Assembly (NCBI RefSeq): GCF_002260525.1
Contig: NZ_MRYI01000016.1
Location: forward strand, 1 to 64,000
DNA length: 64,000 bases
Source of the DNA: Hahella sp. CCB-MM4
GTDB taxonomy: Bacteria > Pseudomonadota > Gammaproteobacteria > Pseudomonadales > Oleiphilaceae
Direction of reading: 5' to 3'
Below, one piece after another: positions 1 to 64,000 of this stretch. The position numbers and the translations under genes were made by a program. The notes below the pieces were generated by a model. It was not told the DNA's origin, searched no databases, and saw only the letters and a list, made by a program, of their open reading frames with translations. The stretch's first letter is position 1, and every line of letters begins with the position of its first letter.

Positions 1-127
1 CGAAGAAATGGACGATGCCGATCAGGAATTGGAAGTCAGCGCTGAACCGATTTATGATCGAGTTCGAAGATCGCTTAACGGAGCATCTTTAATAACCAGG
101 CAGATACACAGAATTATTTACAGGGTC
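1..127 (+). mobile_element. Right end of an IS256-family insertion sequence (partial)
   Basis: The window opens inside an insertion sequence. It carries the last codons of a transposase (3-92) followed at about 99-127 by GGCAGATACACAG...ATTTACAGGGTC. That arrangement, a terminal repeat of roughly 29 bp ending in a TTTACAG-GTC type sequence, resembles the right ends of IS256-family elements. The left end lies outside the window, so target duplication and full length cannot be judged. The element ends about 20 bp downstream of the stop codon of the unknown gene at 148-531, where that gene's own attC site would be expected. Confidence 0.7.
3..92 (+). CDS. IS256-family transposase, C-terminal fragment
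   Basis: Reading frame 3 gives 29 residues beginning KKWTMPIRNW and ending in EDRLTEHL before a TAA stop at 90-92. The WTMPIRNW stretch followed by an F-M-I-x-F-E-x-R-L pattern is the typical C-terminus of IS256-family (DDE, MULE-like) transposases. The rest of the enzyme lies left of the window, so whether the transposase is intact is unknown. Confidence 0.75.
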   Translation, partial: KKWTMPIRNWKSALNRFMIEFEDRLTEHL

Positions 128-147
128 CATGACCCCGTTTGCTGCAT

Positions 148-531
148 TTACCTCATATCTCGCATACCTGAGTTAAATGCCCTACCTAAGTTCTTTTCGT
201 TAAAACAACCATTAACTTGATCGTAGATAGCGTTCTCTTTTTGGAACTTTTGTTCACCAGCTTCTGTTCGATCAAACGCTAAATCACCCAGCTTGCGACC
301 ATGATTAATTAGCTTCTTACATTTCTCAATTGCTTGCTCGAACTCTTCCTGTGTAAAGCTATCAAAAACCTCATCTGGAGAGATATTTTCAGGCTTGGGT
401 CTAGGGCCCCACCTCTTTACGTCTGTATTGTAGAAATGAATACAAAACACTGCGTTTAGGAAATCAAGCGACTTTGCTTCCTCTAAATATTTTATGCGGT
501 TATCAATATCTCGTTGCGATAATTCGGCCAT
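148..531 (-). CDS. Hypothetical protein in an integron-type cassette
   Basis: This 127-residue soluble, charged protein has no signal peptide or membrane segment and no family I recognise. It starts with ATG (MAELSQRDIDNRIKYLEE) 21 bp after the attC-type site at 552-648 and ends at a TAA (148-150), about 20 bp before the inserted IS256 end. Position, orientation and lack of an obvious promoter fit a gene cassette whose own downstream attC was removed or displaced by the insertion sequence. Function unknown. Confidence 0.6.
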   Translation of the reverse strand: MAELSQRDIDNRIKYLEEAKSLDFLNAVFCIHFYNTDVKRWGPRPKPENISPDEVFDSFTQEEFEQAIEKCKKLINHGRKLGDLAFDRTEAGEQKFQKENAIYDQVNGCFNEKNLGRAFNSGMRDMR

Positions 532-551
532 ATCCCTATCCAGTGTTTTGC

Positions 552-648
552 ATATAACGCCTCAAACACCAGCAGGTGAAGTTGGCGGATTTTTTGGAAC
601 AAAAAAGGTGACGGCTTTACCATGTCCGAGTGCTTTGACTTGTTATGT
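552..648 (-). other. Integron attC-type recombination site
   Basis: Read on the minus strand, the site begins ACATAAC (648-642) and then GTCAAAGCAC (639-630). It ends GTGTTTGAG (569-561) and GTTATAT (558-552). The two inner boxes pair except for one extra G in the first, which is the extrahelical-base signature of attC sites. The outer boxes pair as R-type core sites. The site starts 8 bp after the stop codon of the gene at 656-1087 and ends 21 bp before the next gene, exactly where an attC should lie. The core boxes deviate slightly from RYYYAAC/GTTRRRY. No integrase gene is visible in the window. Confidence 0.7.
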
Positions 649-655
649 CTATTGA

Positions 656-1087
656 CTATTTTAAGCCTTGCCAATCTATATGCTCCGTCTCAAACACCTC
701 GCCCGAAAGAACTTCGTTGAAATTCTCTTTGAGCTCTGCAGCTATTTCACCCAATATAATACAGACTCTATCATCTAGATCTTTATGTAGCTCTGATATC
801 TTTTGAGTTGGTACTGATATTTGATTAGTAGATGTGTAATCAAAATCATCCGGCTTGAAATTCAAATCTGCTATATGGCATTTCAATACTTCACTTGGCC
901 CAACTCCCCGAGGGATATACCCAACTTCGACGGTTCTGGCTGCCGATGAGTTTCTAAATGTTCCCTTCAGCCATTTAGGTATGGCCTGTGTCGAAATATC
1001 TTCTACGCCAAGATACTCGTACCCAAGCCCCTTCAATAATGGATAAAGGATTTCTTCTATTTTCTTAGATAGCTCAATTTGATCCAT
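656..1087 (-). CDS. Hypothetical protein, gene-cassette candidate
   Basis: The product has 143 residues from the ATG at 1087 (MDQIELSKKIEEILYPLLKG); a TTG start at 1099 would add four. It is predicted soluble, mixed alpha/beta, with no signal peptide and no family I recognise. The stop codon lies 8 bp from the attC-type site at 552-648, so gene plus site form a cassette-like unit. The start lies just inside a GGGGTCAGG repeat (1101-1141), leaving little room for a dedicated promoter. AT-richer composition than the 3.4-14 kb block supports acquisition. Confidence 0.6.
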   Translation of the reverse strand: MDQIELSKKIEEILYPLLKGLGYEYLGVEDISTQAIPKWLKGTFRNSSAARTVEVGYIPRGVGPSEVLKCHIADLNFKPDDFDYTSTNQISVPTQKISELHKDLDDRVCIILGEIAAELKENFNEVLSGEVFETEHIDWQGLK

Positions 1088-1100
1088 AGCTTTACTCAAG

Positions 1101-1141
1101 AATATCCGGGGTCAGGCCTAATGAGATGACCCCAAACCGCG
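1101..1141. repeat. GGGGTCAGG palindromic repeat, short copy
   Basis: The sequence AATATCCGGGGTCAGGCCT is followed by ATGAGAT and GACCCCAAACCGCG. GGGGTC (1108-1113) and GACCCC (1128-1133) form a short hairpin. The same first 19 bases recur, nearly identical, at about 2177-2194, also directly upstream of a minus-strand start codon. This looks like a dispersed REP-like element; I cannot name the family. Confidence 0.6.
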
Positions 1142-1150
1142 TGGATTAGC

Positions 1151-1371
1151 TTTGCTTTTGGCTGCGTAGCTTCCCGGCAAGCAAGCATGTCCACGATTGA
1201 AGGGTAGGGAGCAGGTTGCAGCCAACCTATGACAGCAATAAACCTATGCAGTGATCATTGAGGCTCATTCATACATGCAAGCTAGTGTCCGCTCCTGACA
1301 CAAGCTCTCTTATATTGCTTAGCTTGAATACAAATATAGCAGTTCCACCGATGTCTGCCTTTGGCGATTTG
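1151..1371. repeat. About 200 bp direct repeat, copy 1
   Basis: This begins TTTGCTTTTGGCTGCGTAG and runs through GCCAACCTATGACAGCAATAAA and GTCCGCTCCTGACACAAGC to AATATAGCAGTTCCACC. It matches 3086-3288 closely, with scattered substitutions and an extra stretch of about 14-18 bases (TATATTGCTTAGCT) near 1311-1324. It fills most of the otherwise gene-free stretch 1100-1418. No coding potential is evident. The two copies flank the genes at 1419-2156 and 2426-3037. Confidence 0.85.
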
Positions 1372-1418
1372 CGTGAAAGAAGGTGATTCAAAAGTCGTTC
1401 TGCCATTTTTGCCTCAGA

Positions 1419-2156
1419 TCAAATGGATTGATCTAATAGACTCTTAATTTTTGCGCCTATCTCCTGAAGCAGATAATTGCTGTTCAAGCCGTATCTGCCA
1501 CTGAAAAATGGTACTACCACTAATAGTGTGTTGGGAGGCAGTTTCACCCAAAAAAATTGACGATCGTAGCTGTTAGCAACTGATATTGGGGAAACATGGT
1601 CAATGTTAAGTCTTTCGATGGAAGTATTGCCGCCGAAAAACATCAAGAAGTCTCTTAAATAGTCAATACCAGTACATATGATCAATTTAGGGTTGTGCTT
1701 ACGCCTTAATTCAGCGAAAAAAGGAAAGCGATTAAAAAAGCACCATGTATTGAAGAGAAATTTAGACTTAAACCCTGTAATTTTATCTAGCCCATATTGA
1801 TGCCACAAATTGTGGTCTGTCGAATCGAATGCTATTGGATAAAGATTCATCTTGAATAGTTCTTTGCCCGTAAGTTTGAGGACATACTGATAATCTTCAA
1901 CATTTCGCCCCTTTATTGCTTGATACAATTTGGCAAAGCTAATGCCATAGGGATAAGTGAGGCTATCAGCCCAGTCGTGCCACTCTAAATTAACTTCGGC
2001 AGATCCCTTTTTAATTTCTTCAGGAAGGGTCTTCTCATAGTAGTCTGGTTTTTTGCTACCACCACCCCATTCAATACCGCACAACCATGTATTCGCGCTA
2101 AGATAACCGCCATCACAGCCTGAAAATGAACAGGCCCAACTTTCTATGTTTTCCAT
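1419..2156 (-). CDS. Hypothetical 245-residue protein
   Basis: The start is ATG (MENIESWACSFSGCDGGYLS). The product is soluble, rich in aromatic residues and cysteines near the N-terminus, and has no signal peptide. It contains a glycine-rich turn (WLCGIEWGGG) near residue 26, a hydrophobic strand PKLIICTG in the middle and VVVPFFSGRYGLNSNYL near the end. That spacing is loosely reminiscent of the uracil-DNA-glycosylase fold, but I do not consider it established. The gene lies between the two copies of the 200 bp repeat and is preceded by the palindrome at 2183-2234. Confidence 0.6.
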   Translation of the reverse strand: MENIESWACSFSGCDGGYLSANTWLCGIEWGGGSKKPDYYEKTLPEEIKKGSAEVNLEWHDWADSLTYPYGISFAKLYQAIKGRNVEDYQYVLKLTGKELFKMNLYPIAFDSTDHNLWHQYGLDKITGFKSKFLFNTWCFFNRFPFFAELRRKHNPKLIICTGIDYLRDFLMFFGGNTSIERLNIDHVSPISVANSYDRQFFWVKLPPNTLLVVVPFFSGRYGLNSNYLLQEIGAKIKSLLDQSI

Positions 2157-2182
2157 CGTTAAATCACCTGCGCAAAATATCC

Positions 2183-2234
2183 GGGGTCAGGCCTTACATC
2201 TCACAAAAATATGTCAAATGTAAGGTCTGACCCC
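2183..2234. repeat. GGGGTCAGG...CTGACCCC inverted repeat
   Basis: GGGGTCAGGCCTTACAT (2183-2199) pairs with ATGTAAGGTCTGACCCC (2218-2234): 17 bp arms with one G-T type mismatch and an 18-nt loop. It is followed by two tandem ACCCCAAACCGCG motifs (about 2230-2256). Similar GGGGTCAG palindromes are widely dispersed in marine gammaproteobacteria and often accompany REP-associated transposases; that link is inference here. The repeat sits just upstream of the start of the gene at 1419-2156. Confidence 0.75.
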
Positions 2235-2425
2235 AAACCGCGGACCCCAAACCGCGAGTGAATTCATGTCAGGAATGCTCGCTTCTGGCTGAGTTTGACT
2301 TAGTGGATCAGAGAGGGAATCCAGTTCTAAAATGTCCACTATGTAATTAGCAGTTACAACTCAGTGAGGCAGGCTTCCAAAGTGAACCTAGCCTCAAATT
2401 ATCTACAGCCACTTCAACGATTGCT

Positions 2426-3037
2426 TCAGAATTTTCCGATCCATGTTCTGGTACCCTGCATGATCATGTCGATGGCCACTGTACCAACATAAAGCGCCAT
2501 GATGCGTCCTATGATTTCTATGTATCTCTGAATCAAGGTTTCATGCTTTTTTCGCACATAATCATGCAATGACTTAAGGCCGATCATGATTAAAATTGAG
2601 ATGAACACGGTGGCAAAGATCATTACGGCTGCCGGGATTGCATCGTGTCGTTTTCCGATGATGATGCTCGCGCTAATTGTGCCCGGTCCAATAAGAATGG
2701 GCATGGCGATTGCGCCGACGAGATGCTCTGATTCACCTTGAAGCATCTCAATTGCCGTCGGTCCGCGGAAGACAAACTGCAATCCGATAATGAGAAACAC
2801 AACCCCGCCGAAAATTTGAAATGAGGCAAATTCCGTCTGGAAAACATCGGAGAATATCGCGTCGCCAAAGGCTGTAAAGACCCAGAACACCGCTGTGGCG
2901 ATCAGTCCAGCGCGTATAAGGATTCGTATGAAAAGCCCACGCTCAAGTTTTTGAACGATATTGATCAGGTAAATTATCAATAGGAACGGGTTTAGTAGTA
3001 CGAATAGCAACATAGAAGATCTGATTAAATCGACCAT
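2426..3037 (-). CDS. MarC-family integral membrane protein
   Basis: This 203-residue inner-membrane protein has about six hydrophobic helices. It belongs to the MarC (UPF0056) family, whose function is unsettled; earlier links to multiple antibiotic resistance were not upheld. Diagnostic features are the N-terminal LLNPFLLIIYLINI segment and the conserved MPILIGPGTIS motif around residue 112. Length is typical for the family. It starts with ATG preceded by GGTGAGGAG. It is the only gene with a recognisable family inside the repeat-flanked segment 1372-3085 and may have been carried in with it. Confidence 0.85.
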   Translation of the reverse strand: MVDLIRSSMLLFVLLNPFLLIIYLINIVQKLERGLFIRILIRAGLIATAVFWVFTAFGDAIFSDVFQTEFASFQIFGGVVFLIIGLQFVFRGPTAIEMLQGESEHLVGAIAMPILIGPGTISASIIIGKRHDAIPAAVMIFATVFISILIMIGLKSLHDYVRKKHETLIQRYIEIIGRIMALYVGTVAIDMIMQGTRTWIGKF

Positions 3038-3085
3038 ATCTCCTCACCCGGAAAAGTTAATCCAGCGGCATTTGATTTTCTTCAC

Positions 3086-3288
3086 TTTGCTTTTGGCTGT
3101 GTAGTTTCCCAGCAAACAAACATGTCCACGACTGGAAGGTGGGGAGCAGGCTGCAGCCAACCTATGACAGCAATAAATCTGTCAGTGATCGCTGAGGCTT
3201 ATTCATACCTACAAGCTAATGTCCGCTCCTGACACAAGCGCTCTTGAATACAAATATAGCAGTTCCACCCGTGTCTGCTGCAGGCGAT
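3086..3288. repeat. About 200 bp direct repeat, copy 2
   Basis: This matches 1151-1371 over most of its length: TTTGCTTTTGGCTGTGTAG, CCAACCTATGACAGCAATAAA, GTCCGCTCCTGACACAAGC and AATATAGCAGTTCCACCC are all shared. It lacks the extra TATATTGCTTAGCT stretch of copy 1. It lies between the MarC-family gene and the tetR promoter, in a gene-free stretch (3038-3453). No credible reading frame was seen; it is a non-coding element of unknown class. Confidence 0.85.
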
Positions 3289-3390
3289 CAGCGAGCAATT
3301 GGATACACGGGCGGGGATATGAAAATAGATTGAACCTCATCTTTAACCTTTCCTATCCAGCCAAAAACAGACCCAAATTTAACCAACTCC

Positions 3391-3438
3391 TTGATCCGTT
3401 CAAAATGCCATGTTTATAATGACTGACCGGTCAGTCAT
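3391..3438 (+). promoter_or_regulatory. tetR promoter with overlapping 20 bp operator
   Basis: TTGATC (3391-3396) and TATAAT (3415-3420) are spaced by 18 bp and form a good sigma-70 promoter. A perfect 20 bp palindrome, ATGACTGACCGGTCAGTCAT, spans 3419-3438. It overlaps the last bases of the -10 box and the expected transcription start, 15 bp before the tetR ATG at 3454. This geometry fits autorepression by the TetR protein. Since the downstream genes overlap or nearly abut, the same operator probably controls the whole export operon. Confidence 0.85.
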
Positions 3439-3453
3439 AAAAGGTTTGATTCA

Positions 3454-4089
3454 ATGGCACCCAAAATTGTTGATAAAGATGCCAGGCGTTTGGAGATTAC
3501 TCGTGCTGCTGCGGAGGTGTTTTCTCTGAAGGGATTTCAAGGGGCTTCTGTGGATGATATTGCGGAAGCGGCGGGTGTCAGCAAGGGCTCACTTTATGGG
3601 TACTTCAAGAGTAAAGAGGAGATCTTCTACGCGACTTTTCAGGCCTATCAGGCGGAGTTGGTGCAGGAGTGCATGCAGGCCATGGAGTCGGAGGGGACGG
3701 CGAGTGACAAGCTCACGGCCTTCCTGATGGTGACGGTCACTTCTCTGCACGATCACATCGAAATGTTTCCCTTAACTCTGGAGCTTTGGGCGGCGGCCAG
3801 TTCCGGGCCGGCCAGGGAGCGTTTTGGCTCGGTGATGGAATCCCTCTATAGGGAGTTTCGGGGGATCACCGCAGGCCTGATCGAGTTGGGCAAGGCGATC
3901 GGTGAGTTTCGTGAGGATGTTGAACCGGAGGCTGTGGCCGCCTGGCTTGTGGGGGGATTGGACGGACTGATGCTGCAGTATTGGTTCGATCAGACACTTG
4001 ATGTGCGGCACCTGACGGAAAACTTTCTGGAGATGGTGCTGCGCGGCATTGCTACACGCACTGATCTGGAGGGAATCATTGATGTCTAA
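3454..4089 (+). CDS. TetR/AcrR-family transcriptional regulator
   Basis: This 211-residue repressor has a classical N-terminal TetR helix-turn-helix at about residues 25-60 (VDDIAEAAGVSKGSLYGYF) and an all-helical ligand-binding C-terminal domain. It should bind the 20 bp palindrome immediately upstream and thereby repress itself and the genes that follow. The next gene starts inside its last codons (8-nt overlap: ATG at 4082, stop at 4087-4089), so regulator and exporter are translationally coupled. The inducing ligand cannot be read from sequence; a substrate of the downstream exporter is the natural candidate. Confidence 0.93.
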   Translation: MAPKIVDKDARRLEITRAAAEVFSLKGFQGASVDDIAEAAGVSKGSLYGYFKSKEEIFYATFQAYQAELVQECMQAMESEGTASDKLTAFLMVTVTSLHDHIEMFPLTLELWAAASSGPARERFGSVMESLYREFRGITAGLIELGKAIGEFREDVEPEAVAAWLVGGLDGLMLQYWFDQTLDVRHLTENFLEMVLRGIATRTDLEGIIDV

Positions 4090-4882
4090 ACGGTTGTGGG
4101 GAATGTCGGGAGCAGGGCAACTGGCTATCGGGGTTATCGGGATGTGCCTATGTCATAGCGTATGGGCGGCTCAACCGGACCCAACTCAATTGATCAAGGA
4201 GACCTTCGATAACTGGCGAGGTGAATCTTCTTATACGGAAGTCACCATGACGGTTCATCGTCCGGACTGGGAACGCTCCATGAGCATGTTAGCCCTGACC
4301 CTCGGAGAGGAGGATTCGCTGGTTCGGTTTACCGCGCCGGCGAAGGACGCCGGTAATGCGACGCTCAAGCTGGAAGATGACATGTGGATCTTCAATCCCC
4401 GCCTGAATCAGATTCTCAAACTGCCCGCGAGTATGATGGCGCAGTCCTGGATGGGCTCTGACTTTTCCTATAACGATCTGGCCAAAGCCAATGATGTGCT
4501 GACGGAATACACCCACAAACTGATCAGTCATATTCAGCAGGACGGCCATACCGTGTATGAGGTTGAAGCCATGCCGAAGCCGGATTCTGCGACGGTCTGG
4601 GGAAAGCTGGTCATTCATATCAGGGATGACGGTGTCATGCTGGGAGAGGATTACTACGATCAGGATATGAAGCTGCTGAAACGGATGCAGACAGTGAAAG
4701 TGGATACGCTTGGCGGCCGCCCTTATCCGGTGGCCATGACCATGCAGAAGGCGGATGTTGGTGATGCCTGGACAACAATCGAATATCTGAATGGGCAGTT
4801 CAATATCGACATTCCCCAGTCCATGTTTACAAAATCCAATCTGCGTAACCCACGACCATTTACCCCCAAAGGAGCTGAATGA
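4082..4882 (+). CDS. Outer-membrane lipoprotein-sorting (LolA-like) protein
   Basis: This 266-residue periplasmic protein has an N-terminal signal peptide (cleavage likely after HSVWA, about residue 25). The mature part matches the LolA-like outer membrane lipoprotein-sorting family. Its characteristic core is DDMWIFNPRLNQILKLP followed by SWMGSDFSYNDLAKAND, around residues 115-150. Such proteins have a LolA-type half-barrel that carries a hydrophobic substrate. I chose ATG 4082 because it immediately precedes the signal peptide. It overlaps tetR by 8 nt and the next permease by 4 nt (ATGA). It probably acts as the periplasmic carrier between the FtsX-type permeases and the outer-membrane barrel at 8028-9275. 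Confidence 0.85.
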   Translation: MSKRLWGMSGAGQLAIGVIGMCLCHSVWAAQPDPTQLIKETFDNWRGESSYTEVTMTVHRPDWERSMSMLALTLGEEDSLVRFTAPAKDAGNATLKLEDDMWIFNPRLNQILKLPASMMAQSWMGSDFSYNDLAKANDVLTEYTHKLISHIQQDGHTVYEVEAMPKPDSATVWGKLVIHIRDDGVMLGEDYYDQDMKLLKRMQTVKVDTLGGRPYPVAMTMQKADVGDAWTTIEYLNGQFNIDIPQSMFTKSNLRNPRPFTPKGAE

Positions 4883-6102
4883 TGCTGGCTGGATTGGCGT
4901 GGCGAAACTTATGGAGGCAGCCTCGTCGCACTCTGTTGAATGTGATTAGTATCGCCTTTGCCGCGTTGATCATGGTGTTTCTGTTGTCTTTTCAAATGGG
5001 AACCTATGCCACGATGAAGGAAAACGTTCTGCAGGTGATTGACGGCTATGCCCAGGTACAGCCGACAGGCTATCAGGACAGTCCGGACCTGAAGAAAACG
5101 ATTGCTGATTCTGACGCGATCATGAAGCAGATCGAGACGGTGACCGGAGTGGCCACGACAGCGCCCCGTACCACGACATTCGCGATACTTTCCAATGGGG
5201 AAAAAAGTGTGGGGGCGGCTGTTTTGGGTGTTGATCCTGAACGCGAAGTTCGGGTATCACGTCTGAACCGCAGTATCATTCACGGAAATTATCTCGATCG
5301 CGAAGACAGCAATGCAATTGTTCTGGGAGCTGCACTGGCACGCAGTCTCGGCGTGGAAGTGGGAGATTCTCTGACACTGTTGGGAGAGGGCCTGGACGGA
5401 AGCATTGCGGCGGACGTATTGACCGTAAAAGGCATCTTCGAATCCGGGACTCCGGAGCTGGACCGGCAATTGTCAGAAATGCCGCTGGCCCGGTTTCAGG
5501 AGGATTTTGCCATGGATGCGGCGGTTAACCTGATCGTGGTGACCGGTCCCACGCTGGCCGGAGTTCTCGATGCTTTACCAGACTTAGAGCCTCTCCTGAA
5601 TGATCGCGAAGTCGAACTCAAGTCCTGGAAGCAGCTGCAACCAGGTCTGGATGCGGCAATTAATCTGGACTTGAACACTTCCCTTATGTGGTACGCCAGC
5701 ATGGTCATTGTGGTGGTGTTTATCATTCTCAATACGCTCTTAATGTCTGTATTGGAAAGGACCAGGGAGTTTGGGGTGCTGCTGTCCATCGGCATGAGAC
5801 CCGGCAAACTCGGGGTCATGATCTGGATGGAGTTAAGTCTGCTTGCACTGTTAGGCCTGTTGGTTGGAATCGGGTTGGGCTGTGTGGTGACTCTGCTGAT
5901 CGGGCACTATGGATTGGAGCTGCCGGGGGCAGAGGCCATCTTTTCCCAATGGGGACTGCCGGGCCGCCTGTACCCGCGCCTTAGTCTGTTAAGCATTTCC
6001 GCCGGGCCGGGTGCCATGGCCCTGTGTATATTCCTGGCAGGTATTCTGCCATATCGACGGGTGCGCCGATTGCAACCGGTTGACGCGATGAGGGCTGCCT
6101 GA
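4879..6102 (+). CDS. FtsX/MacB-type ABC transporter permease 1
   Basis: This 407-residue inner-membrane protein has the layout of LolC/LolE and MacB permeases: one N-terminal transmembrane helix (about 20-42), a large periplasmic domain (about 45-270) and three C-terminal helices (about 275-395). The conserved cytoplasmic coupling segment is VLERTREFGVLLSIGMRP. It starts at an ATGA overlap with the LolA-like gene and has a GGAG ribosome site eight bases upstream. It pairs with the equally long permease 6102-7325 and the ATPase 7336-8028 to form a mechanotransmission-type ABC complex acting on periplasmic or membrane-embedded substrate. Confidence 0.9.
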   Translation: MMLAGLAWRNLWRQPRRTLLNVISIAFAALIMVFLLSFQMGTYATMKENVLQVIDGYAQVQPTGYQDSPDLKKTIADSDAIMKQIETVTGVATTAPRTTTFAILSNGEKSVGAAVLGVDPEREVRVSRLNRSIIHGNYLDREDSNAIVLGAALARSLGVEVGDSLTLLGEGLDGSIAADVLTVKGIFESGTPELDRQLSEMPLARFQEDFAMDAAVNLIVVTGPTLAGVLDALPDLEPLLNDREVELKSWKQLQPGLDAAINLDLNTSLMWYASMVIVVVFIILNTLLMSVLERTREFGVLLSIGMRPGKLGVMIWMELSLLALLGLLVGIGLGCVVTLLIGHYGLELPGAEAIFSQWGLPGRLYPRLSLLSISAGPGAMALCIFLAGILPYRRVRRLQPVDAMRAA

Positions 6103-7325
6103 TGCGTGTGTTATTGATCCTGATTCCATTTGCCTGGCGTAACCTGTGGCGAAACCAGCGACGGACGCTCATCACGCTGCTTGTTGTAAGTGTTGGAGTG
6201 TGGTCGATCCTGACGTTTAACGCTGTGATTCGGGCGTGGTCCGACAGTTCCCTGGCGGGCAGTCTTAAAAATATGACGGCGGAGGCCCAGATACACGCCC
6301 AAGACTATCTGGACGACCCGGACATGGCACATAGCTTTCCGGAGCCAACCGGGGAGCTACTGCAATTGTTGAATTCGCCTTCTGTGGCCAACTGGGCGCC
6401 AAGGGTACGAACACCCGCCATTATCCAGAGTGAGTATGAAACCCTGCCGGTGACCCTGGTCGGTATTGATCCTGATCGGGAAGCGGGTGTCTCATTTATT
6501 GCAGATAGTGTGAAACAGGGAGTGCAGCTAAAGGACGCTAAAGATGAGGGTGTGATTCTGGGACGACATCTGGCTAAACGCCTGAATACCCGAATCGGTA
6601 AAAGAATTGTCCTTATGGCGAATGATATCAATGGTCGGTTAGAGGAACGGGGGGCAAAAGTGATTGGCATATTTTCCTCGTCTCCCACCATGGAAGACAG
6701 TTTTATGTTCACCGGTTTGAGGCCTGCCCAGAAGTTACTGCATGCGGATGGTCGTCTTTCTGAGATTGCCATGATGTCATCGGCACAGACCCCGTTGCCT
6801 CAGCTGGTGACTATGACACGACAAGCCGCACCGGGACTGGACATACAAAGTTGGGATGAGCTGCAGCCCATGACCAAGGGCATACACGACCTGACAGAAG
6901 GATTTATCTATGTCTGGCTCTGGGTGATGTTTGTGCTGATTGCCATTGGTGTGGTGAATACCCAGTTAATGGCCGTGTTCGAGCGTACCCAGGAGTTCGG
7001 GCTGCTGCAGGCACTTGGGTTTCGGCCTAACTGGGTGATACTGGAGGTGTTGCTTGAAGCGCTCCAGATTATCGGTTTCGGGGTTCTGGTGGGGTCTCTT
7101 GCGGCTTATGCGTCGGTCTATTTCCTGCAGGATGGCATTTCCCTGGAGGGATTGTCGGCCGGTGCTGATTTTCTGGGAATCGAGCGGGTGTTGTATCCGC
7201 GACTTGAGGCCAGGGAGTTTTTCACAACCGTCATCGTTGTGTGGGGATTGGGCGTGCTGACCGCCTTATGGCCCGCCCGTCGGGCAGTAAAATTCAACGT
7301 TATTGAAGCTATGCGCTCTACCTGA
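6102..7325 (+). CDS. FtsX/MacB-type ABC transporter permease 2
   Basis: This is a 407-residue permease with the same architecture as its neighbour: N-terminal helix (about 15-40), periplasmic domain, and three C-terminal helices. The coupling motif is VFERTQEFGLLQALGFRP. Its ATG shares one base with the upstream TGA stop. The two permeases are clearly homologous but well diverged, consistent with a LolC/LolE-like heterodimer. It belongs to the tetR-controlled operon. The C-terminus WPARRAVKFNVIEAMR is typical of the family. Confidence 0.9.
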   Translation: MRVLLILIPFAWRNLWRNQRRTLITLLVVSVGVWSILTFNAVIRAWSDSSLAGSLKNMTAEAQIHAQDYLDDPDMAHSFPEPTGELLQLLNSPSVANWAPRVRTPAIIQSEYETLPVTLVGIDPDREAGVSFIADSVKQGVQLKDAKDEGVILGRHLAKRLNTRIGKRIVLMANDINGRLEERGAKVIGIFSSSPTMEDSFMFTGLRPAQKLLHADGRLSEIAMMSSAQTPLPQLVTMTRQAAPGLDIQSWDELQPMTKGIHDLTEGFIYVWLWVMFVLIAIGVVNTQLMAVFERTQEFGLLQALGFRPNWVILEVLLEALQIIGFGVLVGSLAAYASVYFLQDGISLEGLSAGADFLGIERVLYPRLEAREFFTTVIVVWGLGVLTALWPARRAVKFNVIEAMRST

Positions 7326-7335
7326 GGGAAAACAT

Positions 7336-8028
7336 ATGAGCACCATTCTCGAATGTAAGCATCTCACCAAGCAATACCACCAGGGAGACACCACGGTTAA
7401 TGCCCTGCAGGGTGTGGATGTCAGCTTCAATAAAGGTGAGTTTGTTTCTATATCCGGCCCCTCCGGGTCGGGGAAAAGTACCTTGCTTCATATCATCGGC
7501 AGTTTGGAGCAACCGACCGATGGAGATGTCATCCTGGATGGCATTTCGCTGCGCAATGAATCCCGTCGTGAACTGGCGGACATCCGCTTGAATCGGATTG
7601 GTTTTGTGTTTCAGGCGTATAACCTGATTCCTGTTTTGACGGCGGCGGAGAACGTGGAGTTTATCCTGCAATTGCAAGGTGTGGATCGTCAGGCCAGACG
7701 TGCGCGATCAGGGGAATTGTTGAAACAGGTTGGTCTCGAGGGGCTGGAAAATCGTCGTCCCGGTCAGCTTTCCGGTGGCCAGCAGCAAAGGGTGGCCGTG
7801 GCTCGGGCGCTGGCCAGTCATCCGGCAATTGTGCTGGCGGACGAGCCGACCGCGAATCTGGATTCCAAGAACTCGGACGAGTTGCTGGCGCTGATGTCAA
7901 AGCTTAACCAGGAATCTAATGTCACCATCATTGTTGCGACCCATGACCCCAAGGTGATCGCCCATACGCGCAGGCATATTGTCCTGACCGATGGAAACAT
8001 TGAGACCGACGAAACACGGGCGGCCTGA
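7336..8028 (+). CDS. LolD/MacB-type ABC transporter ATPase
   Basis: This 230-residue ATPase drives the two FtsX-type permeases. Visible motifs are Walker A GPSGSGKSTLL (about residue 39), Q-loop FVFQAYNLIP, the signature LSGGQQQRVAVARALA, Walker B VLADEPTANLD and the switch histidine in VATHD. All catalytic residues are present. I chose ATG 7336, which follows GAGGGAAA at the correct spacing; an upstream non-ATG start would overlap the permease. The stop codon shares a base with the start of the outer-membrane gene. Confidence 0.93.
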   Translation: MSTILECKHLTKQYHQGDTTVNALQGVDVSFNKGEFVSISGPSGSGKSTLLHIIGSLEQPTDGDVILDGISLRNESRRELADIRLNRIGFVFQAYNLIPVLTAAENVEFILQLQGVDRQARRARSGELLKQVGLEGLENRRPGQLSGGQQQRVAVARALASHPAIVLADEPTANLDSKNSDELLALMSKLNQESNVTIIVATHDPKVIAHTRRHIVLTDGNIETDETRAA

Positions 8029-9275
8029 TGCGTATTCTGATTCTGCTGGCGATTCTGCTTTCTGGCTGGTTGACGGCGCTTTCAGCCCAGGCGCTGGAAA
8101 TCGGCGGCAGAGTAAAGTTTGAAGAGCAGGGCAATAACGCGGGAGCAGATACCCCTGAAGCCATGCTTGGACATAAAGTCACTTCACAAACGATCGCCCA
8201 GCTCCGATTGGAAGCATCACAGACTCTGGATACATGGATGTTTGATGCGGCCTGGCAACTGGATGGCCGTCACGGAAGTGTCGTGGAAAAGGACCGCGCA
8301 TTGCAGGAGAGTTATCCCGCTTTGACAACGGCCGGATCCGATTTCAGCTACTGGGATCTGGATGGTTCTTTAGTCAACGACCAACGTGATGAGCTGGAGC
8401 AGCGAATCGACCGGTTAAGCCTGACCTTCACCGAAAATAACCTGGTGGTAAGGCTGGGGCGACAGGCATTGACCTGGGGAAGTGGGCAGGTGTTTCATCC
8501 GATGGATCTGGTGAATCCGTTCCAGCCTGTGGCTACGGACACGGCCTATAAGCGGGGAACGGATATGGCCTATCTGCAGTGGTTGTTCGACAGCGGTGCT
8601 GATGTTCAGCTGGTGGTGGTTCCGCACAAACGCCGAGGGAGTGAAGATGCTAATGCCGGTAAGGCAACCCAGGCAGTATTTGGCAGTATTCCAGGGGACA
8701 CCCTGCAATGGAATCTTTTGTTAGCGAATGATAGGGCGGATACGGTTTTCGGCCTGGGGGTGACAGGGCCTGTAGGGGAGGCGTTATGGAATCTGGAAGT
8801 CATACCGACTCACCTTGACGGAGGCGGTACCAAGACGTCTGCACTAATGAACCTCACTTATGCCGGTTTTTGGCTGCAGAGAAACCTATCGGCTTATGTC
8901 GAGCTTTACCACAACGGCTTTGGTGAGTCGGGCAGTTACACCCTGGCAGAACTGAATGGTGCCCTGGCTAATCGATTGGAACGCGGCCAGCAGTTTGTGA
9001 CAGGTCGGGATTATCTCTCTGTCGGTGCCACCTGGGATTGGACGCCTCTGATTCAACTGACCCCGACCATGATATTCAATCTGCATGATCAAAGTGCATT
9101 GTTTGATGCCCAGATCAGTTGGTCCCTTTCCGATGAAATAACGATCAAAGCAGGCGGGCGCATGCCTGCGGGAGATCAGGGAACAGAATTGGGAGGGCTG
9201 GAATTAGCGCCGGAAACCGAGATGTTTCTGGGGCAGCAGAGGCAGTGGTTTATCCGGGGAGAAGTCTATTTCTGA
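8028..9275 (+). CDS. Outer-membrane beta-barrel protein of the export operon
   Basis: This 415-residue protein has a clear signal peptide (MRILILLAILLSGWLTALSA, cleavage near residue 22) followed by alternating amphipathic strands with many aromatic residues. It ends in WFIRGEVYF, a C-terminal aromatic signature recognised by the BAM machinery. It most resembles uncharacterised outer-membrane porin-like proteins. It is translated with a 1-nt overlap from the ATPase gene, so it is probably the outer-membrane partner of the LolA-like/FtsX-type system. The substrate is unknown. Confidence 0.75.
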   Translation: MRILILLAILLSGWLTALSAQALEIGGRVKFEEQGNNAGADTPEAMLGHKVTSQTIAQLRLEASQTLDTWMFDAAWQLDGRHGSVVEKDRALQESYPALTTAGSDFSYWDLDGSLVNDQRDELEQRIDRLSLTFTENNLVVRLGRQALTWGSGQVFHPMDLVNPFQPVATDTAYKRGTDMAYLQWLFDSGADVQLVVVPHKRRGSEDANAGKATQAVFGSIPGDTLQWNLLLANDRADTVFGLGVTGPVGEALWNLEVIPTHLDGGGTKTSALMNLTYAGFWLQRNLSAYVELYHNGFGESGSYTLAELNGALANRLERGQQFVTGRDYLSVGATWDWTPLIQLTPTMIFNLHDQSALFDAQISWSLSDEITIKAGGRMPAGDQGTELGGLELAPETEMFLGQQRQWFIRGEVYF

Positions 9276-9404
9276 TCGACTATCAAAACTTTCGCTCCCG
9301 GCATTTCTAAAAACAATCTGATTCAGCGCAAAAATTTCTTCAAGTGACGCAGGGATAATGCGTTCAACCAAATCTCACTATCGCCATTCAATCAGGGAGA
9401 CAAA

Positions 9405-10400
9405 ATGAATCAGCCGTCGTCAAACCGGGCCAAATATGGACTTACATTCGTGGCTTTACTGAGCGTTGTTGTTATTGCTGCCTACACATGGTGGCCCCAA
9501 CGAGGTGAGCTGCCGGAAGGGTTTGCCTTTGCCAATGGCCGGATTGAAGCCACGGAAGTGGATGTGGCCACGAAACTGCCCGGCCGTCTGGCCACGGTTA
9601 AAGTGCGTGAAGGCGATTATGTGGCAGGCAATGATGTGCTGGCGCAATTGGATACCCGGACAATCGACGCTCAGCTGAAGGTTGCCCGGGCAGAATTGGA
9701 ACGAGCCGAGCAGAACCGGGAATATGCCAAAGCGATGGTGGTACAGCGGCAAAGCGAGCTCAGCCTGGCACAGAAACATCTGGACAGAACCGGACAGCTG
9801 ATGCAACAGGGCCATGTATCCAAGGAACAGATTGATCGGGATCGTAACGCCCTGACCAGCGCCGGGGCTGCACTAAAAGCGGCTGAAATCGGTGTCACAG
9901 AAGCGGAGGCTGCCATCGAGGCCGCCAAGGCCCAGGTGGAGGGCATCACGGTGAATCTGGAAGACAGTCAATTGACTGCCCCCATTGCTGGACGCGTTCT
10001 CTATCGGCTAGCGGAACCGGGCGAAGTGATTCCGGCCGGAGGCAAGGTGTTGACCATGCTGGACCTCCAGGATGTGTATATGACGATCTTCCTGCCAACT
10101 CAGATGGCGTCGCAGCTGGGAATTGGAGATGAAGCCCGCATTATTCTGGATGCCTGGCCGCAATATGTCATACCGGCAGAAGTTTCCTATGTATCTCCTC
10201 AAGCGCAGTTCACGCCCAAAATGGTGGAGACCCAGGATGAGCGGGAAAAGCTCATGTTTCGGGTGAAGGTGCGGATAGCACCTGATCTGCTGCAGCAATA
10301 TGAAGAAAAGGTGAAAGTGGGAGTACCGGGTGAAGCCTATGTCAGGGCGGACAGCCGTCAGTCATGGCCGGAAAAACTGCAGGTGAAACTCCCGCAATGA
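9405..10400 (+). CDS. HlyD-family membrane fusion protein (YhiI-like)
   Basis: This 331-residue periplasmic adaptor is anchored by an N-terminal transmembrane helix (about 10-28). It shows the split lipoyl domain ([20 protein letters not shown] near 45-70, then [20 protein letters not shown] near 190-210). Between them lies a long alpha-helical hairpin rich in Ala, Glu and Gln (about 75-175), and a beta-barrel domain follows. It starts after CAGGGAGA. It is followed without a gap by the RbbA-like ATPase/permease and the YhhJ-like permease, the same order as yhiI-rbbA-yhhJ in enterobacteria. It should bridge the inner-membrane ABC transporter to an outer-membrane channel. Confidence 0.92.
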
Positions 10401-13129
10401 GCCCTTTGGAACCTGTCGGCTGTGTGGCGTCGGTGCAGTCACTCAGCCATCGATATGGAAAAATCTATGCACTGAACGGTACTTCTCTGGATATTCCCAC
10501 TGGGTGTTTGGCTGGGATTATCGGTCCTGACGGAGTGGGGAAATCGACACTGCTGGCTTTGATTTCCGGTGCCCGCAAGATGCAGGAAGGAAGTCTGACC
10601 GTACTGGGCGGTAACATGCACAGCCGGGTCTTTCGCACATCCGTGGCACCCAGAATCGCCTACATGCCGCAGGGGTTGGGGCGTAATCTCTATTTTGCTC
10701 TTTCCGTCGAGGAGAACATCGGTTTTTTTGCCGACCTGTTTGGACTGACCGCGGATGAACGCCAGCGGAAAACCAATGAGCTACTCGAAGCAACCGGTCT
10801 TGGGCCATTTCGCGAACGTCCGGCCGGTAAACTCTCCGGGGGAATGAAACAGAAGCTGGGATTATGTTGTGCTCTGATTCATGATCCGGATCTCTTGATT
10901 CTGGATGAACCAACCACCGGGGTTGATCCTCTTTCACGCCGCCAGTTCTGGATGCTGATTAACAGGATTCGTCAGCGGCGGCCGGCCATGAGTGTTCTGG
11001 TCTCCACTGCTTACATGGATGAAGCGGCCGGATTTGACTGGCTGGCAGCGATGGACAACGGCCAGGTTCTGGCAACCGGGTCTCCCGCAGAGCTGTTGGA
11101 AAAGACCGGCACCGATAATCTGGATAGTGCGTTTATTCAGTTGCTTCCGGAAGATCGTCGGCAGGGACATCATGAATTGATCATTCCTGTCCGTTCGGAT
11201 TCCGAAGGACCCAATGCCATTGAAGCCCATGGTTTGACCCGTCGTTTTGGCAGTTTTACGGCGGTTGATCAGGTGGATCTTGCCATTGGCCAGGGGGAAA
11301 TATTTGGTTTTCTGGGATCCAACGGCTGCGGCAAAACCACGACCATGAAAATGCTGACGGGATTGTTAGCGCCCTCAGAAGGGGAGAGTCGCCTATTCGG
11401 TCAGTTGCTTGCCAACAACGATATGGCGCTTCGTCGGCGTGTGGGGTATATGTCCCAGTCATTTTCGTTATACAGCGAACTGACGGTGGAGCAGAACCTG
11501 ACACTGCATGCCAGATTGTTCGGGCTTGAGGAACCGGTAAAAACGGACCGCGTCGAGTCGATGATTCAACGCTATGGCCTGGAATCACACCGGCATCAGA
11601 AGGCGGATGATCTGCCGTTGGGTATCCGCCAGCGTCTGTCACTGGCGGTCGCCATCGTTCATGAGCCGGATATCCTGATACTGGATGAACCCACCTCCGG
11701 GGTTGATCCCGTCGCCCGGGACGGCTTCTGGGAGCAGTTGATCGATCTATCGCGGAATCAGGGCGTAACCATTTTTATCTCCACCCATTTCATGAACGAG
11801 GCCGAACGTTGTGACCGGATTTCCCTGATGCATGCAGGGAAAATACTGGCGACCGGATCGCCTGCTGCACTCACGGAAAACAAAGGCAGTGCCACGCTGG
11901 AGGAAGCTTTTATCCAATACCTGGAGGAGGCGACCGGCCAGCAAAATGCCCAGGTTGAAGAGTCGGCACCTGAAACCACCACCCAGCCAAAGCTGCCCCG
12001 CAGTTTTGATTTCCGTCGACTGTGGGCGTACGCCAAGCGGGAGCAGACCGAGCTACTGCGGGACCCTATTCGTCTCAGTATTGCGTTGCTGGGCTCGGTC
12101 TTGCTGATGTTTATCCTGGGTTACGGCATTACCCTAGATGTGGAGGATCTGTCGTTCGCCGTTCTGGACAGAGACCAGACACCCGCCAGCCGGGATTATG
12201 TCGCCAATATGGCTGGTTCCCGCTACTTCGTTGAACAGGCGCCAATCAGCAATATGCAGGAGCTCGATCAACGTCTGCGTTCAGGAGAATTGGCCCTGGC
12301 TGTGGAAATACCGGCGGGCTTCGGGCGGTTGGTCAAGCAGGGAAAAACGGCCGAGGTTGGACTCTGGATTGATGGAGCCATGCCTTTCAGAGCCGAAACT
12401 GTTTTAGGTTATGTTCAGGGAGCGCATTATCAGTTTCTGCAGGAATCGGCGTTACGGTTATATGGCCTGGACCTCAATGCTGTTCCTGCCGATATTCAGA
12501 TCCGGTTTCTGTACAACCAGGAGTTTCGCAGTATTTACGCGATGGTTCCTGCGGTGATTCCTTTGTTGTTGGTATTCATCCCCGCCATTCTGATGGCGTT
12601 GGGTGTGGTCAGGGAAAAAGAACTGGGATCCATTACCAATCTTTATGTCACTCCGGTGAACCGTATTGAATTTCTGATCGGCAAACAGTTGCCCTATATC
12701 GGTGTGGGAATGGTCAGCTTTCTGGGGCTGGTGGCACTGGCTGTGTCTGTATTCCAGGTGCCCCTGAAAGGCAGCTTTCTCACGTTGACGTTGGCGGCCC
12801 TGATCTATATTACGGCCACAACCGGATTGGGGCTGTTTATATCCGCCTTCACCCGAACCCAGATTGCCGCGCTGGCCGCCACGGCGCTGATTACTATCCT
12901 GATCGCGGTGAGTTTTTCCGGTTTGACAAACCCTGTCAGCTCCCTTGAAGGAGCCGGCCGTCTAGTGGGGCAACTGTTCCCCACCACGTATTTTCTGACC
13001 ATCAGCCGGGGAGTCTTTACCAAAGCGCTGGGGCTGACCGATGTGCTTCGTCCCATGTTGTATTTGGGGCTGTTTGTCCCGGCGTTGACGCTGTTGAGCT
13101 ATCTGGCTCTGCCCAAACAGGAGAAATAG
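10397..13129 (+). CDS. rbbA: RbbA-like double-ATPase ABC transporter with fused permease
   Basis: This 910-residue protein has two ABC ATPase domains followed by an ABC-2 permease, as in E. coli RbbA (911 residues). Domain 1 has [22 protein letters not shown] and [13 protein letters not shown]; its switch position reads VSTAYMDEA, with Tyr in place of His. Domain 2 has [14 protein letters not shown], a degenerate signature [24 protein letters not shown] and a normal STHFMNEAE. About six transmembrane helices occupy residues 560-905. I prefer ATG 10397, which makes an ATGA overlap with the HlyD stop; ATG 10364 would add 11 residues. Ribosome association is known for E. coli RbbA; here export with the HlyD partner is the safer call. 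Confidence 0.9.
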
Positions 13130-13131
13130 CG

Positions 13132-14253
13132 ATGGAACGCCTGGACAAGATATTCCAACTTGGATTGAAAGAGCTTCGTAGCCTGTGGCATGACAAGGTG
13201 CTGGTCCTGTTCATCCTGTGGGCTTTCACTGGAGGCATATACGCGGCGGCGACCGGAACCTCACTGGAGCTCAATAATGCCCCGATTGCGATTGTGGACC
13301 TGGATCAGTCTATCCTTTCCAACCGGCTGAAAGAGGCCTTTCAGCCTCCTTATTTCAAAACCCCCGAGGAGATCTCCCTGGAGGAGGTGGATGCCCTTCT
13401 GGATGCAGGGGTATACACCTTTGTTCTGGTTTTCCCTTCAGGGTTGGAGAATGACATACGGGCCGGTCGCCGCCCTGAAATTCAGGTTAATATCGATGCT
13501 ACCCGGATGTCCCAGGCATTCATCGGTTCGAACTATATTCAGAATATTCTGGTGCGCGAGATCAATACGCTGGTTCATCGCAGTGAAATGGTGATGGACC
13601 TGCCGGTCAACCAGGTGGTACACCTGAAGTTTAACCCCAATGGGGAGAGTGCCTGGTTTGGCAGTGTGATGGAGATCATCAACAACATTACCATGCTGTC
13701 GATCATACTCACGGGAGCCGCCCTTATCCGGGAACGGGAACACGGAACCATTGAGCATTTGCTGGTGATGCCGCTGACACCGTTTGAAATCATGGCGGCC
13801 AAGGTATGGGCCAGTGCTCTGGTGGTGCTGGCGGCGGCATCCTTTTCTCTATGGGCAGTGGTGCATACAGCGCTCCAGGTGCCGATTGCCGGTTCCGTTT
13901 CCCTGTTTTTACTGGGGGCTTTATTGCATCTGTTTTCCACCTGTTCCATGGGGATATTTCTGGGAACCATTGCCAGATCGATGCCCCAGCTGGGTCTTCT
14001 GTTAATCCTTACGTTATTGCCACTGCAAATGCTCTCCGGAGGGATTACTCCCCGAGAGAGTATGCCGGAGATTGTACAGAACATTATGCTGATTGCACCG
14101 ACGACCCATTTCGTGGCCTTTGCACAGGCGATTCTATACCGCGGGGCGGGGATAGCGGTGGTGTGGCCTCAATTCCTGGCGGTAACCGTGATCGGGATAG
14201 CTTTTTTTGCCGGCGCTCACCTGAGATTAAGGAAGTCTCTCGCCAGTCTTTAA
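13132..14253 (+). CDS. ABC-2 type permease (YhhJ-like)
   Basis: This 373-residue inner-membrane permease has an N-terminal helix (about 20-42), a large periplasmic domain (about 45-175) and five to six C-terminal helices. It shows the ABC-2 motif IREREHGTIEHLLVMPLTP near residue 200. The length nearly equals that of E. coli YhhJ. It starts 2 nt after the RbbA-like stop codon, completing the HlyD-RbbA-YhhJ set. Its stop codon overlaps the stop of the convergent gene at 14250-14531 (shared TTAA), which fixes the end of the operon. Confidence 0.9.
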   Translation: MERLDKIFQLGLKELRSLWHDKVLVLFILWAFTGGIYAAATGTSLELNNAPIAIVDLDQSILSNRLKEAFQPPYFKTPEEISLEEVDALLDAGVYTFVLVFPSGLENDIRAGRRPEIQVNIDATRMSQAFIGSNYIQNILVREINTLVHRSEMVMDLPVNQVVHLKFNPNGESAWFGSVMEIINNITMLSIILTGAALIREREHGTIEHLLVMPLTPFEIMAAKVWASALVVLAAASFSLWAVVHTALQVPIAGSVSLFLLGALLHLFSTCSMGIFLGTIARSMPQLGLLLILTLLPLQMLSGGITPRESMPEIVQNIMLIAPTTHFVAFAQAILYRGAGIAVVWPQFLAVTVIGIAFFAGAHLRLRKSLASL

Positions 14254-14531
14254 TGAGTCGGTTGAAGGCTTTCTGTTTCCAGTTGCAACATTGCCAGCAG
14301 CATGTCGGTCATTTCTTCTTCGCTGACGCGATCGCCGTAAATGCCATGGAGGGCTTTGGCGAAGGCGATGCGAAGATCCTGGCTGTCTTCACTGGCAGTA
14401 ATGGGGTTGCCCATGAGCTCCGTGACCGCCCTTAGTACGGCGGCCTGCCACCGAGCGGTAGTCTTGAGACCACCGCCGGTATCAGCAATCAGCTTTTCCT
14501 TCTTCAATTGGCGAAGGGTATTTTCATGCAT
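14250..14531 (-). CDS. Small hypothetical protein downstream of the AhpD-like gene
   Basis: This 93-residue soluble, acidic, mainly helical protein (MHENTLRQLKKEKLIADTGG) has no cysteine and no signal peptide. I do not recognise the family. It begins 3 nt after the stop codon of the AhpD-like gene, so the two are co-transcribed and probably translationally coupled. A role linked to the AhpD-like enzyme is likely but not specified by sequence. The N-terminal LRQLKKEKLIADTGGG could be a small wing-helix or oligomerisation element; this is a guess. Confidence 0.7.
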   Translation of the reverse strand: MHENTLRQLKKEKLIADTGGGLKTTARWQAAVLRAVTELMGNPITASEDSQDLRIAFAKALHGIYGDRVSEEEMTDMLLAMLQLETESLQPTH

Positions 14532-14534
14532 AGG

Positions 14535-14933
14535 TCAGGCTGCCTGACTGGCTTCGTGCTCTTTGACATAACGGACTATAGCAAGCGTTTCCTGCTTGAA
14601 CTGTTCAAAGTCGATTTGTTGAGCATTTATGAAGGTGCTTCCCATCATGCTGAGTGATCCCATCAGACTGGCTTCGGCGATTTCCTCATCTGTAGCGCCA
14701 AACAGACGTGCGGCTTCAGTGTGGAATAAAGCGCAATATTTACAACGGGTTGCGCCTGATACGGCCAAGCCGATTAATTCCTTGTATTTGTTGGGTACTT
14801 GGGTTTCGGCCAGCCAGAAGTCCCGTGCTAGCGTCCAGAAACCATTGACCCCACCTTCGGGCATTTGTCTTATCCATTCAGGTACCAGTCCCAGAGTTTG
14901 TTCAATCTCCTGAAACGTGTCTTGAATAGCCAT
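14535..14933 (-). CDS. AhpD-like carboxymuconolactone decarboxylase family protein
   Basis: This 132-residue helical protein carries the AhpD/CMD redox motif RCKYCALFH (C-X2-C-X3-H) near residue 61, preceded by the expected GLAVSGAT helix. Members are small peroxidase/disulphide reductases active with hydroperoxides or as alkylhydroperoxidase partners. I chose the ATG at 14933 because AAGGGGG lies just upstream and the family starts here; a longer frame to 15053 adds unrelated sequence. It forms a two-gene operon with 14250-14531. Confidence 0.88.
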   Translation of the reverse strand: MAIQDTFQEIEQTLGLVPEWIRQMPEGGVNGFWTLARDFWLAETQVPNKYKELIGLAVSGATRCKYCALFHTEAARLFGATDEEIAEASLMGSLSMMGSTFINAQQIDFEQFKQETLAIVRYVKEHEASQAA

Positions 14934-15149
14934 ATAACACCCCCTTACTTTCCACCGGTTTATTCCGCAGGAAAGTAAAAATAAGTATATCACCGGCCAG
15001 AAACAGTCGAGTGAAAACACCAGGTCTGGTTCTTGGAAATGGATAGAATTCAATGGGATATGGTTAGACTAATTGGGCGCAAAAAGATTGTGGATAGAAT
15101 GATTCAGGATATACGGAAATGTACACCCCATGTCACGGCTCCAGTGGGC

Positions 15150-16043
15150 TCAGAGCACGGGAACAACGCCGTCCAGTTCCTGAATGATCCAATCAATAAA
15201 TGCCCGTGTTCTGGCAGGGAGCAGTTGGGCATGGGGGTACACAACACTGATCGGTCGAGGAGATTGTTCAAAGTTTTCAAGCACGACTTTTAGCAGGCCC
15301 TGTTGAATATAAGGGGCCACCTGATAGGACATGAATAGCCCAAATCCCATGCCGGCCAGACAGGCATCAATGGCAGGGGAGATCTGGTTGAATTCCAGAT
15401 TACCGGTGACAGGGACTGTAAATTGTTTCTCCCCCTCCTGAAACGTCCAGGGTTGCCAGCGGCTGAATATCCTCACGGCGTTGCCCTGAAGCAAGTCCTT
15501 GGGGTGCTTTGGAATTCCCTGTTGAGCAAGATATTCGGGAGAGGCAACGACCACCCGGCGGACGGTGGAAATCTGGCGTGCGATGAGGGAGGAGTCCGGT
15601 AGTTTTCCTATCCGAATCCCCACATCAATCCCATTTTCCAGCAGGTCTATGTTGCGGTCATTCAGGTGGAGCTGACAGCGAACCTTGTCATAGCGTTGTA
15701 CAAAACGGGTGGTGGCAGGGGCAACATAAATCTGTCCGAACATGACTGGGGCTGTGATGAGCAAAGAACCGCTGGGTTCGACTGAGTCTGCCGCGAGAGA
15801 CGCTTCGGCTTCCTCCAGAGAGGACAAAATATCCGTGCAGCTTTGCAAATAGCGATGCCCTTCCTCGGTCAGGGATATTCGCCGGGTGGTTCGGTTGAAT
15901 AAACGAACTCCCAGGGAAGCCTCCAGCTCGGCCAGTTGTCGGACGACTGCCGGAAGTGAACTGCCTAGCGAACGGGCAGCCCCCGTCAGACTTCCGTCTG
16001 CGGCGATCTGAACAAAGGTGCGAATGGCTTTGAGCTTATCCAT
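15150..16043 (-). CDS. LysR-family transcriptional regulator
   Basis: This 297-residue regulator has an N-terminal winged HTH (MDKLKAIRTFVQIAADGSLT, helix-turn-helix about 18-38) and a LysR substrate-binding domain (about 88-290). It is of the common CrgA/AaeR-like subgroup (RLFNRTTRRISLTEEG). It is transcribed divergently from the GST gene at 16207. A short inverted repeat, TACTCC-N7-GGAGTA (16054-16072), lies 10 bp before its start and is a plausible binding site. It probably controls the GST/PNPOx-like pair in response to an electrophile or aromatic compound; the ligand is unknown. Confidence 0.92.
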   Translation of the reverse strand: MDKLKAIRTFVQIAADGSLTGAARSLGSSLPAVVRQLAELEASLGVRLFNRTTRRISLTEEGHRYLQSCTDILSSLEEAEASLAADSVEPSGSLLITAPVMFGQIYVAPATTRFVQRYDKVRCQLHLNDRNIDLLENGIDVGIRIGKLPDSSLIARQISTVRRVVVASPEYLAQQGIPKHPKDLLQGNAVRIFSRWQPWTFQEGEKQFTVPVTGNLEFNQISPAIDACLAGMGFGLFMSYQVAPYIQQGLLKVVLENFEQSPRPISVVYPHAQLLPARTRAFIDWIIQELDGVVPVL

Positions 16044-16053
16044 GGAAAAAGAT

Positions 16054-16072
16054 TACTCCGAAAAATGGAGTA
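16054..16072. promoter_or_regulatory. Candidate LysR operator in the lysR-gst divergent region
   Basis: TACTCC (16054-16059) and GGAGTA (16067-16072) form a perfect inverted repeat with a 7-nt AT-rich spacer, in the intergenic region between the divergent lysR and gst genes. Size and position fit a LysR-type site, although it lies close to the lysR start codon, which suggests autorepression. No second site was found by eye. Confidence 0.45.
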
Positions 16073-16206
16073 GTCATATAAGATTTTTGATATTTATTTC
16101 GAAATTCAGAGTGCTGATACTGATCCGGCAGTTTCTTACATGATCTTTTAATGCTTGCTTTAACGCTTATCAACCCGATTCAATTAATCAGCCAGGGAGC
16201 TCTACT

Positions 16207-16866
16207 ATGGCCAGTATCAATGCCAATACCAATGTAAGACCTCAACAGCCTATCAAGCTGTATCAGTATCCTCTTTCCGGACATTGTCACCGGGTGCAGT
16301 TATTTATGTCACTGTTGGAAATTCCCTATGAACTGATTCTGGTGGATTTGTCGAAGGGGGAGCATAAATTGGCGGAGTACCTGTCAATGAACCGTTTTGG
16401 ACAGGTTCCGGTCATTAATGACAACGGGACTGTTTTGGCGGATTCCAATGCGATTCTTGTTTATCTGGCGAAACGTTATGACAGTGGTCAATGGTTGCCC
16501 GAAGAACCAGAGCGTGCCGCCCATACCCAGCGTTGGTTGTCTATGGCGGCAGGATCACTTGCGGCCGGGCCGGCCAGTGCCCGGCGCCAGATTTTGTTCA
16601 ACGCACCCGTTAACGTCGCGGAAGCCATGAAAACGTCGGAGGTTCTATTCTCGGTAATGGATAAGGAGCTCAGCCAGCGCCGGTTCTTGACCGGCGACGA
16701 GCCAACCATTGCAGATATTGCCATGTATACCTATACCGCCCATGCACCTGAAGGAAATGTCTCTTTAGAGCCATACCCCCATGTCCGGGCATGGCTGGCG
16801 AGGGTCGAGGGTCTTCAGGGATTTGTACCCATGGAGCGCTCAAGAGTCGGTCTGTTCGCGGATTAA
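16207..16866 (+). CDS. Glutathione S-transferase family protein
   Basis: This 219-residue cytoplasmic protein has an N-terminal thioredoxin-like domain (about 16-95). A helix cap region SGHCHRVQLF and the cis-Pro/Ser glutathione-binding motifs GQVPVINDNGTVLADSNAIL are visible. An all-helical C-terminal domain follows (about 105-210). It starts after CCAGGGAG. It probably conjugates glutathione to electrophiles or acts as a glutathione-dependent reductase. A PNPOx-like flavoprotein follows 26 bp downstream, suggesting a two-gene detoxification operon controlled by the divergent LysR. Confidence 0.9.
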   Translation: MASINANTNVRPQQPIKLYQYPLSGHCHRVQLFMSLLEIPYELILVDLSKGEHKLAEYLSMNRFGQVPVINDNGTVLADSNAILVYLAKRYDSGQWLPEEPERAAHTQRWLSMAAGSLAAGPASARRQILFNAPVNVAEAMKTSEVLFSVMDKELSQRRFLTGDEPTIADIAMYTYTAHAPEGNVSLEPYPHVRAWLARVEGLQGFVPMERSRVGLFAD

Positions 16867-16892
16867 CATTGGAATGTCCACCAAGGAGATTG

Positions 16893-17891
16893 ATGATGGT
16901 TCCCGGTAAAGATAATGCCAGTACGTTCTCTGGTAGCGATGATCAAGGTTCACCTTTTCATGAAGGAGAGTTGCATATACAGGAGCGCCTGGGTGTCCGC
17001 AGCCAAATGGATATGCCGGCGCGCCGGGGAATCCGGAGTTATATGCCTGATCAACACCGGGAATTTTTCTCCCAACTGCCTTTCCTGATTGTGGGAAGCC
17101 TCGATCGAGAAGGGCAGCCATGGGCTTCCATGAGGGTTGGTCATCCCGGTTTTGTGAGTTCCCCGGATGCTCAACAATTGATCGTGAGATCTTCTCCTAT
17201 GCGAGGGGATCCTGTCGGGGACAATTTGCAGGTGGGTGATTCTATTGGATTATTAGGGATTCAGTTTCATACCCGTAGACGTAACCGGCTTAATGGTGTG
17301 GTGAGTGATATCACTAGCTCCGGTCTCAAGCTTGATGTCAGTCAGAGTTTTGGAAACTGTCCCAAGTATATTCAGGCCAGAAGTTCCTTTCCTGAACAAT
17401 GTGAGGCCAATCGTCATCCGGAAGTAATCTGTTCTGAGTCTCTGGATGCAAGCATGGTTGAGATGATCAGCAAGGCAGATACTTTTTTCATCGCTTCTTC
17501 ACACCCGACTCCGAATGGGTTGAAGCCAATGCAGGGAGTTGATGTTTCCCACCGTGGAGGGATGCGGGGATTTGTCAAAATTGACCAATCCCGAAGAGTG
17601 CTGACGGTTCCCGATTACACCGGCAATTTCTTTTTCAATACGTTGGGGAATCTGTTGCTGAATCCCAGGGCAGGATTGCTGTTTTTGGACTTTGATACGG
17701 GCGATCTTCTATATCTCGCCGTTGATGTGAAAATTATCTGGGAGGGGGCAGAGTTGGACACCTTTGAAGGTGCCCAACGATTGCTGAAAATGGAGGTTAG
17801 GAAGGCAGTGAGAGCGGCTGAGAGTCTTCCCTGGAAGTGGAGTCGGCCGGAGCTGTCTCCTTATCTCTCCAGGCTTTCCAAACTCTCATAA
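16893..17891 (+). CDS. Pyridoxamine 5'-phosphate oxidase-like FMN-binding protein
   Basis: This 332-residue protein of the PNPOx-like split-barrel fold carries two barrel segments. The first, about residues 60-160, contains LPFLIVGSLDREGQPWASM; the second, about 195-310, contains FFIASSHPTPNGLKPMQGVD and VPDYTGNFFFNTLGNLLLNP. Such proteins bind FMN and are often fused to or encoded with GST or flavohaemoprotein modules. I chose the ATG at 16893, preceded by AAGGAG; a longer frame overlaps the GST gene. It lies in an operon with gst. The precise substrate is unknown. Confidence 0.85.
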   Translation: MMVPGKDNASTFSGSDDQGSPFHEGELHIQERLGVRSQMDMPARRGIRSYMPDQHREFFSQLPFLIVGSLDREGQPWASMRVGHPGFVSSPDAQQLIVRSSPMRGDPVGDNLQVGDSIGLLGIQFHTRRRNRLNGVVSDITSSGLKLDVSQSFGNCPKYIQARSSFPEQCEANRHPEVICSESLDASMVEMISKADTFFIASSHPTPNGLKPMQGVDVSHRGGMRGFVKIDQSRRVLTVPDYTGNFFFNTLGNLLLNPRAGLLFLDFDTGDLLYLAVDVKIIWEGAELDTFEGAQRLLKMEVRKAVRAAESLPWKWSRPELSPYLSRLSKLS

Positions 17892-17977
17892 TCTTCCGGA
17901 TGCCTCCACTATCGCCAGCTCTGGATTCGTGTTGTCTGAATCCCCGGAAACCAGGATGTGACAGGGGGATTCCTTGG

Positions 17978-19111
17978 TCATTCAGACTGCTGGCACCCTG
18001 TGGCTGGGTCGTAGAAGGTTGCGGATTCACCGGTAATGTTCCCTTTGGAGTTGTCTGTCATGGAGTTGCCGCAGACATATCGCTGAGGGTAGGTCATGAT
18101 CTTTATGCCAGAGTTATCATTGTCGAAGATCTTGTTACCGTAGACCTCGTTGAAGACGCCGTACTGTCTTCCATTCACCATATTGCCGCCGACGCGGATA
18201 CCCGCCCCTTTGTTTGAGTAACTTACGTTATAGCGGATGATGTTGTAATCGCCGCGGGCATCAAAGCCCCCGGATGCCGGGTCCTGTTGGCCTGCGCAGA
18301 TATTGTTTTCCACCAGATTGTGGGCAGCGCCTTCTTTGATATCGACGCATTCGTTGCCTCTGGTCAGGAAGTAGTTGTGATGGACCCAGTTATAGTTGCT
18401 GTGATCCGGATCTGCAGAGGGGTTCTTGCCGTCATCCCATTGCTCGGATGAGGTGCCGATGTAAATGGCTTCCCCATTCTTGCCCCGGCCGTCGAACTGG
18501 AAGTCGTAAGCGCCGCAGTTATAGAAGGTATTCCCAAAGATTTCCGCTCTGGTGACGTGGTAACGCAGGCGAACACATTCCCCGCCGGCATTGCGGATGC
18601 GCATGGACCGCATCACAAACCCTTCCGGCCCTTGCTTGTGCTCTGTACCTTGCACGAATATCAGGCTTTTACGGTAATCTTCGGGACCGTTTCCTTTGCC
18701 TACCAAACCGTCGATCGTGAAGTTTCTCAGGTGGATGTAGTCGTGATTGATCTGTAGCACCCGGCCACCGTTTTCACCTTTCAGTACAGCAGACTTTGTG
18801 CCCTGAATCAGAATAGGTTTGCTTCTCAGACCTGAACGCACAGTTTTGACATCCTGGTAGTACTTGCCTTCCAGCAGGTAAACCCGGTCTCCCGGCTGGG
18901 CATATTCCAAAGCCGCGTTAATGGTTTTAAACGGCTCTGACCGGCTTCCCGGATGGCGGTCATTACCCTTGGGGGACACAAAATAGGTATGAACATTCGG
19001 ATAGACGAATTTCTCATAGGTGTATTCGGTATTCAGTGCTAAGGCGAACTGACTGAATAATAACTGACTACAGAATATGAGTGTGGCAAATGCGGCGGTG
19101 TAAGTTTTCAA
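17978..19111 (-). CDS. Secreted right-handed parallel beta-helix protein
   Basis: This 377-residue exported protein has a signal peptide (MKTYTAAFATLIFCSQLLFS, cleavage near residue 26) and a DUF1565-like N-terminal region (YFVSPKGNDRHPGSRSEPF). Repeated short strands with Asn and His follow, characteristic of right-handed beta-helix polysaccharide lyases and pectate-lyase-like proteins. It uses a TTG start. No ATG precedes the signal peptide and a strong GGGAGGT lies five bases upstream. Four cysteines near the C-terminal half could form disulphides. Polysaccharide binding or cleavage is the likely role; no catalytic set was identified. Confidence 0.85.
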   Translation of the reverse strand: MKTYTAAFATLIFCSQLLFSQFALALNTEYTYEKFVYPNVHTYFVSPKGNDRHPGSRSEPFKTINAALEYAQPGDRVYLLEGKYYQDVKTVRSGLRSKPILIQGTKSAVLKGENGGRVLQINHDYIHLRNFTIDGLVGKGNGPEDYRKSLIFVQGTEHKQGPEGFVMRSMRIRNAGGECVRLRYHVTRAEIFGNTFYNCGAYDFQFDGRGKNGEAIYIGTSSEQWDDGKNPSADPDHSNYNWVHHNYFLTRGNECVDIKEGAAHNLVENNICAGQQDPASGGFDARGDYNIIRYNVSYSNKGAGIRVGGNMVNGRQYGVFNEVYGNKIFDNDNSGIKIMTYPQRYVCGNSMTDNSKGNITGESATFYDPATGCQQSE

Positions 19112-19573
19112 TTGACCTCCCGAAAACCAACAATCCGGCAGCAGGATACACTTGGCCTGTCCGGATTAAGTCGGTGCGAATTGAGTTTGTTTTGAAAGAT
19201 GATTTAACCAGGGAGAAGTGCAGAATTTTATTGCTTGTTGTGAATGCAGCTACGGGTCCTGTACAGAGTAACCCTAAGGCAAAAATAGCGCCATCTCAAG
19301 TCAGTAAAGTTCTTTAGGAATAATGACTTAGGTCCTATGAACTAAGCTTTTTTCTGTGACAGGATGTCGGTTCTTGCCGCGACAAGATATCGACTATTCA
19401 AGTAAAATATAACGCCCGCATCTAGTGGTATACGTATTTTGCACAATTGGCTAAGAATTTGGGAAAGGATATATTCGTGCGTTCCTATTAATGCAGATCT
19501 CCTGCAACTCCGATCTCCTATCAACTCTGGTCAAAAGGAGCCTGGTAAAATGGACATTCAAGTCTCCCCATAC
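19112..19573. other. Gene-free stretch upstream of the MATE leader
   Basis: About 460 bp between the divergent beta-helix gene and the structured region before the MATE gene. It holds short frames only, none with a credible start and ribosome site. A stretch near 19341-19420 is AT-rich, as expected of promoters, but I could not pick a confident -35/-10 pair. Confidence 0.5.
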
Positions 19574-19732
19574 ACCGCCTGACGGTCTCAGCGTTGCGCT
19601 GGTCCGTTACGATTTTTACGCGTGCCGGCGGCACAGTCATTTAATTTAAAATTCGACTAAACGTTGTCTTCTTTCCGGATTTTACCGGGCACAGCTCGTT
19701 GTGCATTGAAGACCTGTAAGGGCTTTATAGCC
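19574..19732 (+). ncRNA. Structured 5' leader of the MATE transporter gene (candidate riboswitch)
   Basis: Several perfect small hairpins lie in a row: ACCG/CGGT (19574-19586), CAGCG/CGCTG (19589-19601) and GTGCC/GGCAC (19622-19634). A three-way junction then follows, closed by GTCTTC (19666-19671) with GAAGAC (19708-19713). It encloses CCGG/CCGG (19675-19688) and GCACA/TGTGC (19689-19704). A last hairpin GGCT-TTAT-AGCC (19721-19732) abuts the probable ribosome site CAGGG, 14 bp before the ATG at 19747. No known riboswitch class is recognised. The structure is read by eye and not folded computationally. Confidence 0.45.
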
Positions 19733-19746
19733 AGGGTAACCAAGTA

Positions 19747-21114
19747 ATGACTCATAAGTTAAGGTCCCACAACCTGTGGGTACTTTCATGGCCTATTTTT
19801 ATTGAAGAAATCACCGGCGGTCTGGTGTTTCTTGCGGATGCGTGGTTCCTCAGCCGCATCTCCGATGAAGTGGCAGCCACGGTTGGTGTGCTGCTACCGG
19901 TACTGCTGCTGGGGTTCTTTATCATTCCGATGTTCACAACCGCGGGCACCAGTGTGGCTTCTCAGTACATTGGGGCCGGACAGCAACAGCATGTCATTCC
20001 GACCTATATGGCCAATATCATCGTCAGCAGTTTGCTTGGGCTGGGGATGTTTCTTGGCGGTTATGTTTATGCGGGCGACATTGGCCTGTGGCTCGGGATG
20101 ACGCCGGATCTGAATGAATATTCCACCACCTATTTGATGGCGATCTCGTTCAGTTTCCTGTTTGTGGCGATTCGTTTTTCCTATGCGTCGATACTGGCCT
20201 CCCAGGGGATGACACATTGGAATATGGCGACAGCGCTGGTGACCAATGTTTTGAATGTGGTGTTGAACGCGGCGTTCTTTCAGGGATGGTTTGGATTGCC
20301 GAAGCTGGGTCTGCTCGGCATCGCCATGGCCACGTCCGTGTCATTTTTTATCGGCGCATTGTTACTGATCTGGGTCGTACATGTTCCTTTGAAGATACGT
20401 TTTCGTTTCAAGGGAATGGGAGCGCCTATTCGTAAGGTTCTGCGTCCGATTCTGAAGATCGGGATTCCCTCAGCAGTTGAGCCGCTGAGTTACACGGTTC
20501 AACAGATTGTGGTGTCCATGGTTGTCATTCAACTGGGGCTGGTGGCTATGGGGGCCAACACCTATGTATTGCGCATTCTGGTGATGGAAATCACTTTCGC
20601 CTTTGCATTGGGAGCCGGGAGTCAGATATTGATGGCCCACTTCATGGGAGCGGATAACTTCCGGGAAGTGAATCGGGTTTTCTGGAAATCCATTGCCTGT
20701 GCCACCGGCTTTGCCCTGGTCAATCTGCTGTTGTATGTGGGGATATATGAACAGATGCTGTCCCTGTTCACCGATAATCCTGAGATCCTGGAACTCTCAA
20801 AATGGATGTTGGTTGCCGGCATTCTGATGGAACCTGCCCGTGCCGTTAACATTATTGCCGGGATGGCCCTGAAGGGAGTGGGGGATGCGAGGTTCTCTGC
20901 CGTCAGCAGTATGATTTTTATGTGGGCCGTTATTCCTTTCGTATTCTGGGTGGGAATAGATTTTGGTTATGGCATGTTGGGCGTCTGGCTCTGCTTTACT
21001 GTGGATGAAACGGTACGGGCATCCATTAACCTATGGCGGTGGAGTACCGGTAAATGGCGGAGCAAAGGAATTCGTGACCGGACGGAAGAACTGGTAGAAG
21101 TACCGGCCCTATAA
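19747..21114 (+). CDS. MATE-family multidrug/sodium efflux transporter
   Basis: This 455-residue inner-membrane protein has twelve predicted helices in two pseudo-symmetric halves. It opens with LWVLSWPIFIEEITGGLVFL, and the motif TAGTSVASQYIGAG (near residue 60) and its C-terminal counterpart GAGSQILMAHFMGA (near residue 285) are typical of MATE exporters. Such proteins expel cationic drugs or metabolites using a Na+ or H+ gradient. The ATG at 19747 follows a weak ribosome site and an unusually structured leader, suggesting post-transcriptional control. It is monocistronic; the next gene is convergent. Confidence 0.92.
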   Translation: MTHKLRSHNLWVLSWPIFIEEITGGLVFLADAWFLSRISDEVAATVGVLLPVLLLGFFIIPMFTTAGTSVASQYIGAGQQQHVIPTYMANIIVSSLLGLGMFLGGYVYAGDIGLWLGMTPDLNEYSTTYLMAISFSFLFVAIRFSYASILASQGMTHWNMATALVTNVLNVVLNAAFFQGWFGLPKLGLLGIAMATSVSFFIGALLLIWVVHVPLKIRFRFKGMGAPIRKVLRPILKIGIPSAVEPLSYTVQQIVVSMVVIQLGLVAMGANTYVLRILVMEITFAFALGAGSQILMAHFMGADNFREVNRVFWKSIACATGFALVNLLLYVGIYEQMLSLFTDNPEILELSKWMLVAGILMEPARAVNIIAGMALKGVGDARFSAVSSMIFMWAVIPFVFWVGIDFGYGMLGVWLCFTVDETVRASINLWRWSTGKWRSKGIRDRTEELVEVPAL

Positions 21115-21139
21115 GTCTGCATTGCTCAGGTGAAGAGCA

Positions 21140-23617
21140 TCAGATCAATTGCGGGCCGGCTTCCAGCAGACGCATGAATCCCTCTGCCGGTAACGGTCGG
21201 CTGAATAGGAAGCCCTGAACTTCATTGCAGCCCATTTCATGTACCAGATGCAGTTGATCCATGGTCTCGACCCCTTCAGCGACGCTGATCAGGTCGAGGC
21301 TTTGGGCCAATTGAATGATACTTTTTATGATGCTGGTGTTTCCTGTTCCCTCTTTGGCATCAGGCAGAAATCGCCGGTCGATCTTCAGGCGGTCAACGGG
21401 AAACCTCTGCAGGTAGGAGAGGGATGAATATCCCGTCCCGAAATCATCCAGAGCCAACTTTATCCCTAAATCTTTCAGGCCGTGCATGGCCTGAATGACA
21501 TCCTCTGTTTCATCAAAAAATACGGCTTCAGTAAACTCCAGCGACAATAGCTTTGGATCCAGACGATGCCTTTCCAGGGTCTTGCGGACTGTCTGTACAA
21601 TATTGCCCTGATAAAACTGCATGGCGGACAGATTGACTGACAACGGAACCGCCGGTCTGCCGAGCTGCAACCAGGTGTTGAGCTGATGGCAGGCGGCATC
21701 CAATACCCACTCTCCGGCGGTAACCACCAGGCCGGTTTCCTCTAGCGTGGAAATGAAATAGCCCGGGGTGACGACGCCTTTCTTTGAATGATTCCAGCGC
21801 AACAGGCTTTCTGCTGCAATGATCTGCCCGCTGGCCAGGTGCACGATGGGCTGGAAGTACAATTCAAACTCGTCCAGTTCGATGGCTTTGCGCAACTCGG
21901 TAATCAGTTCCAGGTGGTTATGTGCGGCCTGGTTCAGTGCACTGGTGAAGAACTGGAAGTTCCCCCGGCCTTTCTGCTTGGCCGCATACATGGCGGTATC
22001 GGCGGCCCTCAGCAGTTCGTAGGGGGAATCTCCATCGGCGGGATACAGACTGATGCCGATGCTGGTGCCGGTGCGCAGTTCCACATTGTCCAGTAGAAAT
22101 GGCAGGTTCAGCTCCGCAATGATCTTCTCTGCGACCTGAACCACACCGTCATTGCTGTCCACATCGGGCAGGCAGATCACAAATTCGTCTCCCCCCAGAC
22201 GGGCGAGAATGTCACTGCGACGTATACAATGCTGCAGGCTGACAGCCACCTGCTGAAGCAGTTTATCGCCCATGTGATGACCCAGGGAGTCATTCACGGT
22301 TTTGAAGCGGTCTAGGTCGATCAACATGACGGCGGTTTGGGACTGCTTGCGGTGAGCCAGGGTAATGGCTTGCTTGATACGATCTTCCAGCAGTGTTCGA
22401 TTTGGCAAGCCTGTCAGGGCATCATGATGGGCCATGTAACTGATGCGTTCTTCGGCTTGACCCCTTTGGATGACGATACCCGCCAGATGCACCGCACTGG
22501 CCACGACTTCCCGCTCCCGAAGACTGGGTTCATGGACCTTGCTGTGATATACCGCGAACGATCCTAATACCTTTCCCGAAGGAGTGAGTATCGGGGTCGA
22601 CCAGCAGGCGGCAAAGTTGTATTGCCGGGCCACATCACGGATATTTTCCCATAGTGGACTGGCATTAATGTCGGGGACGATGACCGGCGCCTTTCGGTAC
22701 ATGGCTGTGCCACAGGAGCCGGCTGATGGACCGATTTGCAAGCCGATAAGCGCCCGGTTGTAATCGTTAGGCATATTGGGGGTGATCGCTTTGGCAATGT
22801 GTTCTCCCGCATTGTCCAGGAGCAGGATGGAAGTCCGGCAGTCAGGAAGGTGATGATCAATCAGACCACTCAAAGCTGACAGCACTTCTTCAAGGGGGCT
22901 GCCAGACGCAATCATTTCCAGGACTTCATACTCTCCCTGGCGAAGGCGCTCTGCCTTCTTGCGCTCGGAAATATCACGGGCAATGGCCGTAAACAGACGT
23001 CGGGTTGTGGTATGGAATTCACCGAAGGACAATTCTAGTTCAATCTCAAAGCCGTTCTGATGCCGGCCGGTCAATTCAAAATGCTCGCGATAGTGCCGGT
23101 CTTTGTGTTGTGACAGATAAACCGCCAGATCGAGTTGGCTGTCTTCCAGGGATGGCAGCAGTTTTTCCATGGGAAATCCCAACAGGTCGGACTGCTCATA
23201 GCCAAATATGGTGTGGACGGTTGGATTGACGTAAGTAATGAGGTTGTTCTCATCAAAAGTGACGATGGCATCCAGCGCAGCTTCCGTCACACTTCTATAC
23301 CGGGATTCACTTTCTTCCAGGGCCTGCTGGGTTTTGATCCGTTCGATGATTTCCTGTTCCATCGCCTGGGTGGTCCGATACAGGTCCCGATTGATTTTTT
23401 CGTTCTCCCGTAAGGCTTCTTCCAGAGCCTGGGTTCGTTCTTTGACGGTTTCCTCCAGGGTTAGAGCCGTCTGGAACAAACTGAAATCCGACCCCTGCCG
23501 ACTCATACTGCGTTCGGCACGGTTCATCAGGGCTTCAATGATTTTGTTGAGCCGGGCAATTTCAGACTGTTCGGTATTCAATGGTGTAACACTGGCCTTG
23601 GTCAGGTTGTCGTTCAT
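21140..23617 (-). CDS. PAS-GAF-GGDEF-EAL cyclic-di-GMP signalling protein
   Basis: This 825-residue cytoplasmic protein has, in order, an N-terminal coiled coil (about 15-105), PAS (about 105-225), GAF (about 240-390), GGDEF (about 395-560) and EAL (about 565-820). The cyclase motif LGGDEF is intact. The phosphodiesterase signature reads ESL rather than EAL (AAESLLRWNH), but the catalytic Glu, the DDFGTGYSSL loop and EGVET are kept, so both activities are possible. Its ATG overlaps the FIST gene stop by four bases (ATGA), so the FIST protein is the likely partner or sensor. No membrane helix is present. Confidence 0.93.
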   Translation of the reverse strand: MNDNLTKASVTPLNTEQSEIARLNKIIEALMNRAERSMSRQGSDFSLFQTALTLEETVKERTQALEEALRENEKINRDLYRTTQAMEQEIIERIKTQQALEESESRYRSVTEAALDAIVTFDENNLITYVNPTVHTIFGYEQSDLLGFPMEKLLPSLEDSQLDLAVYLSQHKDRHYREHFELTGRHQNGFEIELELSFGEFHTTTRRLFTAIARDISERKKAERLRQGEYEVLEMIASGSPLEEVLSALSGLIDHHLPDCRTSILLLDNAGEHIAKAITPNMPNDYNRALIGLQIGPSAGSCGTAMYRKAPVIVPDINASPLWENIRDVARQYNFAACWSTPILTPSGKVLGSFAVYHSKVHEPSLREREVVASAVHLAGIVIQRGQAEERISYMAHHDALTGLPNRTLLEDRIKQAITLAHRKQSQTAVMLIDLDRFKTVNDSLGHHMGDKLLQQVAVSLQHCIRRSDILARLGGDEFVICLPDVDSNDGVVQVAEKIIAELNLPFLLDNVELRTGTSIGISLYPADGDSPYELLRAADTAMYAAKQKGRGNFQFFTSALNQAAHNHLELITELRKAIELDEFELYFQPIVHLASGQIIAAESLLRWNHSKKGVVTPGYFISTLEETGLVVTAGEWVLDAACHQLNTWLQLGRPAVPLSVNLSAMQFYQGNIVQTVRKTLERHRLDPKLLSLEFTEAVFFDETEDVIQAMHGLKDLGIKLALDDFGTGYSSLSYLQRFPVDRLKIDRRFLPDAKEGTGNTSIIKSIIQLAQSLDLISVAEGVETMDQLHLVHEMGCNEVQGFLFSRPLPAEGFMRLLEAGPQLI

Positions 23618-24768
23618 GGCTGTTGATCCGGAGTTGAGCCGATAGCCAATGCGGTAAAGGTTTGATTAACGTGCACTCCTGCAAATTGTTCTCCGTAAGT
23701 ACTGAATCCCACCACCTTGTGGTCCGTCAGCAATTGGGCAACATTCTCCTTGCTGCCGTCCTGGGTGATTTCCAGGTTTCTCAAAATGCAGTCGCAGGCC
23801 AGGATGAGTTGTGGTTCACCTATCTCCTGATCTACTTGTGCAAAGGTGCTGCGAAGGTTTTCCATCAGATCCACACCGCGTGCGACACGCAGGACAATTC
23901 CTTCCTCTATGGCGCAGTAGAGAGTCAGGCTTCCATCTGGATTCGCTTTCTGGATCGAGCGGACGTATTCCATTCCATCGATCAGCACGACAACAGGGGA
24001 GGTGGCAAAGCGGAACGGATTCAGGTCATCGACATCCACTCCTACCAACCGGGCATATTCCTCTGCTGCCGGTAGTCCGTTGATTTCCGTTACCAGGCGA
24101 CGGGAGGCATCGGCTTCTGTGACGACAAGACGCTGATCCGTCGCGGTAAAATGCTGGGTTTTGAATGTTTTAAATGGACAATCGGTGGAGGCCAGGACCA
24201 GTGCCGCGCAGTCGGTATGAAATGCCCCGTTGCAGTAAATCCAGGTCTTATCAAATATCATGTCATCGCCTGCTGAGCCTCCAAATATGGGGATATTGCC
24301 CAGTGCGGTGCTGAGGGAGCGAGTGACCGGTTCTTCATGCTGAGACATGCCGTCGATCATTAAAAAGGCAAAGCTGTTCTTTGCGTTGGCCTCCGGAGAG
24401 CAACTTTCCAGTTCGCTGATCAGGGATTTGGCAAACTCTACGCCTTGCCGGATTTCAAATGTATGCAGTGATTCAATCAGGCCCGACACGACCGAGAAGT
24501 GTCTGGCGGAGAAACTGACTCCGCTCAGGCTGTGATCCATATACCCCTGCGGACCGATTTCTCCCGCGGTGGTGCAGCCGACGACCTGAACTCCCATAAA
24601 TTGCCGGTACATTTCCGTGGCCAGGAGATCAAGATCGTAGTGACTTGAGCAAAAGAACAGGACCAGGGCCATGTCTTCCTGAGCGACTTCTGCGTGAAAT
24701 GCCTGAACGGCCTGAACCGGGTCTTGAAGGCGGGTGTGTGCTCTGCGGATGCTAGGACTGGCGGTCAT
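23614..24768 (-). CDS. FIST-domain sensor protein
   Basis: This 384-residue protein has a FIST_N domain (about 30-230, including VQVVGCTTAGEIGPQGY) and a FIST_C domain (about 235-375). FIST proteins are proposed intracellular sensors of small ligands such as amino acids, usually encoded beside signal-transduction genes. I chose the ATG at 24768 (MTASPSIRRAHTR), preceded by GGAG; a TTG five codons earlier is possible. It overlaps the downstream GGDEF-EAL gene by ATGA, which strongly suggests that ligand sensing feeds into c-di-GMP turnover. Confidence 0.93.
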   Translation of the reverse strand: MTASPSIRRAHTRLQDPVQAVQAFHAEVAQEDMALVLFFCSSHYDLDLLATEMYRQFMGVQVVGCTTAGEIGPQGYMDHSLSGVSFSARHFSVVSGLIESLHTFEIRQGVEFAKSLISELESCSPEANAKNSFAFLMIDGMSQHEEPVTRSLSTALGNIPIFGGSAGDDMIFDKTWIYCNGAFHTDCAALVLASTDCPFKTFKTQHFTATDQRLVVTEADASRRLVTEINGLPAAEEYARLVGVDVDDLNPFRFATSPVVVLIDGMEYVRSIQKANPDGSLTLYCAIEEGIVLRVARGVDLMENLRSTFAQVDQEIGEPQLILACDCILRNLEITQDGSKENVAQLLTDHKVVGFSTYGEQFAGVHVNQTFTALAIGSTPDQQP

Positions 24769-24903
24769 AACTACTGACTCCAATCACATGTTATGCCGTC
24801 GCACAACATCCTGCCACAGGTAACCGTCCTTGTAACGGCTTACAGTGATATTAGGAAAGTTGGAAACTCATCAATATTGTCTAACTATTCTGTTGCCACT
24901 ACT

Positions 24904-24951
24904 TACTGTTGTCGGTATGTACTGTTGTCAGTATCTACTGTTGCCAATATG
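24904..24951. repeat. 16 bp tandem repeat, three units
   Basis: The units are TACTGTTGTCGGTATG (24904-24919), TACTGTTGTCAGTATC (24920-24935) and TACTGTTGCCAATATG (24936-24951). A more degenerate unit precedes them at 24888-24903 (TTCTGTTGCCACTACT). They lie 136 bp upstream of the FIST start codon. Confidence 0.9.
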
Positions 24952-25008
24952 TTGTGCTATCGCTAAGTAGTGTCTTAGCTGGCTCATTTCATCATCAAGC
25001 ATAGCCTG

Positions 25009-25053
25009 AACTAAGATAGCGACAACTAAAATAGTCTCAACTAAGTATAGTAC
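25009..25053. repeat. 15 bp tandem repeat, three units
   Basis: The units are AACTAAGATAGCGAC (25009-25023), AACTAAAATAGTCTC (25024-25038) and AACTAAGTATAGTAC (25039-25053). The sequence is unrelated to the 16 bp set 60 bp away, although both lie in the same gene-free region. Confidence 0.85.
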
Positions 25054-25313
25054 AGCCGCTCCAACTGGCGCGGCTAAATATCCACTGCCGATGGAGTGAT
25101 GACAGAAATTTGTACATTCTGGTTTGTAAATCGGCGAAGCGATATGGAAAGAGGTGATATAGCCTGTTGTAAACCAAAGGGAAATAACACCTGGCTCCAA
25201 AATGGGGCAACAGAATCTGTTCTAAAAAGCTTTTGTGAAATTTTTAAAAAGGGCCTCTATTTAGTCTGTAATCGTGAATCTCATTCGTCTGTAGCCGTGA
25301 ATCTCAGCCTCAA

Positions 25314-27239
25314 TCATGAGGTGGCGGGAATATGGCGTTCAATCAACTCTTTTGTGCCTTCAACGTCGGTGGGCTGAATATGAAAGACCAAAGGCTGCTC
25401 CAGTAATGGGGAAATCAACTCCTGCCTGGTGACCTTTAGGTGGTTTATATGGATCAGCCCGATATTCGGGACGTTGGTGACATAGCGATTCCATCTTTCA
25501 TCTTTCACCTGGGTAATACAGGCTCTCCAAACCGGATATTTCGCATCATCGTTGGAAATGGCAAAGAACGGCTTCTTGTACGCCGGAATATATACCAGAG
25601 ATCTTAGGCCCCGATAATGTTTAACCACACCGAATGCTCTGTTCAGCCAATCCAGGTAAGGACCGCTGACCGGCGAGTTCTTTATGGCACTGCTGGTCAG
25701 TTGATAGCCGGTGAACTGCTTGCCACCGGAACAATACACCCCTTTGTTGACGAAGGAGTAGTGCACATCGCCGGATAGAAAGGTGGCGTTTGTTATGTTC
25801 AGTCGGAGCAGCAACGTGTCCAACAGTGCGGAGTATCCCTTTCTATTCAAGATCCAGGCTTCGGCATCAATGGTTTCGGGATTGACCCAAAACCGGGACA
25901 ATAAACTCTGGCCTGATTCCGCGGGATCAAATCCAAACACCGGTGTTGCTGAGAGAAATACCGGTGGACCTTCTACCCCGCGTTCTTTCAGGCGCCACCA
26001 ATTGATTCGTAATTCATCGAGACTGTAGCGGTCCATCAGGCGGGCAGTACTGTTGGGGCGGTCAAAGTAGCGTTGGGTTCTTGTATCCAGGGCGATAATC
26101 GGTGGTGAGGTGGGGAGGGTATAGGTCCATTTCCGGTGTTTCCACATGACCAGGTCAAACAATTCCCCTTTGTTCGTGTATTGAGGCTCTGCCAAGTGGT
26201 CTTTTACGATTCGGATAAACTCGTCATCGAAATTGTCTGGATTATTACCCCACCCCTGGAACAGCCAATAGGCTGCCAGAGCATTGGAAATGATGCGACG
26301 ACCCATAGGACTGAAACGTACTCTGTCATACCAGGCCCCGCTGATATTCCAGTCATCGGTGACTTCATGGTCATCAAAGAGCGTATAGACTTGTATGTTG
26401 GCCAAGGCTTTCCTGACGGCTTTAGCGCAATCGAGATAGGCTGTAACCCGCTTATCCTCGGGGCTTACATGAATTCCAACACGATTCCCAAACGCGATCA
26501 CATAGGCGGCAGCGTATTCGCCAAAACTGATCAGATGATTTTTCCCCCGATCGGTTGAAAGTCCTGAATGTTTTTCCAGCCTTTCTCTCCATCGATGTTT
26601 CAGGGTTCCCGGCCGCTCAATCATCGGTACGCCGATATCCTCCCCCATGAGTTTTTGACTGAGCTGGTTGAGTGGGGTAATCAGGCTGTCTGATACGTCG
26701 TCAGCGTATATCTGATCCCCTGTCAGACAGAGGATTGGAGGACGTTCTTCGAGGTTGTCGGCTGTGTTTTCCAATAGTTTCGCAACCTCAGAGAATGCAT
26801 CCTGATAATGTTCGTTGCCCTCGTCATCCAATGTTTTTCCCTGGGGCTTGCGGCAAGAGCCATGCACCAGTTTCCGTAATTTGGAAGGTATGAAGAAGCT
26901 GGGATGTTCGTGTCCGGGAAGGCAACAATCACTGAGGTTAAACGGGTTGGGGGAACTCTTTGAGGACACTTCATTTAGGTAGTAGTACAGAAGCTGATCT
27001 TTCGGGAATTTGTCAGATTCCCTAAGAGGTCTGGCTTCCAGGAGAGCCACGTAGAAGTGTCGACCGATCTTGTGCAGGGTCTGGGAGGCAGAAGAGCTTA
27101 TTCCCAGCAGATGATCATTCGGGTCAATGACCTTCAGCTCGATATTGACCTGTTCACTGAGCGCTATCCATACACAAACCCGGTTTTCAGTCGTTCGCCG
27201 GAGTATTGGTCCGGCGACGATCCATGGCAGATTGCTCAT
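25314..27239 (-). CDS. PhoD-like metallophosphatase
   Basis: This 641-residue protein has the metal-binding motifs of the PhoD-like (alkaline phosphatase D) family: CLTGDQIYADDVSD (about residue 170), LFDDHEVTDDWN (about 292) and FLSGDVHYSFVN (about 490). It has no signal peptide and an N-terminal beta domain (PILRRTTENRVCVWIALSE), so it is probably cytoplasmic, unlike secreted Bacillus PhoD. The substrate is likely a phosphodiester or phosphomonoester; specificity is unknown. It starts with ATG after AGCAGGGAC and has a five-unit tandem repeat immediately upstream. Confidence 0.88.
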   Translation of the reverse strand: MSNLPWIVAGPILRRTTENRVCVWIALSEQVNIELKVIDPNDHLLGISSSASQTLHKIGRHFYVALLEARPLRESDKFPKDQLLYYYLNEVSSKSSPNPFNLSDCCLPGHEHPSFFIPSKLRKLVHGSCRKPQGKTLDDEGNEHYQDAFSEVAKLLENTADNLEERPPILCLTGDQIYADDVSDSLITPLNQLSQKLMGEDIGVPMIERPGTLKHRWRERLEKHSGLSTDRGKNHLISFGEYAAAYVIAFGNRVGIHVSPEDKRVTAYLDCAKAVRKALANIQVYTLFDDHEVTDDWNISGAWYDRVRFSPMGRRIISNALAAYWLFQGWGNNPDNFDDEFIRIVKDHLAEPQYTNKGELFDLVMWKHRKWTYTLPTSPPIIALDTRTQRYFDRPNSTARLMDRYSLDELRINWWRLKERGVEGPPVFLSATPVFGFDPAESGQSLLSRFWVNPETIDAEAWILNRKGYSALLDTLLLRLNITNATFLSGDVHYSFVNKGVYCSGGKQFTGYQLTSSAIKNSPVSGPYLDWLNRAFGVVKHYRGLRSLVYIPAYKKPFFAISNDDAKYPVWRACITQVKDERWNRYVTNVPNIGLIHINHLKVTRQELISPLLEQPLVFHIQPTDVEGTKELIERHIPATS

Positions 27240-27258
27240 GATATTGTCCCTGCTGTTA

Positions 27259-27333
27259 GTTCCCTTAATTCGTCGTTCCGTTAACTCTTAGTCCATTACT
27301 TCTCAGTCCGTTACTTCAGTGTCCTTAATCAGC
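27259..27333. repeat. 15-16 bp degenerate tandem repeat, about five units
   Basis: The units are GTTCCCTTAATTCGTC (27259), GTTCCGTTAACTCTTA (27275), GTCCATTACTTCTCA (27291), GTCCGTTACTTCAGT (27306) and GTCCTTAATCAGC (27321). They begin 20 bp upstream of the PhoD-like start codon and fill the gap to the broken racemase gene at 27339-28052. Confidence 0.85.
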
Positions 27334-27338
27334 TGTGG

Positions 27339-28052
27339 TTAACGCTGTATCGCGTGCTCCAGTGCTGCTTGCGCCAGCAGACGGGTGGAATCCAGTGTGG
27401 GCAGTGAAGAGTTGGTATCGTTGATGATCAGTGGTATTTCTGTGCATCCAAGGACCACCGCATCACAACCAGAGTTCTTGAGCCCGTCGATCACTTCTCT
27501 GAAATAATTTACGGAATCCGGTTTGAAATCACCATAAACCAATTCATCCATGATGATTCTGCCGATTTCCTCCCGCTGTGTCTTCTCTGGGCGAACAAAT
27601 TCGAGCCCTTGGGCGCTAAGTTTTTGAGGATATACTTCACTGTCTACCAGCCATTGGGTGCCTGTCAAACCAAGGCATTTGAATCCTCGGGACAGCGCGG
27701 TTTGGGCAACGACCTCAGCGATATGCAGCCAGGGTAATGGAAGACGCTCCTGAATATAGGGTAGCGCCTAATGAATGGTATTGTCAGGGCAAATCAGGAA
27801 ATCTGCTCCGGCATTGGCCAGTTTTTCCGCAGATGACAGCATCAATTCCCCCACACCCTGCAGGTCTCCGGCATCCAGGCATTTTACGTAATCGGCCAAT
27901 GAGTGGGTATGAAGTGAAACTTCCGGGTGAGCATGAGGCCCTAGTAACTTTGCCCCTTCCGCGCATATGGTGCGATAACAGAGCGCTGCCCCTTCTGCGG
28001 AGCAGGCAACGATGCCGATGTGTTTAGGGTGTCCCGTCCTACTGATTTCCAT
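27339..28052 (-). pseudogene. Aspartate/glutamate racemase-family gene interrupted by an amber codon
   Basis: The N-terminal part starts at ATG 28052 (MEISRTGHPKHIGIVACSAE) and runs to DFLICPDNTIH. A TAG at 27768-27770 follows. The same frame then continues with ALPYIQERLPLPWLHIAEVV and on to the second catalytic cysteine motif VVLGCTEIPL, ending at 27339. Thirty-four codons separate the TAG from the next in-frame start used by the downstream piece, and no frameshift is needed. The expected residue at the TAG is Gln, a single C-to-T change. The first active-site position also reads Asp (CPDN) where many racemases have CN or PDNT; PDNT is usual in this subfamily. Either the gene is dead or the TAG is read through. 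Confidence 0.85.
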
Positions 28053-28107
28053 TGTCAGTTTCCTGCTTCTAAGTTTGCCTGAATCGCTTTTCTTATAGAT
28101 TATCGTT

Positions 28108-28578
28108 TTATGCGTTCCGGCTTTTCCTATGCCAAAGGTAAGTCCCCAGGAACATGGCTCCAATCGTAAGGATCGACAGAACGACAAACTCAATCGGTGA
28201 GTAAGCCCCATAGCTGATGATGAGCCCGAATGAGCAGGAAATGACACTAAGAATGGTGGTGTTTCGATAGATATTGGTAATGGATTTTCGGGCGCATACA
28301 TAACCGGCAAGCGCGGATATTAAAAGACCAAGACCAGTGGTGGTAATCCCTGTAAACGAAGTTGTTCCAACATGTTGCAATCGATTCACGATTTCCTCAG
28401 CTGGAATTTTTTGCATGGCAAGATAAATGCCCAAAACAAAGCTGACGATGATGCTCAGTAAGAGCGAGCCCAGAATATCAATTAAAGCTCCGAATAAGAT
28501 GCCTTTTACAGCCGAGCCTTTGAGAGGGGTATCCAGGGTGACGTCAGAAGTGGGAGGTTGGTAAATGTCGTTACTCAT
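28108..28578 (-). CDS. Hypothetical small membrane protein
   Basis: This protein has 156 residues from the preferred ATG 28578 (MSNDIYQPPTSDVTLDTP). A short cytoplasmic N-terminal tail precedes about four transmembrane helices (near residues 20-45, 70-95, 100-118 and 122-145). The DIYQPP start is common among small uncharacterised membrane proteins of gammaproteobacteria. An ATG three codons upstream (28587) is possible. No partner is obvious; it is upstream of the broken racemase gene but separated by over 50 bp. Function unknown. Confidence 0.65.
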   Translation of the reverse strand: MSNDIYQPPTSDVTLDTPLKGSAVKGILFGALIDILGSLLLSIIVSFVLGIYLAMQKIPAEEIVNRLQHVGTTSFTGITTTGLGLLISALAGYVCARKSITNIYRNTTILSVISCSFGLIISYGAYSPIEFVVLSILTIGAMFLGTYLWHRKSRNA

Positions 28579-28730
28579 CTTTTCCATCTTTAGTAATCAT
28601 ACTTTCCATTAAAGAATCTCATGTTTTTAGAACGCTATACTAAGTTGTTTAAGGTGAATTTTCTAACATTTCGATTGGCTTGGTAGCTTGTTTTTTCATA
28701 CTGTTTGAGCCTGAAAAAACGTTAGAAAAC

Positions 28731-29156
28731 TCAGCCGCAGGCACTTATCAGCCCGGAAGATATAAAGACATAGACTTCACAAACAAGGGTTGTCACTGCG
28801 ATCGAAAAGCTGCTGGCGAATGCGAGAATTCTCCGACCCTTAAGCTTTGCAATGAGAAGTCGGGTGATGGCGACGATGCTAAGTAAAAAAGCCACGGTGA
28901 AGAAAGCGAAAAATACCCGCTCTTCGCTGATATAGAGCCAACTGGTTGGCTTCATTTCGGCTCCAGCAGCGCCTTTATGGGGATTAAATAGCCTGAAAAA
29001 TTCCGCAATATTGCTCGAATAATGATAGCTTGTTCCATCATATTGCTGATACGCGTAATACAAATAGAACAACAGTAAGACCGCAATCAAGATAGAAGCG
29101 ATACTGACCTTATCAATATAGGGGGATCGCATATTTGCAGGGTCTTTTGTACTCAT
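28731..29156 (-). CDS. Hypothetical membrane protein
   Basis: This protein has 141 residues from ATG 29156 (MSTKDPANMRSPYIDKVS), which follows AGGATCATA. Three transmembrane helices are visible: about 17-36, 75-97 and 110-135. Earlier in-frame ATG/TTG codons would overlap the upstream gene. It lies 7 bp after the stop of 29164-29646 and is probably the last gene of a three-gene operon that begins with the cupin gene. I do not recognise the family. Confidence 0.65.
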   Translation of the reverse strand: MSTKDPANMRSPYIDKVSIASILIAVLLLFYLYYAYQQYDGTSYHYSSNIAEFFRLFNPHKGAAGAEMKPTSWLYISEERVFFAFFTVAFLLSIVAITRLLIAKLKGRRILAFASSFSIAVTTLVCEVYVFISSGLISACG

Positions 29157-29163
29157 TATGATC

Positions 29164-29646
29164 CTATTTTCTGACATGAGGAATCCAACTGAATTCAATG
29201 TCGTTGGATTCAATTAGCCAGTGCGAGGTGTGACTCATCCCAGCCCATTCGATCTCATGAAGAACATGGCCATTTTCACTTAAGCGTATTTCGTCATATA
29301 GCCAATCGCTATGCCCATTACCATCTCCGTGAGATTCCAATTTATACGAAAATACACAGGGATATGACAGCTCTATAAATCCATCGTGATATGCTGCCAG
29401 GAGCCTTAGTCGAATAGCTGTTTGTCGAACTTCGCTACGGGCTCCGGAGGCATTTTCAAAAATGCTGATGTTTTCCAGCCAACTGTCGTGTGGGCACTGA
29501 TGGTGTGAGAAATCGAAGTACCAGGATGAATTGGCCAGTGAAAACGCGTTGTGTGGAAACTGCTCCCGGTTAGCCTCCAGGTATTCCCTATATTTTTTAA
29601 ATGACCCGACAACGTCGGCATGTCTTTGGGCTTCTAATATAAACAT
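29164..29646 (-). CDS. Hypothetical protein between cupin and membrane protein genes
   Basis: This 160-residue protein has no signal peptide and is rich in His, Trp and Ser (HHQCPHDSWLENISIFENAS). Its beta-rich pattern resembles immunity-protein-like or polyketide-cyclase-like small proteins, without a firm match. The ATG at 29646 directly follows the upstream TAG with no intervening base, indicating translational coupling to the cupin gene. Function unknown. Confidence 0.65.
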   Translation of the reverse strand: MFILEAQRHADVVGSFKKYREYLEANREQFPHNAFSLANSSWYFDFSHHQCPHDSWLENISIFENASGARSEVRQTAIRLRLLAAYHDGFIELSYPCVFSYKLESHGDGNGHSDWLYDEIRLSENGHVLHEIEWAGMSHTSHWLIESNDIEFSWIPHVRK

Positions 29647-30048
29647 CTAAGACTGGGACTCTGGCCGATAAACCTGCACACTTTCCTGTTCATTCGGATC
29701 ATTTCTTGCCACCAATGCAATGGCTTCCTCGGTATCGCTCAAATTGATGGGTTGGTGAGGGACGCCGTTGGGGATGAAGATGAAGTCCCCTTCCTTGTTG
29801 ATGACAGACTTGGACAGGTTTTCTCCATAGAGTGTTTTAACTTCCCCCTTCAGCAGATATATCGCTGTTTCAAAACCATCGTGATAGTGAGGCTCTGCCT
29901 TTGCTAGTGGAGGGATTACCACGATGTTCATGGATATGCCGGTTGAGCCTGCCGTTTTTTCTGAAATACCGACATAGTTGGGCAGCCTTTGAATGGTACG
30001 AATAGTTTCTGTCGGTCTGACAGTGACGATTTCCTGGTCTGGGTTCAT
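29647..30048 (-). CDS. Cupin-domain protein
   Basis: This 133-residue single-domain cupin shows motif 1 EPHYHDGFETAIYLLKGEV (around residue 52) and motif 2 GDFIFIPNGVPHQPIN (around residue 88). The His/Glu metal ligands HYH, E and H are present, so it probably binds a divalent metal. It starts after GAGGAGAG. Small cupins of this type act as isomerases, dioxygenases or ligand sensors; the substrate cannot be inferred. It leads the operon 30048-28731. Confidence 0.85.
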   Translation of the reverse strand: MNPDQEIVTVRPTETIRTIQRLPNYVGISEKTAGSTGISMNIVVIPPLAKAEPHYHDGFETAIYLLKGEVKTLYGENLSKSVINKEGDFIFIPNGVPHQPINLSDTEEAIALVARNDPNEQESVQVYRPESQS

Positions 30049-30298
30049 GGGTAACTCTCCTCTGTAATCTCGGAAGTGGTTTCAATCAATGCAAGAAATG
30101 TCATTTTGGTGGGGGATAAGAATCATATCCGGAGTATTCTCTGAATACACTATTCGTGGTTGTCTGTACTGGCGATAAGACAAACTGTTGAATCCCCTTA
30201 CTTGCTGTACTCGGTATTTCCATAATAATAGTCAGGTATAGCCGGCTTATGTACCATCAATGGCCAACTGAAAATAATGACAATGAAAGTAGTCCGGA

Positions 30299-31996
30299 AT
30301 GAATTGTGTGAACCGATTTCATTTGTATACGTTGATCAGCCTCCTTTGCCTGATAGTAAGCGTGGATGTGCTGGCAAGGGAAGCCGGTAACCAGGACCTT
30401 GTCATTGTTGGAGGTGACTGGAATTACCCTCCCTATGAATTTTTGAATGAGAGTGGCGAGCCAGACGGGTTTAATACGGAGCTGACCAGGGCGATTGCCG
30501 ATGTCATGGGGATGGACGTAAACGTTCAATTATCCCGCTGGGACGACATGCGCGCTCGTTTATCTGCCGGTCAGGTGGATGCGCTCCAGGGCATGGTCTA
30601 TTCTGAAGTGCGCGCCAGGAATTTCTCATTCTCACCTCCCCACGCCATTATCAACCAATCCATTTTTACCCGTGTCGGTGAGCCTGCCGTTGACGGGATA
30701 TCAGAACTTAAGGGCAAGGAAGTCATCGTGCAAAAAGGTGGCATCATGCATGACTATCTGCTGCAGAACCACGTGAATGCGCACCTGATTCTGGTGGATA
30801 CCCATGCAGAGGCCTTGCGACTTTTGGCATCCGGCCGGCATGACTATGCCCTGGTGGCTAACCTGCCCGGGTTGTATCTGGGCAAAGAATTGGAACTGTC
30901 GAATATCAAGGCGGTGGGTGAGCCGTTTGGTGCCCAGCGCTATGGATACGCCGTTAAGAAGGGTAATGAACAACTTCTGGCCAGGTTCAGCGAGGGGCTG
31001 GCTATCCTCAAGAACACCGGGCGGTATCAGGAAATCTATGACAAGTGGCTCGGTCCCCTGGAAGCCAAGGGACCACCCTGGAAGAAAATCGGACTGGCAG
31101 CCGCCATACTGTCTGCGGTAATGCTGGCCATATTAGGGGGAACTGTCGTCTGGAACCGAATGCTCAGTCGGGAGGTTACCCGTAGAACCCAGGAATTACA
31201 GTTACGGCAGCAGCAACTTATTCAGGCCGACAAGATGACCAGCCTGGGGGTATTGGTCTCGGGCATTGCCCATGAGATCAATAATCCGAGTAGTCTTTTA
31301 TTGCTGAACCTTCCGGTGATGAAGGATGCCTTTGAAGAAATAGAAGGCATTCTGGAGGCTTATTATGAGGAGCACGGCGATTTTAATATGGGCGGACTGA
31401 GCTACAGCCGTATGCGCAACGAAGTCCCTTTGTTGTTGGACGATATGGTCAACGGCGTTCAACGGATCCGGCGGATTGTAGATGACCTGCGTGATTTCGC
31501 CCGCCAGGAGCCGGCAGATATCAGTGAGGAAGTGGATCTCAATCAGGTGGTGGCGACCTCCATTCGGCTGGTGAATAACACCATTAGCGAATCCACTGAC
31601 AAATTCGAAGTCAGATACGGTGAGAATCTGCCACCGTTTCGAGGTAATGCCCAAAGGATTGAGCAGGTGGTGATTAACCTTATCGTGAATGCCTGTCATT
31701 CCCTGGAGTCTCGTGAAAAGGGTATTCGGATTACCACCCGGTTTCTGCAGAGCAGCCGCAGGCTCGCGCTGCTGGTGGAGGATGAAGGCATGGGGATTGA
31801 GGAAGAGCATCTGGCCCGACTCTGTGATCCATTTTATACAACCAAACGGGAGGTCGGGGGAACCGGATTGGGACTCTCGGTCTCCGATAGTATCGTGAAG
31901 GAACATGGAGGCGTTCTGGAATTCATTTCCAAGCCGGGACAGGGGACCAAGGTAACTCTGACCCTGCCCGCATATCAGGGTAATACAGTTATATGA
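30299..31996 (+). CDS. Histidine kinase with periplasmic SBP_bac_3 sensor domain
   Basis: This 565-residue membrane sensor has a signal-like N-terminal helix (about 9-26) and a family-3 solute-binding domain in the periplasm (about 30-255, WNYPPYEFLNESGEPDGFNT). A transmembrane helix (about 263-285), an H-box helix with GIAHEINNPSS (His near 325) and a HATPase with FYTTKREVGGTGLGLSVSDS follow. It should detect an amino acid or similar solute directly. It overlaps the sigma-54 response regulator by four bases (ATGA), forming one two-component system. The neighbouring racemase, aspartase, symporter and binding proteins suggest acidic amino acids as ligand. Confidence 0.93.
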   Translation: MNCVNRFHLYTLISLLCLIVSVDVLAREAGNQDLVIVGGDWNYPPYEFLNESGEPDGFNTELTRAIADVMGMDVNVQLSRWDDMRARLSAGQVDALQGMVYSEVRARNFSFSPPHAIINQSIFTRVGEPAVDGISELKGKEVIVQKGGIMHDYLLQNHVNAHLILVDTHAEALRLLASGRHDYALVANLPGLYLGKELELSNIKAVGEPFGAQRYGYAVKKGNEQLLARFSEGLAILKNTGRYQEIYDKWLGPLEAKGPPWKKIGLAAAILSAVMLAILGGTVVWNRMLSREVTRRTQELQLRQQQLIQADKMTSLGVLVSGIAHEINNPSSLLLLNLPVMKDAFEEIEGILEAYYEEHGDFNMGGLSYSRMRNEVPLLLDDMVNGVQRIRRIVDDLRDFARQEPADISEEVDLNQVVATSIRLVNNTISESTDKFEVRYGENLPPFRGNAQRIEQVVINLIVNACHSLESREKGIRITTRFLQSSRRLALLVEDEGMGIEEEHLARLCDPFYTTKREVGGTGLGLSVSDSIVKEHGGVLEFISKPGQGTKVTLTLPAYQGNTVI

Positions 31997-33417
31997 GCGG
32001 AAACCGATATCCTGCCTTCGGCGTTCTCCTGGTGGATGACGAGCCGTCTTTCTTGAGAAGTTTCAGCATTGTTCTGGAGCGCAATGCGGGGATTAACCAC
32101 ATATACACCTGTCAGGACAGCCGCCAGGTGATGGATATGTTGAGCCGGGAACCGGTGGGCCTTGTCCTGCTGGACTTGACCATGCCCCATCTGTCGGGGA
32201 CTGATTTGCTTCAGCAGATTGTGGAGAAATATCCTGAGATTACGGTCATCGTCCTCAGTGGTTTGAATCAGCTGGAAACCGCTGTGAACTGTATTCGCCT
32301 GGGGGCTCATGACTACTTTGTCAAAACCACGGAAGAAAACCGAATCATTGAGGGGATTCGGCGGGCGATTCGAATACAGGAGATTCACCAGGAAAACCAG
32401 GAGATACGTCGAAGGCTTCTGACGGACACGCTTGAGGATCCGGAGGCTTTTGCAGGGATTATCACTCAGGACAAGGCAATGCGATCGGTGTTCCAGTATC
32501 TGGAGTCAATTAAAGCGAGTACCCAGCCGGTCCTGATCTGTGGTGAAAGTGGTGTCGGTAAAGAATTGATTGCCCAGGCGGTGCACAGATTGAGCCGGCG
32601 GCGCGGGCCATTGGTGAGCGTCAATGTCGCCGGTCTGGACGATAACATATTTGCCGATGCCCTGTTCGGCCATCGCCGTGGTGCTTTTACCGGGGCTGAC
32701 AATACCAGGGCCGGTTATATCGAAGAGGCTGCAAACGGTACTTTGTTCCTCGATGAAATCGGTGATCTGAGTTTGGCTTCTCAGGTCAAACTATTACGCT
32801 TGTTGCAGGAAGGTGAATACTATCCCCTGGGCAGCGATCGACCAAAACGGATACAGGCCCGAATCATCCTGGCCACTCACCAGGACCTGGCAAAAAAACA
32901 ACAGGCTGGGGAGTTCCGTAAAGATCTCTATTATCGGATTCGCATACATCAAGTGGATATACCGCCACTGCGTCGGCGGCCGGGGGATATTGCATTGCTA
33001 TTGGATCATTTCCTGGAGGAAGCAGCGGGAGAGCTTGGTAAAAACAAGCCCGCAATTCCCCGGGAGTTGCCGGTACTCCTGATGACCTATGGATTTCCTG
33101 GCAATGTCAGGGAACTGCGTGCGTTGGCTTTTGAAGCCATGAGCCGACATCGTTCTCATGTGTTGTCCATGGATGTATTTAAGCGCCTGTTGGACAGTCC
33201 GTTAGTGGAACAGGAAGAAATACCGGAAACGGCTTCCGGCAGAATGTTGTTTCATCCTGAACACTCACTTCCCACGCTGCAGGAAGCTAACGACATGCTG
33301 GTTAGGGAAGCGATGAAAAGGGCTCAGGGGAATCAATCGATTGCTTCACGTATGTTGGGGATTTCCCAGCCGGCTTTGAGTAAGCGTCTGAAGAAATCCC
33401 AGGGGGAGCAGGAGTAG
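31993..33417 (+). CDS. Sigma-54-dependent response regulator (NtrC family)
   Basis: This 474-residue regulator has a receiver domain (about 7-125, LLVDDEPSF, phospho-acceptor in LLDLTMP, conserved Lys in FVKT). Its AAA+ domain (about 155-385) shows Walker A GESGVGKELIAQAVH, the sigma-54 contact loop GAFTGA and Walker B LFLDEIGD. A Fis-type HTH closes the protein (GNQSIASRMLGISQPALSKR). It is the cognate partner of the upstream kinase. Target promoters should carry -24/-12 elements; I found none convincing in the nearby intergenic regions. Confidence 0.95.
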   Translation: MSGNRYPAFGVLLVDDEPSFLRSFSIVLERNAGINHIYTCQDSRQVMDMLSREPVGLVLLDLTMPHLSGTDLLQQIVEKYPEITVIVLSGLNQLETAVNCIRLGAHDYFVKTTEENRIIEGIRRAIRIQEIHQENQEIRRRLLTDTLEDPEAFAGIITQDKAMRSVFQYLESIKASTQPVLICGESGVGKELIAQAVHRLSRRRGPLVSVNVAGLDDNIFADALFGHRRGAFTGADNTRAGYIEEAANGTLFLDEIGDLSLASQVKLLRLLQEGEYYPLGSDRPKRIQARIILATHQDLAKKQQAGEFRKDLYYRIRIHQVDIPPLRRRPGDIALLLDHFLEEAAGELGKNKPAIPRELPVLLMTYGFPGNVRELRALAFEAMSRHRSHVLSMDVFKRLLDSPLVEQEEIPETASGRMLFHPEHSLPTLQEANDMLVREAMKRAQGNQSIASRMLGISQPALSKRLKKSQGEQE

Positions 33418-33498
33418 GCGGTTAACACTTTCTACTCTCTATTCTTTCTTATTAGCTATCAAAAAAACCTGATCAAATGAGTGAGAATAGGACCTGAA

Positions 33499-34236
33499 TT
33501 AACCGACCCGGCTGAGGTTGATATTACCCTCAGTTGATCCAGCCAGGGATTGATACCACTGGATGCAGGCAGTGGCCAGGGCGTTTGTGGCATCCATGCT
33601 GAAAGGACGAAGTTCTGAATGAATGCGATCCAGTGCCAGGGGGATTTCCGTGCATCCGAGTATCACTTTCTCCGCCGGTCCGTTCAGCATCTCTGCCATA
33701 CAGGACTCCAATATCTCTCCGCCCTTTTGAATATGCCCGGCCTTCACCCGATAGATGCCTTCCATGACTCGATTCTGTACGGTGGGTGAGGGTATCTCCA
33801 GAGCGATACCATAGTGCGCCAGATATTCGGAATAGATGCCCGCTTTCAGGGTACCGTCAGTGGCTAAAAGAGCGACGGTGCGAATCTGCTCGGCGTGTAG
33901 AGCCTCTGCGCAGGCTCGGGCAATATGCAGGATCGGAGTGGACGTTGATTCAACCAGAGCAGGATACCAGTAATGAGCGGTATTACAGGGGATGGCAATA
34001 CATCCGACACCGGCTGTGGTCAGGGTGTTAACGCCCTTGATAAGGGCTGGCAGCGGAGATGCCTGATGCTTGAGCAGACAGGCGGAACGATCTGGAATCT
34101 GGGGGATTGAATAGGCCATTAACGGCAGATGATCCTGATCTTTTTGGGCGGGTGTACTGTTGATGATTTTCTGCATGAAATCGACGGTGGCCAACGGCCC
34201 CATACCGCCGAGAATTCCAATGGTGTTTTTTTCCAA
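33499..34236 (-). CDS. Aspartate/glutamate racemase family protein (intact)
   Basis: This 245-residue protein has the racemase N-terminus IGILGGMGPLATVDF and both catalytic cysteines, in AIPCNTAHYW (near residue 84) and VILGCTEIPLAL (near residue 191). It interconverts L- and D-aspartate or related acidic amino acids without PLP. The start is TTG (MEKNTIGILGG), preceded by GGAG; no in-frame ATG is available upstream. It is divergent from the LysR gene at 34584 and belongs to the same physiological group as aspartase and the symporter. It is the working paralogue of the broken gene at 27339-28052. Confidence 0.92.
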   Translation of the reverse strand: MEKNTIGILGGMGPLATVDFMQKIINSTPAQKDQDHLPLMAYSIPQIPDRSACLLKHQASPLPALIKGVNTLTTAGVGCIAIPCNTAHYWYPALVESTSTPILHIARACAEALHAEQIRTVALLATDGTLKAGIYSEYLAHYGIALEIPSPTVQNRVMEGIYRVKAGHIQKGGEILESCMAEMLNGPAEKVILGCTEIPLALDRIHSELRPFSMDATNALATACIQWYQSLAGSTEGNINLSRVG

Positions 34237-34465
34237 AGCTGCATACTCCAGAGTGGTTTACCGCGAACCCTAGAGGCTGTTGGATGCAGGGGGCCAATGC
34301 GAAATGTTCATGCCCTATGCAGAATCTGTATGGGATATCGATTGTTAATTGAATATCAGCAACCTGGATGAGCTATGCTGATTTGGTATGGGGTAGACGG
34401 ATTCGGCATAATTTTTAATGGATGCGGGATATCCGCTTTTTCAGTCTTTAGAATTTGTTCTGTGC

Positions 34466-34555
34466 AGACAAATTGTCGACCTCAAGCAAACAGCCGACCT
34501 CAGAAAATCTGTCAACCATAGAAAATCTGTGAACCATAGAAAATCTGTCAACCAT
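34466..34555. repeat. 18 bp tandem repeat, five units, before a lysR gene
   Basis: Five consecutive 18-base units fill 34466-34555. The last three are AGAAAATCTGTCAACCAT, AGAAAATCTGTGAACCAT and AGAAAATCTGTCAACCAT. The first two (AGACAAATTGTCGACCTC, AAGCAAACAGCCGACCTC) are more diverged. The array ends 28 bp before the GTG start of the LysR gene, in the divergent region between racemase and lysR. Confidence 0.92.
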
Positions 34556-34583
34556 TAAAAAAATTACCGGGGGCCAGGAACTC

Positions 34584-35501
34584 GTGAATATTGAAACCAA
34601 GTGGCTGGAGGATTTTTTATCCCTGGCCCGGACCCAGAGCTTTTCCCGTTCGGCGGAGGAGCGCCACCTGACCCAGCCCGCATTTAGCCGTCGTATCAAA
34701 GCACTGGAAGCATCCCTTGGATGTGAGCTGGTCGATCGAACCAGTATGCCGGTACAGCTCACCAGGGAAGGGCGCCTGTTTCAAATCACGGCTCGAAATC
34801 TGGTTTCACAGTTGGATGATTGTGTAACCCATATCAGATCGCTGGGGCGCGGAGAAGAAAGTGTTATTGATTTTGCGGTATCCCATACCCTCGCGTTGTC
34901 GTTTTTCCCCGAGTTTTTAAAGTCACTGAACACCACAGAGGCCAGCTTCCGTTCCCGCCAGTTGATTGCGAATGTGGATGACAGCGTACAAGCACTGAAA
35001 AATGGTATCTGTGACTTTCTTCTGGCATTCGAGAATCACACACTGGATTCAACTCAATTTGCCAAGCTTTATTTACGTACTGAGAGACTGTTGCCGGTCT
35101 GTCGCGGCGGAGATGAAGGAAAACCCCAGTACAGCCTGGATGAGGAGACCCGGATGAGCCTGCCTTATCTTGGATATCCAAAAGACATTTATCTCGGCCG
35201 TATGGTCGCCGGATTATTACGTCATCCACCAAGGAAGGTCGATTTACAACTGGTGTCAGAGTCGTCTATGGCGGACAGTCTTAAGGTCATGGCCATGCAG
35301 GGAATGGGAATTGCCTGGGTACCTTCCTTTTCCATTCGAGAAGAAGTCCGGCAGGGGTTTCTCGTCTGCTGTGGCGAGGAGACGTGGCACATTCCTTTGC
35401 AAATCTGTATATACCGGTGCATGAGAACGCTATCCCCAGAAGCTGAAGCACTTTGGAAAGTGCTTGAGAGCGAATATTCGGTGGATGATCAGTCATCCTA
35501 A
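34584..35501 (+). CDS. LysR-family regulator near acidic amino acid genes
   Basis: This 305-residue regulator has an N-terminal HTH (SFSRSAEERHLTQPAFSRRI) and a LysR ligand-binding domain (about 90-295). The start is GTG (MNIETKWLEDFLSLA) after CCAGGAA. It is divergent from the racemase gene and upstream of aspartase and the symporter, which makes those genes its probable targets. Five 18 bp tandem repeats lie directly in front of it and may contain operators. Its sequence resembles the HypT/QseD subgroup more than classic CysB types, but the ligand is unknown. Confidence 0.92.
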   Translation: MNIETKWLEDFLSLARTQSFSRSAEERHLTQPAFSRRIKALEASLGCELVDRTSMPVQLTREGRLFQITARNLVSQLDDCVTHIRSLGRGEESVIDFAVSHTLALSFFPEFLKSLNTTEASFRSRQLIANVDDSVQALKNGICDFLLAFENHTLDSTQFAKLYLRTERLLPVCRGGDEGKPQYSLDEETRMSLPYLGYPKDIYLGRMVAGLLRHPPRKVDLQLVSESSMADSLKVMAMQGMGIAWVPSFSIREEVRQGFLVCCGEETWHIPLQICIYRCMRTLSPEAEALWKVLESEYSVDDQSS

Positions 35502-35927
35502 CGATTAGTGTCAGGTGCGAAATCAATGCCGTGTGTATGCCGGTGATCGGTATTAGCTTGCTTCATGAAATGAAGCGGGTCTGTCTCACTTTCTCCTTCC
35601 AATAGTTCAGCCTCTCAATATTTTCAGTCTTTAATGGGCATCAAGTCTTAAACCCCTATAACCAAACGCATATTTATAACTCTGGTTATAAGTGTTTTAT
35701 CTCCCTGTTTTTAATGAGCTTTTTTGCCTTTTAAAAAGAAATGTTTTGTTTGGTTATATTCCTGATGACGTTGGAGTGAACTTCGGCGACTGATATTTAA
35801 TTATTATATAACAGTGGGTTATGAACGTTTTTAGCGTATGGCCCCATTTTTGCCCTATGGATTGGAAAGCGCTGCTAAACAAGCGCAATTACCGGATGAA
35901 CAATAATTTCCAATTGAAGGTAACTAT
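35502..35927. other. Gene-free region upstream of aspA with repeated TGGTTATA motif
   Basis: This 426 bp stretch has no credible frame. It contains TATAACCA (35657-35664) and its inverse TGGTTATA (35683-35690), plus a second direct TGGTTATA (35751-35758). The spacing gives an inverted pair about 26 bp apart and a third site 68 bp on. These look like binding sites for a dimeric regulator such as the upstream LysR. The aspA promoter probably lies within this AT-rich part. Confidence 0.55.
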
Positions 35928-37361
35928 ATGGGCAATACCCCTCAGATTGATCAGATACACAGTGTCAGGCTCGAACAGGACTTATTGGGAGACGCAGCAG
36001 TACCTCATGATGCCTACTTTGGCATCCAGACCCAGAGAGCCAGGGATAATTTTGATCTGACAGGCGTCCCGTTAAGTCATTTCCCCGAACTGGTGAATGC
36101 CTTTGCCATGGTCAAGCTTGCCTGCGCTAAAGCCAATCATCGGCTGGGTGGTTTGAGCGAAGACAAGCTGGTCGCGATCGAGGGGGCCGTGGCAAAGATA
36201 TTGGAGGGGCAATACCACGATCAGTTTATCGTTGACATGATTCAGGGTGGTGCCGGTACCTCAAGCAATATGAACGCAAACGAGGTTATCGCCAATATCG
36301 GGCTGGAATTGATGGGCCATGCCAGGGGCCAATACAAGCTTCTCCATCCCAACAACGATATCAATAAGTCCCAGTCAACGAATGATGTGTATCCCACTGC
36401 CATTCGCCTGTCCATTCTCCTGAAACACGAAGAGCTGGTAACCGCACTCAGGGCATTGTGTGGCGCTTTTGAAGCCAAGGCGGCGGAATTTTCCGGGGTC
36501 ATCAAAATGGGGCGCACCCAATTGCAGGATGCGGTACCCATGACGCTGGGCCAGGAGTTTCAGTCGTTTGCCACAACCCTGGGAGAGGATATTCAGAGAA
36601 TTGCCGGTCTGGCAGAACTATTGACCGAAGTTAATCTGGGAGGGACGGCCATTGGGACCGGCATTAATACTGATCCTGAGTATTCCGGATATGCCGTTTC
36701 CTATCTCGCTGAAGTCAGTGGAATTGAATTTAAACAGGCATCCGACCTGGTAGAGGCCAGTTCCGACATGGGGGCTTTCGTGATGTTCTCCAGCATGCTT
36801 AAACGAGTGGCCATCAAGCTTTCCAAAATAGCCAATGATCTCCGCCTGCTGAGCATGGGCCCCCGTTGCGGACTCAATGAAATTAACCTTCCTCCTCAAC
36901 AACCCGGAAGTTCCATCATGCCGGGCAAGATTAACCCGGTCATTCCAGAAGCTGTCAACCAGGTAGCTTATCAGGTCATTGGTAATGATCTGGCTGTCAC
37001 TATGGCGGCAGAAGCAGGGCAGCTGCAGTTGAATGCCATGGAACCCCTGATTGCCTACAACATTCACGGATCGATCCGTCTGCTCAATAAGGCCATGGAG
37101 ATGTTCCGGGTGAAATGCGTTGAGGGCATAACGGCCAACGTCAGCCGCTGCAAAGACATGGTGGATCAGAGCATCGGCATTGTCACGGCCGTCAGTCCCT
37201 ATATCGGATATGAAAACGCCTCCAGGATAGCGAAAAGTGCATTGGTCAATGGCCGGAGTGTATTGGACCTGATTCTGGAGGAAGGACTCATGGAACAGCA
37301 GGAACTCGATGAAATCCTGAAACCGGAGAACATGATTAGACCGCGCCGCAGCCAACGGTGA
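35928..37361 (+). CDS. aspA: Aspartate ammonia-lyase (aspartase)
   Basis: This 477-residue cytoplasmic enzyme of the fumarase/aspartase superfamily converts L-aspartate to fumarate and ammonia. It has the family signature GSSIMPGKINPVIPEAV (about residue 325) and the aspartase-type N-terminus RLEQDLLGDAAVPHDAYFGI. The ligand loop STNDVYPTAIR and the TGINTDPEY segment are also characteristic. The length matches E. coli AspA (478). It starts after GAAGGTAAC. A dicarboxylate/amino-acid symporter follows 63 bp later, so import and deamination of aspartate are linked. The racemase nearby would feed D-aspartate into the same route. Confidence 0.93.
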   Translation: MGNTPQIDQIHSVRLEQDLLGDAAVPHDAYFGIQTQRARDNFDLTGVPLSHFPELVNAFAMVKLACAKANHRLGGLSEDKLVAIEGAVAKILEGQYHDQFIVDMIQGGAGTSSNMNANEVIANIGLELMGHARGQYKLLHPNNDINKSQSTNDVYPTAIRLSILLKHEELVTALRALCGAFEAKAAEFSGVIKMGRTQLQDAVPMTLGQEFQSFATTLGEDIQRIAGLAELLTEVNLGGTAIGTGINTDPEYSGYAVSYLAEVSGIEFKQASDLVEASSDMGAFVMFSSMLKRVAIKLSKIANDLRLLSMGPRCGLNEINLPPQQPGSSIMPGKINPVIPEAVNQVAYQVIGNDLAVTMAAEAGQLQLNAMEPLIAYNIHGSIRLLNKAMEMFRVKCVEGITANVSRCKDMVDQSIGIVTAVSPYIGYENASRIAKSALVNGRSVLDLILEEGLMEQQELDEILKPENMIRPRRSQR

Positions 37362-37376
37362 GGTCGTTCAGTCATC

Positions 37377-37390
37377 CCGCGTTTGCGGGT
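37377..37390 (+). terminator. Short hairpin between aspA and the symporter gene
   Basis: CCCGC (37377-37381), loop GTTT, GCGGG (37386-37390) form a short GC-rich hairpin 15 bp after the aspA stop. Only a weak T run (TGTT) follows, so it is more likely an attenuator or mRNA-stabilising element than a full terminator. It sits where differential expression of the two genes could be set. Confidence 0.35.
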
Positions 37391-37424
37391 GTTAAACCCA
37401 TTCAACAATAACAGGTGATAAAAG

Positions 37425-38714
37425 ATGCAACACTCAATGATTGACGACAGCCAGAGCGGCTTTTGGCGGAACCTTGCCCTATGGAAGAAAATTCTGCTTG
37501 GCATGGTGCTGGGTGTCATTGTCGGCGTCATCATGGGGCCTGACGCTGAAGTCCTGAAACCCATCGGCACTCTCTTTATCAATGCGATCAAAATGTTGAT
37601 TGTTCCTTTAATCTTCTTTTCCCTGATCGTCGGGGTGACCTCAATGAAGGACTCCCGGAAGATGGGACGAATCGGGCTCAAGAGTCTGGTTCTGTATCTG
37701 GGCACCACAGCGGTTGCTATCAGTATCGGCCTGGGGCTGGGAACGCTGTTCAGCCCAGGGGATGGCATCAGCATGGTGGCGGTGGAAGCGGCCCCTGTTG
37801 CCAAAGAAGCGCCTACGTTGATCGATACCCTGCTGAATCTAATTCCAAAGAACCCTGTGGCAGCGCTGGCATCGGGTAACATTCTGCAGATTATTGTCTT
37901 TGCTCTGTGCCTTGGAATAGCACTTTCCCGCTGTGGTGATCCGGCCAAGCCTGTTATTCAGGTGTTTGAAGGGCTGGCAGAGGGGATGTACAAGCTGACT
38001 GAATTTGTGATGAAGCTTGCGCCCTTCGGCGTCTTTGGATTGATGGCCTGGGTCGCCGGCAAATATGGGGCCGACATCCTGTTGCCATTGATCAAAGTTA
38101 TTGCCGTGGTATACATCGGCTGCCTCATCCATGTTCTGGTGTTCTACACGGGGATGATCTCTTTCCTGGGAAGTCTGAATCCTATCCGCTACCTCAAAGG
38201 ATTGGTTAACCCGGCTTCGGTAGCCTTTACCACGACCAGCAGCTCTGGAACCCTGCCGGCTACCATTAAAGCCTCCCGTGAAGAACTGGGGGTTTCCAAA
38301 GGTATTTCCAGTTTTGTTCTGCCATTGGGGGCCACCATCAATATGGATGGCACGGCGTTGTACCAGGGAGTATGCGCGTTATTTATTGCGCAGGCTTTCG
38401 GTGTGGATCTTTCGTTTATGGATTATCTGGCGATCATCATGACTTCCACCCTGGCCTCTATCGGTACGGCTGGTGTTCCTGGTGCCGGATTAATCATGTT
38501 GTCACTCGTGTTGAGCACGGTTGGGTTGCCGATGGAAGGCCTGGCTATCGTCGCTGGTATCGATCGGATTCTGGATATGGCCCGAACCACGGTTAATGTT
38601 TGCGGAGATCTGATGGTTTCTGTACTCGTGGCCAAGAGTGAAAACGAGCTGGATGAGACGGTTTACAACAGGGAAGGTGTGAGAGGCGGCGTACCGATGA
38701 GTGCGGCCGAGTAG
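37425..38714 (+). CDS. Dicarboxylate/amino-acid:cation symporter (DAACS family)
   Basis: This 429-residue inner-membrane transporter of the GltP/DctA family has about eight helices and two re-entrant hairpins. Visible hallmarks are the serine-rich TTSSSGTLP of hairpin 1 and the NMDGTALYQG of helix 7 (about residues 265-315). The C-terminal substrate-contact helix VAGIDRILDMARTTVNV is also present. It imports aspartate, glutamate or C4-dicarboxylates with Na+ or H+. It follows aspA and probably shares its regulation. ATG 37425 follows ACAGGTGATA. Confidence 0.94.
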   Translation: MQHSMIDDSQSGFWRNLALWKKILLGMVLGVIVGVIMGPDAEVLKPIGTLFINAIKMLIVPLIFFSLIVGVTSMKDSRKMGRIGLKSLVLYLGTTAVAISIGLGLGTLFSPGDGISMVAVEAAPVAKEAPTLIDTLLNLIPKNPVAALASGNILQIIVFALCLGIALSRCGDPAKPVIQVFEGLAEGMYKLTEFVMKLAPFGVFGLMAWVAGKYGADILLPLIKVIAVVYIGCLIHVLVFYTGMISFLGSLNPIRYLKGLVNPASVAFTTTSSSGTLPATIKASREELGVSKGISSFVLPLGATINMDGTALYQGVCALFIAQAFGVDLSFMDYLAIIMTSTLASIGTAGVPGAGLIMLSLVLSTVGLPMEGLAIVAGIDRILDMARTTVNVCGDLMVSVLVAKSENELDETVYNREGVRGGVPMSAAE

Positions 38715-38756
38715 CGTAAAACCACCTGTCGCTCGGGCGGGTTCCCATCAGGGGCG

Positions 38757-38779
38757 CAACTCATTTGGGGCGCCCCCTA
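38757..38779 (+). terminator. GC-rich palindrome after the symporter gene
   Basis: The region contains the self-complementary GGGGCGCCCC around 38767-38776, close to a second GGGGCG (38752-38757), between the symporter stop and the next gene's start. No T run follows. It may be a weak intercistronic hairpin; evidence is limited. Confidence 0.3.
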
Positions 38780-38799
38780 AACCAGAAAGAGGTTTGTCC

Positions 38800-39528
38800 A
38801 TGAAAATTATCCAGACTCTGACATTCTTTTGTTTTGTTATTCTGACTCCTGTCATTCAAGCGGAAACATGGAATGTTGCAACAGATCGGAATTTTCCTCC
38901 CTATGTCATAAGCGAAGGAGGAAATGTCCATGGAATTCATGTGGATATCGTGGAAGCCGTGATGCGTAAAATGGGCGTGGACTTCAACCTTACAGGGTAC
39001 CCATGGGCTCGGGTTGTGGCAGTGACGGATAGTGCCGGGGTGGATTTCAGTTTCCCTTGGGTGGGTAAGCCCGAGAGGTTTGAAAAATATCTGATGGTCG
39101 GCCCGATTCATACGGGACGTACAGTGTTTGCTGTCAGATCTGATGATAATGAACTGGTATTTGAATCGCTTGAAGACCTCAAGGGGAAAAAAATTGGAAC
39201 TGTCAGAGGATACGCTTATGAAGACCGTTTTGATCAGGCGGATTTCTTCATCAGGGATGACAAGGCTTCCGATAACACCAGCAATATCAAAAAACTGCTG
39301 GCAGGACGTGTGGACCTGATTATCGGTGACGAGAATGTTCTGTCAGAGGAAGCCAAGATTTTGGGCGTCAGGGATCAGATAAAGTTCCTACCCAAAGCGG
39401 TTAAAGTGGCACAGCGATATGTGGCATTTCCAAAAGATCTGACGGAAAAAGCAGATCGCTTCCAAAAGGCATTGGACGCCATCGTCGTTGACGGCAGTTA
39501 CGATGCAATTCTTGCCAGATATCGGTAA
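38800..39528 (+). CDS. Solitary SBP_bac_3 periplasmic binding protein 1
   Basis: This 242-residue exported protein has a signal peptide (MKIIQTLTFFCFVILTPVIQ, cleavage after IQA) and a family-3 solute-binding domain (ATDRNFPPYVISEGGNVHGI). I chose ATG 38800, preceded by AGAGG; a longer frame overlaps the symporter. No ABC permease or ATPase genes are linked, so it probably does not feed a classical importer. Lone members of this type may act in sensing, with the kinase at 30299 or chemoreceptors, or in enzymatic functions. It follows the symporter on the same strand. Confidence 0.85.
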   Translation: MKIIQTLTFFCFVILTPVIQAETWNVATDRNFPPYVISEGGNVHGIHVDIVEAVMRKMGVDFNLTGYPWARVVAVTDSAGVDFSFPWVGKPERFEKYLMVGPIHTGRTVFAVRSDDNELVFESLEDLKGKKIGTVRGYAYEDRFDQADFFIRDDKASDNTSNIKKLLAGRVDLIIGDENVLSEEAKILGVRDQIKFLPKAVKVAQRYVAFPKDLTEKADRFQKALDAIVVDGSYDAILARYR

Positions 39529-39622
39529 CACGAGAACGGACTTATCTGTTTTTTTTAGACTGGACTCACATGGTTAATGGCTCGGTTTGATAAACGAACC
39601 GGTTGTGGTACGAGGTAAGGTT

Positions 39623-40414
39623 ATGCGTTGTCAGCATTTTTTATCAGTACTACTTTGTATACCAGTACTAGTCTGTTTATCAGTATTGCCTTTGGGGTGT
39701 GCAGCACTGGAAGCGCGCGCTGAGGTGTTCAGCGTACATACTGAGGAGTTTCCACCATTTAACTACACGGAGAATGGACGTATTGTCGGGGCTTCCACAG
39801 AAATTGTGGAAGCCATTATGAGAAGCTCCGGATATGAGTACCATCTTGAAAGTCATCCCTGGGCTCGAGCCTATGAGTTGGCAAAAAGCGGAAAAAACAC
39901 CCTGATTTATTCCATCGGGCGGACACCCAAGCGAGAGGAGGACTTCAAATGGATCGGTATCCTGGTGCCCAGTGTGCATTCCGTTTTTGCGCTCAAGGAG
40001 CGCTCAGATATCGTCATTAACTCTCTCAATGATCTCAGTCACTATACCATTGGTACCACCATCAATGATGTCAGGGAAAGCTACCTTGTCAGCCGCGGAT
40101 TTGACGTCCGTAGCCTGCAGCGAATAGGTGGTGAGTCAGCATATATCATGAATTATCTGAAGCTGATGAAAGGGCGAATTGATCTCTGGCCCATGCCGGA
40201 TGCTGTGATGAGCTACATCGTGCGTAAAACAGGGGATGACCCTGAAACGGTGGTGCGAAAGGTGTATGAACTATCTGAAATTTCCCGGGGGGGCTACTAT
40301 CTTGCCGCCGGGAGAGCGACCTCCGAGGACGTTGTGGTCAGACTCCAGGCAAGCCTTGAAGTGTTCAGACTTACACAAGATTACCAGGAGATTATTAACC
40401 GATGGGGGTTGTGA
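39623..40414 (+). CDS. Solitary SBP_bac_3 periplasmic binding protein 2
   Basis: This 263-residue protein has an N-terminal signal (about residues 1-33, ending near ALEARA) and a family-3 binding domain (HTEEFPPFNYTENGRIVGAS). ATG 39623 follows GAGGTAAGG. It is only moderately similar to the preceding binding protein, but the HPWARAYELAKSGKNTLIYS pattern is shared by this subgroup, which occurs widely in marine gammaproteobacteria without ABC partners. Ligand unknown. Confidence 0.85.
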   Translation: MRCQHFLSVLLCIPVLVCLSVLPLGCAALEARAEVFSVHTEEFPPFNYTENGRIVGASTEIVEAIMRSSGYEYHLESHPWARAYELAKSGKNTLIYSIGRTPKREEDFKWIGILVPSVHSVFALKERSDIVINSLNDLSHYTIGTTINDVRESYLVSRGFDVRSLQRIGGESAYIMNYLKLMKGRIDLWPMPDAVMSYIVRKTGDDPETVVRKVYELSEISRGGYYLAAGRATSEDVVVRLQASLEVFRLTQDYQEIINRWGL

Positions 40415-40596
40415 CAGGGAAGAACCTGATGACTTTTTGATGAAAGACAAGATATTACCCCTGTAAATTTAGAAATTGTCACCTCTTTCTTTAGCCTTTC
40501 TGTATTCCGTCTATACTCCTAGAAAGGTTCGGTGCGACGTTGCATCAATCTGTAATTTGCAAGCGCTAACGATAAAAATTAAGAGGTACTGTGCAG

Positions 40597-41343
40597 ATGA
40601 TTATCAGAACACTGCTGTTGCTGGCCATTACTACGATGGCATCTTTCTGGGCTAATGCAGAAAAAATTACACTCGCCAATGGAGAATGGGCCCCATATCT
40701 TTCGGAAAAGCTTCAACACTATGGTTATATGTCCCGAATTGTAAAAGAGGCTTTTGCCGAAGAAGGGATTGAGGTGGAGTATGTTTTTCTACCTTGGAAG
40801 CGAGGTTATGAAGAGGCCAAGAAAGGCGTTTATGCCGGCTCTCTGATCTGGGGATATAACGATGAACGGGCCAAAGACTTTTTGTACTCAGATACTGTTG
40901 CCACCCTGGGAACCTCCCTGTTTTACAACAAAGACAAGCCTGTCGACTGGAAAGAGCCAAAGGATCTGGGCAAATATAAGATCGGCGGTATGATTGGCTA
41001 TGCGTATGGCATTGAAGATCTGGAAAAATCGGGAACGGTTAAAATCGATCGCATAGACAACGTAGAAGGTAACTACCGTAAACTTGCCGCCGGCCGCCTC
41101 GATATCGTTTTGGAAGATACTGAAGTGGGCCTGGAGAGTATTGCGGGATACGGTTTGTCCGATAAACTGATGCCACATCCCCAAACACTTGAACCCCGCA
41201 AGTATTCTGTCATTTTCAGTAAGAAGTACCCCAAGGCCCAAGAGTTGATGGAAGCGTTTAACCGCGGGCTGAAAAAAATCATTGATGATGGACGCTATGA
41301 CAAATATTTGCAGGAATCACGTAGTGGGGCCTATCGGAAATAA
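40597..41343 (+). CDS. Solitary SBP_bac_3 periplasmic binding protein 3
   Basis: This 248-residue exported protein has a signal peptide (MIIRTLLLLAITTMASFWAN, cleavage near NA-EK) and a binding domain (LANGEWAPYLSEKLQHYGYM). It shares with its neighbours the LPWKRGYEEAKKGVYAGSL element. The start could also be GTG 40591; AGAGG is nearer to that codon, but ATG 40597 gives a normal signal peptide. It closes the series of three binding proteins and is followed by an inverted repeat at 41375-41404. Confidence 0.85.
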   Translation: MIIRTLLLLAITTMASFWANAEKITLANGEWAPYLSEKLQHYGYMSRIVKEAFAEEGIEVEYVFLPWKRGYEEAKKGVYAGSLIWGYNDERAKDFLYSDTVATLGTSLFYNKDKPVDWKEPKDLGKYKIGGMIGYAYGIEDLEKSGTVKIDRIDNVEGNYRKLAAGRLDIVLEDTEVGLESIAGYGLSDKLMPHPQTLEPRKYSVIFSKKYPKAQELMEAFNRGLKKIIDDGRYDKYLQESRSGAYRK

Positions 41344-41809
41344 TGGCCTGTGATTTGGCATTGTAAACTCAATAATGACATGGCTGATTGGTCAGCCATG
41401 TCATGGCTGAAAATACCCGCCTGACATTCAAGGACTCTCAAGAAGGGATTCTCAATAGAGAGTCAATCATTACTGGTTTTATCTGTGTAGCAAGTCTGAA
41501 TAGCCCGTCTGAATGACAAGCGTCGGCGGTGTGCACCGCCGTATTCTCTTTTGTCTGCTCTCACATCCTATCCCAGAAGTAATTTGCGATGGATCTATTC
41601 AGGTCGCAGCAAGTCTGTCCAAATCACATCGGTTTTTTCTAAATCGTATCAGGACTATCCAAATGGAACTAAGCCTGTGTTAAGGCTTTTTCCTTTTTTT
41701 AACGCATAAGCTCGTAACATGGAATTCAGGGTGGTGGCACAGGATGTGAACCAAAATTGATGATGGTTTAAGCCCCCCAATAATATCGATGTCAACAGAG
41801 GGACAAATT
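41344..41809. other. Gene-free region with weak internal duplications
   Basis: About 465 bp before the gene at 41810. It has the hairpin at 41375-41404 and degenerate duplications: GTCTGAATAGCCC/GTCTGAATGAC near 41495-41518, CTCTCAAGAAGGGA/TTCTCAATAGAG near 41434-41462, and TCTGTCCAAATCACATC/CTATCCAAATGGAAC near 41613-41670. These repeat units are less regular than elsewhere in the window. No credible gene is present. Confidence 0.5.
41375..41404 (+). terminator. Perfect 13 bp inverted repeat after the third binding-protein gene
   Basis: ATGACATGGCTGA (41375-41387) and TCAGCCATGTCAT (41392-41404) pair perfectly around a TTGG loop, 32 bp after the stop codon. No T run follows, so it may act as an mRNA end stabiliser or a factor-dependent terminator, or as an operator. 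Confidence 0.5.
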
Positions 41810-42463
41810 ATGCCGATGACGGTACCAGAGAACAGTGTATTTTTAGCAAACACTGTCGGTAGCCATATTTATGCCTGGACAAAACAAGCTGGTAAGGCGA
41901 CTAGTAAGTATGCACTGATAAGCGCACATGGCGCTGAAAAATCCGGCACTCCAAAGAGATCCAAAACTAACGTAAATCTGAAGTTTTTTGTGGAGCGTGG
42001 CTATACTCAGGGAGGCGCGACGGACATACGTAAAGCAGTATCCGGCTACGTAAGGCCAAGAGAGGCCACAACACTGAATGATCTTGCCTATGAATATACG
42101 CTGTCCAAGTACCAGGGGCGTCATCAAAGTGAAAACTCAACTCATCAAAGTGGTGAAACCTACGGTTATATCAGCAAGCATATGCATGATCTCCGTACAT
42201 ACTACCGTGATGTGTTAAATCTTGATGAGACTACGGTCAGGCAGTTTTTGAGCCAGCACAAAGGGCAAATCCAAATGGACGTTATCACTATTCGGAACCG
42301 TAAAAGCGGTACCGCGCCGACGTTCAGTGAGGCTATTCTTCTGTTGCAGGGGGCTGGATATAACTATGAGACAATTTTCTGTTCGTTCTGCCGGGGCTAT
42401 GAAAATGGTACAAAGCTAGGCCAGCAGGAACCCATAAATACCGAAGATTGTATACTTTCTTAG
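41810..42463 (+). CDS. Unknown protein with candidate His/Cys catalytic dyad
   Basis: This 217-residue cytoplasmic-looking protein has no signal peptide. I chose ATG 41810 (MPMTVPENSVFLANTVG), preceded by AGAGGGAC; ATG 41789 would add seven residues. It carries a hydrophobic strand ending in His-Gly (KYALISAHGAEKSG, about residue 44) and a later strand followed by cysteines and Arg-Gly (YETIFCSFCRG, about residue 196). This is the general pattern of clan-CD (caspase-like/CHAT) peptidases and related effector domains. I do not recognise a named family; some similarity to poorly described 'Stv' adhesin-type domains is possible. It stands alone between transcription units. Confidence 0.6.
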   Translation: MPMTVPENSVFLANTVGSHIYAWTKQAGKATSKYALISAHGAEKSGTPKRSKTNVNLKFFVERGYTQGGATDIRKAVSGYVRPREATTLNDLAYEYTLSKYQGRHQSENSTHQSGETYGYISKHMHDLRTYYRDVLNLDETTVRQFLSQHKGQIQMDVITIRNRKSGTAPTFSEAILLLQGAGYNYETIFCSFCRGYENGTKLGQQEPINTEDCILS

Positions 42464-42490
42464 GAAGCGAATGCTTCTGTTTCTGACAGG

Positions 42491-42518
42491 GATCAGGCAG
42501 ATATTCATCTGCCTGATC
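42491..42518. terminator. Bidirectional terminator between convergent genes
   Basis: GATCAGGCAGAT (42491-42502) and ATCTGCCTGATC (42507-42518) pair perfectly over 12 bp with an ATTC loop, and AAATCTTTT follows. A second small hairpin, GAAGC-GAAT-GCTTC, lies just upstream. The position between the convergent genes ending at 42463 and 42564 supports a terminator role. Confidence 0.75.
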
Positions 42519-42563
42519 AAATCTTTTAAATCGGTAAATCAAATCATCCCGTTAACCGATAAA

Positions 42564-43736
42564 TCAAGTCATTAGTATGGGCAAGTGTTGTCCCCATAGG
42601 TGTGCCATACCGACGGCCGCTTTTTCGAAGTCAGTCTGCTTGCTGTTTTCATTTCTCAACCTGCAGAACTCTTTATCCCTATTGAATAATGATGCTGCTA
42701 AACCCCTTCCGGCCATGGTGATACTGGTGGTTTTGGCCAACCGTAGTGCCGTGAACTTTTCGAATGCCTGATAAAGATTGTCCGGGAAGGTTTCCAGACA
42801 ATTTGCAATGTGCCAGGCATCCTCAAGAGCTTGGCAAGCACCTTGTCCTGACGTTGGCAGGGGAGCATGGGCGGCATCACCAATCATGATCAGATTGTTT
42901 CGATGCCAAATCGGGGTTGGATCGTGGTCGTGCAGGTATATCTTATTGATCTGGTGGACGGGAGTGTGCTCTATCATTTGTCTGACAGGTTCCGGCCAGT
43001 CTGAGAAGATTCCGGTCAGCTCCGTTTTATAATTCGCCGGTTCCCTAGTTCCTATTTGATCGCAGGCGACACCACCCGCCCAATAGGCTTTATTCGCTGC
43101 AACAGGCACAATTCCGAATCGTTCTCCAATGCCCCAGTAGTCCGAAACAACTATTTCGCTAAATATATCGTTCTCCGATTCAAAAACACCAATCCAATTA
43201 ATCATTCCTTGAAAGACGGGAGCATGTTCTCCGCATACAAAGTGACGGGCCGTGGAGGCCATACGGCCATCAGCGCCAATGATGACATCTGCGGACACTC
43301 TCAATCCGTTTTGGAAATAAACTTCTGTCTGTTCCGAAGTGATGGCTTTTATATCTTCAACGGTGTGTCCATATTGTATGGATACGTTCAGGGTATTGAG
43401 TTTTGCAATCAGGATGCTCTGAAGATCACGCCTGAGAATTGAAAGGCTTGGATGGGCCATATGATGGTTGATTAATCCAATATCAAGCGCTCCCAGGTCG
43501 TCATTCTGTACGGACAGCCGTTGCATTTTGGTAGGCCTTCCTGCAACAGCCTTGACTTCATCCAAGACCCCGAGCCTGCCGAGGACAAAGGATGCATTTG
43601 GCCAGAGTACAACTCCGGCACCAATCGAGGATTGCTTTTCATGACGTTCGTAGATACTGACATGAAATCCTTTCTGCCTGAGAGCAATGGCAGTACTGAC
43701 TCCGGCGACACCTGCACCGAGTATGGCTACTTTCAT
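42564..43736 (-). CDS. FAD-dependent monooxygenase (aromatic hydroxylase type)
   Basis: This 390-residue group A flavoprotein monooxygenase starts at ATG 43736 with the dinucleotide-binding motif VAILGAGVAGVSTAIAL. The GADGRMASTARH (DG motif) lies near residue 160, and the second FAD motif MIGDAAHAPLPTSGQGA near residue 285. Members hydroxylate aromatic or heteroaromatic compounds using NAD(P)H and O2. A GTG start 12 codons upstream would add residues before the FAD motif and is less likely. It is monocistronic; the substrate is unknown. A 14 bp tandem repeat lies 74 bp upstream. Confidence 0.9.
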   Translation of the reverse strand: MKVAILGAGVAGVSTAIALRQKGFHVSIYERHEKQSSIGAGVVLWPNASFVLGRLGVLDEVKAVAGRPTKMQRLSVQNDDLGALDIGLINHHMAHPSLSILRRDLQSILIAKLNTLNVSIQYGHTVEDIKAITSEQTEVYFQNGLRVSADVIIGADGRMASTARHFVCGEHAPVFQGMINWIGVFESENDIFSEIVVSDYWGIGERFGIVPVAANKAYWAGGVACDQIGTREPANYKTELTGIFSDWPEPVRQMIEHTPVHQINKIYLHDHDPTPIWHRNNLIMIGDAAHAPLPTSGQGACQALEDAWHIANCLETFPDNLYQAFEKFTALRLAKTTSITMAGRGLAASLFNRDKEFCRLRNENSKQTDFEKAAVGMAHLWGQHLPILMT

Positions 43737-43809
43737 GGGATAAGAATTTCTCTGGCCTTGGTCAATTGACACAAAGATACAGCGTTAGGGTGGTGCTCAA
43801 AAAGGCTCC

Positions 43810-43847
43810 GAAGGTCCAATTCCAAAGGTCCCATTCCATAGGTCAAA
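43810..43847. repeat. 14 bp tandem repeat upstream of the monooxygenase gene
   Basis: The units are AAGGTCCAATTCCA (43810-43823) and AAGGTCCCATTCCA (43824-43837), followed by the partial unit TAGGTCAAAT (43838-43847). A diverged unit AAAGGCTCCG precedes them. The array is 74 bp upstream of the monooxygenase start codon. Confidence 0.8.
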
Positions 43848-43969
43848 TATCGTTGAAAGGCTTCAAGCTCTCTAAAATTCCACTGGCTTTTGCTTGTCGT
43901 TGCTACAATGGGTATGCCGTTTACACATGGCGGCTATGTAGCTACTTGTTGTACAAGACTAAAGTTGGA

Positions 43970-44731
43970 TTAGCGTGAAATAACCTTTTCCACTTCCTGG
44001 CAGATGTTTCCCGCCAGGTGTTCGTCTTTCTTCAAAACGTTGTGGAAAAGATTTCGTTCTGCACTCGTAACATCCCTGCTGGTCACCAGAATTGCGGGTA
44101 TGTGTCTTCGATTAGAGTTTGAGACACGCAGAGCGGACAGGATAGCAATGCCGTTGAGCGCATATAGCTCTCTACCCACTATCGCCAGTTCAAAAGGCTC
44201 CTGGATCAGTCTGGTTAATGCAGACAGTCCATTGGTTTCCTGAACAATCTTAACCGGCATGTGCTCCAGAGCCTGGTGATAAAGAGACCTTAGCATTGGA
44301 GACTCCTCTGCAACCATGACCAGCCAGCGCTTTTTCATGACTCTTTTGGAGAGAGATTCCAATTCATTGCAGATCTCTATTTGTCCTTTGTCGTCATGAG
44401 GAAATTCTTTTACCCGGCGGAAAAGATCGACATAGGCCAGAATATTGTTTGCCGTGGTTGAAGGCAGTTTGCCTTCGGGGGGGCATTCAGTCAGCAGGTT
44501 TTCCAACTGATGACAACCGGCGGTAATGGAAGAAAAACCGTAAGTACCTCCGGATCCTTTGAGACTGTGGACCCTTCTGTATAGCTCGTTGTACTGGTTT
44601 TTTGAATAGGGATTTTTTTCCATGGAAAGGACCAGGCTTTCCATGAAATCGCAGCGTTCGTCTAGTTCCGCCACAAAACGTTCACGCAGATCTATCAGAA
44701 GCTTAGCAAGCTCTTCCGTACTTTTAGACAT
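43970..44731 (-). CDS. Hpt-domain protein with degenerate receiver domain
   Basis: This 253-residue cytoplasmic protein has an N-terminal histidine phosphotransfer domain (about 15-130) with the phospho-His motif RRVHSLKGSGGTYGF (His near 55). A receiver-like domain follows (about 134-250). In the receiver the acidic patch is changed (MVAEESPM) and the position of the phospho-acceptor Asp is not Asp (ELAIVGRELYALNG), while the late Lys (VLKKDE) remains. It probably relays phosphate through the Hpt part only, with a pseudo-receiver for protein contacts. No kinase gene is adjacent; it could serve the chemotaxis or c-di-GMP systems encoded elsewhere. Confidence 0.85.
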   Translation of the reverse strand: MSKSTEELAKLLIDLRERFVAELDERCDFMESLVLSMEKNPYSKNQYNELYRRVHSLKGSGGTYGFSSITAGCHQLENLLTECPPEGKLPSTTANNILAYVDLFRRVKEFPHDDKGQIEICNELESLSKRVMKKRWLVMVAEESPMLRSLYHQALEHMPVKIVQETNGLSALTRLIQEPFELAIVGRELYALNGIAILSALRVSNSNRRHIPAILVTSRDVTSAERNLFHNVLKKDEHLAGNICQEVEKVISR

Positions 44732-44862
44732 GGTGGTAAGCCTTTTGCTGAAACTGCCTCGAAAGTGAAGACTATAACGTCATTATAGACTGACCCCACG
44801 CTGTGATATGCACCGGTGCGTGTAAGATTATTTCCAGCGTTCGGTTCAGACGGATATCTAAG

Positions 44863-46026
44863 CTAAACCTCTTCGCACTCCACCTGTTTCGAGTTCATTT
44901 CCACTATCTGTAGCTTGCTGTCAATGATGGCCCATTTATATTCGTCCTCCGAAGTACTCCGGGTCAGTTTCCGGGTCTGTGGATCGATATACTGAGAAAC
45001 GGTGGTAAAACCCAGGGATGCGGTGCCGTCTCGATTGAGGATGTAGGTATGGATCTTAGCAGTGGACTGATATTTTGTTTGGGGTTTCAACATGATTCCC
45101 AAATCAAACTTATAGGTGGTGTAGTTGGCTTCCAGTTCAGTCCGGTTGCCGTCTTCCTGGAAGATAAGGGTGCCGGTCAGTCGGGGGGAAAAGTGTTTGA
45201 GCACACCGTTGATGTCGCAGGTACGATAGGCAACTTCGATGTCCCTGAAAGCTGTCAGTACTTTCTCCCTGGTGACCTGGGTGGCGTCAAAAGCATCTTC
45301 CTGTGGATTTTTCTTGAGCCCGGAAGTTTCCCGGTAGGCGGAAAACAGATGTCCGAAAGCTGACATGGCATCCTCGGCGTCAGAGTTGCCTGTGAGATAG
45401 TCCATCCCATTTCCGGTGACAAATTCCGTTATGTTTTGACTTGCTTTGGACTTTTGTTTTTCCAGCCATAGAAAATAACTGTCGTCGCTGTATTCATGCC
45501 CGAAGCGCTCTGACCTGCCTTCATTCAGCAGGCCCGCCTGCAGGTAGGCAGGCAGTTGTTCATGCCACCAGCGGTAAATGGTGTTGTAGGTCCGCTCGTT
45601 GTCACTTTCTCCAGACAGCTCGTCTTCGCATCTGAGCAGGCGGCCGTTATCGTATTTGTACCAGAACTCCCAGGTGTCATGATCTCCATAACCCCAAGCC
45701 TGGGCCCGGACTCCGGGGCAGAGGTCGTAGAGGAGTTTTACCAGTTTGCCGATCAGGTAATCCCCACAAGAGCTGGTGAGAAACTGACTGATCCAGAAGT
45801 CTTCGTTGCCTAGAGTGGATTCAGCATGAAGGTTCTCCTGATAGCGATTATTCAATTCGTTCAGAAAGTTTTGGGTCTGGATTTCTCCTACCTCGAAATT
45901 CAGCGATTGTGCTGCCAGGAGAATGGATTCGTTCTCCTCGCCAAGGGCTTCAATAAAAGCCTTCAAACGTGAATGGACCGTTGGGTTGGGGTGCTGATAA
46001 TAGAGCTTGCTATGTAGTTCCGCCAT
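44863..46026 (-). CDS. Hypothetical protein with C-terminal NTF2-like domain
   Basis: This 387-residue protein has no signal peptide. Residues 1-220 are alpha-rich with many aromatics and no recognised family. Residues 250-380 look like an NTF2/SnoaL-like cone fold (FRDIEVAYRTCDINGVLKHF, then successive beta strands ending YKWAIIDSKLQIVEMNS). The domain may bind a small hydrophobic ligand or act in polyketide-type or steroid-type chemistry. It lies downstream of the nitrobindin-like gene on the same strand but behind a terminator, so it may have its own promoter. I assign it to the GMC cluster by proximity only. Confidence 0.65.
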   Translation of the reverse strand: MAELHSKLYYQHPNPTVHSRLKAFIEALGEENESILLAAQSLNFEVGEIQTQNFLNELNNRYQENLHAESTLGNEDFWISQFLTSSCGDYLIGKLVKLLYDLCPGVRAQAWGYGDHDTWEFWYKYDNGRLLRCEDELSGESDNERTYNTIYRWWHEQLPAYLQAGLLNEGRSERFGHEYSDDSYFLWLEKQKSKASQNITEFVTGNGMDYLTGNSDAEDAMSAFGHLFSAYRETSGLKKNPQEDAFDATQVTREKVLTAFRDIEVAYRTCDINGVLKHFSPRLTGTLIFQEDGNRTELEANYTTYKFDLGIMLKPQTKYQSTAKIHTYILNRDGTASLGFTTVSQYIDPQTRKLTRSTSEDEYKWAIIDSKLQIVEMNSKQVECEEV

Positions 46027-46180
46027 GTCCTGATCCTTAAGGGTAGCGATATCGATCCGTGTGCTTCCATGTGTGCTGTATGCGGTATATCTACGTCATG
46101 CCTGAGCGTAAGCACGCGAGAGGTTGTTATACCTCTACTCCTTAAAGACTAGTCCAAAACAATCGGAATGGAAAAGAGAA

Positions 46181-46210
46181 ACCGGGAGTCCGTTGGAATG
46201 GTCTCCCGGT
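46181..46210 (-). terminator. Rho-independent terminator of the nitrobindin-like gene
   Basis: ACCGGGAG (46181-46188) and CTCCCGGT (46203-46210) form an 8 bp GC-rich stem. In the minus direction it is followed by TTCTCTTTTCC. It lies 47 bp after the stop of the gene at 46257-47213, consistent with an intrinsic terminator. Confidence 0.7.
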
Positions 46211-46256
46211 GAGCTGACAATGAACAGGACGTTCATTCAATCCCTAAACAGATGCA

Positions 46257-47213
46257 TTAGTTCTTCTTGGTCAAAGTGTTAGAAGTCACATGAGGGAAGG
46301 TGATCACGGTTCCCTTGATTGGAATATCCATCAGAATGGTCTGACTGTATTGCAATTGGGTGTAGTTGGAAGCCCCACCGAAAGATTCCAGCCAGTATCT
46401 TGCGAAATATCTGGAAACTTTGGCGTGTTGCTGTTCAAACCCGATATTGGTGACCGGATGACTGCCGTTGTTTGAATCCACATCAAACTGGATGTAGCTG
46501 CTGGCCGGATACTGTTGGATTGCCTGGGACAATGGCAGGTTGGGGTTTTCCGTAAACGCCGGATTCAGATTGCCGACATTCTTGATTTTGTACTGTTCCG
46601 TGTTGACCCCCATGGGAAGGACCAGGGGAGGGGGTTCGATAATAGGGGTTCCCTGTTTTTCCTCATAAGAGCCGGAAGCCAGAATAGAGTTTCCGTGAGG
46701 GACTGACATCTGTTTGATGATGTTGAATTTCTGGGAAGGAGGTGTGCTGTTAGGAACGGTTTGGCTGCCAATTCCAGGCTGCTCGCCGTTGCCATAGGGG
46801 CCCAGTAATTGTTTGGTGTCGGTCAGGAACAGCCAGGAGCCGTTCTCCGCATGCACCAGTTGGTCCTTGGCAGGGCCGTCTGCAAAGTAAATTCTTTGTT
46901 CGTAGAACAGGGTGTTCGCAACCTGGGTGCCGTATCCTCCCCGGTTGGGAGCTGTTCCGTGAATGGCCGAGAAGGTGATTTCCTCATAGTAGGAGAAATT
47001 CTTGAGGATATAACCATCTTCCTGGGGCAGTGGCATCAAATTATAGGAAAACGGAGACGTTGGTCCACCCTGGTTGCCATTTTGGATGTTCTGGTTGGTC
47101 CAGGTGCCGACAAGAAACTCCAGTGGGCCTAGTGCGGTGGTCGGTTCTGGTGGTTCCGCCTGGGCTGGTTCCTGAAGAAGGGGTTCGCTTAGATTGGGGG
47201 CTGTCGTCGTCAT
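46257..47213 (-). CDS. Nitrobindin-like heme-binding beta-barrel protein
   Basis: This 318-residue protein opens with a low-complexity Pro/Glu-rich segment (about 1-28). The characteristic LGPLEFLVGTWTNQN and long beta strands follow, expected of the nitrobindin/THAP4-type (FABP-like) barrel. The C-terminal part includes the strand NIGFEQQHAKVSRYFARYWL. Heme binding is inferred from fold only; the axial His was not located with certainty. No signal peptide. It is transcribed divergently from the GMC-dehydrogenase operon over a 337 bp region, so a shared regulator is likely. Confidence 0.7.
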   Translation of the reverse strand: MTTTAPNLSEPLLQEPAQAEPPEPTTALGPLEFLVGTWTNQNIQNGNQGGPTSPFSYNLMPLPQEDGYILKNFSYYEEITFSAIHGTAPNRGGYGTQVANTLFYEQRIYFADGPAKDQLVHAENGSWLFLTDTKQLLGPYGNGEQPGIGSQTVPNSTPPSQKFNIIKQMSVPHGNSILASGSYEEKQGTPIIEPPPLVLPMGVNTEQYKIKNVGNLNPAFTENPNLPLSQAIQQYPASSYIQFDVDSNNGSHPVTNIGFEQQHAKVSRYFARYWLESFGGASNYTQLQYSQTILMDIPIKGTVITFPHVTSNTLTKKN

Positions 47214-47434
47214 AATGAGTCCCTTTATGTGCTGTTGATCCCGTGCTCTATCAGCTCCCTTTCAGCTATCTGATAGAGTCCCAAAATGAATATAGTCGAA
47301 ATCAGAGGGTGTGGTTAAAAATTAACCTTTTTAAAGTTTAAGCTGAGTGACAAGAAGTAAAATAATTACATTATTGTTTGAATAATAAGAATTTTTCTTT
47401 AGATGAAACGGGATGACACTTTTTGGGATGATTT

Positions 47435-47463
47435 TCTTGAATGGTTAAAAAATGGTCTATACT
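47435..47463 (+). promoter_or_regulatory. Candidate promoter of the GMC dehydrogenase cluster
   Basis: TCTTGA (47435-47440) and TATACT (47458-47463) are separated by 17 bp and lie 88 bp upstream of the small-subunit start codon. The region between the two divergent genes (47214-47550) is AT-rich, with TTACATTATTGTTTGAATAAT at 47367-47386. The -35 box is weak, so activation by a regulator is possible. Confidence 0.45.
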
Positions 47464-47550
47464 AGGCCTCAGTAAGCGACGTAGTTTCGTTCGTTTAGCA
47501 ATTTCCACAGGCACGTGGCGAGTGGAAAACAAAGCGTAGGGAGACATTTC

Positions 47551-48048
47551 ATGGACTGGTTAGACGAATTCTATCACCTAAGTTCTGCCCTGACTGACTA
47601 CAAGGTTGTACAACTCAAGGGAACAGGAGTTGGTGAAGAATACCTCGACGTATTAAGCACAATCATCCCCCAAGACATCTTATCCGAACTCTTCGATTGT
47701 TATCGAAGCCTGAAGGTTCAAAACTCCTCCAAACCAAAAGAACAACTGATTCGGGACGCCATTCTATGTGACGCGAAACTGGGCCCGGTGGCGAGAAACA
47801 TCATCAAAATGTGGTACCTGTCTATCTGGTATCAGATGCCCGATGACTGGCGTCAACAATTCGGTAAACCCAACCAGGGATCGCCCAAATATCAGGATGT
47901 CCAGTTTGTGGTATCCCGCAATGCCTATATTCAGGGATTGGTTTGGGAGGCTCTTGGTTCACATCCAATGGGAGCCAAGCAACCTGGTTATGGTACCTGG
48001 TCGGATAAACCGACAGACAAGGGCTCCGTGATCAGTACCGCATCCTGA
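47551..48048 (+). CDS. FAD-SLDH-type small subunit of a GMC dehydrogenase
   Basis: This 165-residue protein resembles the small (gamma) subunit family of membrane-bound FAD-dependent sorbitol/gluconate/glucose dehydrogenases. It has a helical N-terminal half (MDWLDEFYHLSSALTDYKVV), LLSTI/IPQD-type helices and the C-terminal IIKMWYLSIWYQMP...YIQGLVWEALGSHP pattern. ATG 47551 follows TAGGGAGAC; a GTG upstream is less likely. Unlike typical members it has no Tat signal peptide. It precedes the large subunit and probably assists folding or FAD insertion. Its 3' end is duplicated by a 20 bp tandem repeat that includes the stop codon. Confidence 0.75.
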   Translation: MDWLDEFYHLSSALTDYKVVQLKGTGVGEEYLDVLSTIIPQDILSELFDCYRSLKVQNSSKPKEQLIRDAILCDAKLGPVARNIIKMWYLSIWYQMPDDWRQQFGKPNQGSPKYQDVQFVVSRNAYIQGLVWEALGSHPMGAKQPGYGTWSDKPTDKGSVISTAS

Positions 48049-48081
48049 TGGCTCGAACTGTATCCTGATGGCACGAACTGA
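48042..48081. repeat. 20 bp tandem duplication across a stop codon
   Basis: ATCCTGATGGCTCGAACTGT (48042-48061) and ATCCTGATGGCACGAACTGA (48062-48081) are adjacent copies. The first contains the stop codon of the small-subunit gene (TGA, 48046-48048). A third diverged GGTACGAATT follows. The array ends 94 bp before the GMC start codon. Confidence 0.85.
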
Positions 48082-48175
48082 AGGTACGAATTAAAGAAAC
48101 ACCGGATCAGAAGTACTAAAAAATACAAGCAAGCAACACCCCACGATAAGAATACATACACATATGGAGGTGGAC

Positions 48176-50017
48176 ATGAATACTGTTGATGAGTTTGATG
48201 TTGTCATAGTGGGAGCGGGAATCAGCGGCGCTATCATGGCTGAGCAGCTTGGCGCTAAAGGTAAACGAGTGCTGGTGCTGGAAGCCGGCAGTGGAACCGG
48301 CGACCGTTTCTGGAGTAGTGGAGGGGCGAACAGCAAGCGGGACGGTTACGAATCCTATATGGACACTTTTTTCACGGCCCTCGCCAAAATACCCAATGCT
48401 CCCTATCCCGATAATCCCAATGCCCCTCAGCCGCTGGTGACGGATCTGGAACCCATTACCCCCAACCAGCCTTTAACCAATGGATATTTTGTCCAGAAAG
48501 GTCCCTTGCCGTTTGCCAGCACCTACACCCGCGCAGAGGGGGGAACAACCCTGCATTGGCTTGGTACCTGTCTGAGGATGCTTCCGGAGGACTTCCATAT
48601 CAAAACGGAATTCGGCCGGGGCCTGGATTGGCCCATCAACTATCACGACCTGGAAAAATGGTATCAGGTTGCTGAGAAAAATATCGGTGTTTCCGCCAAC
48701 GCGGACGAACAAAATTATCATCAGATTGACAATCCATCCGTCCAGATTCCTTATCAGGATGGTTACGACTATCCGATGGAAAAGATCCCCCAAAGCTATC
48801 TGGACAGGCACATGGCCAAAGGTCTCCAGGGGATGACCGTAAACTTTGACGGTAAAACCTATCCGATTGATGTGGTCAGTACGCCACAGGGACGTAATGG
48901 GATGCCGAGGGGGTCTTATCGTCCTGTGGGCGCTGTGGGTGATCCTGATTTGGGACAACGTTGTGCGGGCAATTCCAACTGCGTTCCCATTTGTCCGATT
49001 CAAGCCAAGTACAATGCTCTGAAGACTCTGATGCAGGCACAGAAAACGCATCATGTGGAAATACGCACCCAATGTGTGGCCTATGATCTGGAAGTCGACC
49101 CGGTTACCAACCATATTTCCAAAGTTCACTACAAGCAGTATTCCGACCCCAATTCTTCTGATCATGTATGCAAAGCTGTGAGAGGCAAAGTGGTTGTACT
49201 TGCTGCCCACGCGGTGGAAAACGCGAAACTGATGCTGGCTTCCGGTGTCGGCAACTCCAGTGATCAAGTCGGACGTAATCTGATGGATCACCCGACCATG
49301 CTGACCTGGGGATTAATGCCGTCTCCCATCGGTGCCTTCAGAGGGCCGGGTTCGACCTCGGGAATTCCCTCATTGCGAGGGGGAGATTTCCGTAAGAACC
49401 GGGCGGCATTTCGCATTGAAATAGGTAACTGGGGATGGTCCTGGCCGGAGGGAGCGCCCATCGGCACGGTGCCGGACCTGATCGACCAGAAAAATCTGTT
49501 CGGTAAGCAATTGAAGGACACGATTGCTTCCGTGTATCCCAGAATGTTCCGTTTTGGCTTTCTGGTGGAACAGTTACCGGATCCGAATAATCGGGTCACC
49601 ATTGATCCCAACTATCGTGATCAGTTGGGGAATTACCGTCCGGTCATTGACTATGATGTCAGCGATTACTCGCGGGCAGGCATGGCTGCGGCCAAGCATG
49701 TGTCAGACATGATCTTCCAACGCCTGGGGGTAGAAGGTTATACCGAATACAATCCGTCTGATCCCGGCTATGTCACATATCAGGGCCAGGGGTACACCTA
49801 TAACGGGGCCGGCCATCTGGTGGGGACTCACATTATGGGGGCTGACAGCAAAACGTCGGTGGTTAACAGAGAGCAGCGTAGCTGGGACCATCCCAATCTG
49901 TATCTGGTCGGGTGTGGCAACATGCCAACGATCTCCACCTCCAATCCAACCCTGACCATGGCGGCTTTGACATATTGGGCGGCAGACAATGTGTACAAAG
50001 CACTTGCGGATATGTGA
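48176..50017 (+). CDS. GMC-type FAD dehydrogenase large subunit
   Basis: This 613-residue GMC-family flavoprotein shows the Rossmann motif FDVVIVGAGISGAIMAEQLG at the N-terminus. The cysteine motif C-X5-C-X3-C (CAGNSNCVPICPIQAKY, about 265) resembles the Fe-S site of FAD glucose/sorbitol dehydrogenases. The C-terminal active-site His lies in GHLVGTHIMG, followed by TSNPTLTMAA. ATG 48176 is preceded by GGAGGT; ATG 48164 is in frame but has no ribosome site. It oxidises an alcohol or sugar. Normal relatives pass electrons to a multihaem cytochrome c, which is absent here, and no export signal is present. Confidence 0.85.
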   Translation: MNTVDEFDVVIVGAGISGAIMAEQLGAKGKRVLVLEAGSGTGDRFWSSGGANSKRDGYESYMDTFFTALAKIPNAPYPDNPNAPQPLVTDLEPITPNQPLTNGYFVQKGPLPFASTYTRAEGGTTLHWLGTCLRMLPEDFHIKTEFGRGLDWPINYHDLEKWYQVAEKNIGVSANADEQNYHQIDNPSVQIPYQDGYDYPMEKIPQSYLDRHMAKGLQGMTVNFDGKTYPIDVVSTPQGRNGMPRGSYRPVGAVGDPDLGQRCAGNSNCVPICPIQAKYNALKTLMQAQKTHHVEIRTQCVAYDLEVDPVTNHISKVHYKQYSDPNSSDHVCKAVRGKVVVLAAHAVENAKLMLASGVGNSSDQVGRNLMDHPTMLTWGLMPSPIGAFRGPGSTSGIPSLRGGDFRKNRAAFRIEIGNWGWSWPEGAPIGTVPDLIDQKNLFGKQLKDTIASVYPRMFRFGFLVEQLPDPNNRVTIDPNYRDQLGNYRPVIDYDVSDYSRAGMAAAKHVSDMIFQRLGVEGYTEYNPSDPGYVTYQGQGYTYNGAGHLVGTHIMGADSKTSVVNREQRSWDHPNLYLVGCGNMPTISTSNPTLTMAALTYWAADNVYKALADM

Positions 50018-50032
50018 CCAAGGAGACGGATT

Positions 50033-51136
50033 ATGTATATCAATGAAGAATGCAAGCCTATCAAAGTCGCCAACAACAAGTTGACCCCAATCACCACGGT
50101 TCAGGAGCTGCACCATAACCTGCAATTGGCCATCGAACTTGAATTTGCCACTTTGCCGACTTATCTGAGTGCGTTGTACACGATCAAGGAAAATACCAAC
50201 GTTTGTGCCTATAACGTTATCCGCAGTGTGGTGATGGAGGAAATGTTTCACCTGACCAATGCGGCCAATGTCCTGATCGCCACCGGTGGAAAGCCGGCCT
50301 TGAACAATCCCGAGTTTATTCCTTCATTTCCCACCAAACTGCCGGACAAAGAAGAATGGTTTACGGTGAACCTGAGAAAGTTTTCACCTGAAGCGCTGGC
50401 TACCTTCAAATATATTGAGGAGCCGGCCGAACTGGCTCATGGCCTGATTACCATCGGCGAGTTTTATGAAAATATCATTCACGGACTGGTACACCTGAAC
50501 AGTGATTCTTGTGTGGATTTGTTCCCTTCCGGTACTTGCCCTCAGATAGAGCATAAATATTACTATGGCGGTGGCGGTATCATCTCGAAGGTGACCGACC
50601 TGGATTCCGCCACGTTTGCTTTGAATGCCATTGTGGTACAAGGCGAAGGGATGCCGACATCTGATTGGGACCCTGACAAACCTTTGCCTCTGGAGGAGAT
50701 GACCGGAATCTGGAGCGGTGATCATCCACTCTTCATGCAACCCCGGGAGCTGGCTCATTACTATCGGTTTGATGAACTGGCCAAAGGGCGTCGATATATC
50801 TGTGGTGATACTCATAACTCCGGCCCCACCGGCCCTGAAATCCCCATTGATTACAGTGCTGTGTATAACATGATTACGAATCCCTGCAGCAAGGATTATG
50901 AAAACTTCTCCGAACTGCGCGAATTGAATCATGAATTCAATCGGATATTTACCGAACTGCTGAATCAGTTGCATCAGGCATTTAACGGTAAACCGGAAAC
51001 ACTTGAACCGGCAGTGGGCACGATGTTCCGGTTGAAATACGCTGCCCAGGAACTGATGCGTAATCCTATTCCTGATTCGCCTCAGGAGTTTTACGCCGGG
51101 CCGACCTGGGAATACATTTCTGCTTCGGGGTGGTGA
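50033..51136 (+). CDS. Ferritin-like protein of the VioB/RebD (imine-dimer synthase) type
   Basis: This 367-residue protein carries the ferritin-like domain found in VioB/RebD and related proteins. Helix 1 has NLQLAIELEFATLPTYLSAL (about 30-49), and the second metal helix has VVMEEMFHLTNAANVLIAT (about 65-84), giving the expected E-E-H metal ligand pattern. The rest (about 90-360) is a mixed region including a third Glu/His helix. In violacein and rebeccamycin synthesis such domains support oxidative dimerisation of amino acid imines; here only the fold can be claimed. It starts 15 bp after the GMC stop, with AAGGAGACG, in the same operon. Confidence 0.8.
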   Translation: MYINEECKPIKVANNKLTPITTVQELHHNLQLAIELEFATLPTYLSALYTIKENTNVCAYNVIRSVVMEEMFHLTNAANVLIATGGKPALNNPEFIPSFPTKLPDKEEWFTVNLRKFSPEALATFKYIEEPAELAHGLITIGEFYENIIHGLVHLNSDSCVDLFPSGTCPQIEHKYYYGGGGIISKVTDLDSATFALNAIVVQGEGMPTSDWDPDKPLPLEEMTGIWSGDHPLFMQPRELAHYYRFDELAKGRRYICGDTHNSGPTGPEIPIDYSAVYNMITNPCSKDYENFSELRELNHEFNRIFTELLNQLHQAFNGKPETLEPAVGTMFRLKYAAQELMRNPIPDSPQEFYAGPTWEYISASGW

Positions 51137-51209
51137 TCCGGCACTACCCCATCAGGATCTGTTGAGGTTTCATCTGAACACGTAGGCCATACGTGAAAAG
51201 GGAGGTCCT

Positions 51210-53171
51210 ATGGAAGGTCGGGTATTTGATCATGTGCTGATCATTATGTTTGAAAATGAATATCGTGGTTACGTCATGGAAAATGAATACATGCGTAACC
51301 TCGCTGCCCAGGGTATTGAACTGACCAACTGCTTTGGGGTCATGCACCCCTCGCAGACCAACTACATTACTTCCATTGCCGGTGAACTCTGTAATGTGAG
51401 TGATGATGACAGACCTCAACCCCTGCCTCAGAAAACCATTGTCGACCTGATCGAGGCTTCGCCGCAAAACCTTCGCTGGAAGGCGTACATGGACAGCTAC
51501 GTCCCTGATGACACCCCCTGGGTTCCGCAGGGATTTACGCCCCGGGACCACTATCCCTATGTTATCAAGCACAATCCGTTTTCTTCCTTCAAGAATATTC
51601 TTGAAGATCATGAGAGATGGGAAAAAATTGATAATGAGGCTGGTTTCTGGCGTGACCTGCTCAACCATGACTTGCCGGAGTATGCCTGGTTTACACCTAA
51701 TATGTGGAATGACGGGCATTATCTTGTCGGCACTCTGAATGACAGTTTACACGGCGAACGGGCACCTGTGCTGGTTGACCAGCAGGCGAAGTGGCTGCAG
51801 TCATTTTTCGAAGGCCTTAATTTCCCCGGGCCCCGCAGCAAATTACCGCCGAGAACCCTGGTGGTGGTGACCTATGATGAGGCCGACTTCGAAGCTTTTT
51901 ACGATAAGGGTAAAAAGTACACTTATGATGGTCCCAACCAGATTTATACCGTTCTGCTCGGAGACATGATTGCACCGGGACAGCAAGGTGAAGGTTATAA
52001 CCATTACAGCCTGCTGAGAACCATCGAGAAAAACTTCAATCTGGGAGACCTGCAGAAGAACGACAGGGATGCCAACTGGTATCAGTTTCTGTGGGGAAAA
52101 TCATTCCAGTGGCAGCGGCCCAGGGAAACGCCGATGAAGTGCAAACAGAACCTGAGTGCTGCGTCCTACGCCGGAGAGCTGTATGTCGTCAGCGCCGATA
52201 TTGAAGGAACACTGAGGTACTGTATTTTTGATGGACATGAATGGTCTCCTGAGGTCACGGTAGCGGAGGACGGTGATGGATACCTGCATCTGGCCGCCAA
52301 TGGTGAGAAGCTGGTGCTGGCCTATCGTGATTCGCAGAAGCATCTGGCCGTGAAGCTCTATGATCTGGAGCAGGGATGGCGTTTAGCCGAAATTCCGGAT
52401 GTTGGAGAGGTGGAAGAGATCTCTCTGGTGGCAATACCCCATCAACCCGCCTTTATGCTGGTGTACAGAGACTGCGGAAATCAACTGCGTAGTCTCATCT
52501 ACACGGGCAGCCAATGGCAAGGTCCGTCCGACGCCATCTGTACCCATAGTGACGGATCGTTCACGCTGGCGGCTCTCGGGGCTTCGATCCTGTTGATTTA
52601 TCGGGTCATCAAGACCGGGCAGCTGTCCTGTTTGAGTTATAACACCGGTGAATTCAATAAAGTCACGGTGGAGAACAGTCAGTATGCCGGTCCTTATGAC
52701 GACACAACAGTCAATCAATGGTCCGCCAGTGCATTTTCCCTGAATCACTATAGTGAAGCGCCGAATCCCATTACTCCCCTGGAAGATGAACCTGTCAGCG
52801 AGGGAATCAGGGCATCCGGTGAACTGGCCTCGGTGACACTCGACGGGGTCATATATCTTATGCATAACCGGTTTTCGGATGGAGCCGGTAATGGTCAACT
52901 TCTCTATGAAACGTTCTCTATCAGCGGCACATTAACGCCTGCTAATCCTGTCTCTTATAACCCTGCGGAAAATGATACGACCAGCAACGGATATGGAACT
53001 CTGGCAGAAGCCGGCTGGAGTTTGACCGGTGCTGTCAGTGGCGTTTTCCGCAATTCCGACACGCCGCTGGCTGCGGCGAATCTGAACGGCACGCTCTGGC
53101 TTCTATATCAACCCCTGACAAACGAGCGTATCTGGGCATGCCCCGGCGCTTACCTGAAAAACAAGGAGTAA
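51210..53171 (+). CDS. PLC/AcpA-type phosphoesterase with C-terminal beta-propeller-like domain
   Basis: This 653-residue protein starts directly in the alkaline-phosphatase-superfamily fold (FDHVLIIMFENEYRGYVMEN), with further motifs CFGVMHPSQTNYITSIAG (the Thr/Ser nucleophile region) and LVVVTYDEADFEAFYD. No signal peptide precedes them. Residues about 310-640 form repeated blades (AASYAGELYVVSADIEGTLR, HLAANGEKLVLAYRDSQKHL), resembling a beta-propeller or sialidase-like carbohydrate-binding domain. Substrate is presumably a phosphomonoester or phospholipid. GGGAGGT precedes the ATG. It belongs to the GMC operon. Confidence 0.8.
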   Translation: MEGRVFDHVLIIMFENEYRGYVMENEYMRNLAAQGIELTNCFGVMHPSQTNYITSIAGELCNVSDDDRPQPLPQKTIVDLIEASPQNLRWKAYMDSYVPDDTPWVPQGFTPRDHYPYVIKHNPFSSFKNILEDHERWEKIDNEAGFWRDLLNHDLPEYAWFTPNMWNDGHYLVGTLNDSLHGERAPVLVDQQAKWLQSFFEGLNFPGPRSKLPPRTLVVVTYDEADFEAFYDKGKKYTYDGPNQIYTVLLGDMIAPGQQGEGYNHYSLLRTIEKNFNLGDLQKNDRDANWYQFLWGKSFQWQRPRETPMKCKQNLSAASYAGELYVVSADIEGTLRYCIFDGHEWSPEVTVAEDGDGYLHLAANGEKLVLAYRDSQKHLAVKLYDLEQGWRLAEIPDVGEVEEISLVAIPHQPAFMLVYRDCGNQLRSLIYTGSQWQGPSDAICTHSDGSFTLAALGASILLIYRVIKTGQLSCLSYNTGEFNKVTVENSQYAGPYDDTTVNQWSASAFSLNHYSEAPNPITPLEDEPVSEGIRASGELASVTLDGVIYLMHNRFSDGAGNGQLLYETFSISGTLTPANPVSYNPAENDTTSNGYGTLAEAGWSLTGAVSGVFRNSDTPLAAANLNGTLWLLYQPLTNERIWACPGAYLKNKE

Positions 53172-53175
53172 GAGG

Positions 53176-54660
53176 ATGACTTCTGAAAACAATATGCTGG
53201 ATCAAGTGGATCATATCGTCGTAGTGATGCTGGAAAATCGCTCCTTCGATCATATGTTGGGATTTTTATATGCGGATCAAAACAACGTTTCTCCGCTGGG
53301 ACATCCCTATGAAGGACTGACTGGGGAGGAATCCAACCCGGATGGCAAGGGATACAATGTGAAAGTATTCAAGATCCCTTCCGACCAACATCCGTACTAT
53401 TGGCCGGGTACTGATCCGGGGGAAGGTTACTACAACACCAATAGTCAGCTGTTCGGCTATTACAAGACACCTAAAGCCGGAACTGAGGCGACTAATCAGG
53501 GCTTTATCACTGATTTTGCCTATACCCTGGGGTGGCAGCGCCGAGATAACGAGAAAAAGCCCAACAGTTGGCCCATTGTGGAGGGAACCGAACCCGGCGA
53601 TATTATGGGGATGTACACCCCGGAACTGCTTCCTGTGTTGTCCGGACTGGCCAAGTCCTATGCCGTTTGTGATCACTGGTATTGCTCTGTACCCACGGAG
53701 ACGTTGCCAAACCGGGCTTTTGTGCACATGGCCACAAGCCTTGGACGGCTGAATGATCATGACAAGAAATACAATGCCACTACCATTTTCAATTTGCTGG
53801 AGGACGCGAAGCAGCCCTGGAGTATCTATGGGTATGAGGATGATCCGATATTGACCCGTGAATCACTGCAGGCGTTACCGGCTAATCCGGTGTACGGTAC
53901 TTTTGGCAATTTTGATGCCTTCAAGCAAGCTGCCAGTAGTGGCAAGCTGGCGAGCTATTCTTTCCTGACTCCTGAATGGGGCTCCAAAGGCAACAGTCAG
54001 CACCCCAATTATGATGTGGCAAAAGGCGAGCAGTACCTCTATGACATATACCAGGCACTGAGAAACTCGCCGCTTTGGAGCAAGACGCTGTTGATCATTA
54101 CCTATGATGAACATGGCGGAACCTATGATCATGTGGCACCGCCGGAAAATGCTGCCCAGCCGGCGGACTGTCCTGATAATGAGGGTTTCAACTTCCAGCG
54201 CTTCGGTGTCAGGGTGCCAACGGTGCTGGTGTCTCCACTGATCGAAGCCGGAACGGTTTTCCGGGTTCCGGAGCCGGATAAGGATCTGACTGGGAATTCC
54301 CCATCGACTACCCCGTTTGATCATACGTCGATTCTTGCCACAGTGGAGAAGCGGTTCGGCCTGTCCAGTCTGACGACGCGTGATGCGGCTGCCCCGGATA
54401 TTGGTCCCGTGCTGACACTGAAGTCTCCACGGAACGATTATCCGTTGGAGGGAGTCAATCCTCCGAAGAGTGAAGCCACCCCGCCATCCGAAGGTAGCGG
54501 CGGTTGGAATAAGGCCGATCATTTGCAGAATGCTGAAGCAGAATTGACATCACAGCTCAGTCTGGAGGGAGATTACCACTCCCGTTATGATCAGAATTAT
54601 GAAAACCAGGACGAGGCCAAGAAGTATTCCCGGGATCGCTATCACCGTTATTACGATTGA
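53176..54660 (+). CDS. PLC/AcpA-type phosphoesterase (phospholipase C family)
   Basis: This 494-residue protein of the bacterial phospholipase C/AcpA family has HIVVVMLENRSFDHMLGFLY at residues 13-32, CSVPTETLPNRAFVHMATS around 170 and the metal-binding TLLIITYDEHGGTYDHV around 305. All metal and nucleophile motifs appear intact. Relatives are usually Tat-exported, but this one lacks any signal peptide. A 50-residue tail (EAELTSQLSLEGDYHSRYDQ) is unusual. It follows its paralogue by 4 nt with AGTAAGAGG as ribosome site and ends the cluster. Confidence 0.9.
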   Translation: MTSENNMLDQVDHIVVVMLENRSFDHMLGFLYADQNNVSPLGHPYEGLTGEESNPDGKGYNVKVFKIPSDQHPYYWPGTDPGEGYYNTNSQLFGYYKTPKAGTEATNQGFITDFAYTLGWQRRDNEKKPNSWPIVEGTEPGDIMGMYTPELLPVLSGLAKSYAVCDHWYCSVPTETLPNRAFVHMATSLGRLNDHDKKYNATTIFNLLEDAKQPWSIYGYEDDPILTRESLQALPANPVYGTFGNFDAFKQAASSGKLASYSFLTPEWGSKGNSQHPNYDVAKGEQYLYDIYQALRNSPLWSKTLLIITYDEHGGTYDHVAPPENAAQPADCPDNEGFNFQRFGVRVPTVLVSPLIEAGTVFRVPEPDKDLTGNSPSTTPFDHTSILATVEKRFGLSSLTTRDAAAPDIGPVLTLKSPRNDYPLEGVNPPKSEATPPSEGSGGWNKADHLQNAEAELTSQLSLEGDYHSRYDQNYENQDEAKKYSRDRYHRYYD

Positions 54661-54746
54661 TCGTCGATATCCTGAATAATTTGCGGTTGTGGTATCCATA
54701 AATCCGTACCAAACTTAGTCATCTCGAATGATATAGGGGAGTGTTT

Positions 54747-55574
54747 GTGCGGATTTATGGGGTCTCTGTTCAGTGCCGTCTGTTGACAGGGATTTTGATC
54801 CTTTGTTCATTCCTCGGACGGAGTCATACAGCTGAAGCATACGATGGATACTTGAGTATCGGCGGTACCGAAGACTCGCTGCTTCGGTATGTCGACTCTG
54901 CTGGTGAAATCCAGGGTATGGATGTGGATATCTTTCGCGAAATAATGCGAAGGATGAACTTCGACTTTACTGTGCACCTGTTCAAATCGACCGCCCGTCT
55001 GGAGAGAAGCTGGCAGGATGGACGCTATGATATGGTGTTCAGTCATTCCTATAATCCGGAGCGGGCCAAGTACCTCCTGTATCCGAAGCAGTCACACCTG
55101 TTTCTGGAGTGGCACTTTTTCATGCGCAAGGAGAATAAAGGACGATTCCAGTATGACACCCTGGAGGATTTGAAGGGATTGCGCATCGGCGTCACCAAAA
55201 GTTTTTCCTACACCTCAGAGTTTTGGAAGAGGGGACGGGAAGGGTGGTATAGCCTTGATGAAGTCACGGTGAATAAGTTGAATCTCAATAAGCTTTTACT
55301 GGGAAGGATCGACTTGTGGCCGAATGGCACTTTGGGAACGTTGTATCGGGCCAGAACGGAGGGATACGCAGATCAGATTGATTACCTTCCCAAACCTCTG
55401 AAATCCGGATACTACTTTAATACTTTTGTGCGTCGCTCTCCCCGGGATGATATTCCGGCCCTGGCAGAGAAATACGACCGAGCCCTGAGTGACATGAAAA
55501 AGGATGGCTCCCTTGCGGCGATCTATCTCCGTTACGGGTTTGAGCTTAACCCTGAGTTGCTGGAAGCCCTTTAG
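54747..55574 (+). CDS. Solitary SBP_bac_3 periplasmic binding protein 4
   Basis: This 275-residue exported protein starts with GTG at 54747 (VRIYGVSVQCRLLTGILILC), correctly spaced after AGGGGA; the upstream GTG at 54741 is too close. The signal peptide ends near HTAEA. The binding domain includes LRYVDSAGEIQGMDVDIFRE and the family-3 pattern of ligand-binding strands. It has no transport partners and is transcribed after the phosphoesterase gene, 86 bp away. It is paralogous with the three proteins at 38.8-41.3 kb. Confidence 0.82.
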   Translation: MRIYGVSVQCRLLTGILILCSFLGRSHTAEAYDGYLSIGGTEDSLLRYVDSAGEIQGMDVDIFREIMRRMNFDFTVHLFKSTARLERSWQDGRYDMVFSHSYNPERAKYLLYPKQSHLFLEWHFFMRKENKGRFQYDTLEDLKGLRIGVTKSFSYTSEFWKRGREGWYSLDEVTVNKLNLNKLLLGRIDLWPNGTLGTLYRARTEGYADQIDYLPKPLKSGYYFNTFVRRSPRDDIPALAEKYDRALSDMKKDGSLAAIYLRYGFELNPELLEAL

Positions 55575-55909
55575 ATTCTCTCGGCGCAGCTTTCTCTGAT
55601 GCTCTCTTTTATGAACAAAAATTAATGAATTTAACGTCCTCTCTGTTGATCAATCCGGCACTTTGTTGCGTCTAACCAGTGTTAAACCTGAAATTGTGAT
55701 CCTTCAGGGAGAGCAACGCCTGGTTATTGTCCTGTTCTTGATGGAGTCTCAGGGGTTGTGGAGTTGTATGGACAATGCTGAGTTTTAATGGAATGTGTAA
55801 AGCATAGTCGGAATGTGCGGAGCTTAAATGGCTAGCGCGGAACTCAAACGGATTCGTATCTCAAATGGATTCGTATGTTAAATGGATCCTAGGGCTAAGG
55901 AGGAAACTC
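55575..55909. other. Gene-free region with 17 bp tandem repeats
   Basis: About 335 bp. The leftmost 200 bp contain no clear signal. The right part carries repeats at 55843-55893 (described separately), with diverged flanking copies (GCTTAAATGGCTAGCG) starting near 55822. No promoter boxes could be picked with confidence. Confidence 0.5.
55843..55893. repeat. 17 bp tandem repeat, three units
   Basis: The units are CTCAAACGGATTCGTAT (55843-55859), CTCAAATGGATTCGTAT (55860-55876) and GTTAAATGGATCCTAGG (55877-55893). The array ends 16 bp before the ATG at 55910 and abuts the ribosome site AAGGAGG. Confidence 0.9.
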
Positions 55910-56464
55910 ATGAAATATCTGAAGTTGATCAGTCTTATCGTGCCGCTCCTGGTCTCTGGCTTGGCCCAGGCCCAGATTGGCCCTGACTCAAGTTGGGGGG
56001 ATATCTACCAGAACCGTTTTTATCAGCCCAATATGCCGGTGATACCTTTTCATGCCAAATCCAGCAGTGGCGCTGATTCCAGGTTGATGATGGTGAATGT
56101 GAATGAGGTGAAATTCTTTGCCGGGGCCGACGGTAAAACCCACTTGTATGGCGGCACCACCAAGGTGTGTCGTCAATATACTGTGACAGGCAGCCTGAGC
56201 GACTCTGACCGTAGGTGTCTGGCCACTGAAACGGTGGAACTTGTACGTCCGGCAGATTACACGTTTGAATACTGTACCTTCCGAACTGATGGGGATTGCG
56301 GCCGCTATGCCGCGACTCAGGAGCAGTACCCCCTGATGTACTCAGTACCCGTGTACAACCGGGTCAGTGAAAGCGATACATTCAACAGCGGTGCCCAACC
56401 GGCATTCTATAAAAAAGTGATGTTGCAGGAATGTAAGGACTGTCAGGGCCTGGATCATCTGTGA
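55910..56464 (+). CDS. Hypothetical exported protein
   Basis: This 184-residue secreted or periplasmic protein has a clear signal peptide (MKYLKLISLIVPLLVSGLAQ, cleavage after AQA) and six or seven cysteines in the mature part (VCRQYT, DRRCLATE, EYCTFRTDGDCGRYA, ECKDCQG), likely disulphide-bonded. I chose ATG 55910, preceded by AAGGAGG; an upstream in-frame ATG lies in the repeats. No recognised family and no partner. Function unknown. Confidence 0.75.
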   Translation: MKYLKLISLIVPLLVSGLAQAQIGPDSSWGDIYQNRFYQPNMPVIPFHAKSSSGADSRLMMVNVNEVKFFAGADGKTHLYGGTTKVCRQYTVTGSLSDSDRRCLATETVELVRPADYTFEYCTFRTDGDCGRYAATQEQYPLMYSVPVYNRVSESDTFNSGAQPAFYKKVMLQECKDCQGLDHL

Positions 56465-56511
56465 CCCCATCTCCATCCTCATCCCCATAGCGGCAAGGAT
56501 GCTGCTTTGCT

Positions 56512-56558
56512 TTAATTCTCCTTATTCTCCTTATTCTCCTTATTCTTCTTAATTTTCC
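56512..56558. repeat. 9 bp tandem repeat (TTATTCTCC)
   Basis: Repeated units of TTATTCTCC, with TTCTTAATTTTCC variants, fill 56512-56558, between the exported-protein gene and the LemA-fusion gene. The pattern is pyrimidine-rich on the plus strand, giving simple microsatellite-like structure. Confidence 0.8.
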
Positions 56559-56625
56559 TTATTCTCTTTCTGAATTCTCTGTAAATGGTTGTGATGGTCT
56601 GCCCTAAGCTGTCTCGTCTGTTTCA

Positions 56626-56673
56626 GTTTTAGCCCGTTACAAAATTAGCCTGTTATAGTTTTAGCCCGTTACA
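56626..56673. repeat. 16 bp tandem repeat, three units
   Basis: The units are GTTTTAGCCCGTTACA (56626-56641), AAATTAGCCTGTTATA (56642-56657) and GTTTTAGCCCGTTACA (56658-56673). Units 1 and 3 are identical. The array ends 33 bp before the LemA-fusion start codon. Confidence 0.92.
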
Positions 56674-56706
56674 ATGCTGCAAAAGCTCAGCAGTGGATAG
56701 AATTAC

Positions 56707-58959
56707 ATGCATGGAATTGTAAAACGGTTAGCTTTCGCGCTAGGTGCCGTGGTTGCGGCAGTTATCGCGGTTGTAGTATTGCGCTCTGGATTGGCGGATA
56801 TCCGTGCCGTCTGGCAATTGGAGCGTATCGCTAAAGCCCCGATGATGGCGGTATTGGGTGGCGAGGCCATACTGACCGGGATGACTCAATCCTCGGGAAA
56901 AACTCTCAAGCCTCGTCTCAGCAGGGAGGGAGCGCTGTACTTTCGATACTTGCATGAGGAAGAAAGAGGCTCTGGTGACGACCGGCATTGGGTGACAATA
57001 GAAGACACCCGTAGAGCCGTTGATTTTAATCTGACTGACGGCATCGAAACCGTCGCGGTCAATGCCCGCAGCGGGCTCAACATGATTGACTGGGATGTGG
57101 ATGTGGCGACCCGCCGGAGCCAGGGAGATCACCGCTATACGGAATGGGCAGTCTATCCCGAGCAGAGCCTTACCGTCATCGGCTGGCTGCAACGGAAAGC
57201 AGGACAGGGAACGCTTAGCTTTCAGGAGTCCGGACAGTATCGTCCTATTGTTTCCCGAGCCTCGCCCTCAGAAGTGATTCGTGATATCGGCAAAGGTGGT
57301 CTGCTCTGGGTGGCCGGGGGACTGGCTTTATTGTGCCTGGCGTTCTATCTGCTGACGTTGGCGGTTCAGCTGCACCGGTTGATTGTCTATCTGGTCGGTC
57401 TGGTTTTAGTGCTGGACATGGTTCTGCTATACCTCGGTGTGAATCTGATTCGGGCAGATCTGGCCGGAGTGCAGGAACGTTGGCTGCAGCAGCAACAGAC
57501 CATGGATAATTATCTGACCACTTTGGATAGCGGTTTCTCAGACTCGCGGACGATGGAGCGGTATAAGCAATTAACGTTGGCGATGGATGAATATGATCGG
57601 GGGCGGCTGGAAGCCGTTACCAGCTATCTCCAGAAAACCTACATGAGGAGCACCCATTATCTTTCGCGGACACCATTCCGCTGGTTTGCTGAAATGGATG
57701 GTGTGCAGCTGGACTGGCCGGATTTTCTTCCGTTCGACCCAAATCTGACGATTGCACCTGAGCCGCCCGGAAAGACCGATATTCCCTATGTCGTGGCTGT
57801 GGCCATTGGTTTGGGGATACTGGTGCTGATGACCTGGCTGGGGCTGAAAATGGTGAGGCAGAAGCGTTGTATTGAGAATATTCCCACCTGTGCGATTGCC
57901 GGAATGACCTGGGGGCTGAACGAGGTCAACGGAGAGGTTGTGCTGGTAGAGGGCGATCCATTGAGTGGCCCTCTCAGTCACTGTGAGTGTGTCTGGTTTC
58001 GCTATCGCGAATATGAGCAGGTTGGCAGTGGTAAGAACAAACGCTGGCAGCTGAGGACTGATCAGCAGGGGGATGTGACATTCCATTTGAAAGACAAAAG
58101 CGGAGACGTGAAAGTCATCGCTGATGGCGCGGATATTATCACTCGTCATAAGGTTACCCGTACCCAGGGTAAGTGGCGATATGTGGAAGAAAGTATCCAG
58201 ATGGGAGATCAGGTTTACCTGCTGGGAAATGCCGACGTGTCGGCAATAGAGAAGCATCAGGCTTGTCTCGAAGTAAAAGCCGCACCGGCCGAGGGCGGTT
58301 TCCCTTATATTCTGAGCAATTTCTCAGAAAAGGACGTCATGCTCTACAAAGCCCGTCGGGGATTGGGTCTGCTGACAGTCGCCGTTGCGGCTTGTATCGG
58401 CGTCGGACTGTTTATGCAGGCGCTGAGTGGTGATTTCTCTCCTCATCATTTTCTGACAACTGCTTCTGTTGCGACCGGCTATTTGCTGGTGCTGGCAGTC
58501 ATTATGCATTACAACGATCTTGTCTTCCTGCGCCAGAGGATTCGCCGGAATGCTGCCAATATTGAGGTAGCACTGCAGCGCCGTTTTGATTTGATCAATA
58601 ACCTGGTCAGAACGGTGAAAGCTTATGGCCAGTATGAAAAAGAGTTGATGGAACGTATTACCCGCTATCGAAGCGATCTTCAGAAGTTGGTGCGGCAGGC
58701 CAATATGGCGCAATGGAGCGAGCAGGAAAAAGCGATGGCCGGTGATGTTCGGATGCTGGCTGAACAATACCCGGAATTGCACCAGCAGAAACTGATCAGT
58801 CAATTCATGGCCACGTTGGAATCCCAGGAAACCTACGTCAGCCTGATGAGGGATGGTTATAACGATGCCGTCGAGACTTATCAGAGCCGCATTGAAGCCT
58901 TTCCGGACCTCATTCTGGCGAAGATGTTCAGGTTTAAAGCGGAAGCATACACGGCATAA
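56707..58959 (+). CDS. Membrane protein with GIDE-like and LemA domains
   Basis: This 750-residue membrane protein has an N-terminal helix (about 7-25) and a GIDE-like segment (about 40-195). Paired helices (about 200-255), a connecting loop and a helix (about 360-380) follow. A second GIDE-like segment (about 390-560), further helices (about 565-610) and a C-terminal LemA-type helical domain (about 620-745, QRRFDLINNLVRTVKAYGQY) complete it. LemA proteins and GIDE-type proteins are usually separate neighbours; here they are joined. It may organise membrane or secreted-protein quality control; the function is not known. It stands alone with its own 5' tandem repeats. Confidence 0.72.
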   Translation: MHGIVKRLAFALGAVVAAVIAVVVLRSGLADIRAVWQLERIAKAPMMAVLGGEAILTGMTQSSGKTLKPRLSREGALYFRYLHEEERGSGDDRHWVTIEDTRRAVDFNLTDGIETVAVNARSGLNMIDWDVDVATRRSQGDHRYTEWAVYPEQSLTVIGWLQRKAGQGTLSFQESGQYRPIVSRASPSEVIRDIGKGGLLWVAGGLALLCLAFYLLTLAVQLHRLIVYLVGLVLVLDMVLLYLGVNLIRADLAGVQERWLQQQQTMDNYLTTLDSGFSDSRTMERYKQLTLAMDEYDRGRLEAVTSYLQKTYMRSTHYLSRTPFRWFAEMDGVQLDWPDFLPFDPNLTIAPEPPGKTDIPYVVAVAIGLGILVLMTWLGLKMVRQKRCIENIPTCAIAGMTWGLNEVNGEVVLVEGDPLSGPLSHCECVWFRYREYEQVGSGKNKRWQLRTDQQGDVTFHLKDKSGDVKVIADGADIITRHKVTRTQGKWRYVEESIQMGDQVYLLGNADVSAIEKHQACLEVKAAPAEGGFPYILSNFSEKDVMLYKARRGLGLLTVAVAACIGVGLFMQALSGDFSPHHFLTTASVATGYLLVLAVIMHYNDLVFLRQRIRRNAANIEVALQRRFDLINNLVRTVKAYGQYEKELMERITRYRSDLQKLVRQANMAQWSEQEKAMAGDVRMLAEQYPELHQQKLISQFMATLESQETYVSLMRDGYNDAVETYQSRIEAFPDLILAKMFRFKAEAYTA

Positions 58960-58988
58960 GTGAGCGGGACGAAGATCGCCAACTCCCA

Positions 58989-59786
58989 TTACGGAAGGAT
59001 ATTGCTTCCCGGCAGGTAATTGCCCATTAACTCTTCGCCCCGGGTCTGACGGATCTCGGCCAGAGTTTGCCAGATCTGCCAGGCTGTATTCCGGTGCTCT
59101 TTAAAGTAGCCGCGGGAAAATGCCAGATACCAATCCGCGCTCATGTAGGGGATTGGGAGGGTAATGATTTGGTCGGCCAACCCCATTTCCCTGAGCCGGT
59201 GAAGGCCGATGGCGGTTTCAATGACATACCCGTCCAGACGATTCAGATTAATCATTCTGAACGCGGTATCCAGATCCAGTTCTCCTGATACGTGCAGACC
59301 ACTCCTCATAAGTTTTTGTTGGGCGATATAGCCGGCTGGTGCGGCAAAACCAAATCTATATCCGCTGATCTGGTTGCCGTCCCAATGGATCTCCCCTGAA
59401 CGATTGACAAAGAAGGGGTATTGGGCGCGCCAGAGACGATATTTCCCCAGGGGAGGCGTCTCTGGCGAGTAATTCTCTTTTGGGAATACCGCGATCTCGT
59501 CGCGCTCTGCAGACCAGATAATGGCGAAAGCTCCGTCCACCTCATTATTCTGCAGAGATTGAAGGCAGCGCTTCCACGGCCAGGCCCGCAGTTCCAGTAT
59601 AAGATGATGATGGACGGCGGCCTGGCGGAGCATATCCACCACAATGCCTCCCTGCGTTTGTTTGAGTGCAGCGCGGCCAAGCGAATAGGGATAACTTACC
59701 CCTTCTTCATAGCAGACAGTGAGAGCGAGTGCAGTCTGGCTGCTGAGCAATAGAAGGATACCTGCGATTAACCTTGGTAAGCTCAT
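58989..59786 (-). CDS. Solitary SBP_bac_3 periplasmic binding protein 5
   Basis: This 265-residue protein has a signal peptide (MSLPRLIAGILLLLSSQTAL, cleavage near ALA) and a family-3 binding domain (CYEEGVSYPYSLGRAALKQT, ELRAWPWKRCLQSLQNNEVD). I chose ATG 59786 after GAGGAAG; a TTG 26 codons upstream is unlikely. Like the other solitary members it has no transport partner and lies alone on the minus strand, divergent from SatD. Ligand unknown. Confidence 0.85.
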   Translation of the reverse strand: MSLPRLIAGILLLLSSQTALALTVCYEEGVSYPYSLGRAALKQTQGGIVVDMLRQAAVHHHLILELRAWPWKRCLQSLQNNEVDGAFAIIWSAERDEIAVFPKENYSPETPPLGKYRLWRAQYPFFVNRSGEIHWDGNQISGYRFGFAAPAGYIAQQKLMRSGLHVSGELDLDTAFRMINLNRLDGYVIETAIGLHRLREMGLADQIITLPIPYMSADWYLAFSRGYFKEHRNTAWQIWQTLAEIRQTRGEELMGNYLPGSNILP

Positions 59787-59939
59787 GGGCTTCCTCGTTA
59801 CGTTTATCGCACGTCCTGTTCTGATAGGGTCCTGGTAAAAAAGTCTCGGATGGTATGCAGACAAGTATGGTATTGATTGGCGAGCTCTGCAAAGTCGGCT
59901 TTTCGAATCGTTATTCGGCGTAAGGTTTAAGGTTTTCTA

Positions 59940-60030
59940 TTCACCTATTTTGGTTGAAAATATAGAATTCAACTAAATTGGTAGAAAATGGTATTTTGAA
60001 CTAATATGGTTGAAAGTTGGTGCTGTATAA
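59940..60030. repeat. Degenerate tandem repeat before the SatD gene
   Basis: TTTTGGTTGAAAATATAG, AAATTGGTAGAAAATGG and AATATGGTTGAAAGTTGG are successive, diverged units of about 24-30 bp, with ATTCAACT and TTGAACTAA links. They fill the divergent region between the binding protein gene and satD, 50-140 bp before the satD start codon. Confidence 0.65.
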
Positions 60031-60081
60031 GAGAAATTGTAGAAAATAAGTTGTTGAAGAGAACGGTATAAGGACCTGTAT

Positions 60082-60705
60082 ATGCCAATGCTGGCACTGA
60101 TAGCCGATATACGATCGTCCCGACAGATAAAAAAACGTGCAGAGCTACAGACAGGGCTGGGACGTTGTCTGGATCAGTTGAATCAAGAGAACCAAGGTCT
60201 GCTTTCCCCTTACACTATTACTCTGGGAGATGAATTCCAGGCACTGTTTAGCAGCGCAGACAGGGTGATGAGAGATATATTGGGGATTCTGAGCGATTTG
60301 CATCCGGTCAATGTCCGGTTTGCTTTGGGGGTAGGGGATATTTCCACTGAAATCAATTCCCGGCAGGCATTGGGTATGGATGGCCCGGCTTTTTACCGGG
60401 CCAGGGAAGCGATGACCCACTTAAAATCTTCTGATGATCTGTTTCGGATTGAAGGCCTGCCTGAGGCCACGAATCGTCTCTGTAACCACAGCCTGCAGTT
60501 ATTCTCTCATATGTGCAGCAAGTGGCGGCACAGCCGGTTCAAAATACTGGTAGGATTGATGGACGGATTGTCAGTGCGGGATCTGGCCGGGCAAATGCAG
60601 TTGAGTGACAAGGCCATATATAAAAATATAGATGAAGGGGCATTGGATCCGGTGCAGGGACTGCTGGAGGACATCACTTTCCAGCTAAACCAGGCCCTTG
60701 AATGA
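60082..60705 (+). CDS. SatD-family protein
   Basis: This 207-residue cytoplasmic protein of the SatD family has the opening MLALIADIRSSRQIKKRAEL and the core TITLGDEFQALFSSADRV (about 50-70). A C-terminal helix-turn-helix-like segment follows (LVGLMDGLSVRDLAGQMQLS). SatD is known from Streptococcus in an acid-tolerance-related operon; the molecular role is unclear. The DNA-binding-like C-terminus suggests regulation. It starts after AAGGACC and is followed by a membrane protein, the usual pairing. Confidence 0.85.
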   Translation: MPMLALIADIRSSRQIKKRAELQTGLGRCLDQLNQENQGLLSPYTITLGDEFQALFSSADRVMRDILGILSDLHPVNVRFALGVGDISTEINSRQALGMDGPAFYRAREAMTHLKSSDDLFRIEGLPEATNRLCNHSLQLFSHMCSKWRHSRFKILVGLMDGLSVRDLAGQMQLSDKAIYKNIDEGALDPVQGLLEDITFQLNQALE

Positions 60706-60776
60706 GCACTGCCGGGCCGCTCCAATAGAAAAAAGCAGACGCTTCAGGGCGTTTCAATAAAAAGGATTGAGTATCC

Positions 60777-61553
60777 ATGGAATACACGCTGTTTCTGAAT
60801 ATCTGTATGATCGGCAGACTAGTATATCTGTTTTCCGATGGTGCCCTGAGTCGTCTTCAGTGGATGGGGATGATCACAGTACAACTACTGGGGCTATTGT
60901 GCTTCCAGTGGCATCTCATGCAGCTGTATTGTGCCGCATTGCTCGGTGTCGTCCTGATTGCCGAACTGCACCTGCAGCAGGAACAGAGCGAGCGCCATGG
61001 ACTGCGATTATTCAGCTTTCTATTCCTCATGGCCGGATCCAGTCTGGCCTTTGCCAAAGACGGCCTTACCCTGGCACCCTGGACAACGGCTGTGGGGGAA
61101 TGGGTTCAGACCTATTCGGCATTAATACCTTCCCTCAAACCGAATATCTGGCAATTACTGAATGTCATTCTGCTGGGTATGCTACTGACCGCCAATGAGG
61201 TGAACCTGATTATCCGGCTGGTCTTCCATATGTTTCATCTTGAACCCAGAAAAGTGGTGGAGGAAGCAACTTCCCGGAAAATGGTGCTGACTGCGGAGCG
61301 GGATGATCAGGAATACAATGCCGGTCGGATTATCGGCATTCTGGAGCGCTGGATTATCATGGTCGTGATTCTGGTCACCAACCAGCTGTCGGTCGTGGCT
61401 TTTATCATGGCTGCCAAAAGCTTTGCGCGCTTTAAGCAGTTAGACGAGAAAGTGTTTGCCGAGTACGTCCTCGTGGGAACGCTTCTGTCTACTTTTCTGA
61501 CCCTTGTCGTTGCCCTGGCGCTGGGCAATTTCTACTTCTCATTTTCTCTCTAG
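60777..61553 (+). CDS. Membrane protein paired with SatD (DUF3307-like C-terminus)
   Basis: This 258-residue inner-membrane protein has about seven helices. The C-terminal part (GRIIGILERWIIMVVILVTN...FIMAAKSFARFKQLDEKVFA) matches the conserved region of membrane proteins usually found next to SatD genes (DUF3307 group). The N-terminal half is less typical. ATG 60777 follows AAAGGATTG. It should act with the SatD protein 70 bp upstream; its substrate and function are unknown. Confidence 0.65.
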   Translation: MEYTLFLNICMIGRLVYLFSDGALSRLQWMGMITVQLLGLLCFQWHLMQLYCAALLGVVLIAELHLQQEQSERHGLRLFSFLFLMAGSSLAFAKDGLTLAPWTTAVGEWVQTYSALIPSLKPNIWQLLNVILLGMLLTANEVNLIIRLVFHMFHLEPRKVVEEATSRKMVLTAERDDQEYNAGRIIGILERWIIMVVILVTNQLSVVAFIMAAKSFARFKQLDEKVFAEYVLVGTLLSTFLTLVVALALGNFYFSFSL

Positions 61554-61780
61554 GTAGCTGACTCAGGCTGTCAGCCGGCCAATTCTGCCGCAAGACTGGT
61601 GGGATTGGTCTAATCTTTAGTCAATATGGGCTGCGTTTTCCCGGATGCTGATCTACGAACACATGCCGGATTGTGGAAAAACTCTGTGCCTGTTGCGAAA
61701 CAACAATAACTAATGGCTGGCTCTGTCAATCGATTGCTTATGGACAAGCTCTGTCAGTTAAGCCGGCGCCGGAGGGGATA

Positions 61781-63769
61781 ATGAACTCGATCAAATTTAC
61801 CTACACGGTCTACTTCCTGGCTTTTATGGTGTTGATTGCGGCGGTGACGACAGTGGGCATCGGCCAGACTGTGGCCCCCCGGCTGCAACAGACGGAAGAG
61901 GCAAATATTATCAGCGTGTTGGAAAACCTGACCGACAATTTTCTCGCTGATCTCAACAAAGTCCAGGCCCAGCAACGGGCCATTACCCAAACTGTCGCGA
62001 CACTGACCAGTGATCAAATCGATATCCTGCTACCGAGCCTGATTGATCAGTACGGCGATAAAAAAGTGTTTGGAGGCGGTATCTGGCCTCTGCCGAATAA
62101 GCGTGAACAGGGACGGATCAAGTTCAGTACCTTCTATCATCGGGATTCAAGCAATCAATTGATTGTAAACACCTACTGGAACTCCCCGGAATCGCAAAAC
62201 TATTATGAGCAGGTCTGGTACAAAAACGGTCAGAATGCGCCGCGTGGTGAGTGTGCCTGGGCGCCGGCATATAAGGATTCCGCGAGTACCGAAGCGCGTA
62301 CCAACTGTGCCATGGGGATATACAAGAGCGGATCTTTCTATGGCGTATCGACCATCGATGTCACGCTGGGATTCTTCAACGATCTGGCCCAGGAAATGGA
62401 GAAGAAGCTGAATGGCCAGATCCTGATTGTGGAGGATGATGGAAAGATACTTAACAACACCGGCGGAATATCGCGCGACCTGATCCTTGGAAACCTGTCG
62501 GAAGTTCGTGCAGTTTCCACTTTTGCTGATCAAGTCAGTCGGGCGGTATCAAAGAAAACTTCCGGCGCTTATTTCCGCACGGATTTTGAGGATGAAAAAG
62601 GTGTTGAACAGACGCTTTATGTCCTGAAAATGGAGGGCACCCCCTGGAGTCTGGCATTTGCCATACCTTCCTCTCTGCTCAATGTACAAACCGTCAACGT
62701 GTTTAAAACCCTGGCAGGAATTCAGGTGCCCCTGGCTTTGTTGATCGTCGGATTCTGTTTCTTTTCCTTCCGTAAGCTCTCTATGCGACTGGAGTTCCTC
62801 AAAGGAAAAATCAATCAACTATCGATGGGAAATGCGGATCTTACCGCGCGGGTGGACATCAATTCCAAGGATGAAGTCGGGGAGATCGGGGAGGCCGTTA
62901 ATAAGTTTATCCAGTTCCTGCATGGCATGATGGTGTCAGTGTCCGGCTCCTGCCAGGAAATTTCAGGATATCTGGGAGAGGTGGAGCAGCAGATTGAGAA
63001 AAACCGGGAAGTCATCCGACGCCATTCAGACGAAACCGGTCAGGCGGTCGTGGCTATCACGGAAATGAGTGCTTCTGCCGAACACGTCGCGACTAATGCG
63101 GAAAATGCTGCAACGTTCACCCAGAATGTAAGCAATGAAGCCCTGGAATCCAAGCAAACGGTACAAGTAGCTTCCAGGAGTGTAGAGGATTTGCTGGAAG
63201 AGGTGGATAGCGCGGCAACCAGCGTTTCCAATATGAATGAAAATACCATTCAGATCGGCACGATTATCAAGGTCATCGGGGATATCGCAGAGCAAACCAA
63301 TCTGCTGGCACTGAATGCCGCTATTGAAGCAGCGCGGGCCGGTGAGCAGGGTCGGGGGTTCGCGGTAGTCGCCGATGAGGTCAGGAACCTTGCTGCCCGG
63401 ACCCAGACCAGTACGGAAGAAATCAACGGCATGCTGATGAAACTGGAAGCGGGTGTGGGCTCGGTGGTGGAGTCCATGGATAAAACCAAAAACAGCTGTC
63501 ACTCCGCTGCGGATAATACCCGTAAGGTGAATTCCCGACTGGATTCCATGGCGGAATCTGTTTCTGAGATAAATGAGCTCAGTCTTCAGATCGCCAGCTC
63601 AGCCAATGAGCAGAGGACGGTCAGTGGGGAAATCAGTGAAATCATGAATCATATTGAATCGATTGTTCACGATATCAATGAAAGCGCGGAAGAAACGTCA
63701 AGAAACACTCATGCGCTATCGGAAGCCAACAGCGGCTTGGTGGCGATGGTCGGTAAATTCAAACTTTGA
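61781..63769 (+). CDS. Methyl-accepting chemotaxis protein with periplasmic sensor domain
   Basis: This 662-residue receptor has transmembrane helix 1 (about 7-28), a periplasmic Cache-type domain (about 35-290), helix 2 (about 300-320), HAMP (about 322-375) and a long cytoplasmic signalling domain. Its hairpin tip is highly conserved: [20 protein letters not shown] and [18 protein letters not shown] 61781 follows GGAGGGG. No C-terminal NWETF-type CheR pentapeptide is present. The ligand is unknown; amino acids are common for Cache receptors. Confidence 0.93.
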
Positions 63770-63783
63770 TTCGATAGTCTGAT

Positions 63784-63823
63784 CCCTTGGGAACTATGCT
63801 GCTGCAGAACATGTTCCCAAGGG
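63784..63823. terminator. Bidirectional terminator between mcp and yebC-type genes
   Basis: CCCTTGGGAAC (63784-63794) and GTTCCCAAGGG (63813-63823) pair perfectly over 11 bp with an 18-nt loop. It lies between two convergent genes, 15 bp after the receptor stop codon and 18 bp from the next stop. A GGCGGAAAAAT follows, which in the minus direction gives ATTTTTCC, a usable T tract. Confidence 0.75.
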
Positions 63824-63840
63824 GCGGAAAAATGCGATCG

Positions 63841-64000
63841 TTAAACTTCAGCGTTGTGGTAGACGTTTTGCACGTCATCCAGATCGTTCAGCATATCCAG
63901 AAACTTCTCGAACATTTCCAGATCTTCGCCTGCAATCGGAGTAGTGGTTTGTGGGAGGAACTGAATTTCATCCACGTCAAAATCGATCTCACCGAAAGCG
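63841..64000 (-). CDS. YebC/PmpR-family regulatory protein, C-terminal part
   Basis: The last 52 codons of a gene continue beyond the right window edge. The frame ends with [16 protein letters not shown] before TAA at 63841-63843, which is the distinctive C-terminus of YebC/TACO1-type proteins. The preceding segment ([19 protein letters not shown]) also fits. Members act as DNA-binding regulators or as factors that assist translation of difficult proline stretches. In many gammaproteobacteria the gene lies upstream of ruvC, which would be outside the window. Confidence 0.92.

Follow-up and report, generated by a model that had tools for sequence, protein, structure and literature searches.

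A module of three genes, encoding a small subunit, a GMC dehydrogenase and a PF12902 ferritin-like protein, is conserved in bacteria and points to an undescribed handling of electrons from a sugar-like substrate inside the cell. It was recognized in a window of 64,000 nucleotides from the 6.66-Mb draft genome of a Hahella-like host. The leading, still tentative, reading of its sequences is a cytosolic FAD/3Fe-4S polyol or sugar dehydrogenase, for which the ferritin-like protein may serve as the electron acceptor, while a heme protein may act on peroxide. The initial annotation knew of no described system of this composition, and no description of the gene set was found among the titles and abstract openings of the open-access literature, although absence there is no proof. 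The literature drawn on comprised excerpts of PMC4417212, PMC6719666, PMC9727119, PMC10847564 and PMC8348568.

The open frames placed earlier for all seven genes of the locus were confirmed. The operon lies on the forward strand in the order small subunit (47551-48048), GMC dehydrogenase (48164-50017), ferritin-like protein (50033-51136), PE1 phosphoesterase (51210-53171) and PE2 phosphoesterase (53176-54660), with intergenic gaps of 115, 15, 73 and 4 bases, respectively. The gene of an FMP-type heme-binding barrel protein (46257-47213, reverse strand) is divergent from it, and a gene for a 387-aa protein (44863-46026) follows on the reverse strand. The nearest relative among the loci examined is that of Hahella ganghwensis (89% in the ferritin-like protein), and conservation with it favours ATG 47551 as the best start within the small-subunit frame 47515-48048. 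By eye, a Shine-Dalgarno-like GGGAG ahead of this ATG is kept in H. ganghwensis, as is a promoter-like block, TTGAAT-15-TATACT (47437-47463, forward strand). The consensus promoter scan, which demands a spacer of 16-18, left the 15-spaced block unflagged; the promoter and terminator scan of the locus gave a result no better than shuffles. A simple scan for hydrophobic or twin-arginine N-termini found neither in any of the seven proteins, in line with the absence of signal peptides claimed at first; its sole hydrophobic peak, in the GMC protein, corresponds to the Rossmann strand. A same-strand solute-binding protein gene with a hydrophobic N-terminus (SBP3, 54741-55574) is absent from this place in H. 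ganghwensis and was therefore left out of the module. It was rejected, as were the genes left of 46257, for want of a conserved neighbourhood with the operon beyond Hahella.

The GMC protein (Pfam GMC_oxred_N/C) is, by profile search and tree, a member of the FAD-glucose/fructose dehydrogenase catalytic family. A profile of 10 GMC proteins matched the FAD-glucose dehydrogenase 6a2u_B at an E value of 8.5e-81 and fructose dehydrogenase at about 2e-67. In the Burkholderia glucose dehydrogenase, the 3Fe-4S cysteines are C212, C218 and C222, FAD is joined at H105, and H476 and N519 are the likely catalytic pair (excerpt of PMC6719666). The corresponding residues of the window GMC, placed by hand from the profile match and alignment, are C267, C273 and C277 (pattern C-x5-C-x3-C), the FAD-linking H131 and the predicted catalytic pair H551/N594. 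The cysteine triad and the FAD-linking histidine are present in 22/22 ferritin-linked GMC rows and the His/Asn pair in all 21 that are complete. Retention of the 3Fe-4S cysteines suggests that electrons probably leave the GMC protein through the cluster.

These features, together with a small subunit of seemingly the same family encoded adjacently, are common to the window and the FAD-GDH/FDH/SLDH heterotrimers (Burkholderia cepacia GDH 6a2u/8grj; FDH 7w2j). However, the window trio is without the tri-heme cytochrome and carries the ferritin-like gene in its place, its small subunit has no Tat signal, and the residue corresponding to Cys213 of the Burkholderia enzyme is replaced. Cys213 forms a disulfide with the small subunit, and such cysteines are not generally conserved (excerpt of PMC6719666). 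The position is occupied by Cys in 5/5 tri-heme rows and in 0/22 ferritin-linked rows, a loss that fits a cytosolic complex without proving it, since Cys is also absent from 5/5 rows of systems with a one-CxxCH partner and such cysteines vary in general.

The small-subunit gene (47515-48048) gave no Pfam match above the cut-off as a single sequence; FAD-SLDH (PF12318) was touched weakly by 3/10 members of the alignment, with a best E value of 0.02 and 0.11 for the window's own protein. The profile of the window-type small subunit, on the other hand, matched that of Tat-type small subunits (E 5.7e-6, probability 85%) and that of small subunits from one-CxxCH systems (E 7.8e-19), one of which, in L077, passes the PF12318 cut-off (24.4 vs 24.2). 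The initial description of a GMC dehydrogenase of the membrane-bound type with its small subunit is supported, the latter being probably a gamma or 'hitchhiker'-type protein resembling those of FAD-GDH and SLDH. The protein begins with MDWLDEFYHL and has neither an RR motif nor a hydrophobic stretch, whereas RR is invariant in 9/9 Tat-type control rows. A structure model (pLDDT 61) yielded no fold match at E ≤ 0.001, and a PDB search with the small-subunit profile gave 0 matches. The PF12318 search of 114 class genomes was silent even in controls and says nothing about absence.

The C-terminal segment of the BcGDH small subunit forms a lid over the 3Fe-4S region and touches the cytochrome (excerpt of PMC6719666). 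The window protein carries a corresponding C-terminal lid motif, HPMGAKQPGYGTW, and HPxGA[KR] is found in the small subunits of 20/21 trio loci. The remaining locus, L067, has NPSGAK (translation NPSGAKGPGYGSW), in which GA[KR] is kept and the histidine is not, so that the pattern search missed it; a second small gene of L075 has HASGAN. The small subunits of one-CxxCH systems carry H[PA]MG with no A[KR] after it in 5/5 cases. Given the position of the motif in the small subunit, the difference may represent a partner-specific change at the docking face.

Besides the window, the small, GMC and ferritin-like genes occur together in 20 loci of gamma-, beta- and alphaproteobacteria and Bacteroidota. 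They are arranged in two orders with differing neighbours, namely small-GMC-ferritin (window, L003-L012, L068 and L076) and GMC-ferritin-small (L054-L056, L064, L066, L067, L075 and L078). Recurrence across phyla and in many genera indicates a grouping that exceeds chance, and a chance neighbourhood was ruled out on this ground; the loci are not independent, five being Pseudoalteromonas of the window's own branch (window plus L003-L012, 11 loci, with contig L005 ending about 1 kb past PE2). The refuting condition set at the outset, a failure of the genes to co-occur in other genomes, thus did not arise: co-occurrence is seen in many genomes, although the phosphoesterases appear in no trio locus outside the window's branch. 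A set of 54 loci, mostly gathered through the ferritin-like or small gene and not a random sample, was scanned with one query set, and BLAST located the ferritin-like gene in 51. Within 5 kb of it were the GMC and small genes in 20 loci, LodA in 14 (LodB too in 13), a second GMC type in three, a GMC fragment alone in one and none of the queries in 13.

A GMC-led search returned 16 places in 15/299 genomes. The ferritin-like gene is near in all 5 places scoring >540 bits and in none of the 11 scoring <450 bits within the surrounding sequence available; one genome of the latter group has a PF12902 gene on another contig. The small-subunit profile matched 4/369 class genomes, three of them of the one-CxxCH type, and 2/58 relatives (2/7 in the genus); the module is thus rare and patchy. 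Plasmid records that match the small subunit at E 1e-8 or better number 105 (78 Rhizobium, 17 Sinorhizobium), not all with an intact trio.

An exchange of the partner gene is supported by the GMC tree of 35 rows, in which the 19 ferritin-linked rows form one clade (100/99). With partner groups assigned by the analyst from the locus survey, ferritin linkage requires one change, and 0/500 shuffles were as low. The one-CxxCH rows are nearest to this clade (79/62 as a group) and the tri-heme rows are farther; the direction of the swap is itself inferred, the tree being midpoint-rooted. L064 (partial, frameshifted), L008 and L010 (near-copies) and L068 (GMC broken into pieces) were left out, and the long ferritin-linked branches of the first L075 copy and L076, as well as a long-branch meeting between tri-heme and other rows, call for caution.

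Ferritin-less GMC loci are of three kinds. Five (L080, L082-L085) combine a small subunit of the Tat type with a nearby three-CxxCH protein; four (L086-L089), some on short contigs, have the Tat type too and yielded no CxxCH protein in the sequence available; and in five (L029, L030, L031, L077, L081) a TAT-less small subunit directly follows a one-CxxCH protein. Identity of 38-61% places these five one-CxxCH proteins (456-494 aa) in a single family. By eye their N-termini look signal-like, and the four that were scanned gave no Pfam family; that of Azospirillum ramasamyi is annotated cytochrome C. Their systems include the closest GMC proteins outside the ferritin-linked clade, about 40-44% identical to that of the window, and resemble it in a small subunit that lacks a Tat signal and has a lid motif, here H-[PA]-MG, but have the one-CxxCH protein as partner and no ferritin-like gene nearby.

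In the window, the 6 kb around the ferritin-like gene contain no CxxCH reading frame, which agrees with the earlier remark that the usual cytochrome partner is missing. In the sequence available up to 6 kb, no three-CxxCH frame was found in any of the 21 trio loci. A distant one-CxxCH relative (23-27%) is present in the trio locus L006, on the opposite strand beside a LodA-like gene, and counts against a clean swap; none of the other 20 loci encodes one in the sequence available up to 6 kb, two more CxxCH matches (L006, L068) in short frames inside the GMC gene being set aside. The replacement of a usual cytochrome-type gene by the ferritin-like gene is therefore well supported, and the single ferritin-linked clade backs the protein as a stand-in for such a partner. 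Since no cytochrome is encoded beside the GMC gene and the ferritin-like gene is always present, its product is the first candidate acceptor.

The same distribution bears on whether the ferritin-like and FMP proteins stay outside turnover, as protective or maturation factors that supply iron to the 3Fe-4S flavoenzyme or remove peroxide. Both families accompany several unrelated oxidoreductases, and ferritin-like folds commonly oxidise or store iron. This role is nevertheless improbable, since the ferritin-like gene is near in 0/14 loci (some contigs short) of GMC relatives that share the cysteines, its pairing with the GMC is clade-wide, and FMP was not found in 3/11 loci of the window's branch.

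The ferritin-like protein scored 169.4 bits with PF12902, above the cut-off, and its fold agrees; among the matches listed by VIA-align, 3hl1 is followed by ferritin, bacterioferritin and Dps chains. Putative diiron-type ligands form a complete set of six, E37, E70xxH73, E205 and E239xxH242, and the pattern is complete in 19/19 trio rows with one E to D change (L008 and L010 excluded). PF12902 is part of VioB, RebD and StaD, and is otherwise known chiefly as a domain in enzymes for violacein and rebeccamycin. The initial label of a VioB/RebD-type protein holds for this domain only, as VioB membership was rejected by the TIGR04492 model (15.5 bits vs a cut-off of 1250; 367 aa vs 1003 positions).

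VioA/VioB, RebO/RebD and StaO/StaD nonetheless resemble the trio in combining a flavin oxidoreductase with a PF12902-domain protein, and by this logic the ferritin-like protein would be an enzyme, with heme, acting on the dehydrogenase product, so that the operon makes a metabolite rather than burning a substrate. VioB-type enzymes are heme-containing oxidases dimerising an oxidase product, as VioB, RebD and StaD do (excerpt of PMC10847564). The weak TIGR04492 match, the fused VioB-like form and the split one that L047 and L048 show by eye, and the pairing of PF12902 proteins with LodA/LodB-like genes and the second GMC type are consistent with such a role. These systems differ from the trio in that VioB has about 1000 aa with a different N-terminal half, a small subunit is lacking and the chemistry is that of amino acids. 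The role is considered unlikely, as the VioB model score is far too low, the operon lacks the VioB N-terminal half, and the trio keeps 3Fe-4S cysteines that a plain product-feeding oxidase would not need. In addition, helix D retains Glu in the trio (one Asp), against Thr, Asp and Leu in L047, L048 and L074.

LodA/LodB (GoxA/GoxB) loci likewise place PF12902 beside an oxidoreductase, with FMP heme genes in 5/14, but encode a tryptophylquinone oxidase and a flavin maturase instead of the GMC/small pair. PF12902 genes near lodA are known from fungi (excerpt of PMC4417212). As a counterpoint to the acceptor role, the enzymes of these LodA-type genes use O2 directly.

In the preferred reading, the ferritin-like protein as acceptor, the trio would be a three-protein cytosolic dehydrogenase derived from the periplasmic FAD-GDH/FDH/SLDH complexes, its catalytic subunit presumably scaffolded by the small subunit. 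The ferritin-like protein would dock at the former cytochrome site, and electrons may pass from a polyol or sugar-like substrate through FAD and 3Fe-4S to its dimetal site and on to O2; peroxide would fall to the FMP heme protein in the loci that have it. A bolder form, possible though doubtful, is a soluble cytosolic complex whose dimetal protein, in the cytochrome's stead, reduces or activates O2 with cyclitol or sugar electrons, an undescribed self-fuelled oxidase or oxygenase; if true, PF12902 would supply redox partners to flavin and quinone enzymes in general. In the described GDH/FDH-type complexes compared here, electrons exit through heme c, according to the excerpts drawn on. Such complexes serve in direct-electron-transfer biosensors, and a natural cytochrome-less, apparently cytosolic branch with a ferritin-like partner is a new candidate electron-exit route. 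The trio may also offer a soluble enzyme scaffold, a way into the function of PF12902, and a functional lead for rhizobial plasmid genes annotated as 'ferritin-like protein' or 'hypothetical protein'.

The FMP heme barrel is probably a partner of the trio, the fourth. It matched NCBIfam heme_bind_FMP NF040572 at 235.4 bits (cut-off 150) and failed to reach the peroxidase_FMP equivalog (67.5 vs 300). For this protein, the nitrobindin-like barrel of the initial annotation, the THAP4/nitrobindin Pfam model remained slightly below its cut-off (24.5 vs 25). The gene is single-copy in the window's genome, co-directional and downstream in Pseudoalteromonas, and present at 8/11 loci in the window's branch and at one in Agrobacterium.

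Both operon phosphoesterases, described at first as PLC-type, belong to PF04185 but not to the core. PE1 (66.4 bits) is matched at residues about 24-278 and has a long C-terminal extension without a family; PE2 (221.8 bits) is PLC/acid phosphatase-like, with 113 bits vs 580 for the PC-specific phospholipase C equivalog TIGR03396. The genome has three PF04185 genes, two of them in this operon. PE1 is present in 10/21 and PE2 in 7/21 trio loci, all within the window's own branch; they are lineage-specific accessories, PE2 an optional one. The 387-aa protein is probably no part of the module and was rejected: its gene is confined to the window and H. ganghwensis among the 21 trio loci, and the NTF2-like label has no Pfam or NCBIfam support.

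The PE1 extension and the PLC family of both phosphoesterases would also suit an oxidase/phospholipase weapon, exported without a signal peptide to act externally or within a target cell. Elsewhere, PF12902 genes have LodA-like neighbours, whose family has been described as antimicrobial (excerpt of PMC4417212). The weapon reading is very improbable, as no injection-system gene is named near the five annotated trio records (L064, L067, L075, L076, L078), and rhizobial trios lie beside IolE and sugar isomerases in a catabolic setting. In L067, an HlyD-type gene lies about 6 kb away.

The accessory genes tie the module to carbohydrate/cyclitol metabolism in one branch and place it beside phosphoesterases in the other. 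The rhizobial loci L054, L055, L064 and L078 and P. xiamenensis L067 carry GH15, IolE, a sugar isomerase/epimerase, a metallo-hydrolase and a TPP enzyme. Agrobacterium L075 shares GH15, IolE and the isomerase/epimerase and has FMP above the cut-off, the metallo-hydrolase and TPP enzyme not being found in the stretch available; the queried accessories are all absent from L009, L056 (short contig), L068 and L076. IolE was scored in two operons and passed the myo-inosose-2 dehydratase model in both. A plausible shared logic is that a hydrolase frees a polyol that the trio oxidises: phosphoesterases might release the substrate from a phospho(di)ester in the Hahella/Pseudoalteromonas branch, while in the rhizobial branch GH15 might free it from a glycoside, followed by a myo-inosose-2 dehydratase (IolE). 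Loci of the second GMC type include an endonuclease/phosphatase-family protein (L057) and an annotated phospholipase D-like protein (L072). An IolE homologue lies about 6 kb off in Persicobacter (Bacteroidota), and the window's genome has IolE homologues elsewhere, with 40% and 27% identity.

Upstream of the window operon, which encodes the small subunit, the GMC dehydrogenase and the PF12902 ferritin-like protein (the trio), the block TTGA(A/C)T-15-TATACT at 47437-47463 is conserved between the window and H. ganghwensis, and the intergenic region around it is less conserved than the block itself.

On several rhizobial and Bradyrhizobium plasmids (L064, L065, L071 and the plasmid matches H113-H118), the ferritin-like gene is open, with the GMC or the small-subunit gene broken or shortened. 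An extra pair of small-subunit and GMC genes adjoins the trio of Agrobacterium larrymoorei (L075, 2567-4785), and in L056 one ferritin-like and one small-subunit gene are flanked by two GMC copies; the paralogues within each of these loci may have one partner in common.

The genome of Hahella sp. CCB-MM4 carries a second PF12902 gene on contig C129 (L033, 5183-9410), directly adjoining LodA-like and LodB-like genes, both of which score under the LodA/LodB equivalog cut-offs. A LodA-like gene is also present in a gammaproteobacterial MAG (L006, 1-3204), where it adjoins a gene distantly related to the one-CxxCH partner family, the pair being located about 4 to 5.5 kb away from the ferritin-like gene of the L006 trio.

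PF12902 is paired with a different GMC type in three loci (L057, L071 and L072). In L057 and L072 the cysteine pattern of this second type is C-x5-C-x2-C, and a 156-aa protein without family accompanies the two genes, after which comes an endonuclease/phosphatase-family gene or a phospholipase D-like one.

The PF12902 genes of L051, L052 and L061, about 655-742 codons in length, adjoin two genes that, read by eye, form a putative DUF692 (metal oxidase) and DUF2063 pair. On a Mycetohabitans endofungorum plasmid (L074, 5896-14770), a cluster annotated as EboE/UbiA/EboA-type lies downstream of the ferritin-like gene and a 675-aa hypothetical protein.
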